Positions 1 through 64,000 of a stretch of 64,000 bases of DNA are shown piece after piece; position 1 is the stretch's first letter; each line of letters opens with the position of its first letter. The DNA comes from Acetobacter senegalensis. Its GTDB lineage: Bacteria > Pseudomonadota > Alphaproteobacteria > Acetobacterales > Acetobacteraceae. Both the position numbers and the translations under genes were made by a program. The stretch lies in contig NZ_LHZU01000133.1 of assembly GCF_001580995.1 (NCBI RefSeq), positions 1 through 64,000 of the forward strand, in the 5' to 3' direction. The notes below the pieces were generated by a model, which ran no database searches, was not told where the DNA came from, and saw only the letters and a list, made by a program, of their open reading frames with translations.

Positions 1-413
1 GGGATAGCGCGCCTTTTGTGCAGTTGCAGCAGAATGGTTTTTTAAACTGCCCTGAGTGTGGGACATCTGATGTCCGGCAGGTTTTGATGGCCCCCGCCAT
101 TGCCAAAGGCGGGAAGAGTGGCGGTGCTGCCGAGCACGAAAGCGCGCCGACCTCAGCGCCCGCCACGCAGGCTGCCGGGGGTGCAGGCATTCCTGATAAG
201 GTTCTGGTGGCCTTTCAGAAAATGCGGCAGGTGGTAGAGCAGAACTGCGAGAACATGGGTGACCGCTTTGCAGAAGAGGCTGTAAGGATTCACCATGGTG
301 AAGCGCCTGAACGGGGTATTTATGGGAACGCGACGGAGCGTGACCAAGAAATGCTCCGTGAAGAAGGGGTGGATGTGGTGGCCATTCCGTGGGTTCGGCG
401 GTCAGATAGCTGA
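1..413 (+). CDS. DUF1178 family protein, 5' end outside window
   Basis: The reading frame is open from base 3, and the visible residues before the first possible start (D-S-A-P-F-V-Q) already fit the family, so the gene begins upstream of the window. A zinc-ribbon-like CPECG follows, then an alanine/proline-rich linker and the conserved C-terminal part (ERGIYGNAT, then a short IPW ending). DUF1178 proteins are small, probably cytosolic alphaproteobacterial proteins of unknown function. About 136 residues are visible. The GTG at base 18 is not a convincing start because conserved residues precede it. Confidence 0.85.
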   Translation, partial: DSAPFVQLQQNGFLNCPECGTSDVRQVLMAPAIAKGGKSGGAAEHESAPTSAPATQAAGGAGIPDKVLVAFQKMRQVVEQNCENMGDRFAEEAVRIHHGEAPERGIYGNATERDQEMLREEGVDVVAIPWVRRSDS

Positions 414-524
414 CTGTGAAAGAGCGGTTGGCGGGGAAGTCTGTCTGATACAGGTCATTCCCGCTGAAGGCGCCCAAAATACAGATGCAGCCAGGTAGGT
501 TGCAGGAATATGGAGAAGGACAAG

Positions 525-1001
525 GTGAGCAGAAAGAACAGATGGCTTGCGGCATTCCTTTACCCAGTTCTGATATGCGCGTTCTTTATCGTGTCAGGCA
601 CCGCCCGGGCGGAAAGTGTGCAGGCCAATCCGTTTGAAGGCTACTGGCTCAGTCAGGGCCATGATGGCGTGTTCAAGATAGGAACGTGCGGGGATACGGT
701 ATGTGGTCACCTTGTTGGGCTGCAATATGAGGGCACGGATGTTCCGCGTGACAAAAAGGGGAATTCGGAGTGCAATCTTCTGATGCTTACCGATTTCCGT
801 GCATCCTCTGATGAAGGCGGGCGTTGGAACGGCAAGATTCTAGACCCTGACACCGGAAGCGTTTATCAGGCGCAGATATGGTCTCCCAGAAAAGATGTTC
901 TGAAACTGCGGGGATATATCGGGTTGCCGCTTTTTGGCGAAACCCAGACATGGACCCGTTATCAGGGAACCATCGGCCCGGTGTGTAAAATGCCGCATTA
1001 A
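525..1001 (+). CDS. DUF2147 family secreted protein
   Basis: The protein has 158 residues, with a signal peptide (basic N-terminus, hydrophobic stretch, cleavage after T-A-R-A near residue 29). The DUF2147 domain follows: a G-Y-W start, then a CGDTVCGHLVGL segment holding the typical Cys pair. The mature protein should be periplasmic or outer-membrane associated; no biochemical role is established. I chose GTG 525 because GGAGAAGG lies 5 bases upstream. ATG 510, fifteen bases earlier, has a poorly spaced ribosome site but cannot be excluded. The lactonase-like gene follows closely on the same strand. Confidence 0.8.
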   Translation: MSRKNRWLAAFLYPVLICAFFIVSGTARAESVQANPFEGYWLSQGHDGVFKIGTCGDTVCGHLVGLQYEGTDVPRDKKGNSECNLLMLTDFRASSDEGGRWNGKILDPDTGSVYQAQIWSPRKDVLKLRGYIGLPLFGETQTWTRYQGTIGPVCKMPH

Positions 1002-1031
1002 AAATTGAAAAGAACAACAAGGCTCTTGTTT

Positions 1032-2291
1032 ATGACTCATTCTCTTTCCCGTCGTCTGTTCGGGCTTGCTGGCATGGCCGGAGCCGTGACGGTAGCGCTT
1101 CCGGCCTACGCTCAGGACGATACGGCCAAGGCTCCAGATCCGGCTGATCCGGAATCACGGGAGCGCACATATTGTTATGTGGGGGGATATACCCAGCACG
1201 GGCCGCCGGGAGGAAATGGGGAAGGGATTACCGTCTTTGAAATGGATCCGAAGACGGGCGTTCTGACAAACCTGATGACATTCACGGACATTGCCAGTCC
1301 GTCCTATATTGCGCTCTCACCCGATAAACGGTTTCTGTATGCCGTCAGTGAGATCAATGATTTTGATACGGCGCATAGTGGCTCTGTAACGGCGTTCTCA
1401 ATTGATCATGCAACAGGTGCCCTGACAAAGCTGAATACTGTTGCCTCCGGCGGCGCGGACCCGGCGCATCTGAGCGTCCACCCGTCTGGCAGGTATGTCA
1501 TGGTCGCTAATTATACCGGGGGAACGGTCGGGGTTCTGCATGTTCTGGCCGATGGCTCTCTGGGCCGTATGACCGAACTGCTGCACAACACCGGGCCCCG
1601 CATGCCAGATCGGGCGGCGGATAACCCGCCGGGCAATTTTGCCATCAGCGATCATTCATCAGCCCATCCCCACATGGTGAAGGCTGACCCTACAGGCAAA
1701 TACGTTCTGGTGATGGATGCCGGGCTGGACCGTGTTTACGTGTGGACCATCAATCTGGATACCGGCAAGCTCACTCCTGCCGCTGTGCCCTTTACAACCA
1801 TGACGCCGGGTTCTGCGCCCCGACATTTTGAGTTTGGGTCGGATGGACACAAGCTCTATCTGCTATGTGAGCAGGACTCCAAGGTTGTGGTAGCGGATTT
1901 TGACCCGCAGACAGGCAAGATTGCGCCGCAGCAGACTGTCAGTAGCGTGACAGCGCATTTCCGTGGCAGCACGTTGGCCGCAGGCATTCTGCTCTCTCCT
2001 GATGAACATTTTCTCTATGTGTCCAACAGGCTGGGGGATTCGCTGGCTGTGTTTCAGGTCGCCAAGGATGGAGGCCTGACATTGGTGGATGAGATCTGGA
2101 CCCATGCGGATTATGGGCGGTCGCTCATGTTTGATCCGTCAGGCAGCTATTTGTACGTTGCAAACCAGAGGAGTGATTCCATCACATCCTTCCGGGTTGA
2201 TAAAACGACGGGAAAGATCAGTTTCACATGGGACTTTACGCCAATTGGCAGCCCCACGTGTTTTGAATTTCTGCGTGTTCCGGCTTCCTGA
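1032..2291 (+). CDS. Lactonase family beta-propeller protein, Tat-exported
   Basis: The protein has 419 residues, beginning with a Tat-type signal (S-R-R-L-F-G, hydrophobic core, cleavage near A-Y-A). The rest shows repeats of the 7-bladed propeller of the Pgl/muconate-cycloisomerase-like lactonase family: SPSYIALSPDKRFLYAVSE, DPAHLSVHPSGRYVMVANY, APRHFEFGSDG. Family members include cytosolic 6-phosphogluconolactonases; the Tat signal puts this one in the periplasm, so it may act on sugar lactones made by periplasmic dehydrogenases, as acetic acid bacteria do (inference). ATG 1032 is chosen because the Tat motif follows it directly; an in-frame TTG at 1005 would bury the signal. Confidence 0.8.
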   Translation: MTHSLSRRLFGLAGMAGAVTVALPAYAQDDTAKAPDPADPESRERTYCYVGGYTQHGPPGGNGEGITVFEMDPKTGVLTNLMTFTDIASPSYIALSPDKRFLYAVSEINDFDTAHSGSVTAFSIDHATGALTKLNTVASGGADPAHLSVHPSGRYVMVANYTGGTVGVLHVLADGSLGRMTELLHNTGPRMPDRAADNPPGNFAISDHSSAHPHMVKADPTGKYVLVMDAGLDRVYVWTINLDTGKLTPAAVPFTTMTPGSAPRHFEFGSDGHKLYLLCEQDSKVVVADFDPQTGKIAPQQTVSSVTAHFRGSTLAAGILLSPDEHFLYVSNRLGDSLAVFQVAKDGGLTLVDEIWTHADYGRSLMFDPSGSYLYVANQRSDSITSFRVDKTTGKISFTWDFTPIGSPTCFEFLRVPAS

Positions 2292-2302
2292 GCGCGCCGG
2301 AA

Positions 2303-3043
2303 TCAGCTTTTTCTGAAAGCCGCAATGTAATTTACATCAAGGTTGCGGCTTTCCTTCCAGCCGGTCAGGCTGGGCACCATGCCCGCAATAGCCTGGATGT
2401 TCAGACCTGCTGAGCGGCCATATCGGCCCAGTTCGGCAGGGGTAATAAATTTCCGCCATTCATGCGTACCAACCGGCAGGAGGCGGAGCAGATATTCCGC
2501 CCCAATTTTGCCAATGGCCAGAGATTTCAGGGTGCGGTTCATGGTGGATACAATCACAATGCCACCCGGTTCCGCCAGATCAGCCAGCATGTGCATAAAT
2601 CTTTCAGGATCAGTCACATGCTCTATAATTTCTAAGGCGACCACGGCATCAAATTTGGCGTTTTCCGCCACCAGTTCTTCTGCGCTGCCAACACGATAAG
2701 TCAGCGGGCCGGAGCCATCGGGAAGCGGGTGATTTTCAAGATGCGTCCGTGCGGCGGCAATGCCGTTGGCAGAGGCGTCAAGGCCCAGAACATCATGGCC
2801 CGCCCTTGCCAGTGCCTCACTGGCCAAACCCGCGCCGCAGCCGATATCAAGCACACGCACGCGGCGGCTGGTGCGCCCACGCAGGGGGAAGTGGCGGCAG
2901 GCCCAGCTTATCCGCAGTTCATTCATGGCATGCAGGGGCCGCATGGGGCCGGAGGGGTCCCACCATTTATCCGCCAGAGCGCCAAAGCGGGCAATTTCTT
3001 CGGGGGAAACGGAGGATGCAGCGTCGCGGCTGGAGGGATGCAT
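2303..3043 (-). CDS. ubiG: Ubiquinone biosynthesis O-methyltransferase
   Basis: UbiG is a SAM-dependent O-methyltransferase that carries out both O-methylations in ubiquinone synthesis at the inner membrane. The 246-residue product matches the usual family length of about 240. It shows the characteristic N-terminal FGALADKWWDPSGPMRPLH segment, SAM motif I (VLDIGCGAGLASEALA), and the downstream LEIIEHVTDP and STMNRT segments. The longer open frame reaching 3589 is a chance extension; ATG 3043 just before the first family-like residues is the likely start. It is divergent from lysC, an arrangement common in alphaproteobacteria. Confidence 0.93.
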   Translation of the reverse strand: MHPSSRDAASSVSPEEIARFGALADKWWDPSGPMRPLHAMNELRISWACRHFPLRGRTSRRVRVLDIGCGAGLASEALARAGHDVLGLDASANGIAAARTHLENHPLPDGSGPLTYRVGSAEELVAENAKFDAVVALEIIEHVTDPERFMHMLADLAEPGGIVIVSTMNRTLKSLAIGKIGAEYLLRLLPVGTHEWRKFITPAELGRYGRSAGLNIQAIAGMVPSLTGWKESRNLDVNYIAAFRKS

Positions 3044-3217
3044 GGAACAAAATTCCTTTCCTGCTGATCTCCCCCGCTGGACGAGAGGGGGCCGGGAAGG
3101 GTATGTGACGCGCCTTGTGAAGCTTCGCAACCGTCCTTTTGCGTCTTTCATGCCAGCAGTGCGCGTGGAAGGTGAAAAGAACGGTCTGTTTACGGCCTGT
3201 CTGGTGGAGAAAAAATT

Positions 3218-4471
3218 ATGCCCGGTTCCGTGCCTCGGATCGTCATGAAGTTTGGCGGAACGTCCGTGGGGGATATTGAGCGCATTAAGGCCGTGGCCGA
3301 GCGTGTCAAGAAACAGAAAGACGCCGATTGTGATGTGCTGGTTGTTGTCTCCGCCATGGCGGGGGAAACCAACAAGCTGGTCGGTTATTGCGATGCGCTT
3401 TCTGACCTGCATGACGCGCGGGAATATGATTCCATTGTGGCGACCGGTGAACAGGTGACCAGTGGCCTTCTGGCCATTGCCCTGCAGAAACTTGGTGTGT
3501 CCGCGCGTTCCTGGGCCGGATGGCAGGTTCCTATCCGGACCGATTCGGCACATGGCAAGGCCAGCCTGGACACAATTGACGGCGCCCATCTGCTGGGATG
3601 CATGGCGGAAGGCGTTGTGCCTGTGGTGGCCGGCTTTCAGGGCGTGGGGCCGGACGGGCGTGTGACCACGCTGGGCCGTGGGGGGTCTGATACCTCGGCC
3701 GTTGCGCTGGCCGCAGCCATCAAGGCAGACAGGTGTGATATCTATACCGATGTGGACGGGATCTACACGACAGATCCGCGCATTGTGTCAAAAGCACGCA
3801 AGCTTGAAAAAATTACCTATGAAGAAATGCTCGAACTGGCATCCGTCGGTGCGAAGGTTCTTCAGACACGGAGCGTTGGTCTGGCCATGCGGCAAGGCGT
3901 ACGTGTGCAGGTTCTTTCAAGCTTTGTAGATGGGCCAGCCTTGGTTGAAGGTAAGCTTCCCGGCTCCCTGGTGGTGGATGAGGACGAAATAGTGGAAAAG
4001 AAACTGGTGACTGGCATCGCGTATTCCCGTGATGAGGCCAAGCTGTCTGTAAGGCGGATTCCTGATCGTCCGGGGATTGCCGCTGCAATTTTCGGCCCGT
4101 TGAGTGAAGCCAACGTCAATGTGGATATGATCGTGCAGAGCACGGGTGCTGACGGCACAACGAACATGACGTTCACAACCAGCAAGACAGACCTGCCGCG
4201 CGCTATCAGCACACTGGAATCCGTGCGGGACGCTGTTCAGTACGAAGAACTGGTAACGGATGATGATGTGGTGAAAATCAGCGTGGTGGGCACAGGCATG
4301 CGCTCGCACGCCGGGGTGGCCAGCACCATGTTTCGCACACTTTCTGAGCGCTCAATCAATATTCAGGTGATCTCGACCAGCGAAATCAAGGTTTCTGTTC
4401 TGGTCGCTGCTGAATACGCGGAACTGGCAGTGCGTGCTCTGCATACAGCGTATGGGCTGGATAATGTCTGA
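3218..4471 (+). CDS. lysC: Aspartate kinase
   Basis: Catalyses ATP-dependent phosphorylation of aspartate, the first step to lysine, threonine, methionine and diaminopimelate. The 417-residue protein opens with the kinase signature KFGGTSVG near residue 10, carries VTTLGRGGSDTSAVA and the YTDVDGIYTTDPR segment, and ends in two ACT domains (RIPDRPGIAAAIF and the final ISVVGTGMRSHAGVAS part), which normally bind lysine and/or threonine for feedback control. A ggag sits about 8 bases before ATG 3218. Its stop overlaps the next gene's start by 8 bases, suggesting translational coupling. Confidence 0.95.
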   Translation: MPGSVPRIVMKFGGTSVGDIERIKAVAERVKKQKDADCDVLVVVSAMAGETNKLVGYCDALSDLHDAREYDSIVATGEQVTSGLLAIALQKLGVSARSWAGWQVPIRTDSAHGKASLDTIDGAHLLGCMAEGVVPVVAGFQGVGPDGRVTTLGRGGSDTSAVALAAAIKADRCDIYTDVDGIYTTDPRIVSKARKLEKITYEEMLELASVGAKVLQTRSVGLAMRQGVRVQVLSSFVDGPALVEGKLPGSLVVDEDEIVEKKLVTGIAYSRDEAKLSVRRIPDRPGIAAAIFGPLSEANVNVDMIVQSTGADGTTNMTFTTSKTDLPRAISTLESVRDAVQYEELVTDDDVVKISVVGTGMRSHAGVASTMFRTLSERSINIQVISTSEIKVSVLVAAEYAELAVRALHTAYGLDNV

Positions 4472-5549
4472 CCTGATGGAACGCGATCTGACGGCATTGC
4501 CGACCGAGTCCGAGAAAGAACGGGCGCGTAAGCGCCTTCAGCACCTATGCCAGCGTGGTGCAGATTTTCTGGGGACCCAGTACGCCATTCTTGGCGGGGC
4601 GATGTCCTGGGTTAGTGAGCGTCATCTGGTTTCCGCCATTTCCAACGCTGGTGGCTTTGGGGTGATTGCCTGTGGCGCCATGGAACCGGACCGTCTGGCC
4701 GAAGAAATAGCGGCAACCCGTGCGCTGACGGACAAACCATTCGGCGTGAACCTGATCACCATGCACCCCCAGCTTTCCGAGTTGGTGGATGTGTGTTTGC
4801 AGGCAGGCGTTGGCCATATTGTGCTGGCTGGTGGTATTCCACCGGGGGCGGCCATCAAGGCCGCCAAGGATGGCGGTGCTAAGGTGGTGGCCTTTGCGCC
4901 TGCTCTGGTGCTGGCCAAACGGCTGATCAAAATGGGTGTAGATGCGCTGGTGATTGAAGGGGCGGAAGCTGGCGGTCATGTCGGCCCTGTTTCTCTGACG
5001 GTGCTCGCGCAGGAAATTCTGCCCCACATCGATCAGGTGCCGGTGTTTGTGGCTGGCGGGCTGGGGCGTGGGGACGCGCTGGTTTCCTATCTGGAACTGG
5101 GGGCTTCCGGCGGCCAGTTGGGCACCCGTTTTGCCGCTGCTGCGGAAAGTATTGCGCATGAAAAGTTCAAAAAAGCGTTTGTGCGGGCTAATGCGCGGGA
5201 TGCCATAACCTCTGTTCAGCTTGACGAACGTTTTCCCGTTATTCCGGTGCGGGGGCTGGCCAATGAAGGAAGCAGCCGTTTCGTGGCGCATCAGGCGGAT
5301 GTGATTAGTCGCTTTCAGAGTGGCTCGATCTCGCGTGAGGAAGCCCAGCTTGAGATCGAACATTTCTGGGCTGGCGCCCTACGTCGGGCTGTAATAGAGG
5401 GAGATGTTGAAAACGGATCTGTCATGGCCGGGCAGTCTGTCGGAATGGTGAAGGCCGTTCAGCCTGTGGCTGACATTATTGCGGACCTTGTTGATCAAGC
5501 TGTGCTGGCACTGGTGCGCCAGCAGCGACGTATGGATGCTGATGGCTGA
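4464..5549 (+). CDS. Nitronate monooxygenase / 2-nitropropane dioxygenase-like FMN protein
   Basis: A 361-residue TIM-barrel flavoprotein of the NMO/enoyl-ACP reductase II superfamily. Visible signatures are the N-terminal LGGAMSWVSERHLVSAISNAG, the GVNLITMHP strand, IEGAEAGGHVGP (FMN phosphate loop and catalytic His region) and FVAGGLGRG. Close relatives oxidise nitronates, or act as FabK-type enoyl reductases; FabI is encoded in this window, so a FabK role is less likely. The substrate cannot be decided from sequence. ATG 4464 overlaps the lysC stop, and its own stop overlaps the next gene. Confidence 0.8.
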   Translation: MSDLMERDLTALPTESEKERARKRLQHLCQRGADFLGTQYAILGGAMSWVSERHLVSAISNAGGFGVIACGAMEPDRLAEEIAATRALTDKPFGVNLITMHPQLSELVDVCLQAGVGHIVLAGGIPPGAAIKAAKDGGAKVVAFAPALVLAKRLIKMGVDALVIEGAEAGGHVGPVSLTVLAQEILPHIDQVPVFVAGGLGRGDALVSYLELGASGGQLGTRFAAAAESIAHEKFKKAFVRANARDAITSVQLDERFPVIPVRGLANEGSSRFVAHQADVISRFQSGSISREEAQLEIEHFWAGALRRAVIEGDVENGSVMAGQSVGMVKAVQPVADIIADLVDQAVLALVRQQRRMDADG

Positions 5550-6924
5550 TACCCGTTCTGTTCCCGAGCAGGAAAAACCTGCCGCTTCCTCCGTCCTGCC
5601 AGATGTGGCGAGTGTTGGTGTGGGAAGCGCGTTGCGTATGCGGCGGGAGCAGCTTGGCTGGACATTACCGCAGATAGCCGACTGGCTGCGTATTCGGGAA
5701 GCTTATCTGGAGGCTCTGGAAAGTGGGCGTGCCGGGGTTTTTCCGGCAGAGGCCTACGCCTTGGGCTTCTTGCGCACGTACGCGCAAGCCTTGGGCTTTG
5801 ATGCTGAAGATGTGGTGCAGCGCTACAAGCGGGAAGGGAAGGTTCGAAATCGCAAACCCGAACTGACTTTTCCGGCACCACCGCCTGATCGGCGAATTCC
5901 GCCGGGGGTTACAGTTTCTCTCGGGTTGCTGGTGCTAGTGGGGGCCTATGTGGGCTGGTACCAATTCGTAGGCCATGCCCCGCCGGTGCCTGAGCATGTG
6001 CCGCCCGTGGCGGAGATTATTCCGGGCGAGAAAACGGCCAATGCTCCTTCCCCGCAGGTGGCGTCCATTCTGCCTGATCCGGGCGCTTCTCCTCCACCGC
6101 AGCCTGCGCCAGCCCCGGCATCGGGCGTGCCTTTAGGGGGCGCAGAGCATTCAGTTCCTGCCATAGCTTCAAATGATCCGTTGGCCCCGTCTGCGCAGGG
6201 AGCAACAGAACAGGCTTCCGGTTTGGCTAGCGGGACGGAAGGTGTTTCTTCTCCTGCGGCGAATACACCGCCACCGTCTTCGGACAGTGCCGAAGGGAGC
6301 GAGTCTACTGGAGCAGACGCAAACCAACTTGTCTTGAAGGCGGATGCCGCGAGTTGGGTGCAGGTAAAGGATGGTGCCGGAAAAGTGGTGTATGACCACA
6401 TCATGCAGCCGGGTGACCAGTGGGATGTACCACCAGAAAACGGCCCCTATAGTTTGACAGTTGGTAATGCTGGCGGCGTTATGGTTGCTGCCGGAAGTGT
6501 GACAACGCCTCATCTTGGTCGTAATGGCGCGGTGCGGCGGAAGCTGCCGTTGACGGTTGACGCTGTGCGGGACGGGAGCCTTGCGGGGGCGCCGGTATCG
6601 AGTGTGGTTACATCCCCCTCGGCATCATCATCCGTACCAGCCGCTCCGTCGCTTCCTGCTGCCGGGCTTGCTTCACCGCAGAGTTCTTCAAAGCCGCAAC
6701 AACAGAATAATGGCTCGCAGTCGGAAGATGTGCCATCCTCCACGTTGCCGGCAGGCGGAAAGGCCGCTTCTTCATCTGCCCAGCCGGATCAGGACGGTGT
6801 CGTGCAGGAGAATGCGCCAGCCATGCCAGTGCGTTCCATGCCGCGGCGTAAGAGCAGCCCCCCTCCTGAAACCAGCGCGGATGACCTGAATGCCCGTCAG
6901 TTACAGGGATTGGGCGGACATTGA
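5542..6924 (+). CDS. RodZ-like helix-turn-helix protein with DUF4115 domain
   Basis: The 460-residue protein starts with a Cro/CI-type helix-turn-helix region (about residues 24-90: ALRMRREQLGWTLPQIADWL, then a segment ending GFLRTYAQALG). One transmembrane helix follows near 122-144, then a long Pro/Ala/Ser-rich linker, a DUF4115 domain (ASWVQVKDGAGKVVYDHIMQPG) and a further low-complexity tail. This is the RodZ layout: a cytoplasmic HTH that binds MreB and a periplasmic domain, with a role in cell shape. It lies just upstream of ispG, as in many proteobacteria. The start is ATG 5542, or 5536 two codons earlier. The low-complexity tail is longer than in E. coli RodZ. Confidence 0.82.
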   Translation: MADTRSVPEQEKPAASSVLPDVASVGVGSALRMRREQLGWTLPQIADWLRIREAYLEALESGRAGVFPAEAYALGFLRTYAQALGFDAEDVVQRYKREGKVRNRKPELTFPAPPPDRRIPPGVTVSLGLLVLVGAYVGWYQFVGHAPPVPEHVPPVAEIIPGEKTANAPSPQVASILPDPGASPPPQPAPAPASGVPLGGAEHSVPAIASNDPLAPSAQGATEQASGLASGTEGVSSPAANTPPPSSDSAEGSESTGADANQLVLKADAASWVQVKDGAGKVVYDHIMQPGDQWDVPPENGPYSLTVGNAGGVMVAAGSVTTPHLGRNGAVRRKLPLTVDAVRDGSLAGAPVSSVVTSPSASSSVPAAPSLPAAGLASPQSSSKPQQQNNGSQSEDVPSSTLPAGGKAASSSAQPDQDGVVQENAPAMPVRSMPRRKSSPPPETSADDLNARQLQGLGGH

Positions 6925-7055
6925 ATGCCTCTTTTACGCGCTTTCATGTAGCCAACGCGCATTGATTTTGGCAGGAAGGCATCAAACGTAATGGGTGATC
7001 GTGCACCACAACACGGTTTGCCTGATCAACTGTCGTCTCGACAAAAGGATGTAAG

Positions 7056-8216
7056 ATGAGTGGCTACCGGCCTTACCAGTATATCGAGCGTCGGAAATCA
7101 CGGAAGATCCATGTCGGCAAGGTAGCCGTCGGTGGGGATGCGCCGATTTCTGTCCAGACCATGACCAACACCCTGACCAGTGATGCACAGGCCACGATCG
7201 AACAGATCCGCCGTGCAGAACTGGCTGGTGTGGATATCGTCCGCGTGTCCTGCCCGGACGAAGAAAGCACCAAGGCGCTTGAAGAAATTGTGCGGGAAGT
7301 GAACGTGCCCATCGTGGCGGACATTCACTTTCACTACAAGCGGGCCATTGAAGCGGCCAAGGCTGGTGCGGCCTGCCTGCGTATCAACCCCGGTAATATT
7401 GGCAACGCCGAGCGTGTGAAAGAAGTTGTCAATGCTGCCAAGGATTATGGCTGTTCCATCCGTATCGGTGTGAATGCCGGGTCTTTGGAAAAGCATCTGC
7501 TGGAAAAATACGGCGAGCCTAACCCGGAAGCACTGGTAGAAAGCGCTCTGGAACATGCCAAGATTCTGGAAGATCACGATTTCCGTGAATTCAAGATCAG
7601 CGTGAAGGCCTCTGATGTCTTCATGGCGGTGGCTGCCTACCAGCAGTTGGCTGATGCATGTGACTACCCGCTGCATATCGGTATCACGGAAGCTGGCAGC
7701 AAACGTGCCGGCACTGTCAAATCTTCCATTGGTCTGGGTAATCTGCTGTGGGCCGGTGTGGGTGATACCATGCGCGTTTCGCTCTCTGCCGCGCCGGAAG
7801 AAGAAGTGTTGGTCGGGTGGGATATTCTTAAATCCCTTGGCCTGCGTCACCGTGGCGTAAAGATTATTTCCTGCCCGTCCTGTGCCCGTCAGGGTTTCAA
7901 TGTGGTGGAAACGGTTCAGACGCTTGAAGATCGTCTGGCCCATATCAAAACTCCGCTGACGCTTTCCATTATCGGGTGCGTTGTGAACGGACCGGGTGAA
8001 GCCCTGATGACGGATCTGGGTGTAACGGGCGGTGGTTCAGGCCGTCATATGGTCTATTCCGCTGGCAAGCAGGACCATACTATTCCGGCTGGCGACATGA
8101 TTGAGCATGTGGTGGAGCTGGTGGAAGCCCGTGTGGCAGCCATTCAGGCCGAAGAAGCCAAGGAAAAGGCTGAAGGCAAGACGGAAGAACTGCCGGAAAT
8201 GTCTTCCGCTAAATAA
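7056..8216 (+). CDS. ispG: 4-hydroxy-3-methylbut-2-en-1-yl diphosphate synthase
   Basis: IspG (GcpE) is the [4Fe-4S] enzyme that reductively opens methylerythritol cyclodiphosphate in the MEP isoprenoid pathway. The 386-residue protein has the TIM-barrel start ([19 protein letters not shown]) and the C-terminal cluster-binding region with Cys273, Cys276 and Cys308 and a fourth ligand Glu315 (GPGE), the usual three-Cys-plus-Glu set. The Lys/Glu-rich tail after about residue 360 is variable. A strong terminator follows at 8230-8275, ending this unit before hisS. Confidence 0.96.
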
Positions 8217-8229
8217 AAGCTGAGGCCCA

Positions 8230-8275
8230 GCATGGTCTGATTCCGGGCAATCAGACCATGCGCCTTGGTTTTTTA
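8230..8275 (+). terminator. Rho-independent terminator after ispG
   Basis: A perfect 13-base inverted repeat (GCATGGTCTGATT at 8230-8242, its complement at 8249-8261) encloses a 6-base loop and is followed after a few bases by a run of six T. It lies 13 bases past the ispG stop. Confidence 0.9.
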
Positions 8276-8344
8276 TCGTAAAATTTGAAGAGTCAGCTCG
8301 CTGCGTAATAGCCGGTGGCGGGCGCTGTGATCGGGAAAAGATCT

Positions 8345-9616
8345 GTGAGCACCATTCAACCCGTAAGAGGAACGCACGACCTTATTGGCGAGGAGCAGCG
8401 GCGTTACACGCATGTTGTCTCAACAGCGCGCCATATTGCGGGGCTATACGGGTTTGATGAATGGTCCACCCCGATTTTTGAAGACACGAAAGTATTTTCC
8501 CGCTCGCTGGGCGATACGTCAGATGTTGTCTCCAAGGAGATGTATTCCTTCAGTGACCGGGATGGCGAAAGCCTGACCCTGCGTCCGGAAGGCACGGCTG
8601 CCATCTGCCGCGCTTTGGTGACAAATGGGCTTACGCAATCCCTGCCGCAGAAGGTTTTCTATGCAGGCCCCATGTTCCGGCATGAGCGGCCACAGAAAGG
8701 GCGTTATCGTCAGTTCCATCAGATTGGTGCAGAACTGATGGGTGCAGCGGAACCTCTGGCTGATGCTGAGGCAATAGCGTTGGGGTATCAGGTGCTTACG
8801 GCGCTGGGTGTGGCGGAACACGTGACCTTGGAGCTGAATACGCTGGGCGATACGGCCAGCCGGGATGCGTGGCGTGCTGCACTGGTGTCTTATTTCTCCG
8901 GCTATAAGGACCGCCTTTCGGAAGAAAGCCGCATCAGGCTGGAGAAAAATCCGCTGCGGATTCTGGACAGCAAGGACGCTGGTGATCGGTCTCTGGTGGC
9001 AGATGCCCCCATGATGGAAGAGTTTCTCACGCCGGAAGCCCGCACATTCTGGGATGATCTGCGCCGCACGCTTGATGGCTTCGGAATTGAGTACAAGGTC
9101 AACACAAGCATTGTGCGTGGGCTGGATTATTATAATCACACCACCTTCGAATTTGTGACCAGCAAGCTGGGCTCTCAGGGCACGGTTATGGCAGGCGGCC
9201 GTTATGACGGCCTGGTTCAGCAGATGGGTGGGCCGGAAGTGCCTTCCATTGGTTGGGCTGCTGGTGTGGAGCGCCTTTCCATGTTGCTGGATGCGTCTCC
9301 GGCTGCGCCGCGCTCGGTTGTAATCGTGCCGGTTGGTTCACCCGATGAAAAAGCACTTTTCCAGATCTTGCAGGGGCTGCGTCGGCAGGGAGTGCGGGTG
9401 GAAATCGGGTATCGTGGCTCCTTGCGTAAACGTATGGAGCGGGCAGGCAAGCAGAATGCCAGCCACGTGATTTTCCTGGGCGAGGATGAGTTGGCTAAAG
9501 GGGTCTTCAGGGTCAAAGCCATGGAAACCGGGCAGGAGGAGGAGGTCTCTCGTGATCGACTTCTTTCTGACGCAAAGGCAGTGTTTGCGGGCGTGGGTGG
9601 ATCAACGGCGCAATGA
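8345..9616 (+). CDS. hisS: Histidine--tRNA ligase
   Basis: A class II aminoacyl-tRNA synthetase charging tRNA-His. Motif 1 is in the N-terminal RGTHD region, motif 2 is [20 protein letters not shown], the histidine-binding signature is [11 protein letters not shown], and motif 3 is near [12 protein letters not shown]-terminal anticodon-binding domain follows. Starting at GTG 8345 gives 423 residues, matching the usual length of about 424, and places the conserved IQPVRGTHD at the N-terminus; an in-frame GTG at 8315 would add ten residues. A purine-rich GGGAAAAG precedes 8345. The stop overlaps the prfA start (ATGA). Confidence 0.95.
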
Positions 9617-10671
9617 CTTTGGATGAACGGCTGGACAGGATTGTCAGCCGGGCGCTTGAACTGGAAGCCCAGCTGGCTAGTGGCATAAGCGGCGAGGCTT
9701 TTACGCAGGCCTCTCGTGAATATGGAGAAATTGAGCCGCTGGTAGCGCGCATCACCGCGCTGCGCTCGGCTGAGCAGGCTGCCCAGCAGGCGGAAGCGTT
9801 GCTGGCAGACCCGGAAATGAAAGAACTGGCCGAGCTGGAACTGGCCGAACTTCAGGAAACATTGCCGCAACTACGGCAGGATGTGCGCCTGGCCATGCTT
9901 CCGCGAGATGCTGCCGACGAGAGAAGTGCCATCCTGGAAGTGCGGCCTGCCGCCGGTGGAGATGAAGCTGCTCTTTTTGCGGCAGAACTGTTTGATCTGT
10001 ACCGTCGATATGCGGACCTGCGAGGCTGGCGTTTTTCCATCATGGATTATGATGAGAGCGAGCTTGGTGGTCTGCGCGAAGGGATTGCGGAAATCAGCGG
10101 GAAGGGCGTTTTCGCACGATTGAAATATGAATCTGGTGTTCATCGTGTGCAGCGTGTGCCTGCAACGGAAAGTCAGGGCCGGATTCATACCTCCACCGTA
10201 ACCGTGGCGGTGCTGCCTGAGGCAGAAGAGGTTGATGTTACGGTTGATGAAGGTGATTTGCGGATTGACGTCTATCGGGCGTCTGGCGCGGGTGGCCAGC
10301 ATGTGAACAAAACTGAAAGTGCTGTGCGCATTACCCATTTGCCTACCGGCATAGTGGTGGCCATGCAGGAAGAAAAAAGCCAGCATAAGAACCGCGCAAA
10401 AGCCATGAAGATTTTGCGGGCGCGACTGTATGAGCGGGAACGGGCGGAAGCCCACGCATCCCGCGCAGCGAACCGGAAATCTCAGGTGGGGACGGGCGAC
10501 CGTTCAGAGCGTATCCGGACGTATAATTTTCCGCAGGGCCGCGTGACAGACCATCGGGTTAATCTGACGCTCTACAAGATTGACCGCATCATGCTTGGTG
10601 AAATTGATGATTTTGTGGATGCCCTGACACAGGAAGAACAGGCCGAACTTCTGGCCGCGGAAGGGTTCTGA
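9613..10671 (+). CDS. prfA: Peptide chain release factor 1
   Basis: RF1 reads stop codons UAA and UAG and triggers peptide release at the ribosome. The 352-residue protein has the stop-codon-reading PxT tripeptide as P183-A184-T185 and the peptidyl-transferase-centre GGQ at residues 227-229 ([16 protein letters not shown]). The Gln is the target of PrmC, whose gene lies just downstream past an intervening opposite-strand gene. PAT rather than SPF marks it as RF1, not RF2. Start ATG overlaps the hisS stop by 4 bases. Confidence 0.97.
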
Positions 10672-10723
10672 GTTTGGCCTTGGCCGAGCGCTCCAAGTTC
10701 TGCCGAGATGTTGGCTAGAACGG

Positions 10724-11200
10724 CTAACTAACCGGCATGGAGCAGACATTGGAATGGGTAGGGTGATGCTCCGCAATGGAGTCATCATCGGGGTCCATCA
10801 GGAAGAATTCGGTAAAGTTGTTGGAGCCCAGCGCATAAAGGTGATGGCCATCCGGATTGTGAAGCGTGCCATCATTGCTGACTTCGTGCGTTTCCACCCG
10901 TCCTTCTGGTGTGCGAATGGTGATTTCACCGCAGAGGGTATAAGTGTGGTCAATCCGGCCCATCGGGGTCGGGATGCGCACGGTCTTCCCGCGATTTTTG
11001 TCATCCAGTTTGAAAATGGCAGCCAGCTTTCCATCCAGATAAAGGCGGGAAATCTCGGAGATTTCTGCATCCGCTTTCTCGTCAGTCACCGTAAATTCGC
11101 CTGCATGCGCCATTGATGCTCCGGCCGTAAGGGAGACAATGGCAGCGCAGAAGGGTAAGAGCACCCGCAGGACGCGTCCGGTGCAGGATGAAAATGTCAT
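10724..11200 (-). CDS. Hypothetical secreted protein between prfA and prmC
   Basis: I do not recognise the family. From ATG 11200 the product is 158 residues with a clear signal peptide (hydrophobic stretch then cleavage near M-A-H-A, about residue 33). The mature part of about 125 residues has two Cys (in TLCGEI and the C-terminal SNVCSMPVS), which could form a disulfide in the periplasm. It is acidic near the end (MDPDDDSIAEHH). It is transcribed against prfA and diverges from prmC with only 33 bases between the starts, so the two promoters must overlap the neighbouring 5' regions. The longer frame to 11458 runs through prmC and is not credible. Confidence 0.65.
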   Translation of the reverse strand: MTFSSCTGRVLRVLLPFCAAIVSLTAGASMAHAGEFTVTDEKADAEISEISRLYLDGKLAAIFKLDDKNRGKTVRIPTPMGRIDHTYTLCGEITIRTPEGRVETHEVSNDGTLHNPDGHHLYALGSNNFTEFFLMDPDDDSIAEHHPTHSNVCSMPVS

Positions 11201-11233
11201 TTCAAACAGTACCGCTCTGATAAAGGGTTCCTT

Positions 11234-12121
11234 ATGAGTAGAGCAGAAAAACATGCAGCCAGCCAGCCGCTGGGTCAGTTGCTTGCTCATGGTGCGCAGG
11301 TGCTGGCAGCGTCTGCTATTGAAAATCCTCGGCGGGAGGCCCGGCTTCTTCTGGCGTATGCGCTGGGCAAAAGCCCGGAGCAAATGTTGGCTGCATCCCC
11401 CAGAGATGATGTGCCCGCAGAACCCTTTCTGTCTTATCTGGCCCGTAGGGCTGCGCATGAACCCATGGCGTTCATAACCCGCAGCAAAGGGTTCTGGACG
11501 CTTGATCTCGCTGTTTCTCCGGCAACATTGATCCCGCGTGGTGATAGTGAGACCGTTCTCGCCTGTCTTCTTGATTACTGTCCTGACGTGCAGGCAGCCT
11601 TGTCTGTGCTGGATATGGGAACGGGAACAGGTTGCCTTTTACTTGCGGCTTTGGCGGAATATCAGAAGGCGTGGGGCATTGGCGTGGATATCAACCCCGA
11701 CGCCGCGATTCTGGCTGCGCACAACGCCAAACGATGCGGGATGGCACAGCGCGCCTTTTTTCTGGCAGGCAGGTGGGATGATGCGCTGAAAGGCCAGCGT
11801 TTTGATGTGCTGCTGAGCAATCCGCCCTACATTCCAACATCTGATCTTGCTGAGCTGATGCCCGAAGTCCGACTGCATGAACCACTCACCGCGTTGGATG
11901 GAGGGGAGGATGGTATGGAGGCGTATCGTTTCCTTTGTGGGCGGTTACCTTATCTCCTCTCCCCACAAGGTGTAGCCATTTTCGAGATCGGGATTCATCA
12001 GTCGCGGGATCTACGGCATGTTGCTGCGGAACATGGGCTGGAGATTGTTGAAATCAGGCCGGATCTGGGTGGGGTGCCAAGGGCCGCAGTTTTGCGGGTC
12101 AGGACTGATGCAATCACATAA
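11234..12121 (+). CDS. prmC: Release factor glutamine N5-methyltransferase
   Basis: PrmC (HemK) methylates the GGQ glutamine of release factors. The 295-residue protein has the N-terminal helical domain (ENPRREARLLLAYALG), the SAM-binding LDMGTGTGCLLLA motif and the catalytic NPPY at residues 196-199 (LLSNPPYIPTSDL). The substrate gene prfA is upstream; the pair is split here by an unknown gene on the other strand, so prmC probably has its own promoter within or near 11201-11233. Confidence 0.95.
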   Translation: MSRAEKHAASQPLGQLLAHGAQVLAASAIENPRREARLLLAYALGKSPEQMLAASPRDDVPAEPFLSYLARRAAHEPMAFITRSKGFWTLDLAVSPATLIPRGDSETVLACLLDYCPDVQAALSVLDMGTGTGCLLLAALAEYQKAWGIGVDINPDAAILAAHNAKRCGMAQRAFFLAGRWDDALKGQRFDVLLSNPPYIPTSDLAELMPEVRLHEPLTALDGGEDGMEAYRFLCGRLPYLLSPQGVAIFEIGIHQSRDLRHVAAEHGLEIVEIRPDLGGVPRAAVLRVRTDAIT

Positions 12122-12371
12122 AAAATAGGTTGGCTTTAGCTTGGTGGATTGCTAAGATCATAACTGCTTATTCAGAGATGTGGCGATTATCATTTATTTT
12201 TCCGCCATATGAATAAAGCAATGAGGGCCTTTATCTCAGCAATGGTTTTTCCCTGCTGAAAAGAAGCCCGTTCCGACACACAATTCGGCCTTCAGTCAGG
12301 AAGCACGTCTTGAAAAGTTCGACTGTTTCTTCATGCAGAATGCCATGAACGTGAAAGTGCTGCGATAGCTC

Positions 12372-12821
12372 ATGAATGTAAAACGGATGCGAACCAGAAA
12401 TCATCGCTCTAGTGGTAGCGGGAGTGGTGGTTCTTCCCGGCATCTGAATGGTCAGATTCCGATGAACCGGAACCACGTGTTTGATAGTCATGGCCCTGAT
12501 GTTCGTGTACGTGGGACGGCACAGCAGCTTTTTGAAAAATATCTCCAGCATGGTCGGGATGCGACGGGCGCGGGAGACCGTGTTGCCGCTGAAGCGTATT
12601 TCCAGCATGCCGAGCATTACTTCCGTATCATGAACGCCATGACGCAGGCCGCCCAGCAAAGCCAGCAGGAGCGGGCAGAGCGTCAGGCATCCCGCCAGCG
12701 CAATGTCAGTGCATCTGATGAAGGTAATGAAGCGTCTCGCGGAGAAGATGGTGATGCTCCGGTGCGGGGCGAAGAACCGCAGCCCGATATTCAGCCCCAG
12801 CCTGAATTGTCTGAAGGCTGA
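12372..12821 (+). CDS. DUF4167 domain-containing protein
   Basis: The 149-residue protein has a basic, Ser/Gly-rich N-terminus and then the DUF4167 core (VFDSHGPDVRVRGTAQQL to AEAYFQHAEHYFRIMNAM), followed by a Gln/Arg/Glu-rich disordered tail. The family is widespread in alphaproteobacteria, commonly just downstream of prmC as here; function is unknown and the basic N-terminus suggests nucleic-acid contact (inference). ATG 12372 and ATG 12387 are both possible starts. A strong terminator follows. Confidence 0.85.
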   Translation: MNVKRMRTRNHRSSGSGSGGSSRHLNGQIPMNRNHVFDSHGPDVRVRGTAQQLFEKYLQHGRDATGAGDRVAAEAYFQHAEHYFRIMNAMTQAAQQSQQERAERQASRQRNVSASDEGNEASRGEDGDAPVRGEEPQPDIQPQPELSEG

Positions 12822-12841
12822 TCTGACGGTTTTTTAGAGTG

Positions 12842-12897
12842 AGCGTCGTATGGTGTTGTGCCTTCTCTGAAGGACACGCTATGCGACGCTTTTTTTT
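12842..12897 (+). terminator. Rho-independent terminator after DUF4167 gene
   Basis: The outer stem AGCGTCGTAT (12842-12851) pairs with ATGCGACGCT (12881-12890) with one G-U pair. A partly paired inner segment lies between, and eight T follow directly. Confidence 0.88.
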
Positions 12898-13051
12898 GTG
12901 TGGATAGCATCAGGCAAAAAGAATTTTGCTTATCCGTGGCAGAATAAGTGCCGCCATAAATTCAGATGACTGCAATTTTTATGGGAAGAAACCCGAACAT
13001 CAAGGAATAGAAAAGCTACTGATTTCTAAAGTCTTGATTTTCAAGGAAAGA

Positions 13052-13126
13052 TGGTAGCGGCGGACGGATTTGAACCGCCGACCAAGGGATTATGATTCCC
13101 CTGCTCTACCGCTGAGCTACGCCGCC
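13052..13126 (-). tRNA. tRNA-Met (anticodon CAT), elongator type
   Basis: Read on the minus strand, the sequence folds as a complete cloverleaf of 75 bases including an encoded CCA. The acceptor stem begins GGCGGCG, the D stem is GCTC/GAGC, and the anticodon stem GGGGA/TCCCT carries loop ATCATAA with anticodon CAT. The T arm has the loop TTCAAAT. The CAT anticodon with a fully paired acceptor start (G-U at the first pair) fits elongator tRNA-Met; a tRNA-Ile with modified C34 also reads as CAT, but this sequence resembles the alphaproteobacterial elongator Met. Confidence 0.92.
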
Positions 13127-13235
13127 ATCGTTCGGTGGAGGTGATCTACCCTTGGTGGGGTGGGGTCGTCAAGGCGTTCTTGCTGTTTTTGTTACAAAAA
13201 ATCGCAGCCGCCAGTGTGGGCGCAGGCAACGGCCT

Positions 13236-13694
13236 TCATTGATCCAGATTGCCTCCGCCAAAAATGTAGTTGCTCACCTGCTGCTCAAGGCTGGAAGGCT
13301 CAAGCGTGTGGGTCAGTACCGTGCCCGGGGTTGCCAGAGTGTGAGAATGGCCTGGCTCAATTATCAGAGCGTTATCGGAAGAGAGGGTGCTGCTGCCAAT
13401 TGTCAGTGTGCTGTCATCAGGGATCTTGAGTTCCGTGTTCACCCGGAATTTCACAATGGCCATTTGAGAAACAGGATCAAGTGTAACAGAGGAAACACGG
13501 CCCACAGGCACGCCAGCCAAGGCAACATCCGCGCCGCGTGCCAAACCGTTGGCAGAGACAAAGCGCGCAGAAAGGTCATACCGCTCCTGTCCGGGGGCGG
13601 TCTGGGTGGCGCGGGCATACAGCGCGAAGGCCAGCGTGCCAGCCAATACGGCGCTGCTGAAGAGTGTGGCGCCTGCGCGGCCTCTCCCAATCAT
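13236..13694 (-). CDS. mlaD: MlaD-like MCE domain protein
   Basis: MlaD is the hexameric inner-membrane-anchored MCE subunit of the Mla phospholipid transport system that keeps the outer membrane asymmetric. The 152-residue product has an N-terminal transmembrane segment (LFSSAVLAGTLAFALYA) and the MCE core: YDLSARFVSANGLARGADVALAGVPVGRVSSVTLDP. Its C-terminal part ends LEPSSLEQQVSNYIFG. GGAGAAAG lies 7 bases before ATG 13694, so the longer frame to 13823 is rejected. No mlaE, mlaF or mlaC is adjacent, so the partner genes lie elsewhere. Confidence 0.85.
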   Translation of the reverse strand: MIGRGRAGATLFSSAVLAGTLAFALYARATQTAPGQERYDLSARFVSANGLARGADVALAGVPVGRVSSVTLDPVSQMAIVKFRVNTELKIPDDSTLTIGSSTLSSDNALIIEPGHSHTLATPGTVLTHTLEPSSLEQQVSNYIFGGGNLDQ

Positions 13695-13812
13695 TGATCT
13701 GCTTTCTCCGTTATTAAGGCAGGGCTCTTGCCCATTGGTTATGAATGCTTGCAGCAGGCAGGGACTTGGTGCAAGGACAAGCTTGTGTGGCCAGAACTGG
13801 GTTTTGTTATCA

Positions 13813-14661
13813 ATGTCTTTCATTCAGGCTATTATCATAGCTATCCTGCAAGGGGCGACGGAACTGTTTCCGGTCAGCAGTCTGGGGCATGCGGTCATTT
13901 TGCCTGCACTGCTGCACTGGTCTTATGATCTGCATGATGAAGCGTTTCTGCCTTTTCTGGTGATGCTGCATCTCGGGACGTCCGTTGCGTTACTGATTTT
14001 CTTCTGGAAAGACTGGGCCGCCCTGTTCAAAGGCTCTGCAGGCCTGCTGGGAAGCAGGATCCAGATGGAAAGCATGCACATTCTGTTCCTGCTGGTTGTG
14101 GCCACTATTCCTGCCGTTATCATCGGCGGGCTGTTTGAACATATGTTGCGCAGCCTGTTCGGTTCAGCGTCTTCCGCTGCTATTTTCCTGTTTCTGAATG
14201 GCATTATGTTGCTATTGGCGGAAAAATTGCGGGGTATGGGCGGTCGTTATGGTGTGCGCACGGTAGCGGACATGACAATGCGGGACGCCCTAGTGATTGG
14301 CGTGTGCCAATGCATTGCCTTTCTGCCCGGTTTTTCCCGGTCTGGGGCGACCATCTGCGGTGGTTTGATCCGTGGTCTGCGGCATGACACAGCCGCGCGC
14401 TTTTCCTTTCTGATGGCTGAGCCAGTCATTATTGCCGCTACGGTAAGGGAAGCCTTCAAGATGCGGCATATGCCGTTGCAGCCTGGGCAGATGCACGTGG
14501 CATTGATTGCTGCCGTAATTTCGGGCGTGACGGCTTTGGCCAGCACAGCTTTCCTGATGCGTTATTTTCGCGACCATGATAGATGGGCGCTCTCTCCCTT
14601 TGCCTATTACTGCATTGGGGCAGGGCTTATCGCGACGCTGATTTTCCATTTCAGTGCCTGA
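13813..14661 (+). CDS. uppP: Undecaprenyl-diphosphate phosphatase
   Basis: UppP (BacA) removes a phosphate from undecaprenyl diphosphate to regenerate the lipid carrier for peptidoglycan and O-antigen synthesis. The 282-residue integral membrane protein carries both conserved motifs: GATELFPVSSLGHAVI near the N-terminus (catalytic Glu, Ser and His) and PGFSRSGATICGG around residue 175, with the catalytic Arg. The first motif reads SSLGH where SSSGH or SSTGH is usual. ATG 13813 gives the family length of about 280; the frame upstream to 13549 overlaps the opposite-strand mlaD and is not coding. Confidence 0.92.
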   Translation: MSFIQAIIIAILQGATELFPVSSLGHAVILPALLHWSYDLHDEAFLPFLVMLHLGTSVALLIFFWKDWAALFKGSAGLLGSRIQMESMHILFLLVVATIPAVIIGGLFEHMLRSLFGSASSAAIFLFLNGIMLLLAEKLRGMGGRYGVRTVADMTMRDALVIGVCQCIAFLPGFSRSGATICGGLIRGLRHDTAARFSFLMAEPVIIAATVREAFKMRHMPLQPGQMHVALIAAVISGVTALASTAFLMRYFRDHDRWALSPFAYYCIGAGLIATLIFHFSA

Positions 14662-14766
14662 AGCAAAGAGCGGCTTGCCGAGGACGCAGGCCTGATTCTA
14701 TTTGCATATTAGAGCCGGCTGCGTAACAAAAGCTGCTGGCGTGTGGTGGAGGTTATACAGGCTCTC

Positions 14767-16311
14767 ATGGGGTTTTCATCCTGCCCGGAAAAAGGGCGGT
14801 CTCGCCGTAAATCACTTGAGAGAATCGAGCAGGAAAATGGCGCTCAGCGGTTAAGCCGCACATTAGGCCCGCTTCAACTCACCATGTTGGGTGTAGGCTC
14901 CACTATTGGTGCTGGCATTTATGTGATGACGGGCACCGCCGCCGCCAATTATGCCGGGCCTTCCATTCTGCTTTCTTTTGTCGTCGCCGGATTGGCCTGT
15001 CTGTTTACGGCGCTGGCATATGGCGAACTGGCTTCAGCCATGCCGGTTTCCGGTTCTGCTTATACTTATGCCTATGTTTCCATGGGGGAAGCGTGGGCAT
15101 GGGGTGTGGGATGGTTGCTTCTGCTGGAATACGGCATTTCCTGCGCGGGCGTGGCTGCCGGATTTTCCGGCTACGCGGTAAGTTTCCTACAGGATTTCGG
15201 GATTCATGTTCCCTCGGCCTTAAGCACCACAACCATGCAGGTCGCGCTGGATGGAACGCAACGTCATGTTTCCGTGGCAGGTCGACTGGATGCGGTCGGC
15301 GCTGCATCCATTCTGGTTGTGACAGGCTTGCTGATTCTGGGGGTAAAGGAATCTCTGCGGATCAACACGGCCATTGTTTTCCTGAAAGTGGGCGTTCTGG
15401 CCGTTTTTGTGGGTCTTGGCGTATGGCAGATCCATCCCTCTTACTGGACGCCCTTTATCCCGCCGCATGAAGGGGGCTTCCGCTACGGATTGCCGGGAAT
15501 TTTTCGGGCAGCTTCTATTATTTTCTTTGCGTATGTTGGCTTTGAAGCTGTTTCTACGGCCTCATCGGAGGCCCGTAATCCGCGCAGGGATATTCCGGTA
15601 GGGATTATCCTGTCCCTGTTGATCTGCACGGCGGTTTATATTGTTGTGGCGGCCGTTCTGATTGGTGTGGTGCCATGGAAGACGCTGGATGTGGCTGATC
15701 CGTTGGCAATAGCGGTGAATGCCATGCATCAGCCCTGGCTGGCCGTTTTTGTGAAAATAGGGGCGGTGGTCGGCCTGTGCTCGGTTTTGTTCGGGCTACT
15801 TTATGCCCAAAGCCGTATCTTTTTTGCCATGGCGGAAGATGGCCTGCTGATGCCTGTCTTCAGCACATTGCATTCACGTTATAAAACACCCTGGATCGGC
15901 ACCATCGTGCTTGGTCTTCTGGTGGCTGTGGCCACGGCGACATTACCGATCGATATTATTGGCGATCTTGTAAGCCTTGGCACGGCTACGGCATTCGGCA
16001 TTGTGTGCTTTACCGTTATCTGGATACGCAATACTGCGCCGGATTTTCCGCGCTCTTTCAGCGTGCCCGGTGGCGGTTTTAGAATAAAAGGGATCTGGCT
16101 TGGCTATGTGCCCCTTTTAGGCATTCTATTCTGCCTGATTATGGCGGCTCCGCTCTTTATAGATATCATTATGGCCGTGTTTTCAGGAGATCCGGTACCG
16201 GCCGTTTTGCTGGCAGCTTATATTCTGTGTGGTTGGGCAAGCTACCGCTTTTACGGCCGGAGCCATTCTCGGCTAGGCAAGGATGCGGCCCTTACTGAAC
16301 CAGCACCCTAA
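14767..16311 (+). CDS. APC-family amino acid permease
   Basis: An inner-membrane amino acid transporter of about 514 residues with some twelve hydrophobic helices. The first helix has the APC signature LTMLGVGSTIGAGIYVMTGTAAA. Helix 6 contains the FFAYVGFEAVSTASSEARNPRRDIP segment, typical of the cationic amino acid transporter (CAT/YfnA) branch. The substrate is probably a basic or branched amino acid, not decidable here. The start is uncertain: ATG 14767 has GGAGG 14 bases away; GTG 14743 is in frame further up without a good site. Confidence 0.85.
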   Translation: MGFSSCPEKGRSRRKSLERIEQENGAQRLSRTLGPLQLTMLGVGSTIGAGIYVMTGTAAANYAGPSILLSFVVAGLACLFTALAYGELASAMPVSGSAYTYAYVSMGEAWAWGVGWLLLLEYGISCAGVAAGFSGYAVSFLQDFGIHVPSALSTTTMQVALDGTQRHVSVAGRLDAVGAASILVVTGLLILGVKESLRINTAIVFLKVGVLAVFVGLGVWQIHPSYWTPFIPPHEGGFRYGLPGIFRAASIIFFAYVGFEAVSTASSEARNPRRDIPVGIILSLLICTAVYIVVAAVLIGVVPWKTLDVADPLAIAVNAMHQPWLAVFVKIGAVVGLCSVLFGLLYAQSRIFFAMAEDGLLMPVFSTLHSRYKTPWIGTIVLGLLVAVATATLPIDIIGDLVSLGTATAFGIVCFTVIWIRNTAPDFPRSFSVPGGGFRIKGIWLGYVPLLGILFCLIMAAPLFIDIIMAVFSGDPVPAVLLAAYILCGWASYRFYGRSHSRLGKDAALTEPAP

Positions 16312-16432
16312 AAGGTAGGGCGCGCCGGTGCGCGGCCCATCCGAGTTATGAGCGGCGCTGCGGAGGGATCGCGTATCAGTGATCCTGTGTGAACGTTTTT
16401 ATCATATCCTTGATTGGGATAAGTCGGCCTTC

Positions 16433-17530
16433 TCAATCATTCATGGGATAGGATGCCAGCAGTCGCTTTTGCCTGCGCCACAGACGCACGCCATGCCAGA
16501 GGCCGCTGGATTTCCAGCCAGCTTTTTTCTTTTTGGCGCCTATACGGAATGTTTCCCCGTAATGATGAAACTGGGCGGCATAGGCTTCACGCAAGCTGGT
16601 GCGGGAGTCCCAGATATGGGTGGCCTCAGAACCTACGCCGTTGATTTCAATAATCTCGAATTTCTCGCCAGCACGCAGAGCGTCAACACTGTCGAATTTC
16701 ACATCCACACGGCCAAAGTGGAAATCAGGGATATCCTGCATGATTTCGTCCAGCCTTGCCGTAAGGGCCGGTGTGATATCTGCTGCGCCGTTGCGGAAAA
16801 TGGCGCCTTTACAATGGTTGCCCGTAAAGACGAGATCTATGGTTTCCCCTTCAGGCAGAACCTCATGCAGACGATTTTGCAGGCGCGGGGTGTAGATATG
16901 AAGCAGGAGGCGTGTGCGTGGATCCTGCTTCAGGAGTTCCAGAACCGTATCTCGTCCGTTGCCTTGTAGCGCAGGAATATCCTTGTAAGTCAGGGAGGAG
17001 AGTGTGCCATGCGGGCTGTCAGGATGGCGGATATAGAACAGGCCGGCTTCATGCCGGTAGGGAATAAGACGCTGAATAACCAGTTTTATCCCTCGCGGGA
17101 ACGCGGCCAAGGCAGCATCCAGTTCGGCTGACGTGCGGGCCAGCTTTACACCCGTACCATTGCAGCCAATATCTGGCTTTACCACGACGGGTAGGCTGAG
17201 GCCTTTATGCGCCATCGCTTCTTCCGCGCGGCGTGTATCGTCAGTGCTTGTAAACAGGGTTGTGTAAGGGGCGATCCAGCGGGCGGCTGTTGTGCCCGCC
17301 ATGTCCAGAATGCCGCTTTTACTTTCACCGCACAGGCCGCCCGTTTCAATCCGAGGGTTGGCTGCTGTGGGAGTGCTGAAGTCCCGATACCGAAGGCCCA
17401 ACAGAATCCAGTAGATCACGATAGGCGTGTAAAAAATCCACCCAGGCCAGAATTCAAAGCTGGAAAGAGGTGATCCATTTTGGGATTGCGGAGCGGATTG
17501 AGCGTGGGCTGAGAGGGGCTGCTTGGTCAT
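16433..17530 (-). CDS. Membrane-anchored ATP-grasp (D-Ala-D-Ala ligase-like) protein
   Basis: The 365-residue protein has one hydrophobic segment near residues 28-48 (WPGWIFYTPIVIYWILLG) and then an ATP-grasp fold. The pieces visible are the nucleotide-loop segment PVVVKPDIGCNGTGVKL and the metal/ATP-binding end FGRVDVKFDS with FEIIEINGVGSEATHIWD. ATP-grasp enzymes join a carboxylate to an amine or thiol through an acyl-phosphate; the partners are unknown here. A basic C-terminal tail (GAKKKKAGWK) follows. Its ATG overlaps the VTT gene stop (ATGA), so the two are co-translated. Not a housekeeping ddl, because it is membrane-anchored and divergent. Confidence 0.72.
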   Translation of the reverse strand: MTKQPLSAHAQSAPQSQNGSPLSSFEFWPGWIFYTPIVIYWILLGLRYRDFSTPTAANPRIETGGLCGESKSGILDMAGTTAARWIAPYTTLFTSTDDTRRAEEAMAHKGLSLPVVVKPDIGCNGTGVKLARTSAELDAALAAFPRGIKLVIQRLIPYRHEAGLFYIRHPDSPHGTLSSLTYKDIPALQGNGRDTVLELLKQDPRTRLLLHIYTPRLQNRLHEVLPEGETIDLVFTGNHCKGAIFRNGAADITPALTARLDEIMQDIPDFHFGRVDVKFDSVDALRAGEKFEIIEINGVGSEATHIWDSRTSLREAYAAQFHHYGETFRIGAKKKKAGWKSSGLWHGVRLWRRQKRLLASYPMND

Positions 17531-18102
17531 TTTCCCTGTTTCTGCATGCGGGCGACAATACGACCCATAATGATGATGACCAGCACAAAGCCGAGAATGC
17601 CTGCCCAGCGCCAAGCCCCAAGGTGGGCCAGAAGATAGCCACCAATGTGGAGCGATAGCGCAAATAGCGCAGATGTCCAGATCAGGGTGGCAGCCAGAGT
17701 GGCCAAGGTAAAGGTGCGCAATCCTGCATTGAAAAACCCGCAGGCAGTATAAAGGGGCAGGCGCGTGCCCGGAATGAATCGGCTTATGAAAACCACCTTG
17801 AACAGTTTTTGCGTCAGCCACTGGCGCTGCATATCGCGTTCGGGGGTGTTGACCCAGCGCCGGGCCGGGGGCCAGCGGGCAGCCAGATAGCCCATTCCGT
17901 AAAGCCCCACATCACCAAGAACAATGCCGACATACAGGGCGATGAGCGCTTCAAAAGGCCCCAGAGCATTCAGTTTGACCTGAATGGCAGTGAGCACAGT
18001 TGCCGCATCTTCCAGAATGAAGGTGGCCAGAATGACAATAAGTACCTGCACGGCCGGGTAGGCCGTTGTTGCTGCGAGAAAATGCTCCAGAGAGTCTGGC
18101 AT
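17527..18102 (-). CDS. DedA/VTT family membrane protein
   Basis: A 191-residue integral membrane protein with a VTT (SNARE-associated Golgi) domain: ILEDAATVLTA near residue 30, GDVGLYGMGYLAAR in the middle and FISRFIPGTRLPLYTACG, with the conserved R-x-x-P-G-x-R found in DedA proteins. DedA family members affect membrane potential and undecaprenyl-phosphate or phospholipid flipping. It is followed directly, with ATGA overlap, by the ATP-grasp gene, so the two probably act together. The shared membrane location supports a lipid-linked substrate (inference). Confidence 0.85.
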   Translation of the reverse strand: MPDSLEHFLAATTAYPAVQVLIVILATFILEDAATVLTAIQVKLNALGPFEALIALYVGIVLGDVGLYGMGYLAARWPPARRWVNTPERDMQRQWLTQKLFKVVFISRFIPGTRLPLYTACGFFNAGLRTFTLATLAATLIWTSALFALSLHIGGYLLAHLGAWRWAGILGFVLVIIIMGRIVARMQKQGK

Positions 18103-18276
18103 TCAGTCAAAATATTCCATGTAAGGGTGATCCCTGCTGTGACAGGCAAAGGGCAGGAGGGCAAGGCTGGCAGAAGGGAAAAGCCATATGGCTGCCAGAA
18201 AAAAGAGATGGCGCGCAGGCGGATAAATACGCTTATATCCGCTCCAGTTAACGATAGATCATAGCGCGACTGGTGA

Positions 18277-19293
18277 ATGATGCTGAGAAGAAGAACCCTT
18301 GTTTGTGGGACTATGTCCTCGCTGCTCGTGCCTGCATTCGCCCGCAGCGCTGCTTCGGCAAAGCATGTCAAAAAGGTGAGCAGCCCGGCTGCAACGGGGA
18401 GCTATGCTGCCTTTCTGGCAGGTGTTCGACGGGAAGCTATCCAGCAAGGGCTTTCCGCTTCAATGCTGGATGAAGCCCTGGCTTTGACAACGCAACCAAA
18501 TGCCAAGGTTTTGAAAGCTGACCGCCATCAGCCGGAATTCACCCTTACGTGGGCTCAGTATAAAGACCGGGTGATCACGGACAAGAAAATTTCAGATGGC
18601 CAGAATGCTGTTGCGCAACGCACGGCCCTGCTTAACCAGATCAGTCAGGCCTATGGCGTGGACCGTGGTGCCATTGCGGGAATCTGGGGGCTGGAATCTG
18701 CTTACGGCACCAGAATGGGAACTTACCATGTGGTCGATTCCCTTGCGACTCTGGCTTTTGATGGCAGACGATCCAGCTTTTTCCGTGCCGAACTCTTCAA
18801 GGCACTTCACATTCTGAATAACGGCGACATCACGCCCTCCGGTATGTTGGGAAGCTATGCGGGTGCCATGGGACAACCACAGTTCATGCCCAGCGCCTAT
18901 GAACGCTACGCAGCCAGTTTCCCGGCAGGCGGGCGGCGCGATATCTGGAATAATGAAGCAGACGTTTTTGCCTCTATCGCAAACTATCTTGCCAAATGTC
19001 ATTGGCAGGTAGGAGAGCCATGGGGCGAACAGGTGCAGGTGCCTGATACGCTGGACCAGTCCCAGATTGGTCGTGCTGCCGTGCATCCCGTCTCCTACTG
19101 GGCGGGCTTGGGCGTAAGGCCTCTGTTAGGCGGAGGCTTTTCTCGGCCGGGTCTGGAAGGGGCGGTTATCCGCCCGGATGGTGCGGGTGGGGAAGCCTAT
19201 ATGGTTTACCACAATTTCAACGTGATCCGCCGGTACAATCCCTCAGACTTCTATGCTCTGGGAGTCGGTCTTCTAGGTAGTGCCATAGTGTGA
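18277..19293 (+). CDS. MltB-like lytic murein transglycosylase
   Basis: Cleaves the MurNAc-GlcNAc bond of peptidoglycan with formation of 1,6-anhydroMurNAc. The 338-residue protein has a signal peptide (MLRRRTLVCGTMSSLLVPAFARS) and an SLT_2 domain. Family marks are WAQYKDRVIT, the catalytic Glu140 in IWGLESAYGTRMG, GSYAGAMGQPQFMPSAY and DVFASIANYLA. MltB in E. coli is a lipoprotein; here no lipobox is evident, so it is probably periplasmic. ATG 18277 or 18280. The stop overlaps the RlpA-like gene start (GTGA), and that gene also belongs to peptidoglycan turnover. Confidence 0.9.
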   Translation: MMLRRRTLVCGTMSSLLVPAFARSAASAKHVKKVSSPAATGSYAAFLAGVRREAIQQGLSASMLDEALALTTQPNAKVLKADRHQPEFTLTWAQYKDRVITDKKISDGQNAVAQRTALLNQISQAYGVDRGAIAGIWGLESAYGTRMGTYHVVDSLATLAFDGRRSSFFRAELFKALHILNNGDITPSGMLGSYAGAMGQPQFMPSAYERYAASFPAGGRRDIWNNEADVFASIANYLAKCHWQVGEPWGEQVQVPDTLDQSQIGRAAVHPVSYWAGLGVRPLLGGGFSRPGLEGAVIRPDGAGGEAYMVYHNFNVIRRYNPSDFYALGVGLLGSAIV

Positions 19294-20171
19294 AAAAAGC
19301 CGTTCTGCTGTGCTGTGTAGGGGTTGTGGCCTGTTCTAGGCCGGTGCCCAAGGTTCAGCCTTCCGTACATTATGTGGTGGGGTCGGGCTGGCAGGTGGAA
19401 AATGCCTGGTTCTATCCCAGAGAGGATTTTTCCTATCAGGCGACAGGCTTGGCTGTTCGTCAGAAACAGGAAAAGACCGCATCAGCACTGACTACGGATG
19501 GTGAAGTGCGTGATGACGCGACCATGACAGGAAGCCATCCCACCTTGCAGTTACCTGCGGTGGTTACGGTGATGAATCTGGATAATGGGCGGGAAGTAAC
19601 GGTCCGGCTGAATGATCGGGGCCCGAAGGAAATTGGTCGCCTGCTTGGCTTGTCACGTAAGGCAGCAGATCTGCTGGGAATGGGAACCGCGCCAGCGCGT
19701 GTAAGAATTGTGGAAGATGAAGCAGCCAGCCGTCATCTTGCTGAAATCCTGCCCGGTGGCCCCATGTTGCAGATCAATGCGGCTCCACTGGAAACGGTAA
19801 CCCAGACCCAGTTGAAGGAAGCGAAGGCAGGGGCCAGAGTCGGGCGCGCCGTTCCGGCTGTTCAGCAGTCTGCGCCGCAAGAAGCTCCAGTGGCAGGTGG
19901 TCCCATCGTTCTGTCTGATCTCCCGGCCACATGGCGGCAGGGGATGCCTGTTGCTGGTCAGTTCTGGGTCGAGACGGCCGATTTTACATCCCGTTACGCT
20001 GCCGCCCGAGAGGCGGCCCGTCAGGGAGCGTCTGTTGTCCCTTCATTTACCCAGCAGGGAAAAATGTGGGCTGTCCGTCACGGACCGTTTGCGACTATAA
20101 GCGAGGCGGATGTGGCCCTGAGGCATGCCCTTGCTGATGGTTTAACCGGATCTCATATTGTCGTCGAATAG
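19290..20171 (+). CDS. RlpA-like lipoprotein with SPOR-type C-terminal domain
   Basis: The 293-residue protein begins at GTG 19290 with a lipoprotein signal (AVLLCCVGVVACSR; lipobox Cys near residue 15). A double-psi beta-barrel region follows, where VTVMNLDNGREVTVRLNDRGP carries the RlpA NDRGP motif. The C-terminal 70 residues (AGQFWVETADFTSRYAAAREAA to HALADGLTGSHIVVE) look like a SPOR domain, which binds denuded septal peptidoglycan. RlpA proteins are septal lytic transglycosylases in some bacteria. It is sandwiched between a transglycosylase and dacA, consistent with cell-wall remodelling. An insertion with YYVV-like content precedes the barrel, so the match is partial. Confidence 0.75.
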   Translation: MKKAVLLCCVGVVACSRPVPKVQPSVHYVVGSGWQVENAWFYPREDFSYQATGLAVRQKQEKTASALTTDGEVRDDATMTGSHPTLQLPAVVTVMNLDNGREVTVRLNDRGPKEIGRLLGLSRKAADLLGMGTAPARVRIVEDEAASRHLAEILPGGPMLQINAAPLETVTQTQLKEAKAGARVGRAVPAVQQSAPQEAPVAGGPIVLSDLPATWRQGMPVAGQFWVETADFTSRYAAAREAARQGASVVPSFTQQGKMWAVRHGPFATISEADVALRHALADGLTGSHIVVE

Positions 20172-20179
20172 GAAAGAAC

Positions 20180-21400
20180 GTGCATACTCGCCGGTTTCTT
20201 CTCGCAGGGGGTGCGGCCCTTGCCTCCACTGGTTATTCATTCAATGCGTTTGCCCGTAAGGTAAGGGGTGGTGCGACCCATGCGCATGCACCTGCCGCAG
20301 CAGCGGCCACGCAGCCTGCTCCCGTGCCGGAAACGCCCGCTATTACGCCGGTAGGGCCGGTGGATACCGTAGCGCGCTGGGCCTGCATTCTGGACTACAA
20401 CAGCGGCGCAACGTTGCTTGAAAAGGCAGCGGATGAACGGATGCCGCCTTCATCTCTCACCAAGATGATGACGGCGTACGTTACCTTCACCATGCTGAAA
20501 TCTGGCCGCCTGAAGCTGGACCAGACCCTGCCTGTGAGCGAAAAAGCGTGGCGCATGCAGGGATCACGGATGTTCGTGCCATTGGGGCAGAGCGTTTCTG
20601 TTGAAGATCTTATCCAGGGTATGGTGATCCAGTCTGGTAATGATGCCTGCGTGGTGTTGGCTGAAGGTATCTCCGGGTCGGAAGAGCAATTCGTCGCCCT
20701 GATGAATGAGATGGCAGGGAAGTTGGGGCTAACTAACTCACATTTCTTGAACGCAACGGGCTGGCCTGCTGACGGCCACTATATGTCCGCACGCGATGTT
20801 GCGTATCTTGCCTTGCGTCTCATCCATGATTTTCCAGAATATTATCATTATTTCTCGGAAAAAGAGTTTTTCTTCAACAAGATCCGGCAGGAAAACCGGA
20901 ATGCTCTGGTGGTCAAGGGACTGGCGGATGGCCTGAAGACTGGCCACACGGATGCAGGTGGTTTTGGTCTATGTGCATCGTCTGAACGGGAAGGGCGTCG
21001 CGTCATTCTGGCTCTGAATGGCATGCCAACGTCCAATGTTCGTGCCCGTGAGAGCGAGCGGTTGATGGGGTGGGCGTTCGCCAACTTTGAATCCGCAAAA
21101 ATTCTCAGCAAAGGGGATGTGGTAGAACAGGCTCCCGTATGGATGGGGCAGGTTCAGACAGTCCCCTTGGTTGTGGCGCAGGACTTCACCATGCTGTTGC
21201 CCCATGGCTGGCGCAACTCAACGCATGTGTCTCTGGATTATCAGGGACCGTTGGCTGCTCCCCTCAAGCAGGGGCAGCCTGCTGGGCAACTGACGGTGTT
21301 GTTGCCGGGTGGTCGACAGGCGCTGGTACCCGTTGTGGTCGGGCAGGATGTGCCTGCGCTGGGTGTTCTGGGGCGTGCGGCCCGCAGACTGCATCTTTAA
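20180..21400 (+). CDS. dacA: D-alanyl-D-alanine carboxypeptidase (PBP5/6 type)
   Basis: A penicillin-binding protein that trims the terminal D-Ala from peptidoglycan stem peptides. The 406-residue product starts at GTG 20180 (GGAAAG upstream) with a signal peptide. The three active-site motifs are present: S92-L-T-K95, SGN at residues 152-154 and KTG at residues 253-255. The PBP5 C-terminal beta domain (VQTVPLVVAQDFTMLLP) follows, but a clear amphipathic membrane anchor helix is not obvious. It heads the run with tmk, holB and metG, a layout seen widely in alphaproteobacteria. Confidence 0.93.
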   Translation: MHTRRFLLAGGAALASTGYSFNAFARKVRGGATHAHAPAAAAATQPAPVPETPAITPVGPVDTVARWACILDYNSGATLLEKAADERMPPSSLTKMMTAYVTFTMLKSGRLKLDQTLPVSEKAWRMQGSRMFVPLGQSVSVEDLIQGMVIQSGNDACVVLAEGISGSEEQFVALMNEMAGKLGLTNSHFLNATGWPADGHYMSARDVAYLALRLIHDFPEYYHYFSEKEFFFNKIRQENRNALVVKGLADGLKTGHTDAGGFGLCASSEREGRRVILALNGMPTSNVRARESERLMGWAFANFESAKILSKGDVVEQAPVWMGQVQTVPLVVAQDFTMLLPHGWRNSTHVSLDYQGPLAAPLKQGQPAGQLTVLLPGGRQALVPVVVGQDVPALGVLGRAARRLHL

Positions 21401-21403
21401 GAC

Positions 21404-22036
21404 ATGAGTAAAGGTCTGTTTATTACGCTGGAGGGAGGAGAAGGCGTAGGGAAGTCCACGCAGCTTAAACTGCTGCAGGCAGCACTTCTCTCCGCTGGTG
21501 TGGATGTTGTGACCACGCGGGAACCTGGTGGTTCTCCGGGAGCCGAAGAATTACGGCAGGTTCTTCTGTTTGGTAAACATCCGCTCTCTCTCCGGGCGGA
21601 GATTCTAACGCATTTTGCGGCACGATATGATCATGTTGATCAGGTGATCACGCCTGCGCTGGAAGCCGGGAAAGTGGTGGTGTGTGATCGTTTTACGGAT
21701 TCCACGCTGGCTTATCAGGGTTATGGCCGCGCAGAGGGAAACCCGGATGTCTTGCGCCTGATTTCTCGTCTGCAGGAGCAGTTGGGTCGTGATCCGGACA
21801 TGACGTTTCTGCTGGAAGCTCCGCGGGATGTTGCTCGTCTGCGGCTGGCAGCGCGGGGCGCTCCGGTTGATCGTTATGAACTGTCAGATGAAGGGTTTCA
21901 CGCCCGGGTTCTGGCGGGTTTTCAGGAGATCGCCCGGCAGGATACCGGCCGCGTCCGCCGTATCAGCACGGATGGCCTCTCACCAGAGGCGGTCAATGCC
22001 ATGATTGTCAAAGATATTCGCGCACGTCTTCAGTAA
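21404..22036 (+). CDS. tmk: Thymidylate kinase
   Basis: Phosphorylates dTMP to dTDP for DNA synthesis. The 210-residue protein has the P-loop EGGEGVGKSTQ near residues 8-18, the TREPGGSPGAEELR segment and the DRFTDSTLAYQGYGR motif (the lid/DR region), all typical of bacterial Tmk. Only 4 bases separate it from the dacA stop and it runs into holB, so the genes are one transcript. Confidence 0.96.
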   Translation: MSKGLFITLEGGEGVGKSTQLKLLQAALLSAGVDVVTTREPGGSPGAEELRQVLLFGKHPLSLRAEILTHFAARYDHVDQVITPALEAGKVVVCDRFTDSTLAYQGYGRAEGNPDVLRLISRLQEQLGRDPDMTFLLEAPRDVARLRLAARGAPVDRYELSDEGFHARVLAGFQEIARQDTGRVRRISTDGLSPEAVNAMIVKDIRARLQ

Positions 22037-22045
22037 AGGACTATC

Positions 22046-22993
22046 ATGCAGGAGGACCCGCGCCTTGCATCGCTGTATCTGCAAGGGCATGAGGCCGCTT
22101 TGCAGGCCTTTCGCACGGCTCTTGCTTCCGGACGAATGCCTCATGCGTGGCTTATTACCGGGCCACCGGGCATAGGCAAAGCGACGTTCGCATTCCGCGT
22201 GGCGCGCCTTATATTGGGCGGAGAAGATGCGGATAGTCCGGCAGGGCGGCGCATCTCCGCAGCAACACATGCGGATCTTCTGGTCGTTAGCCGAAGTTTT
22301 GATGAGAAACGGCAGCGGTTTCGCGGTGAAATTGTTGCGGATGAGGTTCGGCCTATTAACGCGTTCCTGCGCCGCACAGCGGCGGAGGGAGGTTGGCGCG
22401 TTGTGATTGTGGATGGTGCGGAATGGCTCAACAGAAGTGCCGCCAATGCCCTTTTGAAGATTTTGGAGGAACCGCCTCCGCAGGCTGTGCTTTTATTGAC
22501 CAGTTCTGCTCCGGGCCGGTTGTTACCCACCATTCGCAGTCGGTGCCGTAAGCTTGATCTGGCTCCCCTTGATACGCATAGCCTGCAGAGTGTGATTGTT
22601 CGGCAGGTGCCGGACGTTTCTCCGGCTGACATGACCCGTATGCTTGAAAGCGCGCAGGGAGCACCCGGAAGAGCGCTTGCCCTTCTGGCGGATCAAGGCG
22701 GTAAGATGGCTGATCTGGCGCAGGAAGCTGTGGCGGGCGTTTCTGTCAGTCGATCCTATCAGATTGCTGAGGCTGTTTTGCGCAAAGACGACGGTTTTAA
22801 TTTATTTTTCAGTCTGTTATCTGATTTTCTTCAGAATAGGGCGCGTCAGTCCGCACGGCAGGGGCTTAATCAGTCCAATGCTCTTGCTCAGGCTTGGGAG
22901 GCCATTATGCGTCTTCAGGGCGAGACGGAACGCTTCAATCTGGATAAACAGGAATCTCTTCTCCAAGCCATGACCATTGCGAGTAAAGCATGA
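22046..22993 (+). CDS. holB: DNA polymerase III subunit delta'
   Basis: The delta' subunit of the clamp loader. The 315-residue protein shows a AAA+ layout: WLITGPPGIGKATFAFRVA (Walker A-like), the sensor segment PPPQAVLLLTSSAPGRLLPTIRSRCRKL with the SRC (arginine finger-type) motif, and an all-helical C-terminal collar part. Its ATG lies 9 bases after the tmk stop, and its stop overlaps the metG start by ATGA. Confidence 0.92.
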   Translation: MQEDPRLASLYLQGHEAALQAFRTALASGRMPHAWLITGPPGIGKATFAFRVARLILGGEDADSPAGRRISAATHADLLVVSRSFDEKRQRFRGEIVADEVRPINAFLRRTAAEGGWRVVIVDGAEWLNRSAANALLKILEEPPPQAVLLLTSSAPGRLLPTIRSRCRKLDLAPLDTHSLQSVIVRQVPDVSPADMTRMLESAQGAPGRALALLADQGGKMADLAQEAVAGVSVSRSYQIAEAVLRKDDGFNLFFSLLSDFLQNRARQSARQGLNQSNALAQAWEAIMRLQGETERFNLDKQESLLQAMTIASKA

Positions 22994-24534
22994 CCGGCCG
23001 TTTTTATGTCACGACCCCAATCTATTACGTGAATGGCGCCCCCCATATCGGGCACGCCTATACCTCCGTTGCGGCGGACGTCATGGCGCGTTTTCACCGG
23101 CTGGAGGGGGACGAGGTCTTTTTTCTGACCGGAACGGACGAGCACGGCCAGAAGGTGGAACAGGCTGCACAGGCAGCAGGTATTGACCCCAAAGTTTTTG
23201 TGGACCGTGTTTCTGCGGATTTCCGGAACATGGCGGATGCCATGGCCATCTCCTATGATGACTTCATTCGCACAACGGAACCGCGTCATATTACCGGTGC
23301 GCAGGCTCTTTGGCAGAAAGTGGCGGAAAGTGGTGCCATCTATCTGGGGGCGTATGAGGGATGGTACGCTCTTCGGGATGAGTGTTTCTACGGTGAAGAT
23401 GAACTGATTGACGGGCCGGAGGGCAAGAAAGTTGCTCCTACCGGCGCACCTGTCGATTGGGTGAAGGAGCCCTCCTATTTTTTCAGGCTGTCAGCATTTC
23501 AGGACAAATTGCTGGAACTGTATGAAAGTCATCCTGAATTTCTGGGCCCCAACAGCACCAAGCGCGAGATTGTCAGCTTCGTGAAGCAGGGGCTGCGCGA
23601 TCTTTCCATCAGCCGCACCAGCTTTAAATGGGGCATTCCCGTGCCGGGGGATGAAGCCCACGTGATGTATGTCTGGTTTGATGCTCTGGCCAATTACCTG
23701 AGTGCGCTGGACTACCCTAATCCTGACGCGCCCCGTGCTGCGTTCTGGCCTGCCAATCTGCATCTGGTGGGCAAGGATATTGCCCGTTTCCATGCCATTT
23801 ACTGGCCAGCCTTCCTGACGGCTGCCGGTATTGAGGTACCAAAGAAGATTTTTGCGAACGGCTGGTGGACGATTGAAGGCCAGAAGATGAGCAAATCTCT
23901 GGGCAATGTGGTCGATCCGCGTGATCTGGCAAAAGAATTTGGTGTGGATGCCGTCAGGTTCTTCCTGCTGAGGGAAGTGCCGTTTGGCGGAGACAGTGAT
24001 CTTTCCCGCAAGTCCCTGATCACGCGCAACAACGTGGAACTTGCGAACGATCTTGGCAATCTCTGCCAGCGCACGCTCTCTCTGGTTGCCCGAAACTGCG
24101 ATGGTATCATTCCAGAGCGTCGGGCGCTTACAGAAGCTGATACCCATCTCTTGGGGCAGGTGAGTGTGCTGCCGGAGTTGATGGCCGCCCAACTGGAACG
24201 CTGTGCATTGACGGATGCACTGGAAGACGTCTGGAAAGTAATCCGGGCAGGCAATGCCTACATTGATCATCAGGCTCCGTGGGCGCTGCGTAAAACCGAT
24301 GTCGAACGGATGAAAGACGTTCTGCGGGTTCTGCTGGATGCATTGCGCGGTATTGCCACAGTGCTTCAGCCGTTCATGCCGCAGAGCATGGATCGCATGT
24401 TGACCCAACTTGGGGTTGAAGATGGTGAGCGGACATTCGCTGCACTTGAAACCCTGCTTCCTGCTGGGCGCAAGCTGCCAGCGCCACAGGGTATCTTCCC
24501 GCGTTATGTAGAACCCACGGCAGAGCCTTCATGA
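22990..24534 (+). CDS. metG: Methionine--tRNA ligase
   Basis: A class I synthetase charging both elongator and initiator tRNA-Met. The 514-residue protein has the HIGH box as PHIGHAYT (about residues 16-23) and KMSKS at residues 299-303 (GQKMSKSLGN). The connective region (DECFYGEDELIDGP) lacks the zinc-binding Cys pairs, and there is no C-terminal tRNA-binding domain, so this is the short, zinc-free type common in alphaproteobacteria. It overlaps holB and tatD by 4 bases each. Confidence 0.96.
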   Translation: MTGRFYVTTPIYYVNGAPHIGHAYTSVAADVMARFHRLEGDEVFFLTGTDEHGQKVEQAAQAAGIDPKVFVDRVSADFRNMADAMAISYDDFIRTTEPRHITGAQALWQKVAESGAIYLGAYEGWYALRDECFYGEDELIDGPEGKKVAPTGAPVDWVKEPSYFFRLSAFQDKLLELYESHPEFLGPNSTKREIVSFVKQGLRDLSISRTSFKWGIPVPGDEAHVMYVWFDALANYLSALDYPNPDAPRAAFWPANLHLVGKDIARFHAIYWPAFLTAAGIEVPKKIFANGWWTIEGQKMSKSLGNVVDPRDLAKEFGVDAVRFFLLREVPFGGDSDLSRKSLITRNNVELANDLGNLCQRTLSLVARNCDGIIPERRALTEADTHLLGQVSVLPELMAAQLERCALTDALEDVWKVIRAGNAYIDHQAPWALRKTDVERMKDVLRVLLDALRGIATVLQPFMPQSMDRMLTQLGVEDGERTFAALETLLPAGRKLPAPQGIFPRYVEPTAEPS

Positions 24535-25331
24535 ATTCGACCATGGCAGGACTGATCGATTCTCATTGCCATCTGGATCACTTCACGGCGGAAGAAATTC
24601 CCGTGCTTCTGGCAGCAGCCAAGGAAGCGAACGTGAGTGGCATGGTCACCATCGGTACGCGTCTGGCACGAGCTGACCAGCAAAAAGCACTGACACAGTT
24701 CAGCACGCCTGACGTGCGCGTGTGGTGCAGTGTGGGCACGCATCCAGACCATGTTGAGGAAGAGCCCGTGCCCTCCGTGCAGGCGATTGTGGCATGTGCA
24801 GATGCCCCGGAAGTAATCGGGATCGGCGAGAGTGGTCTGGATTATTTCCATGGGGAAGAAAGCGTGCGCCCCCTTCAGCAGGAGAGCTTTCGGCAGCATA
24901 TTGGGGCGGCCCGCGAGTTGAATGTGCCGATCATCATCCACGCGCGCCAGGCGGATGAGGATATTGCGCAGATCCTCCGGGAAGAAACAGAGGTTGGGGC
25001 ATTCCCTATTCTGCTGCACTGTTTTGCTTCCAGCGCCGCACTGGCCCAGTGTGTTGTCGATCTGGGAGGATATGTCAGTTTCTCCGGTATTTCGACGTTT
25101 CCGAAATGCGGTGAGTTCCGTGAGGTAGCCCGTACCCTGCCGGCTGACAGGATTCTGGTGGAAACAGATTCTCCTTATCTGGCTCCTGTGCCGCGGCGGG
25201 GTAAAAAGAATGAGCCCGCGTATGTGGCCTATACCGCAGCCTGTATTGCAGAGGTTCGGGGTCAGGAAATGGCCGACTTCACGCGCATGACCACTGAAAA
25301 TTTTTATCGGCTGTTCCGTAAGGCGGCATGA
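24531..25331 (+). CDS. tatD: TatD family metal-dependent hydrolase
   Basis: A TIM-barrel hydrolase with TatD-type motifs: LIDSHCHLD (the first two metal-binding His), IGESGLDYFHGEE, IIIHARQADED, LLHCFASS and the C-terminal LVETDSPYLAPVP. The family is reported to have DNase activity; the cellular role is not settled. 266 residues from ATG 24531, or 262 from ATG 24543. Position directly after metG matches the classic yabD/tatD-metG arrangement. The stop overlaps the next gene (ATGA). Confidence 0.9.
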   Translation: MNSTMAGLIDSHCHLDHFTAEEIPVLLAAAKEANVSGMVTIGTRLARADQQKALTQFSTPDVRVWCSVGTHPDHVEEEPVPSVQAIVACADAPEVIGIGESGLDYFHGEESVRPLQQESFRQHIGAARELNVPIIIHARQADEDIAQILREETEVGAFPILLHCFASSAALAQCVVDLGGYVSFSGISTFPKCGEFREVARTLPADRILVETDSPYLAPVPRRGKKNEPAYVAYTAACIAEVRGQEMADFTRMTTENFYRLFRKAA

Positions 25332-26182
25332 GTGGGGAGAGGCCGGGAGAAATGAAGGTCACCATTCTGGGGTGTGGCGGCTCGGCTGGTGTGCCGATGC
25401 TGGGAGGAGAAGATGGGCACGGCATCTGGGGGCGCTGTGACCCAGCGGAGCCGAAAAACCGTCGCTCCCGTGCCTCTATTTTCCTGGAGATGGGAAACGG
25501 CGAAAATATACTGGTGGACACCAGCCCGGATATCCGGGCTCAGCTTCTGACAAACGGCATCAAGGCTTTTCGTTCCATTTTTTATACCCACGCTCACGCA
25601 GACCATATCGCGGGGCTGGACGAAGTACGTGGGATCAATCGTATTATCCGGCAGCCAATCAAGGCTTATGGCGCGGCTTCGGTGCTTGATGAAATCCAGA
25701 CGCGGTTTGATTACGTCTTCAAACCATGGACATCACCTGAATTTTTTCGTGCGGTTGTTGAGGCCTGTCCTGTTCCAGAGCAGGGACAGTTTGAAATGGC
25801 AGGCTATCTTTTTACCGTATTTCAGCAGGTTCATGGCCGTATCCATTCCAGCGGATTGCGGTGTGGAAATTTTGCCTACAGCACGGATGTGGTTGAGCTC
25901 GGTCCGGAATCTCTGGCTGCCTTGGCCGGGGTTGAGACGTGGATTGTCGATTGCTTCCAGCAAAAACCCCACAGCGCTCACGCATGGCTGGAACGGGTTG
26001 TAGAATGGCAGGATATCCTTCAACCGCGGCGAACCATTCTAACCCATATGGGAACGGATATGGACTGGCGTTGGATGAAAAATAATCTGCCAGATACCAT
26101 GGAGCCAGCATGGGATGGTATGACCCTGAGCGTGGATGAGCCTGCGCCCATTTCCGCGCGAGCGTCTGTTTCCTGCTCCTGA
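25328..26182 (+). CDS. MBL-fold metallo-hydrolase (PhnP-like)
   Basis: A metallo-beta-lactamase fold hydrolase. The 284-residue frame (276 from ATG 25352) opens with VTILGCGGSAGVPMLGG, has the metal-binding HAHADH (FYTHAHADHIAGLDEVRG) and the later LTHMGTDMDW metal ligand. Similarity is closest to the PhnP/YcbX-type cyclic phosphodiesterase group of MBL proteins; the substrate is unproven. It closes the dacA-tmk-holB-metG-tatD run and lies convergent to the Usp gene, with a hairpin between. Confidence 0.85.
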   Translation: MSGERPGEMKVTILGCGGSAGVPMLGGEDGHGIWGRCDPAEPKNRRSRASIFLEMGNGENILVDTSPDIRAQLLTNGIKAFRSIFYTHAHADHIAGLDEVRGINRIIRQPIKAYGAASVLDEIQTRFDYVFKPWTSPEFFRAVVEACPVPEQGQFEMAGYLFTVFQQVHGRIHSSGLRCGNFAYSTDVVELGPESLAALAGVETWIVDCFQQKPHSAHAWLERVVEWQDILQPRRTILTHMGTDMDWRWMKNNLPDTMEPAWDGMTLSVDEPAPISARASVSCS

Positions 26183-26213
26183 ACTATGGCCGCTTTTCTC
26201 TCTTTTTCCTGCC

Positions 26214-26246
26214 TCTCGTCCATCCCGTAAAAGGGAGGGAACGAGA
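26214..26246. terminator. Hairpin between convergent MBL and Usp genes
   Basis: Nested inverted repeats: TCTCGT at 26214-26219 with ACGAGA at 26241-26246, and an inner TCCC/GGGA pair. No strong T run follows on either strand, so it is a candidate bidirectional terminator only. Confidence 0.5.
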
Positions 26247-26267
26247 CGCAGTATTATGCTCGCCGGG

Positions 26268-27146
26268 TTAGCGGCTCATCAGAACGGTGAGGTCCGCATG
26301 TTCCAGAACATGACGGGTTACGCCGCCCAGAATAAGCTGGCGCAGGCGGGAATGGGAATACGCGCCCATGGCCAGCATGTCCGCATCGAAATCCTTGCAG
26401 GCGGCCAGAAGCCCTTTGCCAACATCCCGATCTACCGGGTTGAAGGCAACCGCATCTGCCTTGATACCATGGAAAGACAGGTAATCCAGCACATCCCGCG
26501 CTTTGGGGCCGCGGCGCTGATAATCCTCACAATGCAGCACACGTACAGCGTCCGCGGTCAGTGCCCAGGCCAATGCTCCGCGCAGTGCCGAGGAAGATTC
26601 CGCAGTGCCATTCCAGCCGATACAGACCCGTTTGATAAGGCCCTGCGGTGGAGTGCGCGGCGCGATGACAACGGGGCGCCCGCTGTCAAACAGGACGGCA
26701 TGCAGGGTTTCGGAGGAAGAAACTTCTTCTCCTGAATCCGGGTGAGGGACCAGCGTAAAGTCAGAAAGCCGTGCGTGGGCCGGCACGATCTCACTTTCCG
26801 CGCCGGAGAGAATATTGAAGCTCATGCTTGGCTCATCCCATGGGAAGGGAGAGCGTGGCGGCACAACCTGAATATCCGGATGGGTGGCGGCAAACTGCTC
26901 AAAAAGCTGGTGCACTTCGTGCGCGTGGCGAGCGCTTTCATGCTCTGCGGAGCGCATCAGGTCTTCCACCATGGCGCCTGAAAGTCCTTCGCCTGCCATA
27001 GGCGCAATGTCTCGTCCGTCTGGACGGACATGCAGCACGGCAAGGTGCGCCCCAAACCGGCGGGCAAAATTATAACCGCGTATCAGAGCCGCTTCACCAT
27101 TTGAGATGCTGGGCAAGGGAAGCAGTATTTTTCTAACGTCTTTCAT
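26268..27146 (-). CDS. Universal stress protein, two Usp domains
   Basis: The 292-residue product has a degenerate N-terminal Usp half (KILLPLPSISNGEAAL, then LAVLHVRPDGRD) and a better conserved C-terminal half (RVCIGWNGTAESSSALRGAL). The C-terminal half contains the nucleotide-binding G-x2-G-x9-G motif in MGAYSHSRLRQLILGGVTRHVL. Such tandem proteins bind ATP or other nucleotides and are induced by stress. Two in-frame starts exist, ATG 27146 and ATG 27170, neither with a perfect ribosome site. It runs convergent to the MBL gene and follows pdxH on the same strand. Confidence 0.85.
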   Translation of the reverse strand: MKDVRKILLPLPSISNGEAALIRGYNFARRFGAHLAVLHVRPDGRDIAPMAGEGLSGAMVEDLMRSAEHESARHAHEVHQLFEQFAATHPDIQVVPPRSPFPWDEPSMSFNILSGAESEIVPAHARLSDFTLVPHPDSGEEVSSSETLHAVLFDSGRPVVIAPRTPPQGLIKRVCIGWNGTAESSSALRGALAWALTADAVRVLHCEDYQRRGPKARDVLDYLSFHGIKADAVAFNPVDRDVGKGLLAACKDFDADMLAMGAYSHSRLRQLILGGVTRHVLEHADLTVLMSR

Positions 27147-27193
27147 TCTTTTTATGTCCCCATCTCTCATTCAACGCTGTCATAAAACGGCTG

Positions 27194-27796
27194 TTAAGGA
27201 TACAGCCGGGTTACATTCCATTCATTTCCATCGGGTGTCCATCTGGCCCGATCATGCAGCCGGTAAGGGCGCTCTTGCCAAAACTCAAACGCAGCAGGGG
27301 CCACTCGGTACCCGGACCAGTTGACCGGACGCGGAATATCACCCTCTCCATACTGTTCTTCAGCCGCTTTCAGGCGTGCTTCAAAAATGGAACGGTCAGC
27401 CAAGGGGCGGGACTGGTCAGAGGCAATGGCCCCCAGCCGTGATATCCTGCTTCGACTCGCAAAATAAGCATCGGCTTCCTCGGGTGTTACCGATGTGACC
27501 GTTCCTTCAATCCGGATCTGTCGCCGCAGACTCTTCCAATGGAACAGCAAGGCAACATTAGGGTCTGCGGCCAGTTCCTCGCCCTTGCGGCTGTGCTGGT
27601 TGGTGTAAAAAACGAAACCACGCCGATCCATGCCCTTCAGGAGAACGATACGTGCGGAGGGATGGCCATTGGGCGTGCTGGTGGCCAACACCATGGCGTT
27701 GGGGTCAGAGGGCTCGGTTTTTTCGGCTTCTTTCATCCATGCGGAAAAGAGCTCAAATGGGTCTGCGTTCAGATCGATAAGTGTCTGTTCGGTCAT
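27194..27796 (-). CDS. pdxH: Pyridoxamine 5'-phosphate oxidase
   Basis: FMN-dependent enzyme that oxidises pyridoxine or pyridoxamine 5'-phosphate to pyridoxal 5'-phosphate. The 200-residue protein shows the FMN/substrate-binding segments SARIVLLKGMDRRGFVFYTN, HWKSLRRQIRIEG and the C-terminal FWQERPYRLHDR with the conserved Arg/His active-site residues. AGAGGA lies 5 bases before ATG 27796. It is divergent from fabI, with which it shares a 310-base intergenic region. Confidence 0.93.
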   Translation of the reverse strand: MTEQTLIDLNADPFELFSAWMKEAEKTEPSDPNAMVLATSTPNGHPSARIVLLKGMDRRGFVFYTNQHSRKGEELAADPNVALLFHWKSLRRQIRIEGTVTSVTPEEADAYFASRSRISRLGAIASDQSRPLADRSIFEARLKAAEEQYGEGDIPRPVNWSGYRVAPAAFEFWQERPYRLHDRARWTPDGNEWNVTRLYP

Positions 27797-28106
27797 GCTG
27801 TCCTCTTTGTCTCGCATCGGATAGTCAAAGGGTGCGAGCCCGTTTCTGTTTTCATACTGCTAATGGGGGAGGGTGAGGAGAGGCGATTACTGCCAGCGGT
27901 CTGCTTTTCTTGAGAAACCAGGGAAATGCGGTTGAGTAGAGTGCCCAACAGTTTTCATTTTCCCTGTGTAATCAGCAGGTATGTGGCAGACGGGCAGGTT
28001 TTCAGCCAAAGGACGAACGCAAGGTCTTGTTTAGTCCGTGCGGGTATGCGACCACCCGACTTAAAGTTCTTGCACATTCGTAAACAGATAGGTCGAGGTT
28101 TGCAGC
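27797..28106. other. Gene-free divergent region pdxH/fabI
   Basis: No credible gene lies in this 310-base stretch. It should hold the promoters of both divergent genes. An 8-base inverted repeat (CAGGGAAA at 27919-27926, TTTCCCTG at 27959-27966, 32 bases apart) is the only structured element I see; whether it is a regulator site or part of a leader transcript cannot be told. Confidence 0.5.
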
Positions 28107-28946
28107 ATGTCGTCTCATGACACCACATTGCCCGCAAAGGGTACGCTGATGCAGGGTAAAAAAGGGTTGGTCATGGGGGTGGCCAATGATCGTTCCATCG
28201 CATGGGGAATTGCCAGCGCAGTGGCAGCACAGGGCGGGGAAATGGCCTTTACCTATCAGGGTGAAGCTCTGGGCAAGCGCGTGACACCTCTGGCCGAAAG
28301 CATTGGCGCATCCCTGGTGCTGCCATGCGATGTGACTGATGATGCAGCTATTGATGCCGTATTCACAAAGCTTGAACAGGAATGGGGTGAGCTGGATTTT
28401 GTGGTGCACGCTATTGGCTGGGCAGATAAAAAATATCTGCGTGGCCGGTATGTGGACACCCCGCGGGATGCGTTTCTGACGGCGCTGGATATCTCCTGCT
28501 ATTCCTTCACCGCCGTTGCACAGCGTGCAGCGCGTCTGATGAAAAATGGCGGTTCTCTGCTTACCCTGAGCTATCTGGGGGCCGAGCGTGTGATGCCACA
28601 TTACAACGTGATGGGTGTCGCAAAGGCGGCTCTTGAGGCCTCCGTGCGTTATATGGCGGCTGATCTGGGCAAGGATGCCATTCGGGTAAACGCCATTTCT
28701 GCTGGCCCAATCAAGACCCTTGCTGCCAGTGGTATTGGTGATTTCCGTTATATCCTCAAATGGAACCAGTATAACGCGCCGCTGGAACGCAATGTGGCTC
28801 TTGAAGAAGTGGGGGGAGCCGGGCTCTACATGCTTTCAGACCTTTCTTCCGGCGTGACGGGTGAAGTTCATCATGTGGATAGTGGCTACCACATGGTGGG
28901 CATGAAAAATCCGACCGCACCTGATATTTCCGTCGCTGGGGACTAA
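28107..28946 (+). CDS. fabI: Enoyl-[acyl-carrier-protein] reductase (NADH)
   Basis: Last reductive step of the fatty acid elongation cycle. The 279-residue SDR-type enzyme has the FabI nucleotide-loop [17 protein letters not shown] near the N-terminus, and the catalytic Tyr-x6-Lys in [12 protein letters not shown]. Product signatures are the N-x-I-SAGPI and TLAASGI segments. The rest of the fatty acid genes are at 56-60 kb, so fabI is unlinked to them. aroC follows 8 bases after. Confidence 0.95.
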
Positions 28947-28954
28947 GTAAAACC

Positions 28955-30025
28955 GTGTCCTACAACACCTTTGGCCAGATGTTTCGTGTTACCACATGGG
29001 GGGAAAGCCATGGACCGGCCATTGGCTGTGTCGTGGATGGCTGCCCGCCGCGTCTGGCGCTGACAGAAGCTGATATCCAGCCTTTTCTGGACCGTCGGCG
29101 GCCGGGGCAATCCGCCTTTACCACCCAGCGGCGTGAGCCCGATGCGGTGCGTATTCTGTCTGGCGTGTTTGAAGGGCAGACCACAGGTACCCCTATTTCC
29201 CTGCTGATTGAAAATACGGATCAGCGGTCACGGGATTATGGTGATATTGCCCAGACCTACCGCCCCGGTCATGCAGATCTGACCTATGATCTGAAATACG
29301 GTATTCGTGACTATCGCGGAGGGGGACGGTCCTCCGCGCGTGAAACAGCCTGCCGTGTGGCGGCCGGAGCAATCGCCCGGCGTCTTCTGGGGGATGATAT
29401 TCGTGTGCGCGGCGCGCTGGTTCAGCTTGGTCCGCACAAAATTGACCGGAGCCGGTGGGACTGGGAGGAGGTGGAGCGTAACCCCTTTTTCTGCCCCGAT
29501 GCTGCGGTTGTTCCGGAATGGGAAGAATACCTTTCCGGTATCCGTAAAGCCGGTCTTTCCATTGGGGCGGTGATTGAAGTCGTCGCTGAAAACGTGCCAG
29601 CAGGTCTGGGAGCTCCTGTTTACGGGAAACTGGATTCAGACCTTGCTGCGGCACTGATGAGTATTAACGCCGTTAAGGGAGTGGAAATTGGTGACGGCTT
29701 TGCCGCCGCTGCCCTGACTGGTGTGGAAAATGCTGATCCGCTTTTCATGGAAAACGGGAAAGTGGCGTTTGGGGCTAATCATGCAGGCGGCATTCTGGGA
29801 GGCATTTCCAGCGGGCAGCCGATAGTGGCGCGGTTTGCAGTCAAGCCCACCAGTTCCATGCTGACCCCAGTTCCTTCCATCACGCGTGATGGACAGGAAA
29901 AAGACGTCATCACCAAAGGGCGGCATGATCCCTGTGTGGGTATTCGTGCTGTGCCGGTTGGAGAAGCGATGATGGCCTGCGTATTGGCAGACCATCTTTT
30001 GCGGCACCGAGGCCAGATCGGCTGA
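28955..30025 (+). CDS. aroC: Chorismate synthase
   Basis: Produces chorismate from EPSP, using reduced FMN, at the end of the shikimate pathway. The 356-residue protein starts at GTG 28955 and shows the family motifs [17 protein letters not shown], the [19 protein letters not shown] segment and the C-terminal [25 protein letters not shown]. Its stop abuts the stop of the convergent OsmC gene with no gap. Confidence 0.96.
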
Positions 30026-30457
30026 TCAGGCGACCAGTGTCGCATCCAGCGTAATTGTTGCTTTGAACAGTTTGGAGACAGGGCAGCCTGTCTTGGCTTT
30101 GTTAGCCAGTTCTTCAAACTGTTCCTTGGATGCACCAGGAACGTCAGCCTTGAGTGTCAGGGCAATGGCGTCAATTTCAAAACCGTCAGCCGCTTTATTC
30201 AGGCTGACCTCGGCCTTTGTGTCGATGGATTTCGCCGTAAGCCCCGCGTCACCCAGAAGAAGGGAAAGCGCCATGGAGAAGCAGGCAGCGTGGGCCGCGC
30301 CCAGTAATTCTTCCGGATTGGTGCCGGGTTTGCCTTCAAAGCGTGTATTAAAGCCATAAGGCTGCTGGTTCAAAGCCTGACTTTCTGTAGAAACTGTGCC
30401 TTTGCCTTCCTTGATGGGACCTTCCCAATGGGCAGTGCCGAATTTCTTGATCGCCAT
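30026..30457 (-). CDS. OsmC family peroxiredoxin-like protein
   Basis: A 143-residue OsmC/Ohr protein. It has the HWEGPIKEGKG start typical of the OsmC subgroup, the first catalytic Cys in GAAHAACFSMALS and the second in AKTGCPVSKLF. OsmC reduces organic and inorganic hydroperoxides. The gene is divergent from mqo and convergent with aroC. Confidence 0.92.
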   Translation of the reverse strand: MAIKKFGTAHWEGPIKEGKGTVSTESQALNQQPYGFNTRFEGKPGTNPEELLGAAHAACFSMALSLLLGDAGLTAKSIDTKAEVSLNKAADGFEIDAIALTLKADVPGASKEQFEELANKAKTGCPVSKLFKATITLDATLVA

Positions 30458-30720
30458 ATCATCTTCCTTTGCAATACGCGTTGACGGGTCGCGGTGTGAA
30501 CGTGCGCAATACGCGGGGGTTCAGTGCAATGCTGCTCCGCTCTCGCAGAGATGAGAAGATGTTTGCAGTGAAGGTGTGGCATATGACTCTCCCATAGGTG
30601 CGGCTCCGTCTGCCTCTGCACTTGCGTCATGGCAGGAAGCGCTGCATTCGGAAATGCTTTCCGGCACTGTTCTTTTTGTGCGGACAAAACAGGACAGGGC
30701 TGACCAATTCGGAGACCATG

Positions 30721-32217
30721 ATGAGTTCCACCACGACCGATACCTCTTCTTCCGTTGATGTCGTCCTGATTGGTGGAGGCGTAATGAGCGCCACGCTCGG
30801 GGCTTTTCTTAGACAGCTTCAGCCAGACTGGAGTATTAGTATTTTTGAACGCCTGGATAACGTGGCGGAAGAAAGCTCGGATGCCTGGAACAATGCGGGC
30901 ACCGGCCATTCCGCGTTGTGCGAACTCAATTACACCCCGCAGCAGGCTGACGGCAGCGTGGATATCAGCAAGGCTGTTGCCGTTAACGAATCCTTTCAGA
31001 TTTCCCGTCAGTTCTGGGCGTATCTGGTAGAGCAGGGGATTATTGCTACCCCACGTGACTTCATTACGCCCGTGCCGCATATGAGCTTTGTATGGGGCGA
31101 TGCGAATGTCAGCTTTCTGAAGAAGCGGTATGAAGCCCTGAGTGCGCATCCGTTGTTTGAAGGCATGGAATATTCGGAAGACCCCGCGCAGATGGCGCAG
31201 TGGATGCCGTTGGCCATGAAAAATAGGCCCGCTGGCCAGAAACTGGCTGTAACCCGGAGCCTGAACGGCACGGATGTGAATTTTGGAGCCTTGACGCGCC
31301 TGCTGTTCGGATATTTGGCCAGCACTCCAGCCTGCACATTGCATACCAAACACGAAGTTCAGGATATCAAACAGGGGAAGGATGGACGCTGGCGTGTTCA
31401 GGTTCAGGATTTACGCCTGAACACACAACGTACCGTCAGCGCCAAGTTCGTATTTATTGGCGGCGGTGGTGGCGCGCTTCCTCTGCTCCAGAAGACGGGT
31501 ATTCCGGAATCCCGTGGTGTTGGTGGCTTCCCGGTCAGCGGGCAGTTTCTGCGTTGCAAGAACCCGGATATCATCGCCCAGCATCATGCAAAGGTATATG
31601 GCAAGGCCTCAGTCGGGGCTCCGCCCATGTCTGTCCCGCATCTTGATACCCGGATGATCAATGGTCAGCGGGCACTCCTGTTTGGGCCCTATGCAGGGTT
31701 CTCCACCCGTTTCCTGAAAAACGGATCTTTGCTGGATCTGCCCCTGTCCATAAAATCCAACAATATCGGTGCCATACTGGCCGTGGCGAAGGATAATTGG
31801 CCGCTGACTAAATATTTGATCCAGCAGGTTTTGCAGTCTAATAGTGAACGTATAAACGCCCTGAGGGATTTTGTGCCTGAAGCCCGGTCTGAAGACTGGG
31901 AACTGGTGACAGCAGGCCAGCGTGTGCAGATCATCAAGAAAGACGCCACAAAGGGTGGGGTGCTGCAGTTCGGCACCGAAGTTATTGCCAGTCAGGATGG
32001 TTCCGTTGCGGCATTGCTGGGCGCTTCTCCCGGTGCATCCACTGCGGCGCCCATTATGTTGACGGTGCTGAAAAAATGCTTTGCAGACAAGTTGCCGGAA
32101 TGGGATGCCAAGCTGAAGGAAATCATTCCGTCTTTCGGGCAGAAGCTGGCCGATAATCCCGAACTGTGCACTCAGCTTCGCGATAAAACCACCACAGTCC
32201 TGAATCTGAAAGAATAG
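30721..32217 (+). CDS. mqo: Malate:quinone oxidoreductase
   Basis: Membrane-associated FAD enzyme that oxidises malate to oxaloacetate and passes electrons to the quinone pool, replacing or supplementing NAD-malate dehydrogenase. From ATG 30721 it has 498 residues with the dinucleotide fold [16 protein letters not shown], the [17 protein letters not shown] segment typical of Mqo, [14 protein letters not shown] and the C-terminal [18 protein letters not shown] sits 6 bases before ATG 30721, so the 41-residue upstream extension to 30598 is not credible. Followed by a terminator at 32232. Confidence 0.95.
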
Positions 32218-32231
32218 AGAACAGCCAAAAT

Positions 32232-32270
32232 GTCTGGGTCACCTGCTAACAGAGCCCAGACTAATTTTTA
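32232..32270 (+). terminator. Rho-independent terminator after mqo
   Basis: GTCTGGG at 32232-32238 pairs with CCCAGAC at 32255-32261 and is followed by TAATTTTTA. It lies 14 bases past the mqo stop. Confidence 0.75.
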
Positions 32271-32285
32271 GCTGACAAAGAATGG

Positions 32286-32380
32286 AATAGGTTCAGGGGT
32301 ATCTATCCGGAGGGATCGAAAGCCCCTCCTTTTCCGATTATATCGAAAGTGCAACCTATTGATATTTCTAGTGATAGAAA
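32286..32380. repeat. Cluster of nested and adjacent inverted repeats
   Basis: AATAGGTT (32286-32293) pairs with AACCTATT (32353-32360) around an inner GGAGGG/CCCTCC hairpin (32309-32329). A separate perfect TTTCTA/TAGAAA palindrome (32365-32380) follows. The octamer ATCGAAAG occurs twice inside. The layout would allow a branched RNA fold, or protein-binding palindromes; nothing in it identifies a known RNA family. Confidence 0.45.
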
Positions 32381-32776
32381 AGTTCAGATAGGGTTTTTCG
32401 AACCAGCCGCCCCCGTATATGAGACCATATGGGTAAAAAGAGGGTTTCTTGGCTGGTTTTCAGTCCGGCAAACGAGCCAGCTTTGAATTTCCAAAATCCT
32501 CGGCAAAGAGGATGGCGTGGAACGGGGTCCGGCTGGGTTACCCTGTCTTGAGAATGCCTCTGACAGATGAGAGGCTATTTGAGAAAGCCTGTCCGAGCCC
32601 GCTGGACTGGAACGGCTTTTTTGAGGTCACGCGCGTGGGAGTATTGTCCTGAGTGCTAAGCGTTGGGTCTTAAAGTCTATCTTTTTAGCCTCGGAAATTC
32701 CTCGCTAACTCTCTGCAGCTTATTGTTCGCGCAGCCTCGAAGACAGACAGCGCAGCAAATTCTGTTGACGCTGGTT

Positions 32777-33307
32777 TCAGGTTGCGTCCGAAATACTCAT
32801 GTCAGCCCGCTGCCACCAGCATTCAGCCGGAGGGCGGATCATGGGAATGATTTCGTCGGGATTCCCGCTGAATGTGACCGTGTTTGTCGGGGTTTCCTGT
32901 AAGGAGAGCTCCGTGCAGCGGAGCATATCTCCTTCTGCCCGCAGAAAGGCGTTGATCTTCGCCATCATCAGGCAGACCATTAGTTCCGTGGTGGGGTCGC
33001 CAGGCGTTACCACAATGCGGCGTGCACGCTCCGGTTCATGGGCCTGAAACCACCCCAGAAGCGGGTCATCTTCTGCCAGTTGCAAAGCATGATCCAGTTT
33101 TTCGTCTACAAAACGGTGCCAAGTGCTTTTGGCTTTCTGGAACGAAACAGGCATATTGCCTTTGCCATCCAGACGGGTCTGGTGGGTAGGGGATAATTTT
33201 ACAGTTACGAATTCATTATGCCCATGAGGCAGAGCACAGGACTCGCTGGCACCATGAATAAGCCGGTGGCCCATGGAAAAGCGGCGGGTAAAAACCAGAT
33301 CAGGCAT
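32777..33307 (-). CDS. queD: 6-pyruvoyl-tetrahydropterin synthase / QueD-like protein
   Basis: QueD makes 6-carboxy-tetrahydropterin on the way to queuosine. The 176-residue protein has the zinc ligands and catalytic Cys: [20 protein letters not shown] (His of GHR, Cys-x3-His-x-His). The C-terminal Glu is in [11 protein letters not shown]. It is longer than typical QueD (about 120 residues), with extra sequence in the middle, so it may belong to a distinct subfamily. ATG 33307 overlaps the queC stop (ATGCCTGA), with queC's own end supplying an AGAAGG ribosome site. Downstream of queE and queC in one operon. Confidence 0.85.
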
Positions 33308-34028
33308 GAGCCTTCTCCGCTTCATAGTCTTCCCATCCCGCACGGCGGAGATCACAGGCTGGGCATTTTCCGCAGCCATGGCCCCACGCGTGGAGCGCTG
33401 TGCGTTCTCCAAGATAACAGGTATGGCTTTCACGGTTAATCAGGGTGACAAGATCATCGCCCCCCAGTTCCTCAGCCAGTTTCCATGTTTCAGCCTTGTT
33501 GATCCACATCAACGGGGTGTGCAACACGTAGCGCGCATCCATCCCCAGATTCAGGGCTACCTGAACGGCTTTTATGGTGTCATCCCGGCAATCCGGATAG
33601 CCGGAATAGTCGGTTTCACATACCCCGGTGACAATATGCCGGATGCCGCGCCGGGCTGCGAGGGCCGCGGCAAAGGTCAGAAAGATGATGTTCCGGCCCG
33701 GCACAAAGGTGTTGGGCAGGCCCCCTTCAGCCATAGCGATTTCAGCATCGCGGGTCAGTGCTGTTTCCGAGATATCGCCAAGCGCGCCGAGGGCCAGAGT
33801 GTGATCCATGCCCAAACGTTCAGCCCAAACCGGATTTTGAGCCCGCATGCCTTCACGCAGTGCTTCGCGGCATTCCAGTTCCACCGCATGGCGCTGGCCA
33901 TAATCAAACCCCATGGTTTCCACACGGCCGAAGCGGGCCAGCGCCCACGCCAGACAGGTTGCGGAATCCTGTCCGCCAGAAAACAGAACAAGAGCTGATT
34001 CTTTTTGAGCGTTGAGAGGGAAGGCCAT
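33300..34028 (-). CDS. queC: 7-cyano-7-deazaguanine synthase
   Basis: QueC converts 7-carboxy-7-deazaguanine to preQ0 with ATP and ammonia. The 242-residue protein has the PP-loop [17 protein letters not shown] at the N-terminus, [11 protein letters not shown], and the C-terminal zinc-binding Cys set ([14 protein letters not shown] and an earlier Cys in HTCYLGER). Start ATG 34028 is 4 bases from the queE stop. Confidence 0.95.
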
Positions 34029-34031
34029 GGA

Positions 34032-34676
34032 TCAGGGAATACCGGTCAGCTTGTGGGTCTGAAGAGAAAGACCCCATTTGGGGTGCGCCATACAGTAGCG
34101 AATGGCAGCCTGTATATTGGCGCTTTGCTCTGGCCCGTCCATGGGTTGAAGCCAGAAATGTGAGAAGTCGAGATTTTCCAGCGTAGCGGGATCAAGTCCC
34201 GATTGCGGGAAAACCAGCTTGAGCTCAGTTCCGTGCTGCTGTTCAAGCGGTGCGCCGGCTTTGGGGCTGATGCACAGCCAGTCTATCCCGTCAGGTGCTG
34301 CGACAGTGCCATTGCTTTCAACTGCGATCTTAAAGCCTCGTTGGTGCATGGCATCAATCAAAGGGGTATCAAGCTGGAGGAGGGGTTCTCCTCCCGTAAA
34401 GACTACCAACCCTGGTACGGAACGTGAAACAGGTTTGTCAGGCCACAGGCTCGCAATCGCATCTGCCAGGGCATCAGCGTTTTCAAATTTCCCACCGCCG
34501 GAACCATCGGTGCCAATGAAGTCCGTATCGCAGAACTGGCACGTGGCCTTGGCGCGATCTTCCTCACGCCCGGTCCACAGATTGCACCCGGTAAAGCGGC
34601 AGAACACGGCCGCACGACCAGCCTGTCCTCCTTCTCCCTGAAGGGTGAGGAACATTTCCTTTACGGAGTAAGTCAT
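34032..34676 (-). CDS. queE: 7-carboxy-7-deazaguanine synthase
   Basis: Radical SAM enzyme that rearranges 6-carboxytetrahydropterin into 7-carboxy-7-deazaguanine. The 214-residue protein has the QueE-type modified cluster motif Cys-x14-Cys-x2-Cys (CNLW, then CQFC), the substrate/SAM segments LTLQGEGGQAGRAAVF and VFTGGEPLLQLD and an SPKAG segment. It sits between bioB and queC. Confidence 0.94.
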   Translation of the reverse strand: MTYSVKEMFLTLQGEGGQAGRAAVFCRFTGCNLWTGREEDRAKATCQFCDTDFIGTDGSGGGKFENADALADAIASLWPDKPVSRSVPGLVVFTGGEPLLQLDTPLIDAMHQRGFKIAVESNGTVAAPDGIDWLCISPKAGAPLEQQHGTELKLVFPQSGLDPATLENLDFSHFWLQPMDGPEQSANIQAAIRYCMAHPKWGLSLQTHKLTGIP

Positions 34677-34699
34677 TGTTTTAAAAGGTCAGGTGCAGC

Positions 34700-35734
34700 T
34701 CAGGCCTGAACTGCGTCCAGACCAATCCCTGTTGTGTGCATACCCAGGCGATCAAGCAGAACCCGATCACGCTGAGCCTGCGGGTTGGGAGTGGTCAGTA
34801 GCCGTTCCCCATAAAAAATGGAGTTGGCTCCCGCCAGGAAACAGAGGGTTTGCGTTTCATCGCTCATGTTTTCACGGCCCGCAGCAAGACGAACGCGGCT
34901 TTTGGGCATGGTGATGCGCGCTGCGGCAATCATGCGCACAAAGTCGAGCGGATCAATCTCTTCGGCTTCGCCCAGCGGAGTACCTTTTACGCGCACCAGC
35001 AGATTGATGGGCACGCTTTCAGGATGGGTGGGGAGGGTAGCAAGCGCGGCAATCAGGCCAGCCCGATCCGTCTCGTTTTCGCCCATGCCAACAATACCAC
35101 CGCAACAGACATTGATGCCGGCATCACGCACATGGGACAGCGTATCCAAGCGATCCTGATAAGTGCGGGTGCTGATAATCTCACCGTAAAATTCGGGGGA
35201 GGTGTCCAGATTGTGGTTGTAGTAATCCAGCCCCGCATCCTTGAGTTTTCCGGCTTGCGCGGAATCCAGCATGCCGAGAGTGACGCACGTTTCCAGCCCC
35301 AGATCCTTGACACCTTCCACCATGGCACAGACGGTTTCCAGATCATGCTCTTTGGGGGAACGCCATGCGGCCCCCATGCAGAAGCGGCTTGCCCCGGCAT
35401 CACGCGCCTTGCGGGCTTCTGCCAATACGGTTTCCACAGCCATCAGGCGATCGGCTTTAACGCTTTTTTCATGCCGCGCACTCTGCGGGCAATAAGCGCA
35501 ATCTTCCGGACAGCCGCCAGTCTTGATGGAAAGAAGGGTGGAAATCTGGATATCTGTCGGGTCAAAACTGGCCCGGTGAATAGTCTGGGCCCGGAACATA
35601 AGTTCAGGGAATGGCAGCTCCAGCAGAGCCTGAATGTCAGCTACTGTCCAGTCATGACGAATATCAACGCCAGTTACGCCGGACGCAGACATGGCGGAGG
35701 AGGGACGGGAAACAGGAGAAGAACCATCGGGCAT
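34700..35734 (-). CDS. bioB: Biotin synthase
   Basis: Radical SAM enzyme that inserts sulfur into dethiobiotin. The 344-residue protein carries the cluster motif Cys-x3-Cys-x2-Cys in [27 protein letters not shown], and [12 protein letters not shown]. It sits at the head of the queuosine genes on the minus strand, 23 bases before queE, an unusual pairing with no other bio gene nearby. ATG 35734 has no clear ribosome site; ATG 35692 is a second possible start. Confidence 0.93.
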
Positions 35735-36231
35735 GTGAGAAACCGGATTTTTTATGATATAAAGATAACATCATATCTGCTTTGCAGCCTGAACGCCAGC
35801 GTGAGTCATTCTGAGGGAGACGGGATTTCTTCCAATTAAGAAGGTGTCTCGAAAAATCAGTATGGTCGGACTACTGAGAAGCTTGTGGCGGAACACACCG
35901 GATTGTTGTCCCGCTGGTCACATCGTGCTTTCAGATCGGTTTTTTGGGTCTAAAAAAAATCTTTGCCCATCCTCACATGCTGCTGGTTCAAACGGCGTTT
36001 GAAATAGCGGATTCAAATGCCGAGCAAGTTGGCCTGCTGGGCTGTTGGAGGTAGCCGACACGGGCTTTTAGGGGGCTTGGCTCGTATATCGCTTCAAAAC
36101 TGGGCTGTTTCAGTCACTAAAACCCAGAGGCCGATTTCTGGATCGGTCTTCCTGATATCTCTATGAAAAAGCCAACCCCGAGAAGAAGGCTTTTGGGAGA
36201 CAAAAACCTTCTTCCTGCAAGCGGTGTGGGT
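35735..36231. other. Gene-free region between bioB and SDR gene
   Basis: About 500 bases with no supportable gene. The bioB promoter should be in the first 100 bases. The middle holds a perfect palindrome TTCAAAC-ggc-GTTTGAA (35987-36003), a GGCCGAT/ATCGGTC hairpin (36129-36148) and AT-rich runs. No terminal repeats or transposase remnants are clear. A tight hairpin at 36182-36214 lies downstream of the SDR gene. Confidence 0.5.
36182..36214 (-). terminator. Terminator-like hairpin after SDR gene
   Basis: A perfect GAAGAAGG (36182-36189) with CCTTCTTC (36207-36214), extended by TTTT/AAAA inside. Read on the minus strand it follows the SDR gene by 17 bases, and a short T run appears about 10 bases past it. 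Confidence 0.55.
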
Positions 36232-37005
36232 TTATTTTGTTGTGTAACCGCCGTTAACCAGAATGGTCTGTCCCGTCATCCACCATCCATCAGAAACCAG
36301 CGTGCGAACAAACGGCACGACATCTTCAATATCCGTCAGGCCGGTTTTGCTGAAAGGCGAAAGGGCCGCGGCGGATTTGTGATAGGCTACAGCGTCAGGC
36401 GCTTCCTGCCCGTAGAAAAACGGCGTATCCATGGGGCCAGGCCCAATGGCGTTTACGGAAATGCCACGTGCGCCAAATTCCTTGGACGCAGCACGGGTAA
36501 AGTGCTCCACCGAGGATTTTGAGCCTGCATAGGTAGAGTAAAAGGGCGTGTAGGCACCCAGAAGAGACGTCACAAGCGTGACGATCTTGCCGTTGTCCTT
36601 CAGGTGAAGGCCTGCTTCTTTCAGGAAGAAATAGGCAGCCTTCGTGTTGACGGCAAACATCTCGTCAAATTCAGCCTCAGTTGTCTCCGCAATCGGTTTT
36701 TTGAGAACTTTGCCAACGGTGTTGATAGCGATATCGGGCTTGCCAATCGCGGCAATAGTATCCGCAAACAGCTTTGTTGTTGCGGCTGCCGTTGTGAGAT
36801 CTGCCTGAAATGCTACGGCTTTGACGCCTGTCTGCGTTAACGTTGTCAGCGTTTTGTCAGCATCGGCTTTTGTGGCGGCACTATTATAATGAATAGCAAT
36901 GGCGCCTACACCATGGGCAGCCAGATCATGTGCAATCAAGGCACCAAGATTTTTGGCGCCTCCGGTGATGAGAACTGTTTTTCCGCGAAGAGAATGGTCA
37001 ACCAT
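36232..37005 (-). CDS. Short-chain dehydrogenase/reductase
   Basis: The 257-residue protein has the SDR cofactor loop VLITGGAKNLGALIA, the catalytic Ser in VTSLLGAYTP and Tyr-x3-Lys (STYAGSKSS). The NAVG-like segment reads INTVG. Substrate unknown. AGGAG lies 8 bases before ATG 37005, so I prefer that start. It is divergent from a LysR gene, a common arrangement in which the LysR protein controls the oxidoreductase. Confidence 0.85.
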   Translation of the reverse strand: MVDHSLRGKTVLITGGAKNLGALIAHDLAAHGVGAIAIHYNSAATKADADKTLTTLTQTGVKAVAFQADLTTAAATTKLFADTIAAIGKPDIAINTVGKVLKKPIAETTEAEFDEMFAVNTKAAYFFLKEAGLHLKDNGKIVTLVTSLLGAYTPFYSTYAGSKSSVEHFTRAASKEFGARGISVNAIGPGPMDTPFFYGQEAPDAVAYHKSAAALSPFSKTGLTDIEDVVPFVRTLVSDGWWMTGQTILVNGGYTTK

Positions 37006-37094
37006 AATGTATCTCCTGTTTTGTGCATGAGTGACAGCCACAAGACTGAGGGCAATAATATTGGTCGGCATTAGGCGAATAAATTTGTAATTTT

Positions 37095-37109
37095 CGACAA
37101 CATATGTCG
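37095..37109. promoter_or_regulatory. Candidate LysR operator
   Basis: CGACA and TGTCG form a 5-base inverted repeat with a 5-base spacer (T-x11-A style) in the divergent intergenic region between the SDR and LysR genes. LysR family proteins typically bind such T-N11-A palindromes beside their target. Position and shape only; not verified. Confidence 0.4.
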
Positions 37110-37145
37110 TAAAAACAGGACAATCATCGAGTTCTGGAGAAGGGT

Positions 37146-38069
37146 ATGGATCGGATTGATCTGTTCCGGATTTTTACGCGCGTTGTGGAGACAGGAAGCT
37201 TCTCAAAGGCGGCAGATTTTCTGGGAATGCCCCGCTCCAGTGTCTCCACAGCCATTCAGATGCTGGAGCAACGGGTAGGGGTTCGGTTGCTGGCACGGAC
37301 GACGCGTTCGGTTTCCGCCACGCCTGACGGACAGGCCTTTTACGACCAGTGTGTAAGGCTGATCGTGGAGGTGGAGGATGTGGAAAATCTGTTCAGGCAG
37401 AATCACGTCAGCCCGCGTGGGTTATTGCGGGTCAACATGCCGGGGCGGATAGGGCGGCTTGTTGTGGCGCCTGCATTGCCTGAATTTCTTGATCGCTATC
37501 CGGATATCGATATTGAACTGGGCGTAACGGATCGGCCCATCAATCTGGTTGAAGATGGTGTGGATTGTGTTCTGCGTGTTGGGCCTTTGCAGGATTCCAG
37601 CCTGATCGCCCGTAAAATTGCGGAACTTCCGTTGGTGAATGTGGCCAGTCCTGCTTATCTGGCGCGGTATGGCTGCCCGATGGTGCCCGAAGATCTGATT
37701 CATCATAAAGAAGTGCATTATGCTTCTCCCGGCACCGGGCGCATGGAGGCATGGGAATGGGTGGACGAAGTTCACGGACTGCACAGACACGAAATGGCTG
37801 GGCGGGTAACAGTGAACAGTGCCGAAGCGTTGATTGCGTGCTGTCTGGCTGGCTTGGGCCTGATACAGGTGCCAGCCTATGATGTTAAGGCAGATTTGCA
37901 GGCGGGACGTCTGGTTGAAGTTTTGCCTGATTATCAGGCAGAGACCTTGCCGCTGGCACTGGTTTATCCTCACAGAAAACATCTTTCCCGCCGGATTCAG
38001 GTTTTTGCAGACTGGGTTGTCGATGTGTTGTCCCGGCATGGGGTTGAGAACAGGCATGACAAGTCTTGA
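37146..38069 (+). CDS. LysR family transcriptional regulator
   Basis: The 307-residue protein has the N-terminal winged helix-turn-helix (RIDLFRIFTRVVETGSFSKAAD, then SSVSTAIQMLEQRVGVRLLARTTR) and the effector domain (INMP-like start LRVNMPGRIGRLVVAP). It is most like the CbbR/yafC-type LysR group that regulates a divergent SDR gene. ATG 37146. Confidence 0.92.
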   Translation: MDRIDLFRIFTRVVETGSFSKAADFLGMPRSSVSTAIQMLEQRVGVRLLARTTRSVSATPDGQAFYDQCVRLIVEVEDVENLFRQNHVSPRGLLRVNMPGRIGRLVVAPALPEFLDRYPDIDIELGVTDRPINLVEDGVDCVLRVGPLQDSSLIARKIAELPLVNVASPAYLARYGCPMVPEDLIHHKEVHYASPGTGRMEAWEWVDEVHGLHRHEMAGRVTVNSAEALIACCLAGLGLIQVPAYDVKADLQAGRLVEVLPDYQAETLPLALVYPHRKHLSRRIQVFADWVVDVLSRHGVENRHDKS

Positions 38070-38172
38070 ATTTTAGGGCAACAACACGCGATACGGGTCG
38101 GAATAGGAGCGGGGGAAGAGACCTGCTTTTGGCCGTACCATTCTGTAAGAAATTGAACAGGATAATCAGGTC

Positions 38173-38460
38173 ATGAAGCAGATTTTCCAACGTACAATGC
38201 AGGCAGCGCTGATGGTGAGCACGCTTGGCATGCTGGCTGGTTGCCAGACACCACACCATGAAGATCGCTCAACACAGCGGGTGCGGCCGTTACGGATGCC
38301 TAATCCAGCCACGCTTTATTGCACCAAAAAAGGCGGCACGTTGACCGCCCAGCACGATGACCAGAAAGGGCAGGTAAATTTTTGCCATCTGCCGGACGGA
38401 ACCGTGATGGAAGAATGGGCACTGTTCCGTCGTGATAATCCGAAGCCGCCAGTTCAGTAA
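38173..38460 (+). CDS. DUF333 family lipoprotein
   Basis: A 95-residue protein with a lipoprotein signal (ALMVSTLGMLAGCQ; lipobox Cys at residue 24). The DUF333 core follows: NPATLYCTKKGGTL, then NFCHLPDGTVMEEWALFRR with two further Cys. Members are small secreted proteins; some are annotated as hemolysin-like but the function is not established. The gene ends at an inverted repeat (38476-38526) with no T run. Confidence 0.82.
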   Translation: MKQIFQRTMQAALMVSTLGMLAGCQTPHHEDRSTQRVRPLRMPNPATLYCTKKGGTLTAQHDDQKGQVNFCHLPDGTVMEEWALFRRDNPKPPVQ

Positions 38461-39011
38461 TCATTAGGTAGCAGAACAGTCCTGCAGCCATCTGACTTCG
38501 GGAGGGAGGATGATGGCAGGGACTGTGCAGAGCCGTGAGGCAAAGACTGTGCCAACCATTAGAGCGTATTTTAAAGCGCACATAAAAATCGCATAAGATA
38601 TATTATGCCAACTAAATGGTGGCGGAGGTGGATCCCGGTAGCGCTCCCGGCTTTAAATCTATGGTTTTGACTGCCTTTGCTCTGTGTTTGATATTTTCGG
38701 TTTCTGGCAGATTTCTCACAAAAACCGTTCTGCCAACCGTTGCTGCGGCTATCCACATCAGCAATGGGATCTATCTGCGGAACAACAGTAAAGGCTGTTT
38801 GGGTTGTGGGTGCTCCGTGGCAGGCTAAGGGATATATCACGAAAAAATAATGTGGTTTGTGTGGCGCGAGTTTAAATGTGCCTTGAGCCTTATGTATGGC
38901 TTGGATGCAAATTTCGCGTTCATTTTGTGTGGATTGTCCTTGAAGATGCTCGTTTTCGTGTGTAATTGAGGGCGGGCACGGCAATCAATGGCTTTTTTGG
39001 AAAGTGCTTTT
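38461..39011. other. Gene-free region between DUF333 gene and cysH, holding a dif-like site
   Basis: About 550 bases with no credible gene. A near-palindrome at 38586-38613 resembles Xer/dif sites (separate entry). A terminator-like hairpin (arms around 38476-38482 and 38521-38526) follows the DUF333 gene. The open frame 38616-38828 (70 residues, Cys- and Gly-rich end) has no family features. The last 170 bases before ATG 39012 should contain the cysH promoter. Confidence 0.55.
38586..38613. other. Putative dif-like Xer recombination site
   Basis: The 28 bases divide as a left arm AAATCGCATAA, a 6-base centre GATATA and a right arm TTATGCCAACT. The core CGCATAA, six bases, then TTATG matches the layout of bacterial dif sites (the E. 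coli arms end and begin with the same CGCATAA and TTATG), and the right arm is close to the B. subtilis XerD half. It is intergenic and symmetrical (GCATAA/TTATGC). Whether it is the chromosomal dif is not shown. Confidence 0.55.
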
Positions 39012-39698
39012 ATGTCTGTTGAACCACAGGTTCTCTCCATGCTGCGTGCAGAGGAAGATGACCCTGTCAAACTTTTGCGGTCAGCCTTTCGGCTTCTCAA
39101 AGACAGAATTGCGGTTCTCTCTTCCTTCGGTGCGGAATCTGCGTTGCTTCTTGCGCTTGTGGCGGAAGCAGCGCCTGATATGCCTGTGCTGTTTCTGGAA
39201 ACAGGAAAACATTTTCCCGAAACGCTGGCTTACCGTACCGAGTTGGCTCGCTTTTTGGGGCTGACTAATGTGCAGGACATAAAGCCTCAGAAAGCGGCGC
39301 TTGAAGCGCGAGACCCCACCGGAGAATTGTGGGCGTTTGACCCGGATGCTTGCTGTCAGTTGCGCAAGGTCGAACCGCTTGATGCGGCCTCCCTGCCCTA
39401 TGCTGTGTTGGTGACGGGCCGAAAGCGCGGTCAGGCGTCCACCCGCGCGGCACTACCTGTTGTTGAGGAAAAAGCCGATGGGCAGGTGCGGCTTAATCCT
39501 CTTGCAGCTTGGACGGGTGCAGAAATCACTGAGGAAATGGCACGGCGCGGCTTACCGCCTCATCCTTTGGTCGCCCAAGGTTATCCTTCCATTGGTTGTG
39601 CACCCTGCACGCATCCCGTGGGCGCAGGCCAAGATGCGCGTGCAGGACGCTGGGCCGGACTTTCTAAAACGGAATGCGGCATCCATACGGCAGGTTGA
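39012..39698 (+). CDS. cysH: Assimilatory adenylyl-sulfate (APS) reductase
   Basis: Reduces activated sulfate to sulfite using thioredoxin. The 228-residue protein has the N-terminal SSFGAESALLLALV, the double-Cys in CCQLRKVEPL and the C-terminal Cys pair in IGCAPCTHPV, then ECGIH with the catalytic Cys. The CC plus CxxC pair binds a [4Fe-4S] cluster and marks the APS type rather than the PAPS type. GGAAAG lies 7 bases before ATG 39012; ATG 38988 would add eight residues. It heads the sulfate assimilation gene run. Confidence 0.93.
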   Translation: MSVEPQVLSMLRAEEDDPVKLLRSAFRLLKDRIAVLSSFGAESALLLALVAEAAPDMPVLFLETGKHFPETLAYRTELARFLGLTNVQDIKPQKAALEARDPTGELWAFDPDACCQLRKVEPLDAASLPYAVLVTGRKRGQASTRAALPVVEEKADGQVRLNPLAAWTGAEITEEMARRGLPPHPLVAQGYPSIGCAPCTHPVGAGQDARAGRWAGLSKTECGIHTAG

Positions 39699-39761
39699 TG
39701 CGCCTTTTTCCACCACTCCAGGTTCACATCTATTTTTCTAGAAACGGGTTTTGATCGTAAC

Positions 39762-40556
39762 ATGGACCATCTTGATCAGCTTGAGGCGCAAAGCGTCTTT
39801 ATTCTTCGGGAAGCCTATCGCAAGCTTCGCCCCCTGGCCATGTTGTGGTCTCTGGGCAAGGATTCCAATGTTATGGTCTGGCTTGCCAAAAAGGCGTTTC
39901 TTGGGCGTGTGCCGTTTCCTGTCATGCATGTGGATACGGGCAAAAAATTTCCGGAAATGTATGCGTTCCGTGATGAATACGCCAAGAAATGGGATCTGGA
40001 TCTGCTTTTGGGCACCTGCCCGCCTGTAGAAGACATGGACCCTTCTTTGCCGCCGGCCGCGCGTTCCGCTGCTCGTAAAACGGCTGGCCTTGCTGCGATG
40101 ATTGAAAAGCATCATCTGCAGGGCGTGATTGCTGGAATTCGGCGTGATGAACAGGGCACGCGTGCCAAGGAACGTGTGTTCAGTCCGCGCGGTGCCAGCC
40201 ATAAATGGGATATCCGCAACCAGCCTCCCGAATTCTGGGACCAGTATGCCACCCCGCATGAAGAAGGGATGCATATCCGCGTCCATCCTCTGCTTTCATG
40301 GCGTGAGATTGATATCTGGCGCTACATTGAACGCGAAGGCATTCCGCTGGTTGATCTGTATTTTGCCAAAGACGGCAAGCGCTATCGTTCTCTGGGCGAT
40401 CAGGACATTACAAATCCGGTGGAAAGTAACGCAGCCACGGTTGCTGAAGTTATCGCCGAGCTTGAAACCACCCGCACATCTGAGCGCGCAGGCCGTGCCA
40501 TGGACCATGAGTCCGAAGATGCCTTTGAACGGCTTCGTGTTGCCGGTTATCTCTGA
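39762..40556 (+). CDS. cysD: Sulfate adenylyltransferase subunit 2
   Basis: The 264-residue PP-loop subunit of ATP sulfurylase, forming APS with CysN. It has the PP-loop [15 protein letters not shown] near residue 30 (SLGKDS where SGGKDS is more common), [19 protein letters not shown], and the C-terminal [12 protein letters not shown]. Follows cysH by 63 bases and precedes the cysNC fusion. Confidence 0.95.
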
Positions 40557-40582
40557 TCTTTAGTGCGGACTGGAATTTCATC

Positions 40583-42463
40583 ATGAGCCAAAACGTTATT
40601 TCGTCTCAGGACGCGGCAACTCCTATTGTTATTGTGGGGCATGTTGACCACGGAAAATCGACCCTGATCGGCCGGTTGCTTCACGACACGGACAACCTTC
40701 AGGAAGGTAAGGTTGCCCAGATTATTGAGTCATCCAAAAAGCGCGGCCTGAAGATCGAGTGGAGCTTCCTGCTCGACTCTCTTCAGATTGAGCGTGACCA
40801 GGGTGTGACAGTTGATTCGACGCGCATTCCCTTCCTGCTGGGTGGGCGGGAATTTGTGATTGTGGATGCGCCCGGACACCGTCAGTTCCTGCGCAACATG
40901 ATTACGGGTGCCGCAGATGCAGAAGCCGCCGTTCTGGTGGTGGATGCTGCTGAAGGCGCGCGTGAGCAAACCCGTCGTCACGCCATGTTGCTGCATCTTA
41001 TTGGAATCCGGCATGTCATCGTGCTGCTGAACAAGGTCGATCTGCTTGATTTTGACCAGAAGAAGATTGAAGCAGTTGAACAGTCTGTTTCTGAACTTCT
41101 TGGCAAGCTTGATCTGGAAGCCGCGCTGTTCGTGCCTGCTTCTGCTCGTGACGGCGATAATATCGCCTCCCGTTCCGAGCGTATGCCGTGGTATGATGGA
41201 CCGACACTGACAGAGGCTCTGGCACAGGTTCCCTCACCTGCGTCACGTGCCAATCTGCCGCTACGTCTGCCGGTGCAGGACGTATATCGCTTTAACGACA
41301 AGCGCTATGTGGCCGGGCGTATCGAGCGTGGGCGTGTGCGCGTTGGTGATACGGTTATTATCGGAACGCAGAAGACCCCTGCGCGCATTGCATCCATTGA
41401 AAGCTGGCATACTGCACCGCAGGTTGCTGCTGTGGCGGGGCAGTCCATTGCTGTTACGCTGGAGCCGGATGTTATTCCAGACCGTGGCGATCTCCTCCAT
41501 CTGCAGGAAGAACCGCCGGTTGAGGCGTCCCGTATTCGGACGCGTTTGTTCTGGCTGCGTCAGGAGCCTCTCCGGGTTGGGGAAAGCTTCAAGCTGCGTT
41601 TGGCTACGGCAGAGCATGCTGTAACGGTTACGTCCATTGATTCCGTTCTGAATCTGGAAGATCTGACCGAACAGCCGGGTGAAGAAGTTCCCGCCGAAGG
41701 CTTCGCGGAAATCACGCTTTCTGCCTCGGAAAACGTGCAGTTTGATCCGTTTGTGCCGGGCACCGCAGATGGGCGCGGCGTGTTGGTTGACCGTCAGCAA
41801 CGTATTGTTGGTGGGGCACCGTTGATTGGTCCGGCTGCAATTGCGGCGGGTGAAAAAGTCATTCATCCAAGTGCCAGCACTGTTACCCTGCAGGACCGCG
41901 AACGGATCAAAGGGCATCGGGGTGCCGTGTTCTGGCTGACAGGGCTTTCGGGTGCCGGAAAAAGCACGTTGGCGCGCGGTGCGGAAGCTGCATTGTTTGC
42001 CGCCGGGCTGGATGTGACGGTGCTGGATGGGGATACGCTGCGCACAGGCCTGTGCAAGGATCTGGGGTTCTCGGAAGTGGACCGGACCGAAAACGTGAGG
42101 CGCGCGGCTGAAGTCGCCCGTATTCTGCGGGATGCTGGACAGGTTGTACTGGTCGCCCTGATTTCTCCTTTGCAGTCTGATCGGGCTCTTGCCCGGCAGA
42201 TCATTGGGGAAGGTTTTGAAGAAGTCTTTGTGGACGCTGATCTCTCCACGTGTGAACAGCGTGACCCTAAAGGACTGTATGCAGCAGCACGGTCTGGAAA
42301 GATCAGCGGTTTCACGGGGATTGATGCTCCCTATGAAGCACCTCAGGCTCCTGCCCTTCATCTGAAGACGGCCTCAGGCAGCGCGGAAAATGTTATAAAA
42401 ACGCTTGCGTCTTTCGTGAAAGACGCCACGGCGTTATCAGGTGCAGCACGCGCGCGTTCCTGA
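40583..42463 (+). CDS. cysNC: Bifunctional sulfate adenylyltransferase subunit 1 / APS kinase
   Basis: A 626-residue fusion. The N-terminal part (about residues 10-430) is the CysN GTPase: G1 [41 protein letters not shown]. The C-terminal part (from about residue 450) is the CysC APS kinase with P-loop [25 protein letters not shown] and the [10 protein letters not shown] segment. It drives APS formation by GTP hydrolysis and can make PAPS. Paired with cysD. Confidence 0.96.
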
Positions 42464-42489
42464 TCGAGTTTGTAAGACTTTTCCGCTTG

Positions 42490-42524
42490 AAACCCGGTTT
42501 CTGGCCTTTTCAGGAACCGGGTTT
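42490..42524 (+). terminator. Strong hairpin after cysNC
   Basis: A 14-base stem (AAACCCGGTTTCTG with CAGGAACCGGGTTT, one G-U pair) encloses a 7-base loop. Only the stem's own T run follows, so termination may be partial or Rho-dependent. Confidence 0.65.
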
Positions 42525-42652
42525 GGTGTGCGTTGAGGAAAGTGACATGGCTAATGTTTCGCCTCACCTGCTCCAGTGTTTGGCGCAGATCAAATGCTGC
42601 GATGTGAGCGTGCCAGTAGGGCCAGAGGCCCGTTCCTTGAAGTGCCATTGAC

Positions 42653-43507
42653 GTGATGAGGCAGACTTTTCTCACTTTTTTGCGGGGTGGTGATTCCGCC
42701 CTGCCCGGTTATCGGCTTTCCCTCGCGGCAACGCTGTTGTGGACCGGTTTTTTTATTGTCCTGCCGTTATGCGCACTTGCGATCCGTCCTTGGCAGGATG
42801 GCATGGGTGCCGTGGTGGGCGCTCTGCATGATACCCGCATGTTTGCCGCTCTCTGGACCAGTTTTTCCTCTGCGGCCTTGGCGGCGCTGTTCAACCTTCC
42901 GATTGGACTATTGCTTGCCTGGGCGTTGGTTCGGGGAGATCTGCCGGGGCGTAGAGTTGCTGATGCTTTGGTCGATTTGCCACTGGCGCTTCCTACGGCT
43001 GTATCCGGTATTACGTTGGCTACCCTTTACGGTCCGCAAGGTTGGCTTGGCGCCCCTTTAGCCAAGCTCGGTATCGTGGTGGCCTACAGTCGGCCCGGTA
43101 TTGTTCTGGCTCTTATGTTCGTAGGACTGCCTTTTGTGGTTCGTACAGTTGAACCTGTGTTGAAAAATCTTCCACGTGATCTGGAAGAAGCTGCGGTGCT
43201 GTTGGGCGCACGGCCCTGGCAGATTGTTCTCAGGGTGATTCTGGCGCCACTGCTTCCAGCCTTGATTACAGGGTTCGGGTTGGCGTTCGCTCGCGGCGTT
43301 GGAGAATATGGCTCCGTGATTTTTATTGCAGGCAACCAGCCTTTCCGGAGTGAAATCGCCCCCCTTCTGGTGGTGGTCAGGTTACAGGAGTTTGATTATC
43401 CCGGTGCAACAGCGATTGCCCTTGTTCTGTTGCTGACATCTCTGGCAGCCCTTGCTCTTGTGGGTGTGGTGCGGCGGAAGTTTTCTGCATGGGGAGATGC
43501 CGCGTGA
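42653..43507 (+). CDS. cysT: Sulfate ABC transporter permease CysT
   Basis: One of two permease subunits of the sulfate/thiosulfate importer (also called CysU). The 284-residue protein is hydrophobic, with the family segment PLALPTAVSGITLATLYGPQGWLG and the EAA loop LEEAAVLLGARPWQIVLRVILAPL, which contacts CysA. The start is uncertain (GTG 42653 or ATG 42656, no strong ribosome site). Confidence 0.92.
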   Translation: MMRQTFLTFLRGGDSALPGYRLSLAATLLWTGFFIVLPLCALAIRPWQDGMGAVVGALHDTRMFAALWTSFSSAALAALFNLPIGLLLAWALVRGDLPGRRVADALVDLPLALPTAVSGITLATLYGPQGWLGAPLAKLGIVVAYSRPGIVLALMFVGLPFVVRTVEPVLKNLPRDLEEAAVLLGARPWQIVLRVILAPLLPALITGFGLAFARGVGEYGSVIFIAGNQPFRSEIAPLLVVVRLQEFDYPGATAIALVLLLTSLAALALVGVVRRKFSAWGDAA

Positions 43508-44307
43508 AAACTTACATTCTGTGGGTGGTCTCATGGGCTGTCATAGCCATTGTTTTGCTGATGCCCCCGGCCGTTGTGGTAAGCGAAGCCCTGAAAAACG
43601 GGATAGGCCCAGCCCTTGAAACATTGAAAGATCCGGATGGTATTGCGGCTATCTGGTTGACGCTGGAAGTCAGTGTTGTTTCCGTGGCGGTCAACACGCT
43701 GTTTGGTGTGCTCGCGGCATGGTTGCTGACAAAATATCTCTTTCCGGGGCGTTCTGCCCTACTCGTCCTGGTGGAGCTTCCGCTCAGCATTTCTCCTGTG
43801 GTTTCCGGTCTGGTGTGGTTATTGCTGTTTGGAGCGCAAGGCTGGTGGGGACAGGCTCTTGAGCAGGCGGGTATTCACGTTGCCTTTGCCGTACCGGGCA
43901 TCATGCTGGCGACTTTGTTCGTGACGCTTCCATATGTGGTTCGCACTCTGGTGCCATTGATGGAGCAGCAGGGGCGTGATGCTGAGGAGGCCGCGATGCT
44001 GGCCGGAGCCGGATTCTGGCAAATTCTGTGGCGCGTTACTCTGCCGGGTGCTCGGGTGGCTCTATTTTCAGGTATTTTGCTGACAACAGCGCGTGCCATG
44101 GGGGAGTTTGGCGCAGTCTCAGTTGTTTCCGGGCATATCCCCGGTCTGACCGAGACCATGCCGTTGCATATTGAAAGTCTTTATAATGGGTACCAGACTG
44201 TGGCGGCTTTCACCATGGCAACGCTTCTTGCTGCTATGGCGATGAGCGCGGTTCTGCTGCGTTCCGTGCCGGAATGGATCACCCGCTGGCGGGAAAAACA
44301 GGCATGA
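43504..44307 (+). CDS. cysW: Sulfate ABC transporter permease CysW
   Basis: The partner permease, 267 residues from GTG 43504 (GTGA overlap with the cysT stop; GGGGAG 7 bases upstream). The family segment LPLSISPVVSGLVWLLLFGAQGW and the EAA loop AEEAAMLAGAGFWQILWRVTLPG are present, with FGAVSVVSGHIPGLTETMPLHIE toward the end. ATG 43489 would add five residues. The end overlaps cysA. Confidence 0.93.
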   Translation: MKTYILWVVSWAVIAIVLLMPPAVVVSEALKNGIGPALETLKDPDGIAAIWLTLEVSVVSVAVNTLFGVLAAWLLTKYLFPGRSALLVLVELPLSISPVVSGLVWLLLFGAQGWWGQALEQAGIHVAFAVPGIMLATLFVTLPYVVRTLVPLMEQQGRDAEEAAMLAGAGFWQILWRVTLPGARVALFSGILLTTARAMGEFGAVSVVSGHIPGLTETMPLHIESLYNGYQTVAAFTMATLLAAMAMSAVLLRSVPEWITRWREKQA

Positions 44308-45371
44308 GCGTCTTAATCCAGAATCTGGTGCGGTGTGCTCCGGGTACACGCAAGCGGCTGCTCAATGATGTTTCTCTGGATGTACCAACTGGCGCTTTTG
44401 TTGCGTTGGTGGGGCCATCCGGCGCAGGCAAAACAACATTGTTACGCGCGATTGCGGGCCTTGATACGTGTGAAAGTGGTTCCCTGCTTCTGGATGGCCA
44501 GAAGGTGGAGAACATGCAGGACAGAGCCCGCAAGATCGGCTTTGTTTTCCAGAATTACGCCCTGTTTCCCCATATGACGGTGGCCCGCAACATCAGTTTC
44601 GGGCTTGACGTTCAGCCACGGGCCATGCGGCCATCACAAGGCGAGATTGCCGCCCGCGTGCAGGAATTGCTGGATTTGATGCAGTTGCCCGATATGGGCA
44701 AGGCTTACCCTGCCCGGCTTTCTGGCGGACAACGGCAACGTGTTGCCTTGGCGCGTGCGTTGGCGACCGGGCCTGGTCTGCTGCTGCTTGATGAGCCATT
44801 TGGGGCGCTTGATCCAATTGTCAGGCGCACCATTCGCTCGTGGTTACGCTCCCTGCATGATCGGCTGGGTCTGACCACCATTCTGGTGACGCATGATCAG
44901 GAAGAAGCGCTTGAAGTGGCGGACCGGATCGTGGTGATGCAACAGGGTTCCATCATGCAGGATGCCAGCCCGGAAGAGTTGGACAAGGAACCGGCAACCG
45001 CGTTTGTGATGGAGTTTCTGGGAGAATCCGCTACCTTCCGTGGTGTCGTGCAGGATGGGTGGTTCACGCCGGAAGAAGACGGAGTTCTGCCGTTTGCAGT
45101 CGCTGCCGAGATCGCTCCAGGTCCGGCTGATGCTATGATCCGACCTTTTGAAATTACGATCGCATCTGCCGATCTTGTGCAGGGCCAGACTGTGCCCATT
45201 TCTTCCCAAGGAGTGAGAAATGGCTACCGGCATTATCTGGCTCGATTGAAAGATCGCACCATCGCTGTGCATATTCCCGATTATACGGGAGAAAATGTGC
45301 TTTCAGAGAGCTATGGTGTTCTCGACATCAGCCGTGCGCGCCTGTTTCGGGATGGAAAAAGATACAGCTAG
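44304..45371 (+). CDS. cysA: Sulfate ABC transporter ATP-binding protein
   Basis: The 355-residue ATPase powers sulfate import. Walker A is GPSGAGKTTLLRAIAG, the Q-loop FVFQNYALFPHMTV, the signature LSGGQRQRVALARALA, Walker B LLLLDEPFGALDP and the H-loop VTHDQEEA. The remainder is a CysA-type C-terminal regulatory/OB region. ATG 44304 overlaps cysW. No periplasmic sulfate-binding protein is encoded next to it. Confidence 0.95.
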   Translation: MSVLIQNLVRCAPGTRKRLLNDVSLDVPTGAFVALVGPSGAGKTTLLRAIAGLDTCESGSLLLDGQKVENMQDRARKIGFVFQNYALFPHMTVARNISFGLDVQPRAMRPSQGEIAARVQELLDLMQLPDMGKAYPARLSGGQRQRVALARALATGPGLLLLDEPFGALDPIVRRTIRSWLRSLHDRLGLTTILVTHDQEEALEVADRIVVMQQGSIMQDASPEELDKEPATAFVMEFLGESATFRGVVQDGWFTPEEDGVLPFAVAAEIAPGPADAMIRPFEITIASADLVQGQTVPISSQGVRNGYRHYLARLKDRTIAVHIPDYTGENVLSESYGVLDISRARLFRDGKRYS

Positions 45372-45517
45372 TGCCAAGGATGTGTGAATTATCCAGATAA
45401 GGTATGCGTTTGGGCGAGAGTGGTCGATAACCATCGTTCAAAAGCGTGTTATCTTGATAATCTCCACCATTATGTGTAAAATTTGCCCACTTGGGTCGTT
45501 CGAGAAAGGTGCCTCTC

Positions 45518-45862
45518 ATGGACCGCAGAAATAACCGCCGGGACGCAGAAGGTTCCAGCGTGATTACCGCCAATCGTTTGCTTGACGGTCGTATTGTCTG
45601 GTTGGCGGCCGATGGAGAATGGTCCCCTTTCATTCGGCACGCTCATGTCTATTCAAATGCGGACATTGAGGATGCCCTGAAGCAGCAGATAGCAAGCGCG
45701 CAGGATAATGAACTGGTTGGTGTCTACGGCGTGCAGGTCACTGTTACGGCCAGTGGGCCGGTGCCCATCACCAGCCGTGAACGCATTCGGGCTGGCGGCC
45801 CCAGCGTGCATCCAGACTTTACGCCTGAATGGCAGGAGCATCCTGCCGTTTCTCCCGCCTGA
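45518..45862 (+). CDS. DUF2849 domain-containing protein
   Basis: A 114-residue protein with the DUF2849 pattern ITANRLLDGRIVWLAADGEW. GAGAAAGG lies 8 bases before ATG 45518. The family is found next to cysI in alphaproteobacteria lacking a CysJ flavoprotein. A role in sulfite reduction is inferred from position only. Confidence 0.82.
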   Translation: MDRRNNRRDAEGSSVITANRLLDGRIVWLAADGEWSPFIRHAHVYSNADIEDALKQQIASAQDNELVGVYGVQVTVTASGPVPITSRERIRAGGPSVHPDFTPEWQEHPAVSPA

Positions 45863-45893
45863 TCCGCGACGTTAACCAAGGTCTCTTTTTATC

Positions 45894-47588
45894 ATGTCTC
45901 ACGCCCCTCATTCTCCCTTGCCTGTCGGGCATTATGCCTATGATGAGGTTGACCGCACGTTTCTCAAGCAGCGTGTGGCTCAGTTTCGGGATCAGGTGGA
46001 ACGGCGCATTTCCGGTGCGTTGACAGAGGAAGAATTCAAGCCGCTTCGTCTCATGAACGGGCTGTATCTTCAATTGCACGCCTATATGCTCCGTGTGGCT
46101 ATTCCCTATGGTATTCTCAATTCCGGGCAGATGCGTGCTCTTGCCCAGATCGCCCAGAGATATGACCGTGATTACGGCCATTTCACCACGCGGCAGAATA
46201 TTCAGTTTAACTGGATCAGGCTGGAAGATACCCCGGATATCCTAGCACTTCTGGCCGATGCGGATATGCATGCCATTCAAACCAGTGGCAACTGCATCCG
46301 GAACGTGACGGCAGATCAGTTTGCCGGCGCGGCTGCTGATGAAGTGCTCGACCCAAGAGTGCATGCGGAAATTTTGCGGCAATGGTCCACTCTGCATCCG
46401 GAATTCACGTTTCTGCCACGTAAATTCAAGATTGCAATTTCTGGCAGCCCGCAGGATCGGGTGGCGGCACGCTTTCACGATATTGGGTTGATGGCCCGCA
46501 ACGGTGAAAACGGCCGACCGGTATTTGAGGTCTATGTTGGTGGCGGTTTGGGGCGGACACCGATTGTCGGTGTAAAGCTGCGTGACGATCTGCCTGAAGA
46601 AGATCTGATTGCTTATCTGGAAGCTATTCTGCGCGTTTATAACGAATTTGGCCGACGCGATAACATCTATAAGGCCCGCATCAAGATTCTGGTGCAGGCC
46701 TTGGGTGTGGATGAGTTCCGGGATCGTGTGAACGCAGAATTTGTTGCCATGGATCGGGCGCGCTACCGGCTTGATGAGAGGATTGTGGCGGCTATTCGGG
46801 CCCGGTTTGGCGTGCCTGATTTTGATCCGGCGGGTCAGGCTGCGGAAAAGCTTGCCCAGCAGCGTAAAGCGGATCGGGCGTTTGATTTCTGGGTACGCAC
46901 CAATACGCACGCGCATAAACAGCCGGGATATGTTTCGGTAACAATTTCCTGCAAGCCTGCAGGCGGAATTCCCGGAGACGTGACATCCTCGCAGATGAAT
47001 CTGCTAGCGGATCTGGCGGATCAACTGAGCTTTGGTGAGTTGCGGATCACCCATCTGCAGAACGTTGTTCTGGGGCATGTGCGGCAGGACAAGCTTTATG
47101 GCTTGTGGCAGACGCTTGAGCAGAATGGGCTGGGCACGGCGAATGTCGGGTTTATTACCGATATCGTGGCCTGCCCTGGCCTTGATTACTGCGCTCTGGC
47201 CAATGCGCGCTCCATTCCTATTGCGCAAAAACTGAGCGAACGCTTTGCAAGCCCTGATCTACAGCGGGAAATCGGCCCTCTGCGATTGAATATCTCCGGG
47301 TGCATCAATGCCTGCGGGCATCATCATGCCGGGCATATTGGCATTCTTGGGGTGGATAAACGGGGTGAGGAAGCCTTCCAGATCACACTGGGAGGAGCTG
47401 CGGATCAGGATACGGTTTCAATTGGCCAGATTATCGGGGCAGCCATGTCCGAAGATGAAACGGTTGATGCAATCGCCCGGATCATTGATACGTATCTTGC
47501 CAGAAGGACGGCGGGTGAGCAGTTTATTGAAACGTGCCGCCGTTTAGGCACAGCACCATTCAAGGACGCCGCGTATGCCACTGCTTGA
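45894..47588 (+). CDS. cysI: Sulfite/nitrite reductase hemoprotein subunit
   Basis: The 564-residue siroheme [4Fe-4S] enzyme reduces sulfite to sulfide with six electrons. Two ferredoxin-like halves are present: TTRQNIQFNWI, RNVTADQFAG, and the second half with FGELRITHLQNVVL. The four cluster-ligating Cys are in VACPGLDYCALANARSI and ISGCINACGHHHAGHIG. It overlaps the DUF934 gene start. No cysJ or cysG is adjacent. Confidence 0.93.
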   Translation: MSHAPHSPLPVGHYAYDEVDRTFLKQRVAQFRDQVERRISGALTEEEFKPLRLMNGLYLQLHAYMLRVAIPYGILNSGQMRALAQIAQRYDRDYGHFTTRQNIQFNWIRLEDTPDILALLADADMHAIQTSGNCIRNVTADQFAGAAADEVLDPRVHAEILRQWSTLHPEFTFLPRKFKIAISGSPQDRVAARFHDIGLMARNGENGRPVFEVYVGGGLGRTPIVGVKLRDDLPEEDLIAYLEAILRVYNEFGRRDNIYKARIKILVQALGVDEFRDRVNAEFVAMDRARYRLDERIVAAIRARFGVPDFDPAGQAAEKLAQQRKADRAFDFWVRTNTHAHKQPGYVSVTISCKPAGGIPGDVTSSQMNLLADLADQLSFGELRITHLQNVVLGHVRQDKLYGLWQTLEQNGLGTANVGFITDIVACPGLDYCALANARSIPIAQKLSERFASPDLQREIGPLRLNISGCINACGHHHAGHIGILGVDKRGEEAFQITLGGAADQDTVSIGQIIGAAMSEDETVDAIARIIDTYLARRTAGEQFIETCRRLGTAPFKDAAYATA

Positions 47589-48063
47589 GAACGGCCAAAT
47601 TAAAGACGATAACTGGCAGATTGCCATTGAAGGCGAGAGCCTGCCTTCAGGTGATGTGTTGGTGCCTCTGGCGCGGTTGGCAGAGGGATTGGGCCGGAAC
47701 GGTGATGGCCGTCTAGGTGTCCTGCTGAACGCAGGAGATCAGGTGGAAGACCTGCGTGTCGCCCTGCCCCGCCTGTCCTGTGTGCAGGTTACGTTCCCGA
47801 TTTTCCGGGATGGACGCGGGTTTACACAGGCCCGAGCCTTGCGTGAGCACCTGCACTTCAAAGGTGAAATTCGTGCCGGCGGGCATATCCTGCCTGATCA
47901 GTATGAATTTCTGCTCCGGTGTGGCGTCAATAGCGTTGTTGTGCCGGAAGGCGTGGATGCTTCTGTATGGCAGAAAGCGCACGAGGCTTTTACCGTCGCC
48001 TATCAACCTGCTGTTCTGAACGAACAACCGGAAGGTTTTGCCTTCAGGAGGAAGTTGCTTTAG
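47575..48063 (+). CDS. DUF934 domain-containing protein
   Basis: The 162-residue protein has the DUF934 pattern: VQVTFPIFRDGRGFTQARAL, then LREHLHFKGEIRAGGHILPDQ, and LLRCGVNSVVVPEG. In many proteobacteria DUF934 genes follow cysI and are co-transcribed; its job is not known, but it has been linked to electron supply or assembly of the sulfite reductase. ATG 47575 overlaps cysI by 14 bases. Confidence 0.85.
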   Translation: MPLLENGQIKDDNWQIAIEGESLPSGDVLVPLARLAEGLGRNGDGRLGVLLNAGDQVEDLRVALPRLSCVQVTFPIFRDGRGFTQARALREHLHFKGEIRAGGHILPDQYEFLLRCGVNSVVVPEGVDASVWQKAHEAFTVAYQPAVLNEQPEGFAFRRKLL

Positions 48064-48081
48064 CGCCGGAGGCAATCTGGC

Positions 48082-50106
48082 GTGACGGCATTTCGTTTTT
48101 CCTCCAGTTCTCTTCTGCGCAAGATCCTGATTTCTTCGGTCAGAGGCTATCTGGGGCTGACACTGCGCACCATGCGCTGGACGTTTACCGTGGACCCAGC
48201 GGCCCGTAGGCTGTTGACTGCGCAGGACGGGCATACGGCCATTGTGGCGTTCTGGCATGAAGCTCTGCCGTTAACACCTGCTCTCTGGTGGTGGGCGGAG
48301 CCGCAGAACCCTACGTTACGCTTACATGTGCTGATAAGCCGTAATAAGGATGGTCGGCTGATTGCCGATATTGTTGGCCCATGGCGCATATGGTCCATTG
48401 CGGGCTCATCTGACACGCGCGGCAAGAATAAAGGCGGAGCGGCTGCAATCCGGCGTATGCGTGCCAGATTACGCCATGGTGGTATTGTTGCCATAACGCC
48501 AGATGGTCCGCGTGGTCCGCGTCGACAGGCACAGCAAGGGGCGGCTGCGCTGGCGGCAATGGTAAAAATGCCTATCGTGCCTATAGGCGCAACATGTTCC
48601 GGCTTTCGCCTGAAATCCTGGGACAGAATGATTATTCCCGTGCCCTTCGGGAACGGTCGTTTTGTCTGCGGTGCTCCTCTTTTCCATCTTAATGCTGACG
48701 GAAGAGGTGCGGAGGAAGCCGGACAGATTTTATCAGATGCCATTACGGACGCGATGGACAAGGCTGAGGCCGCCATGCGTTGTAGAACCGTTACGCATCA
48801 GGCCCCGACAGAAGAATTTCGCCCCGAACCGCTCGATCTCATGCCATCGCGGCTGTGGGCTACGGTTGCTACAGTTCTTGCTCCGGCATTACCCTTTTTT
48901 CTGAGGTGGCGGCAGACGCGCGGCAAAGAAGTCGCAGCCCGTGTGCGGGAAAAAATGGGGTTTGCGTCTCGATCGCGGCCAACGGGGGCGCTGATCTGGT
49001 TTCATGCAGCCAGTGTCGGAGAAGTCGTGTCCATTCTGCCGTTGGTTGAAAACTGTTTATGCCAGAATACTCGGCTCACGGTGTTAGTCACAACGGGCAC
49101 AGTGACAGCGGCCCGAATGGTTGAGCAACGAATGGCTGATGCGGCGCGTGTCATCCATCAGTTCGTTCCGTTGGATGTTCCGCGATGGGGCAAACGTTTT
49201 CTCGGTTACTGGCAACCGCAGGCCGCTATTTTCACAGAAAGCGAATTATGGCCCAATCTGATTGGACTGTGTCATGAGCGCAACCTGCCGGTGGCTTTGG
49301 TTAATGGCAGGTTGTCAGCTGCATCTTTCCGTAAATGGCAGAAAGTGCCACGGATTGCGAAACGGATGCTGGAACGTTTTGCATGGATTGCTCCTCGGGC
49401 TTTGGAAGATGCGCAGCGTTTTGAGAAACTGGGCGCTCGGACAGTACTGGCGAGCGGAGATTTGAAAACGGTTGCGAGCCCTCTTCCTGTGAAGAAAGAG
49501 GCATTGCAGGCGCTTAGAGCACAGTTAGCGGGGCGTCCTGTATTTCTGGCCGCGTCCACTCATGAGGGTGAAGAGCACGTTATCCGGAAAGCGCTTGAGA
49601 CTCTGCAAAATGAAATACCAGATCTTTTGACGCTTATTGTGCCCAGGCATCCGGAGCGTGGTGCTGAGGTTGGCGCACTTTTTTCGGGTGTGCCTCGGCG
49701 TTCTTTGGGAATGGTGCCGCAGAAGGCGGACGCTGTCTGGATATGCGATACGTTAGGCGAACTTGGTCTTTTCTATCGTCTGGCGGACGTGGTGTTTATT
49801 GGAAACAGCCTTCCGGGCGTAAAAGGTGGTGGTGGCGGCCATAATCCGTTTGAACCGGCGCGCTTGAATTGCGCGCTGGCAACAGGCCCGTTGGTTCATA
49901 ATTTTGAAGAGGCGTTCCAGAAGTTGGGGAATAGTGTGGCCGTGGTGAAAACGGCTACTGATCTTGCTCAATGGGTCAGACAGATGTTCGCAGATCCCGC
50001 ACTGCGTGCGCATAACGCCGCAACGAGCAAGGAGCGTGTTTCCGCCGCCAATGAACATCTTGTGGACCGTTTGACCAGCCGCGCTCTGGACCTGCTGAAG
50101 TCATGA
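48082..50106 (+). CDS. waaA: Fused DUF374 acyltransferase-like / Kdo transferase (KdtA)
   Basis: One continuous 674-residue frame with two parts. The first 240 residues are a DUF374 domain (HTAIVAFWHEALPL, LHVLISRNKDGRL, VAITPDGPRGPRRQA), related to lysophospholipid acyltransferases. Residues from about 255 are KdtA: IWFHAASVGEVVSILPLVE, VLVTTGTVTAA, AIFTESELWPNLI, VVFIGNSLPGVKGGGGGHNPFEPA. KdtA attaches Kdo to lipid IVA. GTG 48082 has GGAGG 9 bases upstream. An internal ATG at 48841 would give a 421-residue stand-alone KdtA, so whether the fusion is made as one polypeptide needs testing. Followed by lpxK. Confidence 0.9.
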   Translation: MTAFRFSSSSLLRKILISSVRGYLGLTLRTMRWTFTVDPAARRLLTAQDGHTAIVAFWHEALPLTPALWWWAEPQNPTLRLHVLISRNKDGRLIADIVGPWRIWSIAGSSDTRGKNKGGAAAIRRMRARLRHGGIVAITPDGPRGPRRQAQQGAAALAAMVKMPIVPIGATCSGFRLKSWDRMIIPVPFGNGRFVCGAPLFHLNADGRGAEEAGQILSDAITDAMDKAEAAMRCRTVTHQAPTEEFRPEPLDLMPSRLWATVATVLAPALPFFLRWRQTRGKEVAARVREKMGFASRSRPTGALIWFHAASVGEVVSILPLVENCLCQNTRLTVLVTTGTVTAARMVEQRMADAARVIHQFVPLDVPRWGKRFLGYWQPQAAIFTESELWPNLIGLCHERNLPVALVNGRLSAASFRKWQKVPRIAKRMLERFAWIAPRALEDAQRFEKLGARTVLASGDLKTVASPLPVKKEALQALRAQLAGRPVFLAASTHEGEEHVIRKALETLQNEIPDLLTLIVPRHPERGAEVGALFSGVPRRSLGMVPQKADAVWICDTLGELGLFYRLADVVFIGNSLPGVKGGGGGHNPFEPARLNCALATGPLVHNFEEAFQKLGNSVAVVKTATDLAQWVRQMFADPALRAHNAATSKERVSAANEHLVDRLTSRALDLLKS

Positions 50107-51107
50107 TCCATCCGCCTAGTTTTTGGCAGAATCCCGAGGCAAAATGGTTGCCCTTCGTGCTTTCACCGATAGCTGCAGTAGTGTCTGCCTGGGCGGACAA
50201 CAGGCAGGCGAAAAAGGGGTGGAAAGCCCCCATCCCTGTTTTATGCTGTGGGAATATAACAACCGGAGGTACCGGCAAGACAACAGTCGTGCTGGATCTG
50301 GTAAAACGGTTGCAGAACCGGAAAATAGCCGTTCACGCGCTGATCCGTGGGTATGGTGGCAAGGTCAAGGTGACCACAAGGGTAGATCCGGCCCTGCACA
50401 CAATTAGCGATGTGGGAGATGAATCCCTGCTGCTGGCGACCCACTGTCCGACGTGGGTGGGCGGTGATCGTGTCGCATCCGCACGTGCTGCTATCAATGC
50501 AGGCGCGCAATGTCTGATTATGGATGATGGGTTTCAGAATCCCGGTTTGCACAAAGATGTGTCGCTGTTGAGCGTTGATGGCATTGTCGGCTTGGGGAAT
50601 GGTCACGTTCTTCCCGCAGGCCCTTTGCGTGAACGGGCGCAAAGGGCATTAGCGCGTGCCTCTGCTGTTCTTCTCATCGGGCCGGATAGAACAGGCTTTC
50701 TGGCCCGCTATAAACGAGAACTTGCGGCGTGCGGGCCGGTTCTGCGTGCCGCCCTTCAGCCAGATAGGGCAGATATTGCAGCGTTAAAAGACACACCGTG
50801 CGTTGCCTTTGCCGGACTGGGGCGGCCGTCTAAATTCTTTGAGGGATTGAGTGAGGCCGGGGTCATGCTCTCCCAAAGCCTCGCCTTTCCTGATCATTAT
50901 TTCTATAAGGCGCGGGATTTGGAGCGCCTGATTACTCTTGCCGAGCAAGACGGTGCGCAGTTGGTTACAACGCCCAAAGATGCGGTGCGTCTCCCGGCTT
51001 CTTTTCGGTCCCGTGTTCAGGTTGTGGGGGTGGGATTGAAATGGGATGATGAGATGGAACCAGAAAGGCTTCTTGATCGCCTTTTTTCTTCAGGAACAAC
51101 CAGATGA
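50103..51107 (+). CDS. lpxK: Tetraacyldisaccharide 4'-kinase
   Basis: Phosphorylates the 4' position of lipid A precursor on the inner face of the membrane. The 334-residue protein has an N-terminal membrane-associated segment, the P-loop CCGNITTGGTGKTTVVLDLV near residue 45, LIRGYGGKVK, and LIMDDGFQNPGLHKDVSLL (the DDGxQ family motif). ATGA overlap with waaA, and the stop overlaps the lpxL-like gene by ATGA. Confidence 0.94.
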   Translation: MIHPPSFWQNPEAKWLPFVLSPIAAVVSAWADNRQAKKGWKAPIPVLCCGNITTGGTGKTTVVLDLVKRLQNRKIAVHALIRGYGGKVKVTTRVDPALHTISDVGDESLLLATHCPTWVGGDRVASARAAINAGAQCLIMDDGFQNPGLHKDVSLLSVDGIVGLGNGHVLPAGPLRERAQRALARASAVLLIGPDRTGFLARYKRELAACGPVLRAALQPDRADIAALKDTPCVAFAGLGRPSKFFEGLSEAGVMLSQSLAFPDHYFYKARDLERLITLAEQDGAQLVTTPKDAVRLPASFRSRVQVVGVGLKWDDEMEPERLLDRLFSSGTTR

Positions 51108-52015
51108 GTAAAGGAGAGATAACGGCTCTCATGAGGGTGGAGGCCGCAGTTGCGCGCTGTCTGCTTGGTGCGTTCCTGAAAATGGGGCCAGTCAAAGCAT
51201 CCAATTTTGCTGGTCGTGTTACTCGTTTTGTTGGGCCGTTGCTGCCTGTTTCCAAGGTGGCTGATCGCAATCTGCAAATTGCCATGCCAAGCCTGACACG
51301 TCCGCAGAGAAAGCTGATTGTCAAAGGTGTATGGGAGAATTTGGGGCGTACGGTTGGCGAGTTGCCTCACCTCTCGCGCTTGCAGGAAAACACCCCCTCT
51401 GGCCCGGGATTTGAAGTTCAGGGGGCCGAACATCTGTTGGAGCAAGCTCGTCGCGGAGGCTCTGTTCTGTTTGTTTCCGGTCATATTGGCAATTGGGAAA
51501 TGCTCCCCCCCGGCGTTGCACGGCATGGTACGCCATTTGCGTCATTTTACAGGGCCGCCGGTAATCCCTTGATTGATGATATGATCCGTAAGCTGCGTGA
51601 TGCGGCAATGGCGCCTACCCCCATGCCTCTTTTTGCCAAAGGGGCACGCGGCGCGCGGGAAGCGTTGGTGTATGTTGCCAAAGGTGGCCGCTTGGGGATG
51701 CTTGTCGATCAGAAAATGAATGACGGCGTAGAGGCGCGTTTTTTTGGTCAACCGGCCATGACCGCCCCTGCTCTAGCGGCTATGGCTCTGCGATATCGGT
51801 GTCCGGTTATTCCTGGATATGTAGAACGACTAGGACCAGCGCGGCTGCGAATTGTTGTGGAACCGCCCATGACCTTGCCTGATACTGGCGATAAGCAGCG
51901 GGATTTGGAAACCCTTGTGCAAATGGTGAATGATCGTCTGGAAAGCTGGATCAGGCGCAAACCCGAAAGCTGGTTGTGGCTGCACAGACGCTGGCCGAAA
52001 GCCTTGTATCGCTAG
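51104..52015 (+). CDS. lpxL: LpxL-like lauroyl/acyl acyltransferase
   Basis: The 303-residue LPLAT-type protein adds a secondary acyl chain to lipid A. Catalytic His-x4-Asp/Glu appears as SGHIGNWEML; other marks are VYVAKGGRLGMLVDQKMNDGVEARFFG and the C-terminal WLWLHRRWPK. No Kdo2-lipid A specificity can be deduced. Third in the Kdo transferase-lpxK-lpxL series. Confidence 0.85.
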   Translation: MSKGEITALMRVEAAVARCLLGAFLKMGPVKASNFAGRVTRFVGPLLPVSKVADRNLQIAMPSLTRPQRKLIVKGVWENLGRTVGELPHLSRLQENTPSGPGFEVQGAEHLLEQARRGGSVLFVSGHIGNWEMLPPGVARHGTPFASFYRAAGNPLIDDMIRKLRDAAMAPTPMPLFAKGARGAREALVYVAKGGRLGMLVDQKMNDGVEARFFGQPAMTAPALAAMALRYRCPVIPGYVERLGPARLRIVVEPPMTLPDTGDKQRDLETLVQMVNDRLESWIRRKPESWLWLHRRWPKALYR

Positions 52016-52091
52016 AAATTCGCCGCGCTAGCGCATGCGGATTTTCCTGAGGCTTTGCGTGCAAAGTGTTTCAGGCAGCATAGCCAGATCT

Positions 52092-52994
52092 TCAGGGGCT
52101 TGTGCGCGTGGCTGTTTTTTGGAGCCACCGTTTGACATCATGCACATGACGGAGCGGTGAATGGCTGATGTGTTTTGCATCAATCAATGTCACGTCTCCG
52201 GCGGCCGAAAGGGTATGCAGACCATCCGTCCATGGGCGAAAAGCCGGGGGAGCTACAAGTCTGGTGGTCACAGAGGTGGTGCAGGATGTGGGGCTTAGGC
52301 CAGAAATACGGACAATAGAGATCGCACCACCGTAGGTTTTTGTGCAGTCCTGCGTAGGAAGAAGTACGTCGTCCCCATCAATGATGGGGGTTCCGCCTGG
52401 TCTGCCGCTAGCCAGATTTTCACGGATGGGGTTGGCAGGATGCAAGCGCCAAGGGCCCGTAAGATGCTCGGAAAAAGCTGCACACAGCATGGATTTTTTT
52501 TCGCGAGCTGAGCCCGGAGGGCTGAAAAACATCCACCATAACCCTTTGAAGAAAATGGGCGATGCATCAATGGCTGCAACCGGAAAAGAGAAATGGCCAA
52601 TTTTCTCCCACCTATCCGGAAAATGAGCGGCGCGGTAAAGGCTTAGTGTTCCGGAGCGGTGTGCTTCGGGAAGCATCCAGAATGCGCCGTCATGTTGGAA
52701 AACAACCGGATAGGAAAGATGCCACGGTTCCGACAGCACCCGTGCGCGGCGAACAAACCGAAAAGAGGCATCAAACTGAAGCATGTCTATTTTGCCGCAT
52801 TTGGTCCGGTAATCATAAGCTTCGGCAAAAACATACAGGTTCTGTTCGTGCCATAGACCAAACGGGTCTGCCAGAAACCGCAGCCCATGATCATTTCCGA
52901 TCCAGTGAGGAGAAAATCCTTCGAGTGTTCCCGCCTGAAGTATGGAGGCCATGGAGGCACGGATGATACCTGTCTGCCACTGGTCTGTTCTCAT
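52092..52994 (-). CDS. GINT1-like glycosyltransferase/propeller protein
   Basis: The protein (300 residues from ATG 52994; 331 from GTG 53087) shows a distinctive chain of motifs: RFLADPFGLWHEQNLYVFAEA, LSEPWHLSYPVVF, WWMFFSPP, LTGPWRLHPANPI, GRPGGTPII, TQDCTKTYGGAI. This is the propeller fold of the GINT1-type (glucosamine inositolphosphorylceramide transferase) N-terminal family. In plants GINT1 glycosylates a sphingolipid; bacterial members are mostly uncharacterised. It is convergent to lpxL. Sphingolipids occur in acetic acid bacteria, making a lipid glycosylation role plausible but unproven. I would call it a GINT1-like protein of unknown substrate. Confidence 0.65.
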   Translation of the reverse strand: MRTDQWQTGIIRASMASILQAGTLEGFSPHWIGNDHGLRFLADPFGLWHEQNLYVFAEAYDYRTKCGKIDMLQFDASFRFVRRARVLSEPWHLSYPVVFQHDGAFWMLPEAHRSGTLSLYRAAHFPDRWEKIGHFSFPVAAIDASPIFFKGLWWMFFSPPGSAREKKSMLCAAFSEHLTGPWRLHPANPIRENLASGRPGGTPIIDGDDVLLPTQDCTKTYGGAISIVRISGLSPTSCTTSVTTRLVAPPAFRPWTDGLHTLSAAGDVTLIDAKHISHSPLRHVHDVKRWLQKTATRTSP

Positions 52995-53139
52995 AAAGGG
53001 CAAAATCCAGCCTCCTTGCCGTGGGTTCAGGGCTTGTCTGTAAAGCGATCCTGCTTTTGTACGCACAGGTGTCGCTTCGCAAGGCACTTCCCGTTATGGT
53101 GCACGCCACCATACGTCTGTTTTTTGGAGTTGTGTTTCT

Positions 53140-53937
53140 ATGTCCTCACCCAATCCGGCTATTGCCTGTCGTTTGGAAGCCGCTCGGGCCGTGGTACATG
53201 ATGCGGCCTGTCTGGCCATGTCCATGCGTCCGCCGCCAGGTGGCCCGGCAGGTAAGCAGAAAGCCGCTCAGGATTGGTTGACAGAGACAGACGGTGCGGT
53301 TGAAGCGTTTATTGCCGAGCGTATGAAAGCCCTTTTCCCAGACGACGGCTTTCAGGGTGAAGAAGGCGGCGTGGCCCGTGCAGGCCAGTTGCGCTGGGTG
53401 GTGGACCCGATTGACGGAACCTCCAATTATGCCCGCGGGAGAAGTCGCTGGTGCGTGTCTCTGGGGCTTCTGGATGGAGATGATCCCATAGCGGGCGTGA
53501 TTGAAGCCCCGGCGCTGGGAGAAGTCTATACCGCCTTACGCGGCCATGGTGCTTTTCTGAATGGCAAACGTATTCAGGCGTCTCCTGTTACAGACCCGGC
53601 AAGCGCCATGATTGAAATGGGATGGAGCAATAGGGTTCCAAAGCCCGTGTTCATGGAAAAGATTGACGCCATCATGGATCTGGGAGCCATGCCGCGCTCT
53701 GGTGGTTCCGGGGCCCTTGCCTTGGCGGATGTCGCCTGCGGACGGCTGGACGGTTATATAGAAATTGTTATCAATCTGTGGGATGTGGCGGCTGCACTCC
53801 CCCTGCTGGCTGAAGCGGGGGCGAGAGTGTCGCCTTTCCTGCGCACGGGCGGTTTGACGGGCCCTGCAACCATTCTTGCCGCCAACCCCCATATTGCCGA
53901 CGCTCTTTCAAAAGCTGTCTCGATTCCGTTGGAGTAG
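53140..53937 (+). CDS. Inositol-monophosphatase family protein
   Basis: The 265-residue protein has the metal-binding Glu-Glu (GEEGG), the DPIDGTSNYARG motif and the second WDVAAALPLLAEAGA motif of the IMPase superfamily. Members include inositol-1-phosphatase, fructose-1,6-bisphosphatase-like, histidinol-phosphatase and PAP phosphatase (CysQ). Which one it is cannot be read from sequence alone; the sulfate genes 5 kb upstream would make CysQ a reasonable guess. It is divergent from the GINT1-like gene. Confidence 0.85.
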   Translation: MSSPNPAIACRLEAARAVVHDAACLAMSMRPPPGGPAGKQKAAQDWLTETDGAVEAFIAERMKALFPDDGFQGEEGGVARAGQLRWVVDPIDGTSNYARGRSRWCVSLGLLDGDDPIAGVIEAPALGEVYTALRGHGAFLNGKRIQASPVTDPASAMIEMGWSNRVPKPVFMEKIDAIMDLGAMPRSGGSGALALADVACGRLDGYIEIVINLWDVAAALPLLAEAGARVSPFLRTGGLTGPATILAANPHIADALSKAVSIPLE

Positions 53938-54035
53938 AAAACAGAGGAAAGGTTTATCCTTCAGGCCATTCTGCCGCCATAAAATCCTGCTTTTGTCGTG
54001 GCCCATGATTGCGGCCCATAATGGAGACCACCCGC

Positions 54036-54899
54036 ATGCGGTCTGTTTATCGTTTTACTTCTTTTTCTCTGGCTCTAGGTATGGTGACAGCTCTGGCGAG
54101 CGCTCCTGTCAATGCCAATGCCGCTGAAACTGTTCAGACGCTGGTCGATAAGGCAGCTCTTACGGTTCAGGATATTTTTGTGGGAGCCACGCCTCAAAGC
54201 GCCGTAGCGGTCAATCTTGCCAAGGCCCGTGCGGTCATGGTCTGTCCTTCTATTTTCCGGATGTCCATCGCCTTTGGCGGCGCGGGAGGTGGGTGCCTTC
54301 TTCTGGCAAGGGACGCTCGTGGGTCATGGTCTGATCCTGCATTTTATACGCTCAGCACGGCATCCTTCGGGCTGCAGTTGGGCGTGCAGAACTCTCAGGC
54401 CATGTTTTTTGTCATGACAGACCGTGGCCTGCAGGCCCTGCTGGATAGCCAGTTCCAGTTTGGCGCAAACGCAGGGGTCTCTTTTGCAACACTCAGCAGC
54501 AATGTAGAGCGCGGGAATGCTGGCGCTCGGAATACGGATATTCTGGTGGCGCAGAAATCTCAGGGTGTGTTTGCTGGGGCTGCGTTGGGTGGTACCAAAC
54601 TGACAGTGAATAGTGATTCCAACCGCAAATATTATGGCCAGAGCGTTGGGCCAGAAGACATTGTGGTTTCCATGCGCGTCAACAACGCTGGTGCGGACCC
54701 GCTGCGCAGCGTGTTAACCCGATACGGTAAACTGTCATCTGCCACGCCAGCCTCCACAAGCGGTAAAACAACGCAATCAACCCCAGCGTTTCAGCCGACC
54801 AATGACGCGGATACTGTGCCGAACTATAATTCTGGCACACCGTCCAGTTCTGGTGCAGTGCAGCACGAAACTCTTGCGCCGCTCAAAACCGGAAAATAG
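54036..54899 (+). CDS. SYLF/Ysc84 domain lipid-binding protein
   Basis: Signal peptide (residues 1-30 of 287: AMVTALASAPVNANA) followed by a SYLF domain: VMVCPSIFRMSIAFGGAGGG, the FGLQLGVQNSQAMFFVMT segment, GAALGGTKLTVNSDSNRKYYG. A Ser/Thr-rich low-complexity tail follows. SYLF proteins bind lipid head groups. GGAG lies 9 bases before ATG 54036, so I prefer that over ATG 54021 or 54009. Secreted, probably to the periplasm or outer membrane. Confidence 0.85.
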   Translation: MRSVYRFTSFSLALGMVTALASAPVNANAAETVQTLVDKAALTVQDIFVGATPQSAVAVNLAKARAVMVCPSIFRMSIAFGGAGGGCLLLARDARGSWSDPAFYTLSTASFGLQLGVQNSQAMFFVMTDRGLQALLDSQFQFGANAGVSFATLSSNVERGNAGARNTDILVAQKSQGVFAGAALGGTKLTVNSDSNRKYYGQSVGPEDIVVSMRVNNAGADPLRSVLTRYGKLSSATPASTSGKTTQSTPAFQPTNDADTVPNYNSGTPSSSGAVQHETLAPLKTGK

Positions 54900-55193
54900 T
54901 GCGACGCGCGCAATCTTAATATCAGGACTAGAAAGGGCGGGAGAACCGAAGTCATTCCCGTTCCTTCCTGCGCGTTCAGACTCAGAAGTCGTTTGAAAGT
55001 AAACGGGAAGCTGTTTGCGTCAGAGTATGACGGGCCTGAGTTACCAGATGGTTCTGCACATATGATGAAATCCCCCGTTCCAATGTCGAAAATTTTTCGT
55101 CATTCTTCAGAGGCTGACATCTCGCTCTGGTCTTTTATCGTTGGGAAGCGATGAGAAAAAGGGCACGCGTTGTCTCTTATTCGGGAGCTTTTT

Positions 55194-56192
55194 TCAGAGA
55201 GGCGCGGGCCCAGAAATAGGCGGTTGTTCTTTCTTCTGTCGAAAGAGAGATACGTTCCTGTTGTGGTCTGCAAGCGTAGCGGCAAAATTGTGCCCCCCTT
55301 CCCCATTGGCGACAAAGTAAAGCATCTCTCCTGTTGCAGGATGAGCAACGGCCTGGAGCGATGAAAGCCCGGGCGAACAGATGGGGCCCGGCGGAAGACC
55401 CGTGACCGCATAGGTATTATAAGGGCTGGATATTTGCAGATCCGTGTGGGTCAGAGGTCGCCCCAAAGGCGGGCTGCCATTGGTCAGGGCATAAATAACG
55501 GTTGGGTCTGTCTGTAACCGCATGCCTTTTTCAAGACGGTTAAGAAAGACTCTGGCAACCATCGGGCGTTCTGACGTAAGCGCTGTTTCTTTTTCTACCA
55601 GAGAAGCCAGTGTCACAAAGGCGCGCTGATCTGCAATTAAGCCAGTGTCTTGCCGGCCGGTCCACAGTTTAGAGACTGTGGCTACCATGGCGGCATGTGC
55701 CCGATCCATGAGGGCGCTTCTGCTACTGTTGCGTAGATAGCTGTAAGTTTCTGGCAGAATACTGCCTTCCTGTGGCAGAGGAGTGTCCCCGATCAAGAAA
55801 GGGGCGGCTTGAACGAGCGCCTGAATCTGATGCGCAGTCAGGCCTTCCGGAATGGTAATCTTGTGAAGAACTGGCTTGCCATGACGCAAAATCCAGAATG
55901 CATGTTCCATTGATGTAAACGCAGGGAAATGCAGTTCTGCGGCGTGAAGTTGTCCATCATGCCGGGTTAGCAAAATTGCGCTCAGAGCTAAGCGCTCAGT
56001 CCACCATCCCTGTTTGAGAACGCCAGCATATTGCAGGGTGTGAATGGTGCTCTGATAATCGCCATGTGGAATAACCACATCCGTATCTTGAGCAAGCGGA
56101 CCAGAACCGTGATAGTCCTGCCACGCTTTTAATCCTGTTCCTCCCACTCCAAAAAAGAGCAGAAGAAACAGGAGAAAGAAGAATTTACGCAT
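55194..56192 (-). CDS. mltG: Endolytic transglycosylase MltG
   Basis: The 332-residue YceG-like protein has one N-terminal membrane helix and a MltG catalytic domain. Segments seen are LVEKETALTSERPMVARVFLNR (catalytic Glu in the VEKET motif), MRLQTDPTVIYAL and SPYNTYAVTGLPPGPICSPG. It cleaves nascent glycan strands to end their growth. Last gene of the fab run, 44 bases after fabF. Its ribosome site may lie in the hairpin at 56203-56226. Confidence 0.95.
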   Translation of the reverse strand: MRKFFFLLFLLLFFGVGGTGLKAWQDYHGSGPLAQDTDVVIPHGDYQSTIHTLQYAGVLKQGWWTERLALSAILLTRHDGQLHAAELHFPAFTSMEHAFWILRHGKPVLHKITIPEGLTAHQIQALVQAAPFLIGDTPLPQEGSILPETYSYLRNSSRSALMDRAHAAMVATVSKLWTGRQDTGLIADQRAFVTLASLVEKETALTSERPMVARVFLNRLEKGMRLQTDPTVIYALTNGSPPLGRPLTHTDLQISSPYNTYAVTGLPPGPICSPGLSSLQAVAHPATGEMLYFVANGEGGHNFAATLADHNRNVSLFRQKKEQPPISGPAPL

Positions 56193-56202
56193 GGCGTCTT
56201 AT

Positions 56203-56226
56203 TTATTCCTTCTTGCAAAGGAATAA
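56203..56226 (-). other. Inverted repeat in the fabF-mltG gap
   Basis: A perfect 9-base repeat (TTATTCCTT at 56203-56211, AAGGAATAA at 56218-56226) with a 6-base loop sits between the fabF stop and the mltG start. On the minus strand it includes the only AAGGA near mltG, 13 bases before its ATG, so it may influence mltG translation, or act as a weak processing signal. Confidence 0.45.
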
Positions 56227-56236
56227 CAGAGCGAAG

Positions 56237-57562
56237 TCAGACGCCGCGTACAACCAGACTGGCGTTGGTGCCACCAAACCCGAAGCTGTTTGAAAGAGCG
56301 ACATTCACCTGACGCTGCTGCGCAGTGTGTGCCACACGATCAATCACGCTTTCTCTGGATGGGTTATCCAGATTCAGTGTGGGAGGAACCACATTGTCCC
56401 TAATAGCCAGCATACAGAACATGGCTTCCACCGCACCGGCTGCGCCAAGCAGATGCCCGGTTGCAGATTTGGTGGAAGACATGGCCAGTTTACGGGCATC
56501 ATCACCGAACAGACGTTCAACGGCTTCAAGCTCAAGGTCATCCGCCATGGTGGATGTGCCGTGAGCATTTACGTAGCCAATATCTGCTGGCGTAACGCCT
56601 GCGCTTTTCAGGGCAGAACGCATCGCGCGGAAGGCGCCATAGTGGCCTTCAGCCGGAGCAGTAATGTGGTACGCATCGCCTGACATGCCGTAACCGACGA
56701 TTTCGGCATAAATCTTGGCGCCACGAGCTTTTGCGTGCTCGTATTCTTCCAGCACCACAACACCAGCCCCTTCCCCCATAACAAAGCCATCACGGTCTTT
56801 GTCCCAAGGGCGGGAGGCTTTTTCCGGTGTTTCATTGAAGCCGGTAGAAAGGGCTCTGGCTGAGCAGAAACCTGCAATTCCCAGTGGGCAGACCGTTGCC
56901 TCGGCTCCACCTGCAACCATCACGTCAGCATCACCAAACATGATGATACGGGCTGCATCCCCAATGGCATGCACACCGGTTGCACAGGCTGTCACCACAG
57001 AGTGGTTTGGCCCCTGAAATCCGTATTTGATGGACACATGCCCAGATACCAGATTGATCAGGGCAGACGGGATAAAGAAGGGTGAAAGACGCTTGGCGCG
57101 GCCTTCATGCACCGTGATCGAGGCGTCGTAGATGGTCTGAAGACCGCCGATTCCCGATCCGATCATGACGCCGGTGGCGCATTTCTCTTCTTCAGTCTGC
57201 GGTTTCCAACCGGAATCTTCCACAGCTTCCGTCGCAGCAACCAGCCCCATGTGAATGAAGCGGTCCATCTTGCGCTGATCTTTGACAGGTATCCATTCAG
57301 AAAGCGTAAGCTTTCCTTCAGCGGTCGGTCCTTCCGGAACCTGTCCCGCTACCTGTGCAGGAAGATCGCTAGGGTCAAAATGCGTGATCCTGCCAATCCC
57401 GCTTTCGCCTGCAATCAGACGTGACCATACGTTTTCGACACCGAGGCCAAGCGGCCCCACCATGCCCATACCGGTGACGACAACGCGTCTCCGGCCCGAA
57501 TTTGCTCCGGCCGACTGCAACAAACCAGCCCGCTCCCCGCTTGAATCTGTTTGGTCCCTCAC
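56237..57562 (-). CDS. fabF: 3-oxoacyl-ACP synthase II
   Basis: The condensing enzyme that extends acyl-ACP with malonyl-ACP. The 441-residue frame has VVVTGMGMVGPLGLGVENVW, the catalytic Cys in VTACATGVHAIGDAAR, His in NAHGTSTMADDLEL and His in KSATGHLLGAAGAVEAMF. Starting at GTG 57562 would put the start codon inside the hairpin at 57553-57575. A TTG at 57523 with GGGGAG 9 bases upstream gives 428 residues and begins close to the usual RRVVVTG start, so it may be the real start. Downstream of acpP. Confidence 0.95.
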   Translation of the reverse strand: MRDQTDSSGERAGLLQSAGANSGRRRVVVTGMGMVGPLGLGVENVWSRLIAGESGIGRITHFDPSDLPAQVAGQVPEGPTAEGKLTLSEWIPVKDQRKMDRFIHMGLVAATEAVEDSGWKPQTEEEKCATGVMIGSGIGGLQTIYDASITVHEGRAKRLSPFFIPSALINLVSGHVSIKYGFQGPNHSVVTACATGVHAIGDAARIIMFGDADVMVAGGAEATVCPLGIAGFCSARALSTGFNETPEKASRPWDKDRDGFVMGEGAGVVVLEEYEHAKARGAKIYAEIVGYGMSGDAYHITAPAEGHYGAFRAMRSALKSAGVTPADIGYVNAHGTSTMADDLELEAVERLFGDDARKLAMSSTKSATGHLLGAAGAVEAMFCMLAIRDNVVPPTLNLDNPSRESVIDRVAHTAQQRQVNVALSNSFGFGGTNASLVVRGV

Positions 57563-57575
57563 GGAAAGAGGGACC
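57553..57575 (-). other. Hairpin between acpP and fabF, covering the annotated fabF GTG
   Basis: A perfect 8-base stem (GGTCCCTC at 57553-57560, GAGGGACC at 57568-57575) with a 7-base loop. It falls between the acpP stop and the conserved fabF start, and the annotated GTG at 57562 is within it. It may serve as a partial terminator, stabiliser of the acpP transcript, or a translation control element. Confidence 0.6.
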
Positions 57576-57601
57576 TTATATTGCTTGGCAAAAAGGCCTG
57601 A

Positions 57602-57841
57602 TCAGGCCGCTTTCTGCTTTTCGATGTAGTCAATCGCGTCTTTGACAGTGGCGATCTTTTCAGCAGCGTCTTCCGGAATCTCAACGTTGAAAGCTTCTTC
57701 AAAAGCCATCACGAGTTCAACGGTATCAAGGCTGTCTGCTCCCAGATCGTCGATGAACGACGCTTCCGGCGTGACCTTGCTTTCCTCGACGCCGAGATGC
57801 TCGACCACAATTTTCTTAACCTTATCAGCGATTTCGCTCAT
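57602..57841 (-). CDS. acpP: Acyl carrier protein
   Basis: The 79-residue acidic protein has the DSL motif in [19 protein letters not shown], where Ser carries the phosphopantetheine arm. Helices at the N- and C-termini ([31 protein letters not shown]) match AcpP. It lies between fabG and fabF as in many proteobacteria. Separated from fabG by 271 bases with its own promoter likely. Confidence 0.97.
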
Positions 57842-58112
57842 CTGTCTCTGCTTCCTATATGCCCATGAGAAAAAGGGGCAAGTTGTCTAGGCGCTTAATT
57901 TGCCAGCTTCCCTGTTGTGCATCCGGATGAAGCGAAGGGCTTCAGTCCTGCAAACAAGGCTGCGGGCGCATAGCACGTTTCTTTGGTTCAAGCCAAGATG
58001 AACCGTATGAAGGCTCTTCCAGATGGACTGGCCAGCACCAATTACGGAAACTGTCTGCCACATCTGAAAGCGTTTTGCACGACCTGTTATGCGTTATACA
58101 TGCAGGCTGCCT
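57842..58112. other. Gene-free leader region of acpP
   Basis: A 271-base stretch between fabG and acpP. It has no open frame of interest. A strong acpP promoter is expected here because AcpP is abundant, but I cannot mark one with confidence. Confidence 0.4.
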
Positions 58113-58856
58113 TCAGATCATAGCCATGCCACCATTAACATGCAGGGTCGCTCCTGTAACCCATCCGGCTTCATCCGAGCACAAATAAAGTACAGCTGCG
58201 GCAATGTCTTCTGGTTTTCCAAGGCGGCCCAACGGAATCTGGCTTTGCAGCTTTTCCTTCTGGGCGTCCGGCAGAACGTCTGTCATTGGGGTTACAATGA
58301 AGCCCGGAGCGACCACGTTTACCGTAACGCCGCGGGAGCCAACTTCCTGCGCAAGGGATTTGCTCATGCCCACCATGCCAGCTTTTGCGGCTGAATAGTT
58401 GGCCTGCCCAGCATTGCCTGTTGCTCCGACCACTGAGGCAATGTTCACAATTCGTCCGGCACGCCGACGCAGCATGCCTTTCAGAACAGACCGGCACAGC
58501 CTGAAAGGGGAAGACAAATCGACATTCAGGACCTGATCCCAGTCTTCATCTTTCATGCGCAGAGCCAGCGTATCTCGCGTAAGTCCTGCGTTGTTGACAA
58601 GAATATCAATGGGTTTGCCTGCTTGGTCTTCCGCTTTGCTGACCAATGCATCCGCTTCTGCGGGGTTCGAGAGATTGGCAGTGACGTAGAAAACGCGCTC
58701 GTTTCCCAGTTTTTCCGCCTGCGCTTTTAGGGCTTCTTCCCGCGTGCCAGAAAGCACGACTGTTGCGCCCTGGGCGTGCAGGGTCGCGGCAATGGCGCCC
58801 CCGATGCCGCCAGAGGCTCCCGTTATCAGTGCAACCTTGCCATCAAGCTTGAACAT
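58113..58856 (-). CDS. fabG: 3-oxoacyl-ACP reductase
   Basis: NADPH-dependent reductase of the fatty acid cycle. The 247-residue SDR has the cofactor loop ALITGASGGIGGAIAATLH, NNAGLTRD, catalytic Ser in NIASVVGATGN and Tyr-x3-Lys in NYSAAKAGM. Twenty bases after fabD. Confidence 0.96.
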   Translation of the reverse strand: MFKLDGKVALITGASGGIGGAIAATLHAQGATVVLSGTREEALKAQAEKLGNERVFYVTANLSNPAEADALVSKAEDQAGKPIDILVNNAGLTRDTLALRMKDEDWDQVLNVDLSSPFRLCRSVLKGMLRRRAGRIVNIASVVGATGNAGQANYSAAKAGMVGMSKSLAQEVGSRGVTVNVVAPGFIVTPMTDVLPDAQKEKLQSQIPLGRLGKPEDIAAAVLYLCSDEAGWVTGATLHVNGGMAMI

Positions 58857-58875
58857 AAAACTCTATCCGATTGTT

Positions 58876-59820
58876 TTAAAAAGATTTTAAGAGCGATTCG
58901 ATATCGGCAGGTGTGCCGACGGAAAGCGCGCTGACTTCTGGATCAATGCGACGGATCAGGCCGGAAAGAACTTTTCCTGCACCAATTTCCACAAACGTAT
59001 CAATTCCCGACCCGCTCATGGCTTCCACGCTTTCGCGCCACCGGACCCGGCCTGTTACCTGTTTGGTCAGGTTGGTCCGAATCGTATCGGCATCGGTTTC
59101 CCGTTCGGCCGTCACGTTGGCAATTACCGGCACGATTGGGCTGGCAATATCAGCCTTTGCAAGGGCTTCCGCCATAACGTCTTCTGCAGGGCGCATCAGA
59201 GAGGAATGGAACGGAGCCGATACAGGCAGCTTTAGGGCCCTTTTGATCTTCATTTCCTTGGCAAGGACTACGGCCTTATCAATGGCATCCATGGCACCGG
59301 AAATCACGATCTGGCCGCCGCCATTATCATTGGCAATTTCCAGAACACTTCCTTTTCCTGCTTCCGTGCAGATTTCCTGCACCTGAGCCAAGGTGCCGCC
59401 AATAATGGCCGCCATGCCGCCCTGCCCTGCGGGCACCGCTTTCTGCATGGCTTGCCCGCGAAGCCGAAGAAGGCGAGCTGCTTCTGAGATACTGAACGCA
59501 CGCCCTGCAGCCAAAGCGGCATATTCTCCCAGAGAATGACCTGCCAGAAGAGAAACCTTTGCGGCGAGATCCAGACCACCTTCGGTTTCCAGAACCCGCA
59601 TAACCGCCATGGAGACTGCCATCAGCGCAGGTTGCGTGTTCTCCGTGCTGGTCAGAGCTTCCATTGGGCCTTCAAAAATTGTCTTGGAAAGGCGTTCTCC
59701 CAGAGCCTCATCCACTTCTTCGAACACAGCCCGGGCAGCGGGGAAAGCTTGGGCCAGTTCAGCCCCCATACCGACGGACTGACTGCCCTGTCCCGGAAAA
59801 ACAAAAGCGTAAACGGCCAT
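58876..59820 (-). CDS. fabD: Malonyl-CoA:ACP transacylase
   Basis: Loads malonyl onto ACP. The 314-residue protein has YAFVFPGQGSQSVGMG at the N-terminus, the catalytic Ser in LLAGHSLGEYAALA and the His in KLPVSAPFHSSLM. An AGTAGGT-like ribosome site precedes ATG 59820; the upstream extension to 59871 has no support. First gene of the fabD-fabG-acpP-fabF-mltG run. Confidence 0.96.
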   Translation of the reverse strand: MAVYAFVFPGQGSQSVGMGAELAQAFPAARAVFEEVDEALGERLSKTIFEGPMEALTSTENTQPALMAVSMAVMRVLETEGGLDLAAKVSLLAGHSLGEYAALAAGRAFSISEAARLLRLRGQAMQKAVPAGQGGMAAIIGGTLAQVQEICTEAGKGSVLEIANDNGGGQIVISGAMDAIDKAVVLAKEMKIKRALKLPVSAPFHSSLMRPAEDVMAEALAKADIASPIVPVIANVTAERETDADTIRTNLTKQVTGRVRWRESVEAMSGSGIDTFVEIGAGKVLSGLIRRIDPEVSALSVGTPADIESLLKSF

Positions 59821-60031
59821 TTTACCTACTGTTTCTAAAGGTTTTCCAGGCTGGATGAGCCTGAGAAACATGAGAGACGTTCAAGTGAGGATAGGGCTGA
59901 AAATTCAAAAGCATTCAGCTTGACGCTTTTTGCAAGACACTGATCAGGCTGGAGCGAGTTCATCGCCACTCCGTGTCCTGCATTTCTAACAAAACCCTCA
60001 CGGATGTGCGGGGAAGATACGCTGCCGCTTT

Positions 60032-60595
60032 CTAGCGCACAATACGCCATCCCAGAACGAGCAATGCATCCCACCCAGTGGCAAGCACTTCATGCGCAAT
60101 GATCAGGGTTTTATGAAACAGGTTTGTTTGGGGCAGATTTTTGTAAGGAAACGGGATCTGCTGCACACGCCAGCCAGCCAGTCGCATCAAAAGCATGCAG
60201 CGTGGCATATGATATGGGCTTGTGGCTAGAGCGACAGATTGCTCGCCAATGCCTTGTTTTTGTAAGATTTTAGTGCAGGCCACAACGGAATCAAAAGTAT
60301 CTGTTGCCGTTTGCTCGGCTATTATGTGTTCCGCAGATACGCCTCCTTTAAGAAGGAGACCCGTCATGACATCTGCTTCGGTTACGCCGTTTTGAGGCAC
60401 ATTGCCTGTAGGAATGTAGAGAGCATTTTTATACTGCTTTCCAAATGCTAAAGCTGCCCTCACCCGGTCCTGCAACGCGGGGGTGGGAACCCCATCATTT
60501 TTCAAAGCGGCACCAAAAATAATGATTGGACGCCGCTCTGCGTTCGCTGTGCGAATGGTATTCTGTGTCGTGTTTAAGCCAGTATGCTGTTTCAC
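60032..60595 (-). CDS. YdcF/ElyC (DUF218) family protein
   Basis: A 187-residue DUF218 protein: IIIFGAALKNDGVPTPALQDRVRAAL at the N-terminus, YIPTGNVPQNGVTEADVM, and the ATSPYHMPRCMLLM motif with the conserved SxxH. Family members are linked to envelope processes, and E. coli YdcF binds SAM. The start overlaps the stop of the upstream methyltransferase gene by ATGA (60592-60595), so the two are co-translated. Confidence 0.8.
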   Translation of the reverse strand: MKQHTGLNTTQNTIRTANAERRPIIIFGAALKNDGVPTPALQDRVRAALAFGKQYKNALYIPTGNVPQNGVTEADVMTGLLLKGGVSAEHIIAEQTATDTFDSVVACTKILQKQGIGEQSVALATSPYHMPRCMLLMRLAGWRVQQIPFPYKNLPQTNLFHKTLIIAHEVLATGWDALLVLGWRIVR

Positions 60596-61851
60596 AAGGG
60601 AGATTGAAGCAGCACCCTGTTCAGGCTTTCAAGCGTTAAAAACGTTTCCTTCCAGATTTTTCGGAATTTATCTTCTGGTACGCCGCGTGTGCTCAGAATG
60701 GCGGCGAGATCCCCCACTGTCTGTTTTCCATCAATCAAGGGCAGAAGGCCTCTTGCCTGTGGTGGAAGTGGTATGGGCACAACGAGCGTACCAAAGGTAA
60801 ATGGCAACGTATGATCCGCACGCATCTGCTTTGCCAGTTCTACGCCTGGAATTTCCCGCATGACAGGAACAGCGTGGAAATCATTGAAGTCAGGAGGGGG
60901 CGTTCGTGCGCCCTGCCGAACGACATAAGCGACATGCGTGGCCATGTTGCCCGTCAGTGCCTCTGCAACAATCGCTTTTTCTCGCCAGTCTAACGCGCCG
61001 ATACGGTTTCTTAGTCTGGGGTCCGGCAAAAAGAGTGTGGGGTCATACCGTGCTGGTTCCATAAGGCAGGATGGCTCAAGCCCCGCTCCGTTCAAGAGAT
61101 CAAGGAAAGCCCCGATGGTGTATGAGCGGTCTCTCGGGTTGAGCAGAAGATCATAGAGGCCAGCATCGCCGCCACTCAGATGATCGCCAAAATTGCCGTT
61201 CTGGCGCAGCCACGCAGTAGCAGGCAGAGAGCGCATAACCCGCTTGGCTGTATCCAGTCGGGCTGCTGGAGCCTCGGTATGGGGGGCCAGTTGCTCAAGA
61301 GCCTCCTGCACCATGTAGACGCCAGTTCGGCCATAAGGGGCATAGACCATAAGGCCCATCCCTCCATGTGGAGCGAGTAGCTGCTCAAGGTTTTTCAGGG
61401 TGGCTGCCGGGTGTGGGAGATGGTGCAGGACGCCGCAGCAATCTATGTAATCAAACAGGCCCAGCTTTAGGCTATCAAGATCGCTCAGAGAGCCCTGAAT
61501 AAAACGGATATTTTCAAGCTTACGCGTGGTTGCACGGGCTTGAGCGATAGATAGAGCCCGTTGGGAACGATCGAGGCAGACCACTTCTCCAGGACGATCT
61601 GAACGCGCCATCTGCGTTGCCAGCATGATGGCTCCATCACCCGTTCCACATCCGGCTACCAACGCGCGAAGCGGTTTGCTGCGAGATCTACGGGCACCAA
61701 ACACCCAATAATCTATTTCTCGCAGATGGCTGGGGCTTCCAATAAGAAGTCGCTTTGTCTCATCCTGTGGGTTACGTTCCGGATAGGGATAGGCTTCGTA
61801 CTGAGCCGCTAGTTCCGTATCGCGTGTATCTGTTTCAACGGGCATGGTCAT
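60592..61851 (-). CDS. Class I SAM-dependent methyltransferase with C-terminal extension
   Basis: The 419-residue protein starts with an ELAAQYEAYPYPERNPQDET segment, then a SAM motif I (RALVAGCGTGDGAIMLA), CLDRSQRALSIAQAR and GVLHHLPHPAATL. The C-terminal 100 residues include a small domain (LPLIDGKQTVGDLAAILSTRGV) resembling a winged-helix or PqqD-like fold. The substrate is unknown. Such proteins with the YPYPxRxP start are common in alphaproteobacteria and cyanobacteria. The YdcF-like gene overlaps its stop. Confidence 0.8.
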   Translation of the reverse strand: MTMPVETDTRDTELAAQYEAYPYPERNPQDETKRLLIGSPSHLREIDYWVFGARRSRSKPLRALVAGCGTGDGAIMLATQMARSDRPGEVVCLDRSQRALSIAQARATTRKLENIRFIQGSLSDLDSLKLGLFDYIDCCGVLHHLPHPAATLKNLEQLLAPHGGMGLMVYAPYGRTGVYMVQEALEQLAPHTEAPAARLDTAKRVMRSLPATAWLRQNGNFGDHLSGGDAGLYDLLLNPRDRSYTIGAFLDLLNGAGLEPSCLMEPARYDPTLFLPDPRLRNRIGALDWREKAIVAEALTGNMATHVAYVVRQGARTPPPDFNDFHAVPVMREIPGVELAKQMRADHTLPFTFGTLVVPIPLPPQARGLLPLIDGKQTVGDLAAILSTRGVPEDKFRKIWKETFLTLESLNRVLLQSPL

Positions 61852-61863
61852 AGACAGCCTCCT

Positions 61864-62616
61864 TTAGCGCGGAAGCAGTTTGCCCCGTTGCCAGGATTCC
61901 GCAGCTTCGTCAGCTGTCAGGCCTTCCGTGCGCATGGCGTAATCCATGGCGCTGATCACTTTGGCGCTCAGCATCAGTTCGTCCAGTTCGTCCAGGAGGT
62001 CTCGGTCAAGTTCTTCTGCCAGGCCTGGGCGCAGAAGCATGCGCGCATCCATTTCTTTTCCCATTCCATTTTTAGGGTCAGTCAGGATGCGGAAGCCACC
62101 TTGGTGGAAGAGAAAACAGGGCTGCATCAACGGCATAAGGATGCGTTCCTGAGTTCCCAGCTTATGGGAAAGCGAGGCCAATGCTTGCTCATCTTCCATA
62201 ATTTCTGGCGCAAAACCCGCTTCCGCCAGAGCGTAGGCGCTGATCATATGCTCAACCTGCTGCTGCAAAGAGGCTGGCGTAATAATGGTTCGGGATAGGT
62301 CGTCCGGCGTAGTCTGAGCAACATGCTCAAGGGAGGTGATGGCTGTTTCTTCCTGCGAAATGCAGCAGCATGCCCCCGGATTGAACAGATGCCCTAACGG
62401 CGTTACGCCCGAGGTCAGAAGATCAGAATCCAGATCAGGCAGCCAAGCGGAGATGTAAAGATCCACCTCCCCATTGCTGAGCATCTGACCAAGTGCTGCT
62501 TTAGGCCCGACCACAATTTCTGGTTCAACGTCGTTCGCTTCGAGAACCCGGATGATTGCCGCCGCTGTCGCCTCATGGACTGTGCTATCAGGATGGGCGA
62601 GAGTAATGGTCGTCAT
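61864..62616 (-). CDS. Glycine betaine-binding-like (OpuAC) protein without signal peptide
   Basis: The 250-residue product has the OpuAC/ProX binding fold features: ITLAHPDSTVHEATAAAIIRVLE at the start, LSNGEVDLYISAWLPDLDSDLL in the middle, and a C-terminal TADEAAESWQRG. AAGGAAG is 5 bases before ATG 62616. No signal peptide or lipobox is seen, so it should stay in the cytoplasm, unlike a typical transporter subunit. No permease or ATPase is adjacent. It may be a ligand sensor, or a relic. The ATGs upstream to 62688 give no signal sequence either. Confidence 0.72.
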   Translation of the reverse strand: MTTITLAHPDSTVHEATAAAIIRVLEANDVEPEIVVGPKAALGQMLSNGEVDLYISAWLPDLDSDLLTSGVTPLGHLFNPGACCCISQEETAITSLEHVAQTTPDDLSRTIITPASLQQQVEHMISAYALAEAGFAPEIMEDEQALASLSHKLGTQERILMPLMQPCFLFHQGGFRILTDPKNGMGKEMDARMLLRPGLAEELDRDLLDELDELMLSAKVISAMDYAMRTEGLTADEAAESWQRGKLLPR

Positions 62617-62896
62617 ATCATCTTCCTTCAGGTCGAGCACGCATGTCTTTCTCCTGCTCCTTGCAGCAGGAGAGACGCTAATGCGCAATCCCTGAAATGA
62701 AGTATCTGCCCCGTAAAGTGAGATAAGAGCAGAAAATGCACATTACACAGCGTGGCTGAAAAGCCCGGAACGCCGATAATATAATATATGTGCAATAGGC
62801 CCGTGAAACTCATTGGAGTAAATACACGGGCATTCTCTTCTGGCAGCTACCGTAAAGGAAGTGCAGTGAGCGTGTTTTGTAACAAATGCGCTGCTA

Positions 62897-63253
62897 TCAG
62901 GCCGCTACAATTTTTTCCGGACGGGGAAGAACCGGGCGCACCATGTTGAGAGCGTCTGCAAAAGAACTGAATTGCCCGAGTTGATGCTCGCGAATGGCAT
63001 CGACAACAATCCATCGGTTTCCCCGGGAAAAAACCTTGTACGCTGGATCTGGTGTTTCTCGAACCCAGATAACCACATATTCAGATGAAAGGCCGGGCTG
63101 GCGCTGGGATGCGGAAAATACATCTGCATCACAAACGCCCATAGGGAGTCCGGCTTCAACCCAGCGGGAGAGATACTCCCGGTGCCGTGACAAAATTTCC
63201 ATCTGAAACGGAATGATTTTACAGACGGACGGTGTTTCGTTCATGTGCAGCAT
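62897..63253 (-). CDS. Hypothetical protein
   Basis: A 118-residue protein (115 from ATG 63244) that I do not recognise. It has a plausible globular composition (MEILSRHREYLSRWVEAGLP; ending ALNMVRPVLPRPEKIVAA), with no membrane segment or signal. GGAAAAG lies upstream of ATG 63253. It stands alone, with about 280 bases free on the side of the OpuAC-like gene and 207 on the other. Confidence 0.55.
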   Translation of the reverse strand: MLHMNETPSVCKIIPFQMEILSRHREYLSRWVEAGLPMGVCDADVFSASQRQPGLSSEYVVIWVRETPDPAYKVFSRGNRWIVVDAIREHQLGQFSSFADALNMVRPVLPRPEKIVAA

Positions 63254-63460
63254 CAGACTTTTCCATTCCCATCAAACACCAGAGGGCTTCTGGTATTGAC
63301 TGTAAAATGGTCCTTTCTGTCACGCCAACATAAAACGAAGGGCAACGCCTCAGAATGAGGCAGAAAGTTCCTAAAGTTGCGCAAAAACCACAAAAACTAG
63401 TCAGATGCGAAAAATATCATCCTATTTTTTGGGCGATTGCTTACTTTTTAGGCTTATCTT

Positions 63461-64000
63461 TTAGAACTTAGCAGACACCATCAGAGAGCCGTAGTTAAAG
63501 AGGCCTGATTTTGCGCCATCAAACTGCTGAGTCTGCCAGACCTGACTGTAAGAAACACGCAGCCCATAAAACATGATGGCAAGCCCGGCGTGAATTTCTC
63601 CGACGTCCCATTTTTTGTTCACGTGCAGGGAATTGCTGCGCATTGTATTGCCTTGGAGAGTGGCATCGTAGCCGACAGCTTCCCCGGTTACGCCGCCGAA
63701 GAAATACCAGGCAAAGGGGCGTGTCGCTTTGTAGGCATCTGTTCCGTCCGTGCCTGACCCACCAATGGTCGGAATGCCAAAGTCACTATTAAGGCCCTGC
63801 CCTATCCGGATCATGTCGCCAATGCGACCATAAATTTGATAGTCACCAATAGCGGCGTCGGCAGATGGTAGCATGTCCATTTCAATGCCGACGACCTTGA
63901 CGAGCGGTAAGCGCCACGTCCGTCCGCCTTGCACCTGAAAAATAGGTTGGTTTTGGAGCTGATGACTCCAGCCCTGGTTTTTTGTGTCGCCAATGGCACC
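63461..64000 (-). CDS. LpxR-like lipid A deacylase (DUF2219), 5' end outside window
   Basis: The frame is open to the right edge, and residues before the apparent start (GDTKNQGWSHQLQNQPIFQVQGG) match the family, so it begins beyond the window. It shows the outer-membrane barrel pattern RPFAWYFFGGVTGEAVGYDATLQGN, MFYGLRVSYSQVWQTQQF and ends in the aromatic K-F of an outer membrane beta-barrel. LpxR removes a 3'-acyloxyacyl group from lipid A at the outer membrane. About 179 residues are visible. Confidence 0.78.
   Translation of the reverse strand, partial: GAIGDTKNQGWSHQLQNQPIFQVQGGRTWRLPLVKVVGIEMDMLPSADAAIGDYQIYGRIGDMIRIGQGLNSDFGIPTIGGSGTDGTDAYKATRPFAWYFFGGVTGEAVGYDATLQGNTMRSNSLHVNKKWDVGEIHAGLAIMFYGLRVSYSQVWQTQQFDGAKSGLFNYGSLMVSAKF

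Follow-up and report, generated by a model that had tools for sequence, protein, structure and literature searches.

Genomic location and sequence of the site

The DNA analysed, hereafter the window, comprises bases 1 to 64,000 of a contig of 76,271 bases (C60) belonging to an assembly of 148 contigs and 3.93 Mb. A core similar to that of the element under study was present in 57 named loci, 40 of them with acetic-acid-bacterial titles, mostly of the genus Acetobacter, and the best-scoring of the 57 over positions 35–43 kb of the window was that of Acetobacter tropicalis LMG 19825, with pieces 79–94% identical. The source of the DNA is accordingly an Acetobacter, probably close to A. tropicalis. 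The element is located in a spacer between a gene encoding a DUF333 lipoprotein-like protein and the first gene of a sulfate-assimilation run. The features of the locus are the following:

37273–37280, plus strand: nearest KOPS on the left (GGGNAGGG), directed toward dif
38173–38460: DUF333 lipoprotein-like gene, left of the spacer
38461–38987: spacer containing dif, 527 bases, delimited by the flanking open frames
38586–38613, plus strand: dif site, 28 bp (11-6-11), AAATCGCATAAGATATATTATGCCAACT; assigned on its uniqueness, genus-wide presence and the KOPS switch
38586–38596, plus strand: left arm AAATCGCATAA, putative XerC box by analogy with the dif described in PMC2731167
38597–38602, plus strand: central hexamer GATATA, from the sequence and a stack of 31 sites
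38603–38613, plus strand: right arm TTATGCCAACT, putative XerD box, from the sequence and the same stack
38988–39698: gene with a PAPS-reductase domain, right of the spacer, first of the sulfate-assimilation run
39391–39398, minus strand: nearest KOPS on the right (GGGCAGGG), directed toward dif

The layout corresponds to that of dif, 28 bp with 11-bp arms around 6 bp and conserved inner arms. The left arm, centre and right arm reported in the preliminary description were found letter by letter at these positions of the plus strand. The same description placed the element in a gene-free stretch of 550 bases; 527 bases separate the flanking open frames, slightly fewer than described.

A weak dif-like match, CTCACAAAAACCGTTCTGCCAA, was observed about 100 bp to the right of dif, at 38715–38736, with 3 mismatches in 16 fixed bases; matches of this quality occur near chance level in the assembly. 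In addition, the AT skew was strongly negative in two 2-kb bins of the window, 14001–16000 (−0.26) and 42001–44000 (−0.28), where membrane-protein genes are perhaps responsible.

Uniqueness and conservation

The exact 28-mer was found once in the 3.93 Mb assembly, in accordance with one copy per chromosome and with the single genomic copy that had been proposed for verification. When the arms were fixed and the centre left free (16 fixed bases), one place matched without mismatches and one with a single mismatch. Up to 3 mismatches of the 16 gave 136 + 159 places against 123 + 123 for the reversed pattern, a number near chance level. No second copy of the 22-base core was detected in this assembly at up to 3 mismatches of 22.

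At the same threshold, the core was present in 46 of 49 Acetobacter genomes and the reversed pattern in none of the 49. The match was single in 43 genomes and multiple in three (G011, G015 and G021), and the core was not found at this threshold in the three others (G016, G020 and G036). At the family scale, 111 of 200 sampled Acetobacteraceae genomes had core matches, with one match for the reversed control; the unmatched genomes may have a dif that has diverged further, or may lack one.

An ungapped stack of 31 sites was prepared from the window and 30 of the 45 other matching Acetobacter genomes. The commonest base had a mean frequency of 0.93 inside the 28-mer, against 0.38 in the flanking sequence, a contrast inflated by the choice of the stacked sites by pattern. 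The central hexamer was GATATA, TATATA or GGTATA. The bases TTATGCCAA of the right arm were invariant in the 31 sites, partly through pattern selection, and G061 has TTATGCAAA. The most variable part was the outer left arm, besides the last bases of the right arm; variable outer ends of dif are also described by Carnoy and Roten (PMC2731167).

KOPS polarity around the site

KOPS are octamers that direct FtsK to dif. A switch of their orientation at dif is regarded as a structural hallmark in a recent survey (PMC13342612). In contig C60, the KOPS motif GGGNAGGG was found 12 times on the plus strand and never on the minus strand to the left of the site, and to the right, counting to position 76,271 and so past the window end, never on the plus strand and 15 times on the minus strand. 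The switch falls between 37276 and 39394 (Fisher p 6e-8). The same polarity was obtained from 20 of the 45 other site-bearing genomes, in flanks of 20 kb: the left flanks had 130 KOPS on the plus strand and 10 on the minus strand, and the right flanks 3 and 170, respectively. In all, 13 of these 313 KOPS were directed away from the site. The best split of the KOPS brackets the site in 19 of these 20 relatives and is off by 0.8 kb in G002. Likewise, the 40 Acetobacteraceae loci, obtained by dropping 17 with other titles and including many genomes of the previous set, gave 53/0 on the left and 2/80 on the right (plus/minus).

A de novo count over 21 contigs was carried out on 8-mers with at least 25 occurrences and a lean toward the site. 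The word GGGCAGGG ranked first among 12,241 pointing at the site (196 toward, 6 away); GGGAAGGG was fifth (65/3) and GGGGAGGG 31st (38/3), while GGGTAGGG was absent from the ranked list. When the fourth base was left free, GGGNAGGG was the first of 5,301 words (312 toward, 13 away). These KOPS counts are independent of the letters of the site itself.

On the basis of its uniqueness, its presence in 46 of 49 genomes and the KOPS switch at its position, the element at 38586–38613 is almost certainly the chromosomal dif of an Acetobacter probably related to A. tropicalis. This was one of the two readings of the preliminary description, which had left the terminus interpretation open. Chance similarity in an AT-rich spacer might be considered in view of the low G+C of the element, but with a sole full match in the assembly, a genus-wide presence, the KOPS switch and the 8-mer ranking its probability is negligible. 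The site itself is a known kind of chromosome part.

An opposite orientation of dif and KOPS in A. musti and Gluconacetobacter was considered and dropped, because convergent KOPS are identical on both strands and cannot define an orientation.

Xer and FtsK proteins

The assembly encodes an XerC-like protein, an XerD-like protein and an FtsK with a gamma domain, both Xer proteins scoring under the XerC and XerD cut-offs. For the XerD-like protein the better of the two Xer equivalogs was XerD, with 292 bits against an NCBIfam cut-off of 329.6, and the protein is above the cut-off of the tyrosine recombinase model PRK00283. The best equivalog of the XerC-like protein was XerC, with 288 bits against a cut-off of 335.15. 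The solved XerD structure 1a0p aligns with both proteins and is also the best solved relative of the XerC-like one. Five further, weaker matches to the XerD model occur in the assembly. The FtsK gamma domain gave one match, of 95 bits and above the Pfam cut-off, and shares the stretch GYNRAA-x2-IEQME with the solved FtsK 2j5p of E. coli.

Mobile elements and dif-like sites at other locations

Xer-using elements use dif-like sites, and the preliminary description left room for a target of such an element. In that case the sequence would be an attachment site or a relic, and not the dif of the host. Some Acetobacteraceae do have additional dif-like copies: these are found on plasmids and, in Gluconacetobacter, close to the main site as inverted pairs. 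The site of the window, on the other hand, has a single copy in the assembly and ordinary metabolic neighbours, is accompanied by the KOPS switch, and is present in nearly all Acetobacter genomes searched (46 of 49). No mobile genes were detected among the six neighbouring frames scanned between 34.7 and 42.5 kb, of which the short-chain-dehydrogenase-like frame at 36232–37071 was judged by eye only. The best phage match had E = 0.6 among the matches listed (20 of 32 records). Neither two flanking dif copies nor an adjacent element, as an IMEX site would have, was found. With no second copy in the assembly and no element among the frames scanned, a mobile origin is highly improbable and was dropped, and the sequence is treated below as the host dif.

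A plasmid search with a 40-bp region gave 41 records, with E values from 0.01 to 6 among the 40 listed; at least half were rhizobial and none was significant singly. Dif-like sites were observed on large plasmids of Kozakia baliensis (L175, 177 kb), Gluconobacter albidus (L176, 261 kb) and Komagataeibacter xylinus (L177, 191 kb), with blastn E values of 0.04, 6 and 2, respectively. The KOPS of these plasmids are few and mostly convergent (plus-minus on the left/right: 2-0/0-1, 3-1/1-3 and 2-0/1-5, in the same order), and similar convergent KOPS are described for large replicons elsewhere (PMC13342612).

Within Acetobacter, dif-like sites with altered centres (CATATC, TATATC or TCTTTA) were observed in G015 (C41:10845; L226, L078), G011 (C25 and C27; L223, L042) and G021 (C25; L224), on contigs of 16–26 kb. 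They may derive from large plasmids, although in G011 one of the two sites may be the dif of the chromosome.

Inverted pairs of dif-like sites, 1.7–3.2 kb apart, were observed in the genus g62, which also holds G178: at 7274/10472 in G109 (L219), 5687/7393 in G218 (L220) and 7230/9914 in G253 (L221). A Mg-chelatase-like frame (ComM/YifB type, judged by eye) lies between the two sites. All four KOPS found between the paired sites face the copy on the minus strand, so that this copy is probably dif, and the pair could be an Xer-invertible segment or a relic. Additionally, in another genus of the Acetobacteraceae, a contig of 1.41 Mb (G127:C3; L218) has an inverted pair of dif-like sites separated by just 97 bp, at 5177 (minus) and 5274 (plus).

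GC skew in relation to dif

The GC skew of C60 does not flip at the site, and no clean switch occurs before the contig end at 76,271. Its plus strand is G-rich at third positions up to the contig end, and the total GC skew falls to about −0.07 at 56–60 kb. The earlier remark on the lack of a clean switch in gene orientation was a fair one, and it extends to the GC skew. Of the 20 relatives, 14 have positive skew to the left and to the right of the site alike. Of the six others, five have positive skew to the left of dif and negative skew to the right, and in G028 the values are −0.002 and −0.035, respectively. GC skew alone was rejected as a test of the site, as it fails in this clade. In the window and in these 14 relatives, where the skew keeps its positive sign across the site, the KOPS polarity is therefore no by-product of skew.

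The chromosome-sized contigs of G018 and G032 were examined through 19 and 20 stretches of 20 kb, respectively. In both, the flips of GC skew and of KOPS coincide with the site or are no more than tens of kb from it, with a few discordant stretches elsewhere (for instance, G032 at 0.75 Mb). Dif is close to the GC-skew switch in these two genomes, while in the clade of the window the switch seems to lie away from dif. A distant skew switch combined with a better dif at that place had been named as evidence against the site: the distant switch seems to be true of this clade, but a better dif was not found in the assembly.

The offset was determined on two sampled chromosomes, G014 and G022, and on short flanks, taking the third-position strand skew (GC3) separately for the genes on each strand. 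KOPS flip at dif at 1.586 Mb in G014 and at 1.307 Mb in G022. In G014, GC3 was 0.163 just left of dif and 0.171 and 0.165 to the right, approximately 0 at 1.75–1.77 Mb and negative by 1.90 Mb, which places the skew switch about 165 kb off dif (bounds 84–314 kb). In G022, the mean GC3 was positive until 1.39 Mb and negative at 1.50 Mb, and the switch is 83–193 kb off dif; GC3 to the right of dif was about half to two thirds of that just left of it, and minus-strand genes showed almost none, which makes G022 the less convincing of the two.

Position of dnaA and hemE

The gene dnaA was sought in 38 genomes and was on the site-bearing contig in 20 and on another contig in 18, including the genome of the window. 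The distance from dnaA to dif was 69.6–74.2 kb in 17 of the 20 measurable genomes, G014, G022 and G029 among them, and 263 kb in G013, 371 kb in G032 and 505 kb in G018. All 12 skew-tested relatives with dnaA near 70 kb have positive skew to the right of dif, as do G035 and G069, with dnaA on another contig. As for the six remaining relatives, dnaA is at 263 kb in G013, and the contigs of the other five are long enough to exclude a position at 70–74 kb.

Hence, with dnaA 70–74 kb from dif and positive skew to the right of dif, dnaA appears to lie within the terminus region in these Acetobacter, and not at the skew-defined origin. The gene hemE, which adjoins the origin in Caulobacter, is far from dif; in the five contigs for which positions were computed, G018 and G032 included, it is closer to the opposite point. 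The points opposite hemE are at 1.747 Mb in G014 and at 1.399 Mb in G022, and the distance from dif to this point is 21 kb in G018, 75 kb in G032 and 290 kb in G029, which should show the largest offset.

A position of dnaA in the terminus region appears to conflict with two published Acetobacter maps. In A. pasteurianus 386B, oriC is placed near dnaA with dif opposite, and skew and AIMS octamers are said to agree (PMC3751514); in A. cerevisiae KSO5, whose chromosome has 3.26 Mb, oriC is placed beside dnaA and 51 kb from dif (PMC13209655). Origins assigned from dnaA in published Acetobacter maps may be incorrect. A statement that dnaA is remote from the origin in Acetobacter or Acetobacteraceae was not found in the titles and abstract starts searched, which cover the literature in part and include few subscription journals.

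Replication termination relative to dif

In this clade, the site seems not to be where strand composition puts the meeting of the forks, that point being further along the side of dnaA. Dif and the skew switch are strongly correlated across many genomes (PMC3025954), and an offset of this size would consequently be unusual, though not unprecedented, as offsets near 100 kb appear in Table 1 of PMC2731167.

Our somewhat favoured reading, from the two chromosomes, is that KOPS switch at dif while the replication-type skew switches about 85–190 kb away, near the point opposite hemE. If true, replication forks would regularly travel beyond dif to meet halfway, and selection would keep KOPS in step with dif. 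A chance meeting of the forks opposite the origin would be compatible with the skew offset. Fork traps are reported to be restricted to four bacterial clades (PMC6549158).

The main rival for the offset, although not for the site, is an old rearrangement that carried DNA of the left replichore across dif. Forks would then end at or near dif, KOPS having been re-selected quickly and the skew having yet to decay. GC skew changes slowly, and the genomes with the offset have one common arrangement, dnaA at 70–74 kb from dif, which could date to a single event; the reduced skew to the right of dif in G022, near zero in minus-strand genes, points in the same direction. However, strand skew in G014 is equally strong on both sides of dif, the flip is near the point opposite hemE in both sampled chromosomes, and the arrangement is common to 17 genomes, each another species in the collection, so that it is not recent. 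A rearrangement is accordingly considered possible but rather unlikely.

In this clade, the GC-skew switch seems to stand apart from dif and KOPS, which provides a natural experiment on whether replication terminates at dif or at any point where the forks meet, a question that has been argued from simulation (PMC3317982).

Proposed function

The site, its uniqueness and presence in the genus, the KOPS switch, the two Xer genes and the FtsK gene with its gamma domain were observed here; binding, loading, strand order and recombination follow the E. coli model. Sister chromosomes would be fused into a dimer by an uneven number of crossovers. By analogy with E. coli, FtsK at the division septum would load on KOPS, travel in their direction and reach dif from either side, where it would activate XerD and then XerC on the two 11-bp arms. 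The recombinases would then recombine two dif copies across the 6-bp centre, yielding two monomers. With dif placed with high confidence and a genus-wide consensus available, the site can serve as a landmark for Acetobacter genomes.

Comparison with known dif systems

One dif per chromosome is also reported for two members of the same genus, A. pasteurianus 386B (PMC3751514) and A. cerevisiae KSO5 (PMC13209655). The dif of strain 386B is given as a 32-bp sequence. The motif given for KSO5, GTTN6AAC, is unlike the element described here, and A. cerevisiae LMG 1625 carries CGCATAAGGTATATTATGCCAA.

Identities were computed against the dif sites in part of Table 1 of Carnoy and Roten (PMC2731167). 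The dif of Magnetospirillum was 16/28 identical and that of Bradyrhizobium japonicum 21/28. The dif of the circular chromosome of Agrobacterium tumefaciens C58 was 23/28 identical, including all of AATCGCATAAGATATATTATG, and is also intergenic; it differs at base 1 and in the outer half of the XerD arm (TTATGGAACTT, against TTATGCCAACT here), and lies 7 kb from the GC-skew extreme.

The dif of E. coli K-12 has the same 11-6-11 layout and was 19/28 identical, with the centre TGTATA instead of GATATA and the right arm TTATGTTAAAT instead of TTATGCCAACT. As in the window, the KOPS GGGNAGGG converge on dif, and the FtsK gamma domain has the stretch GYNRAA-x2-IEQME. The GC-skew switch of E. coli is 39 kb from dif (PMC2731167), whereas in the clade of the window it seems to lie further away.
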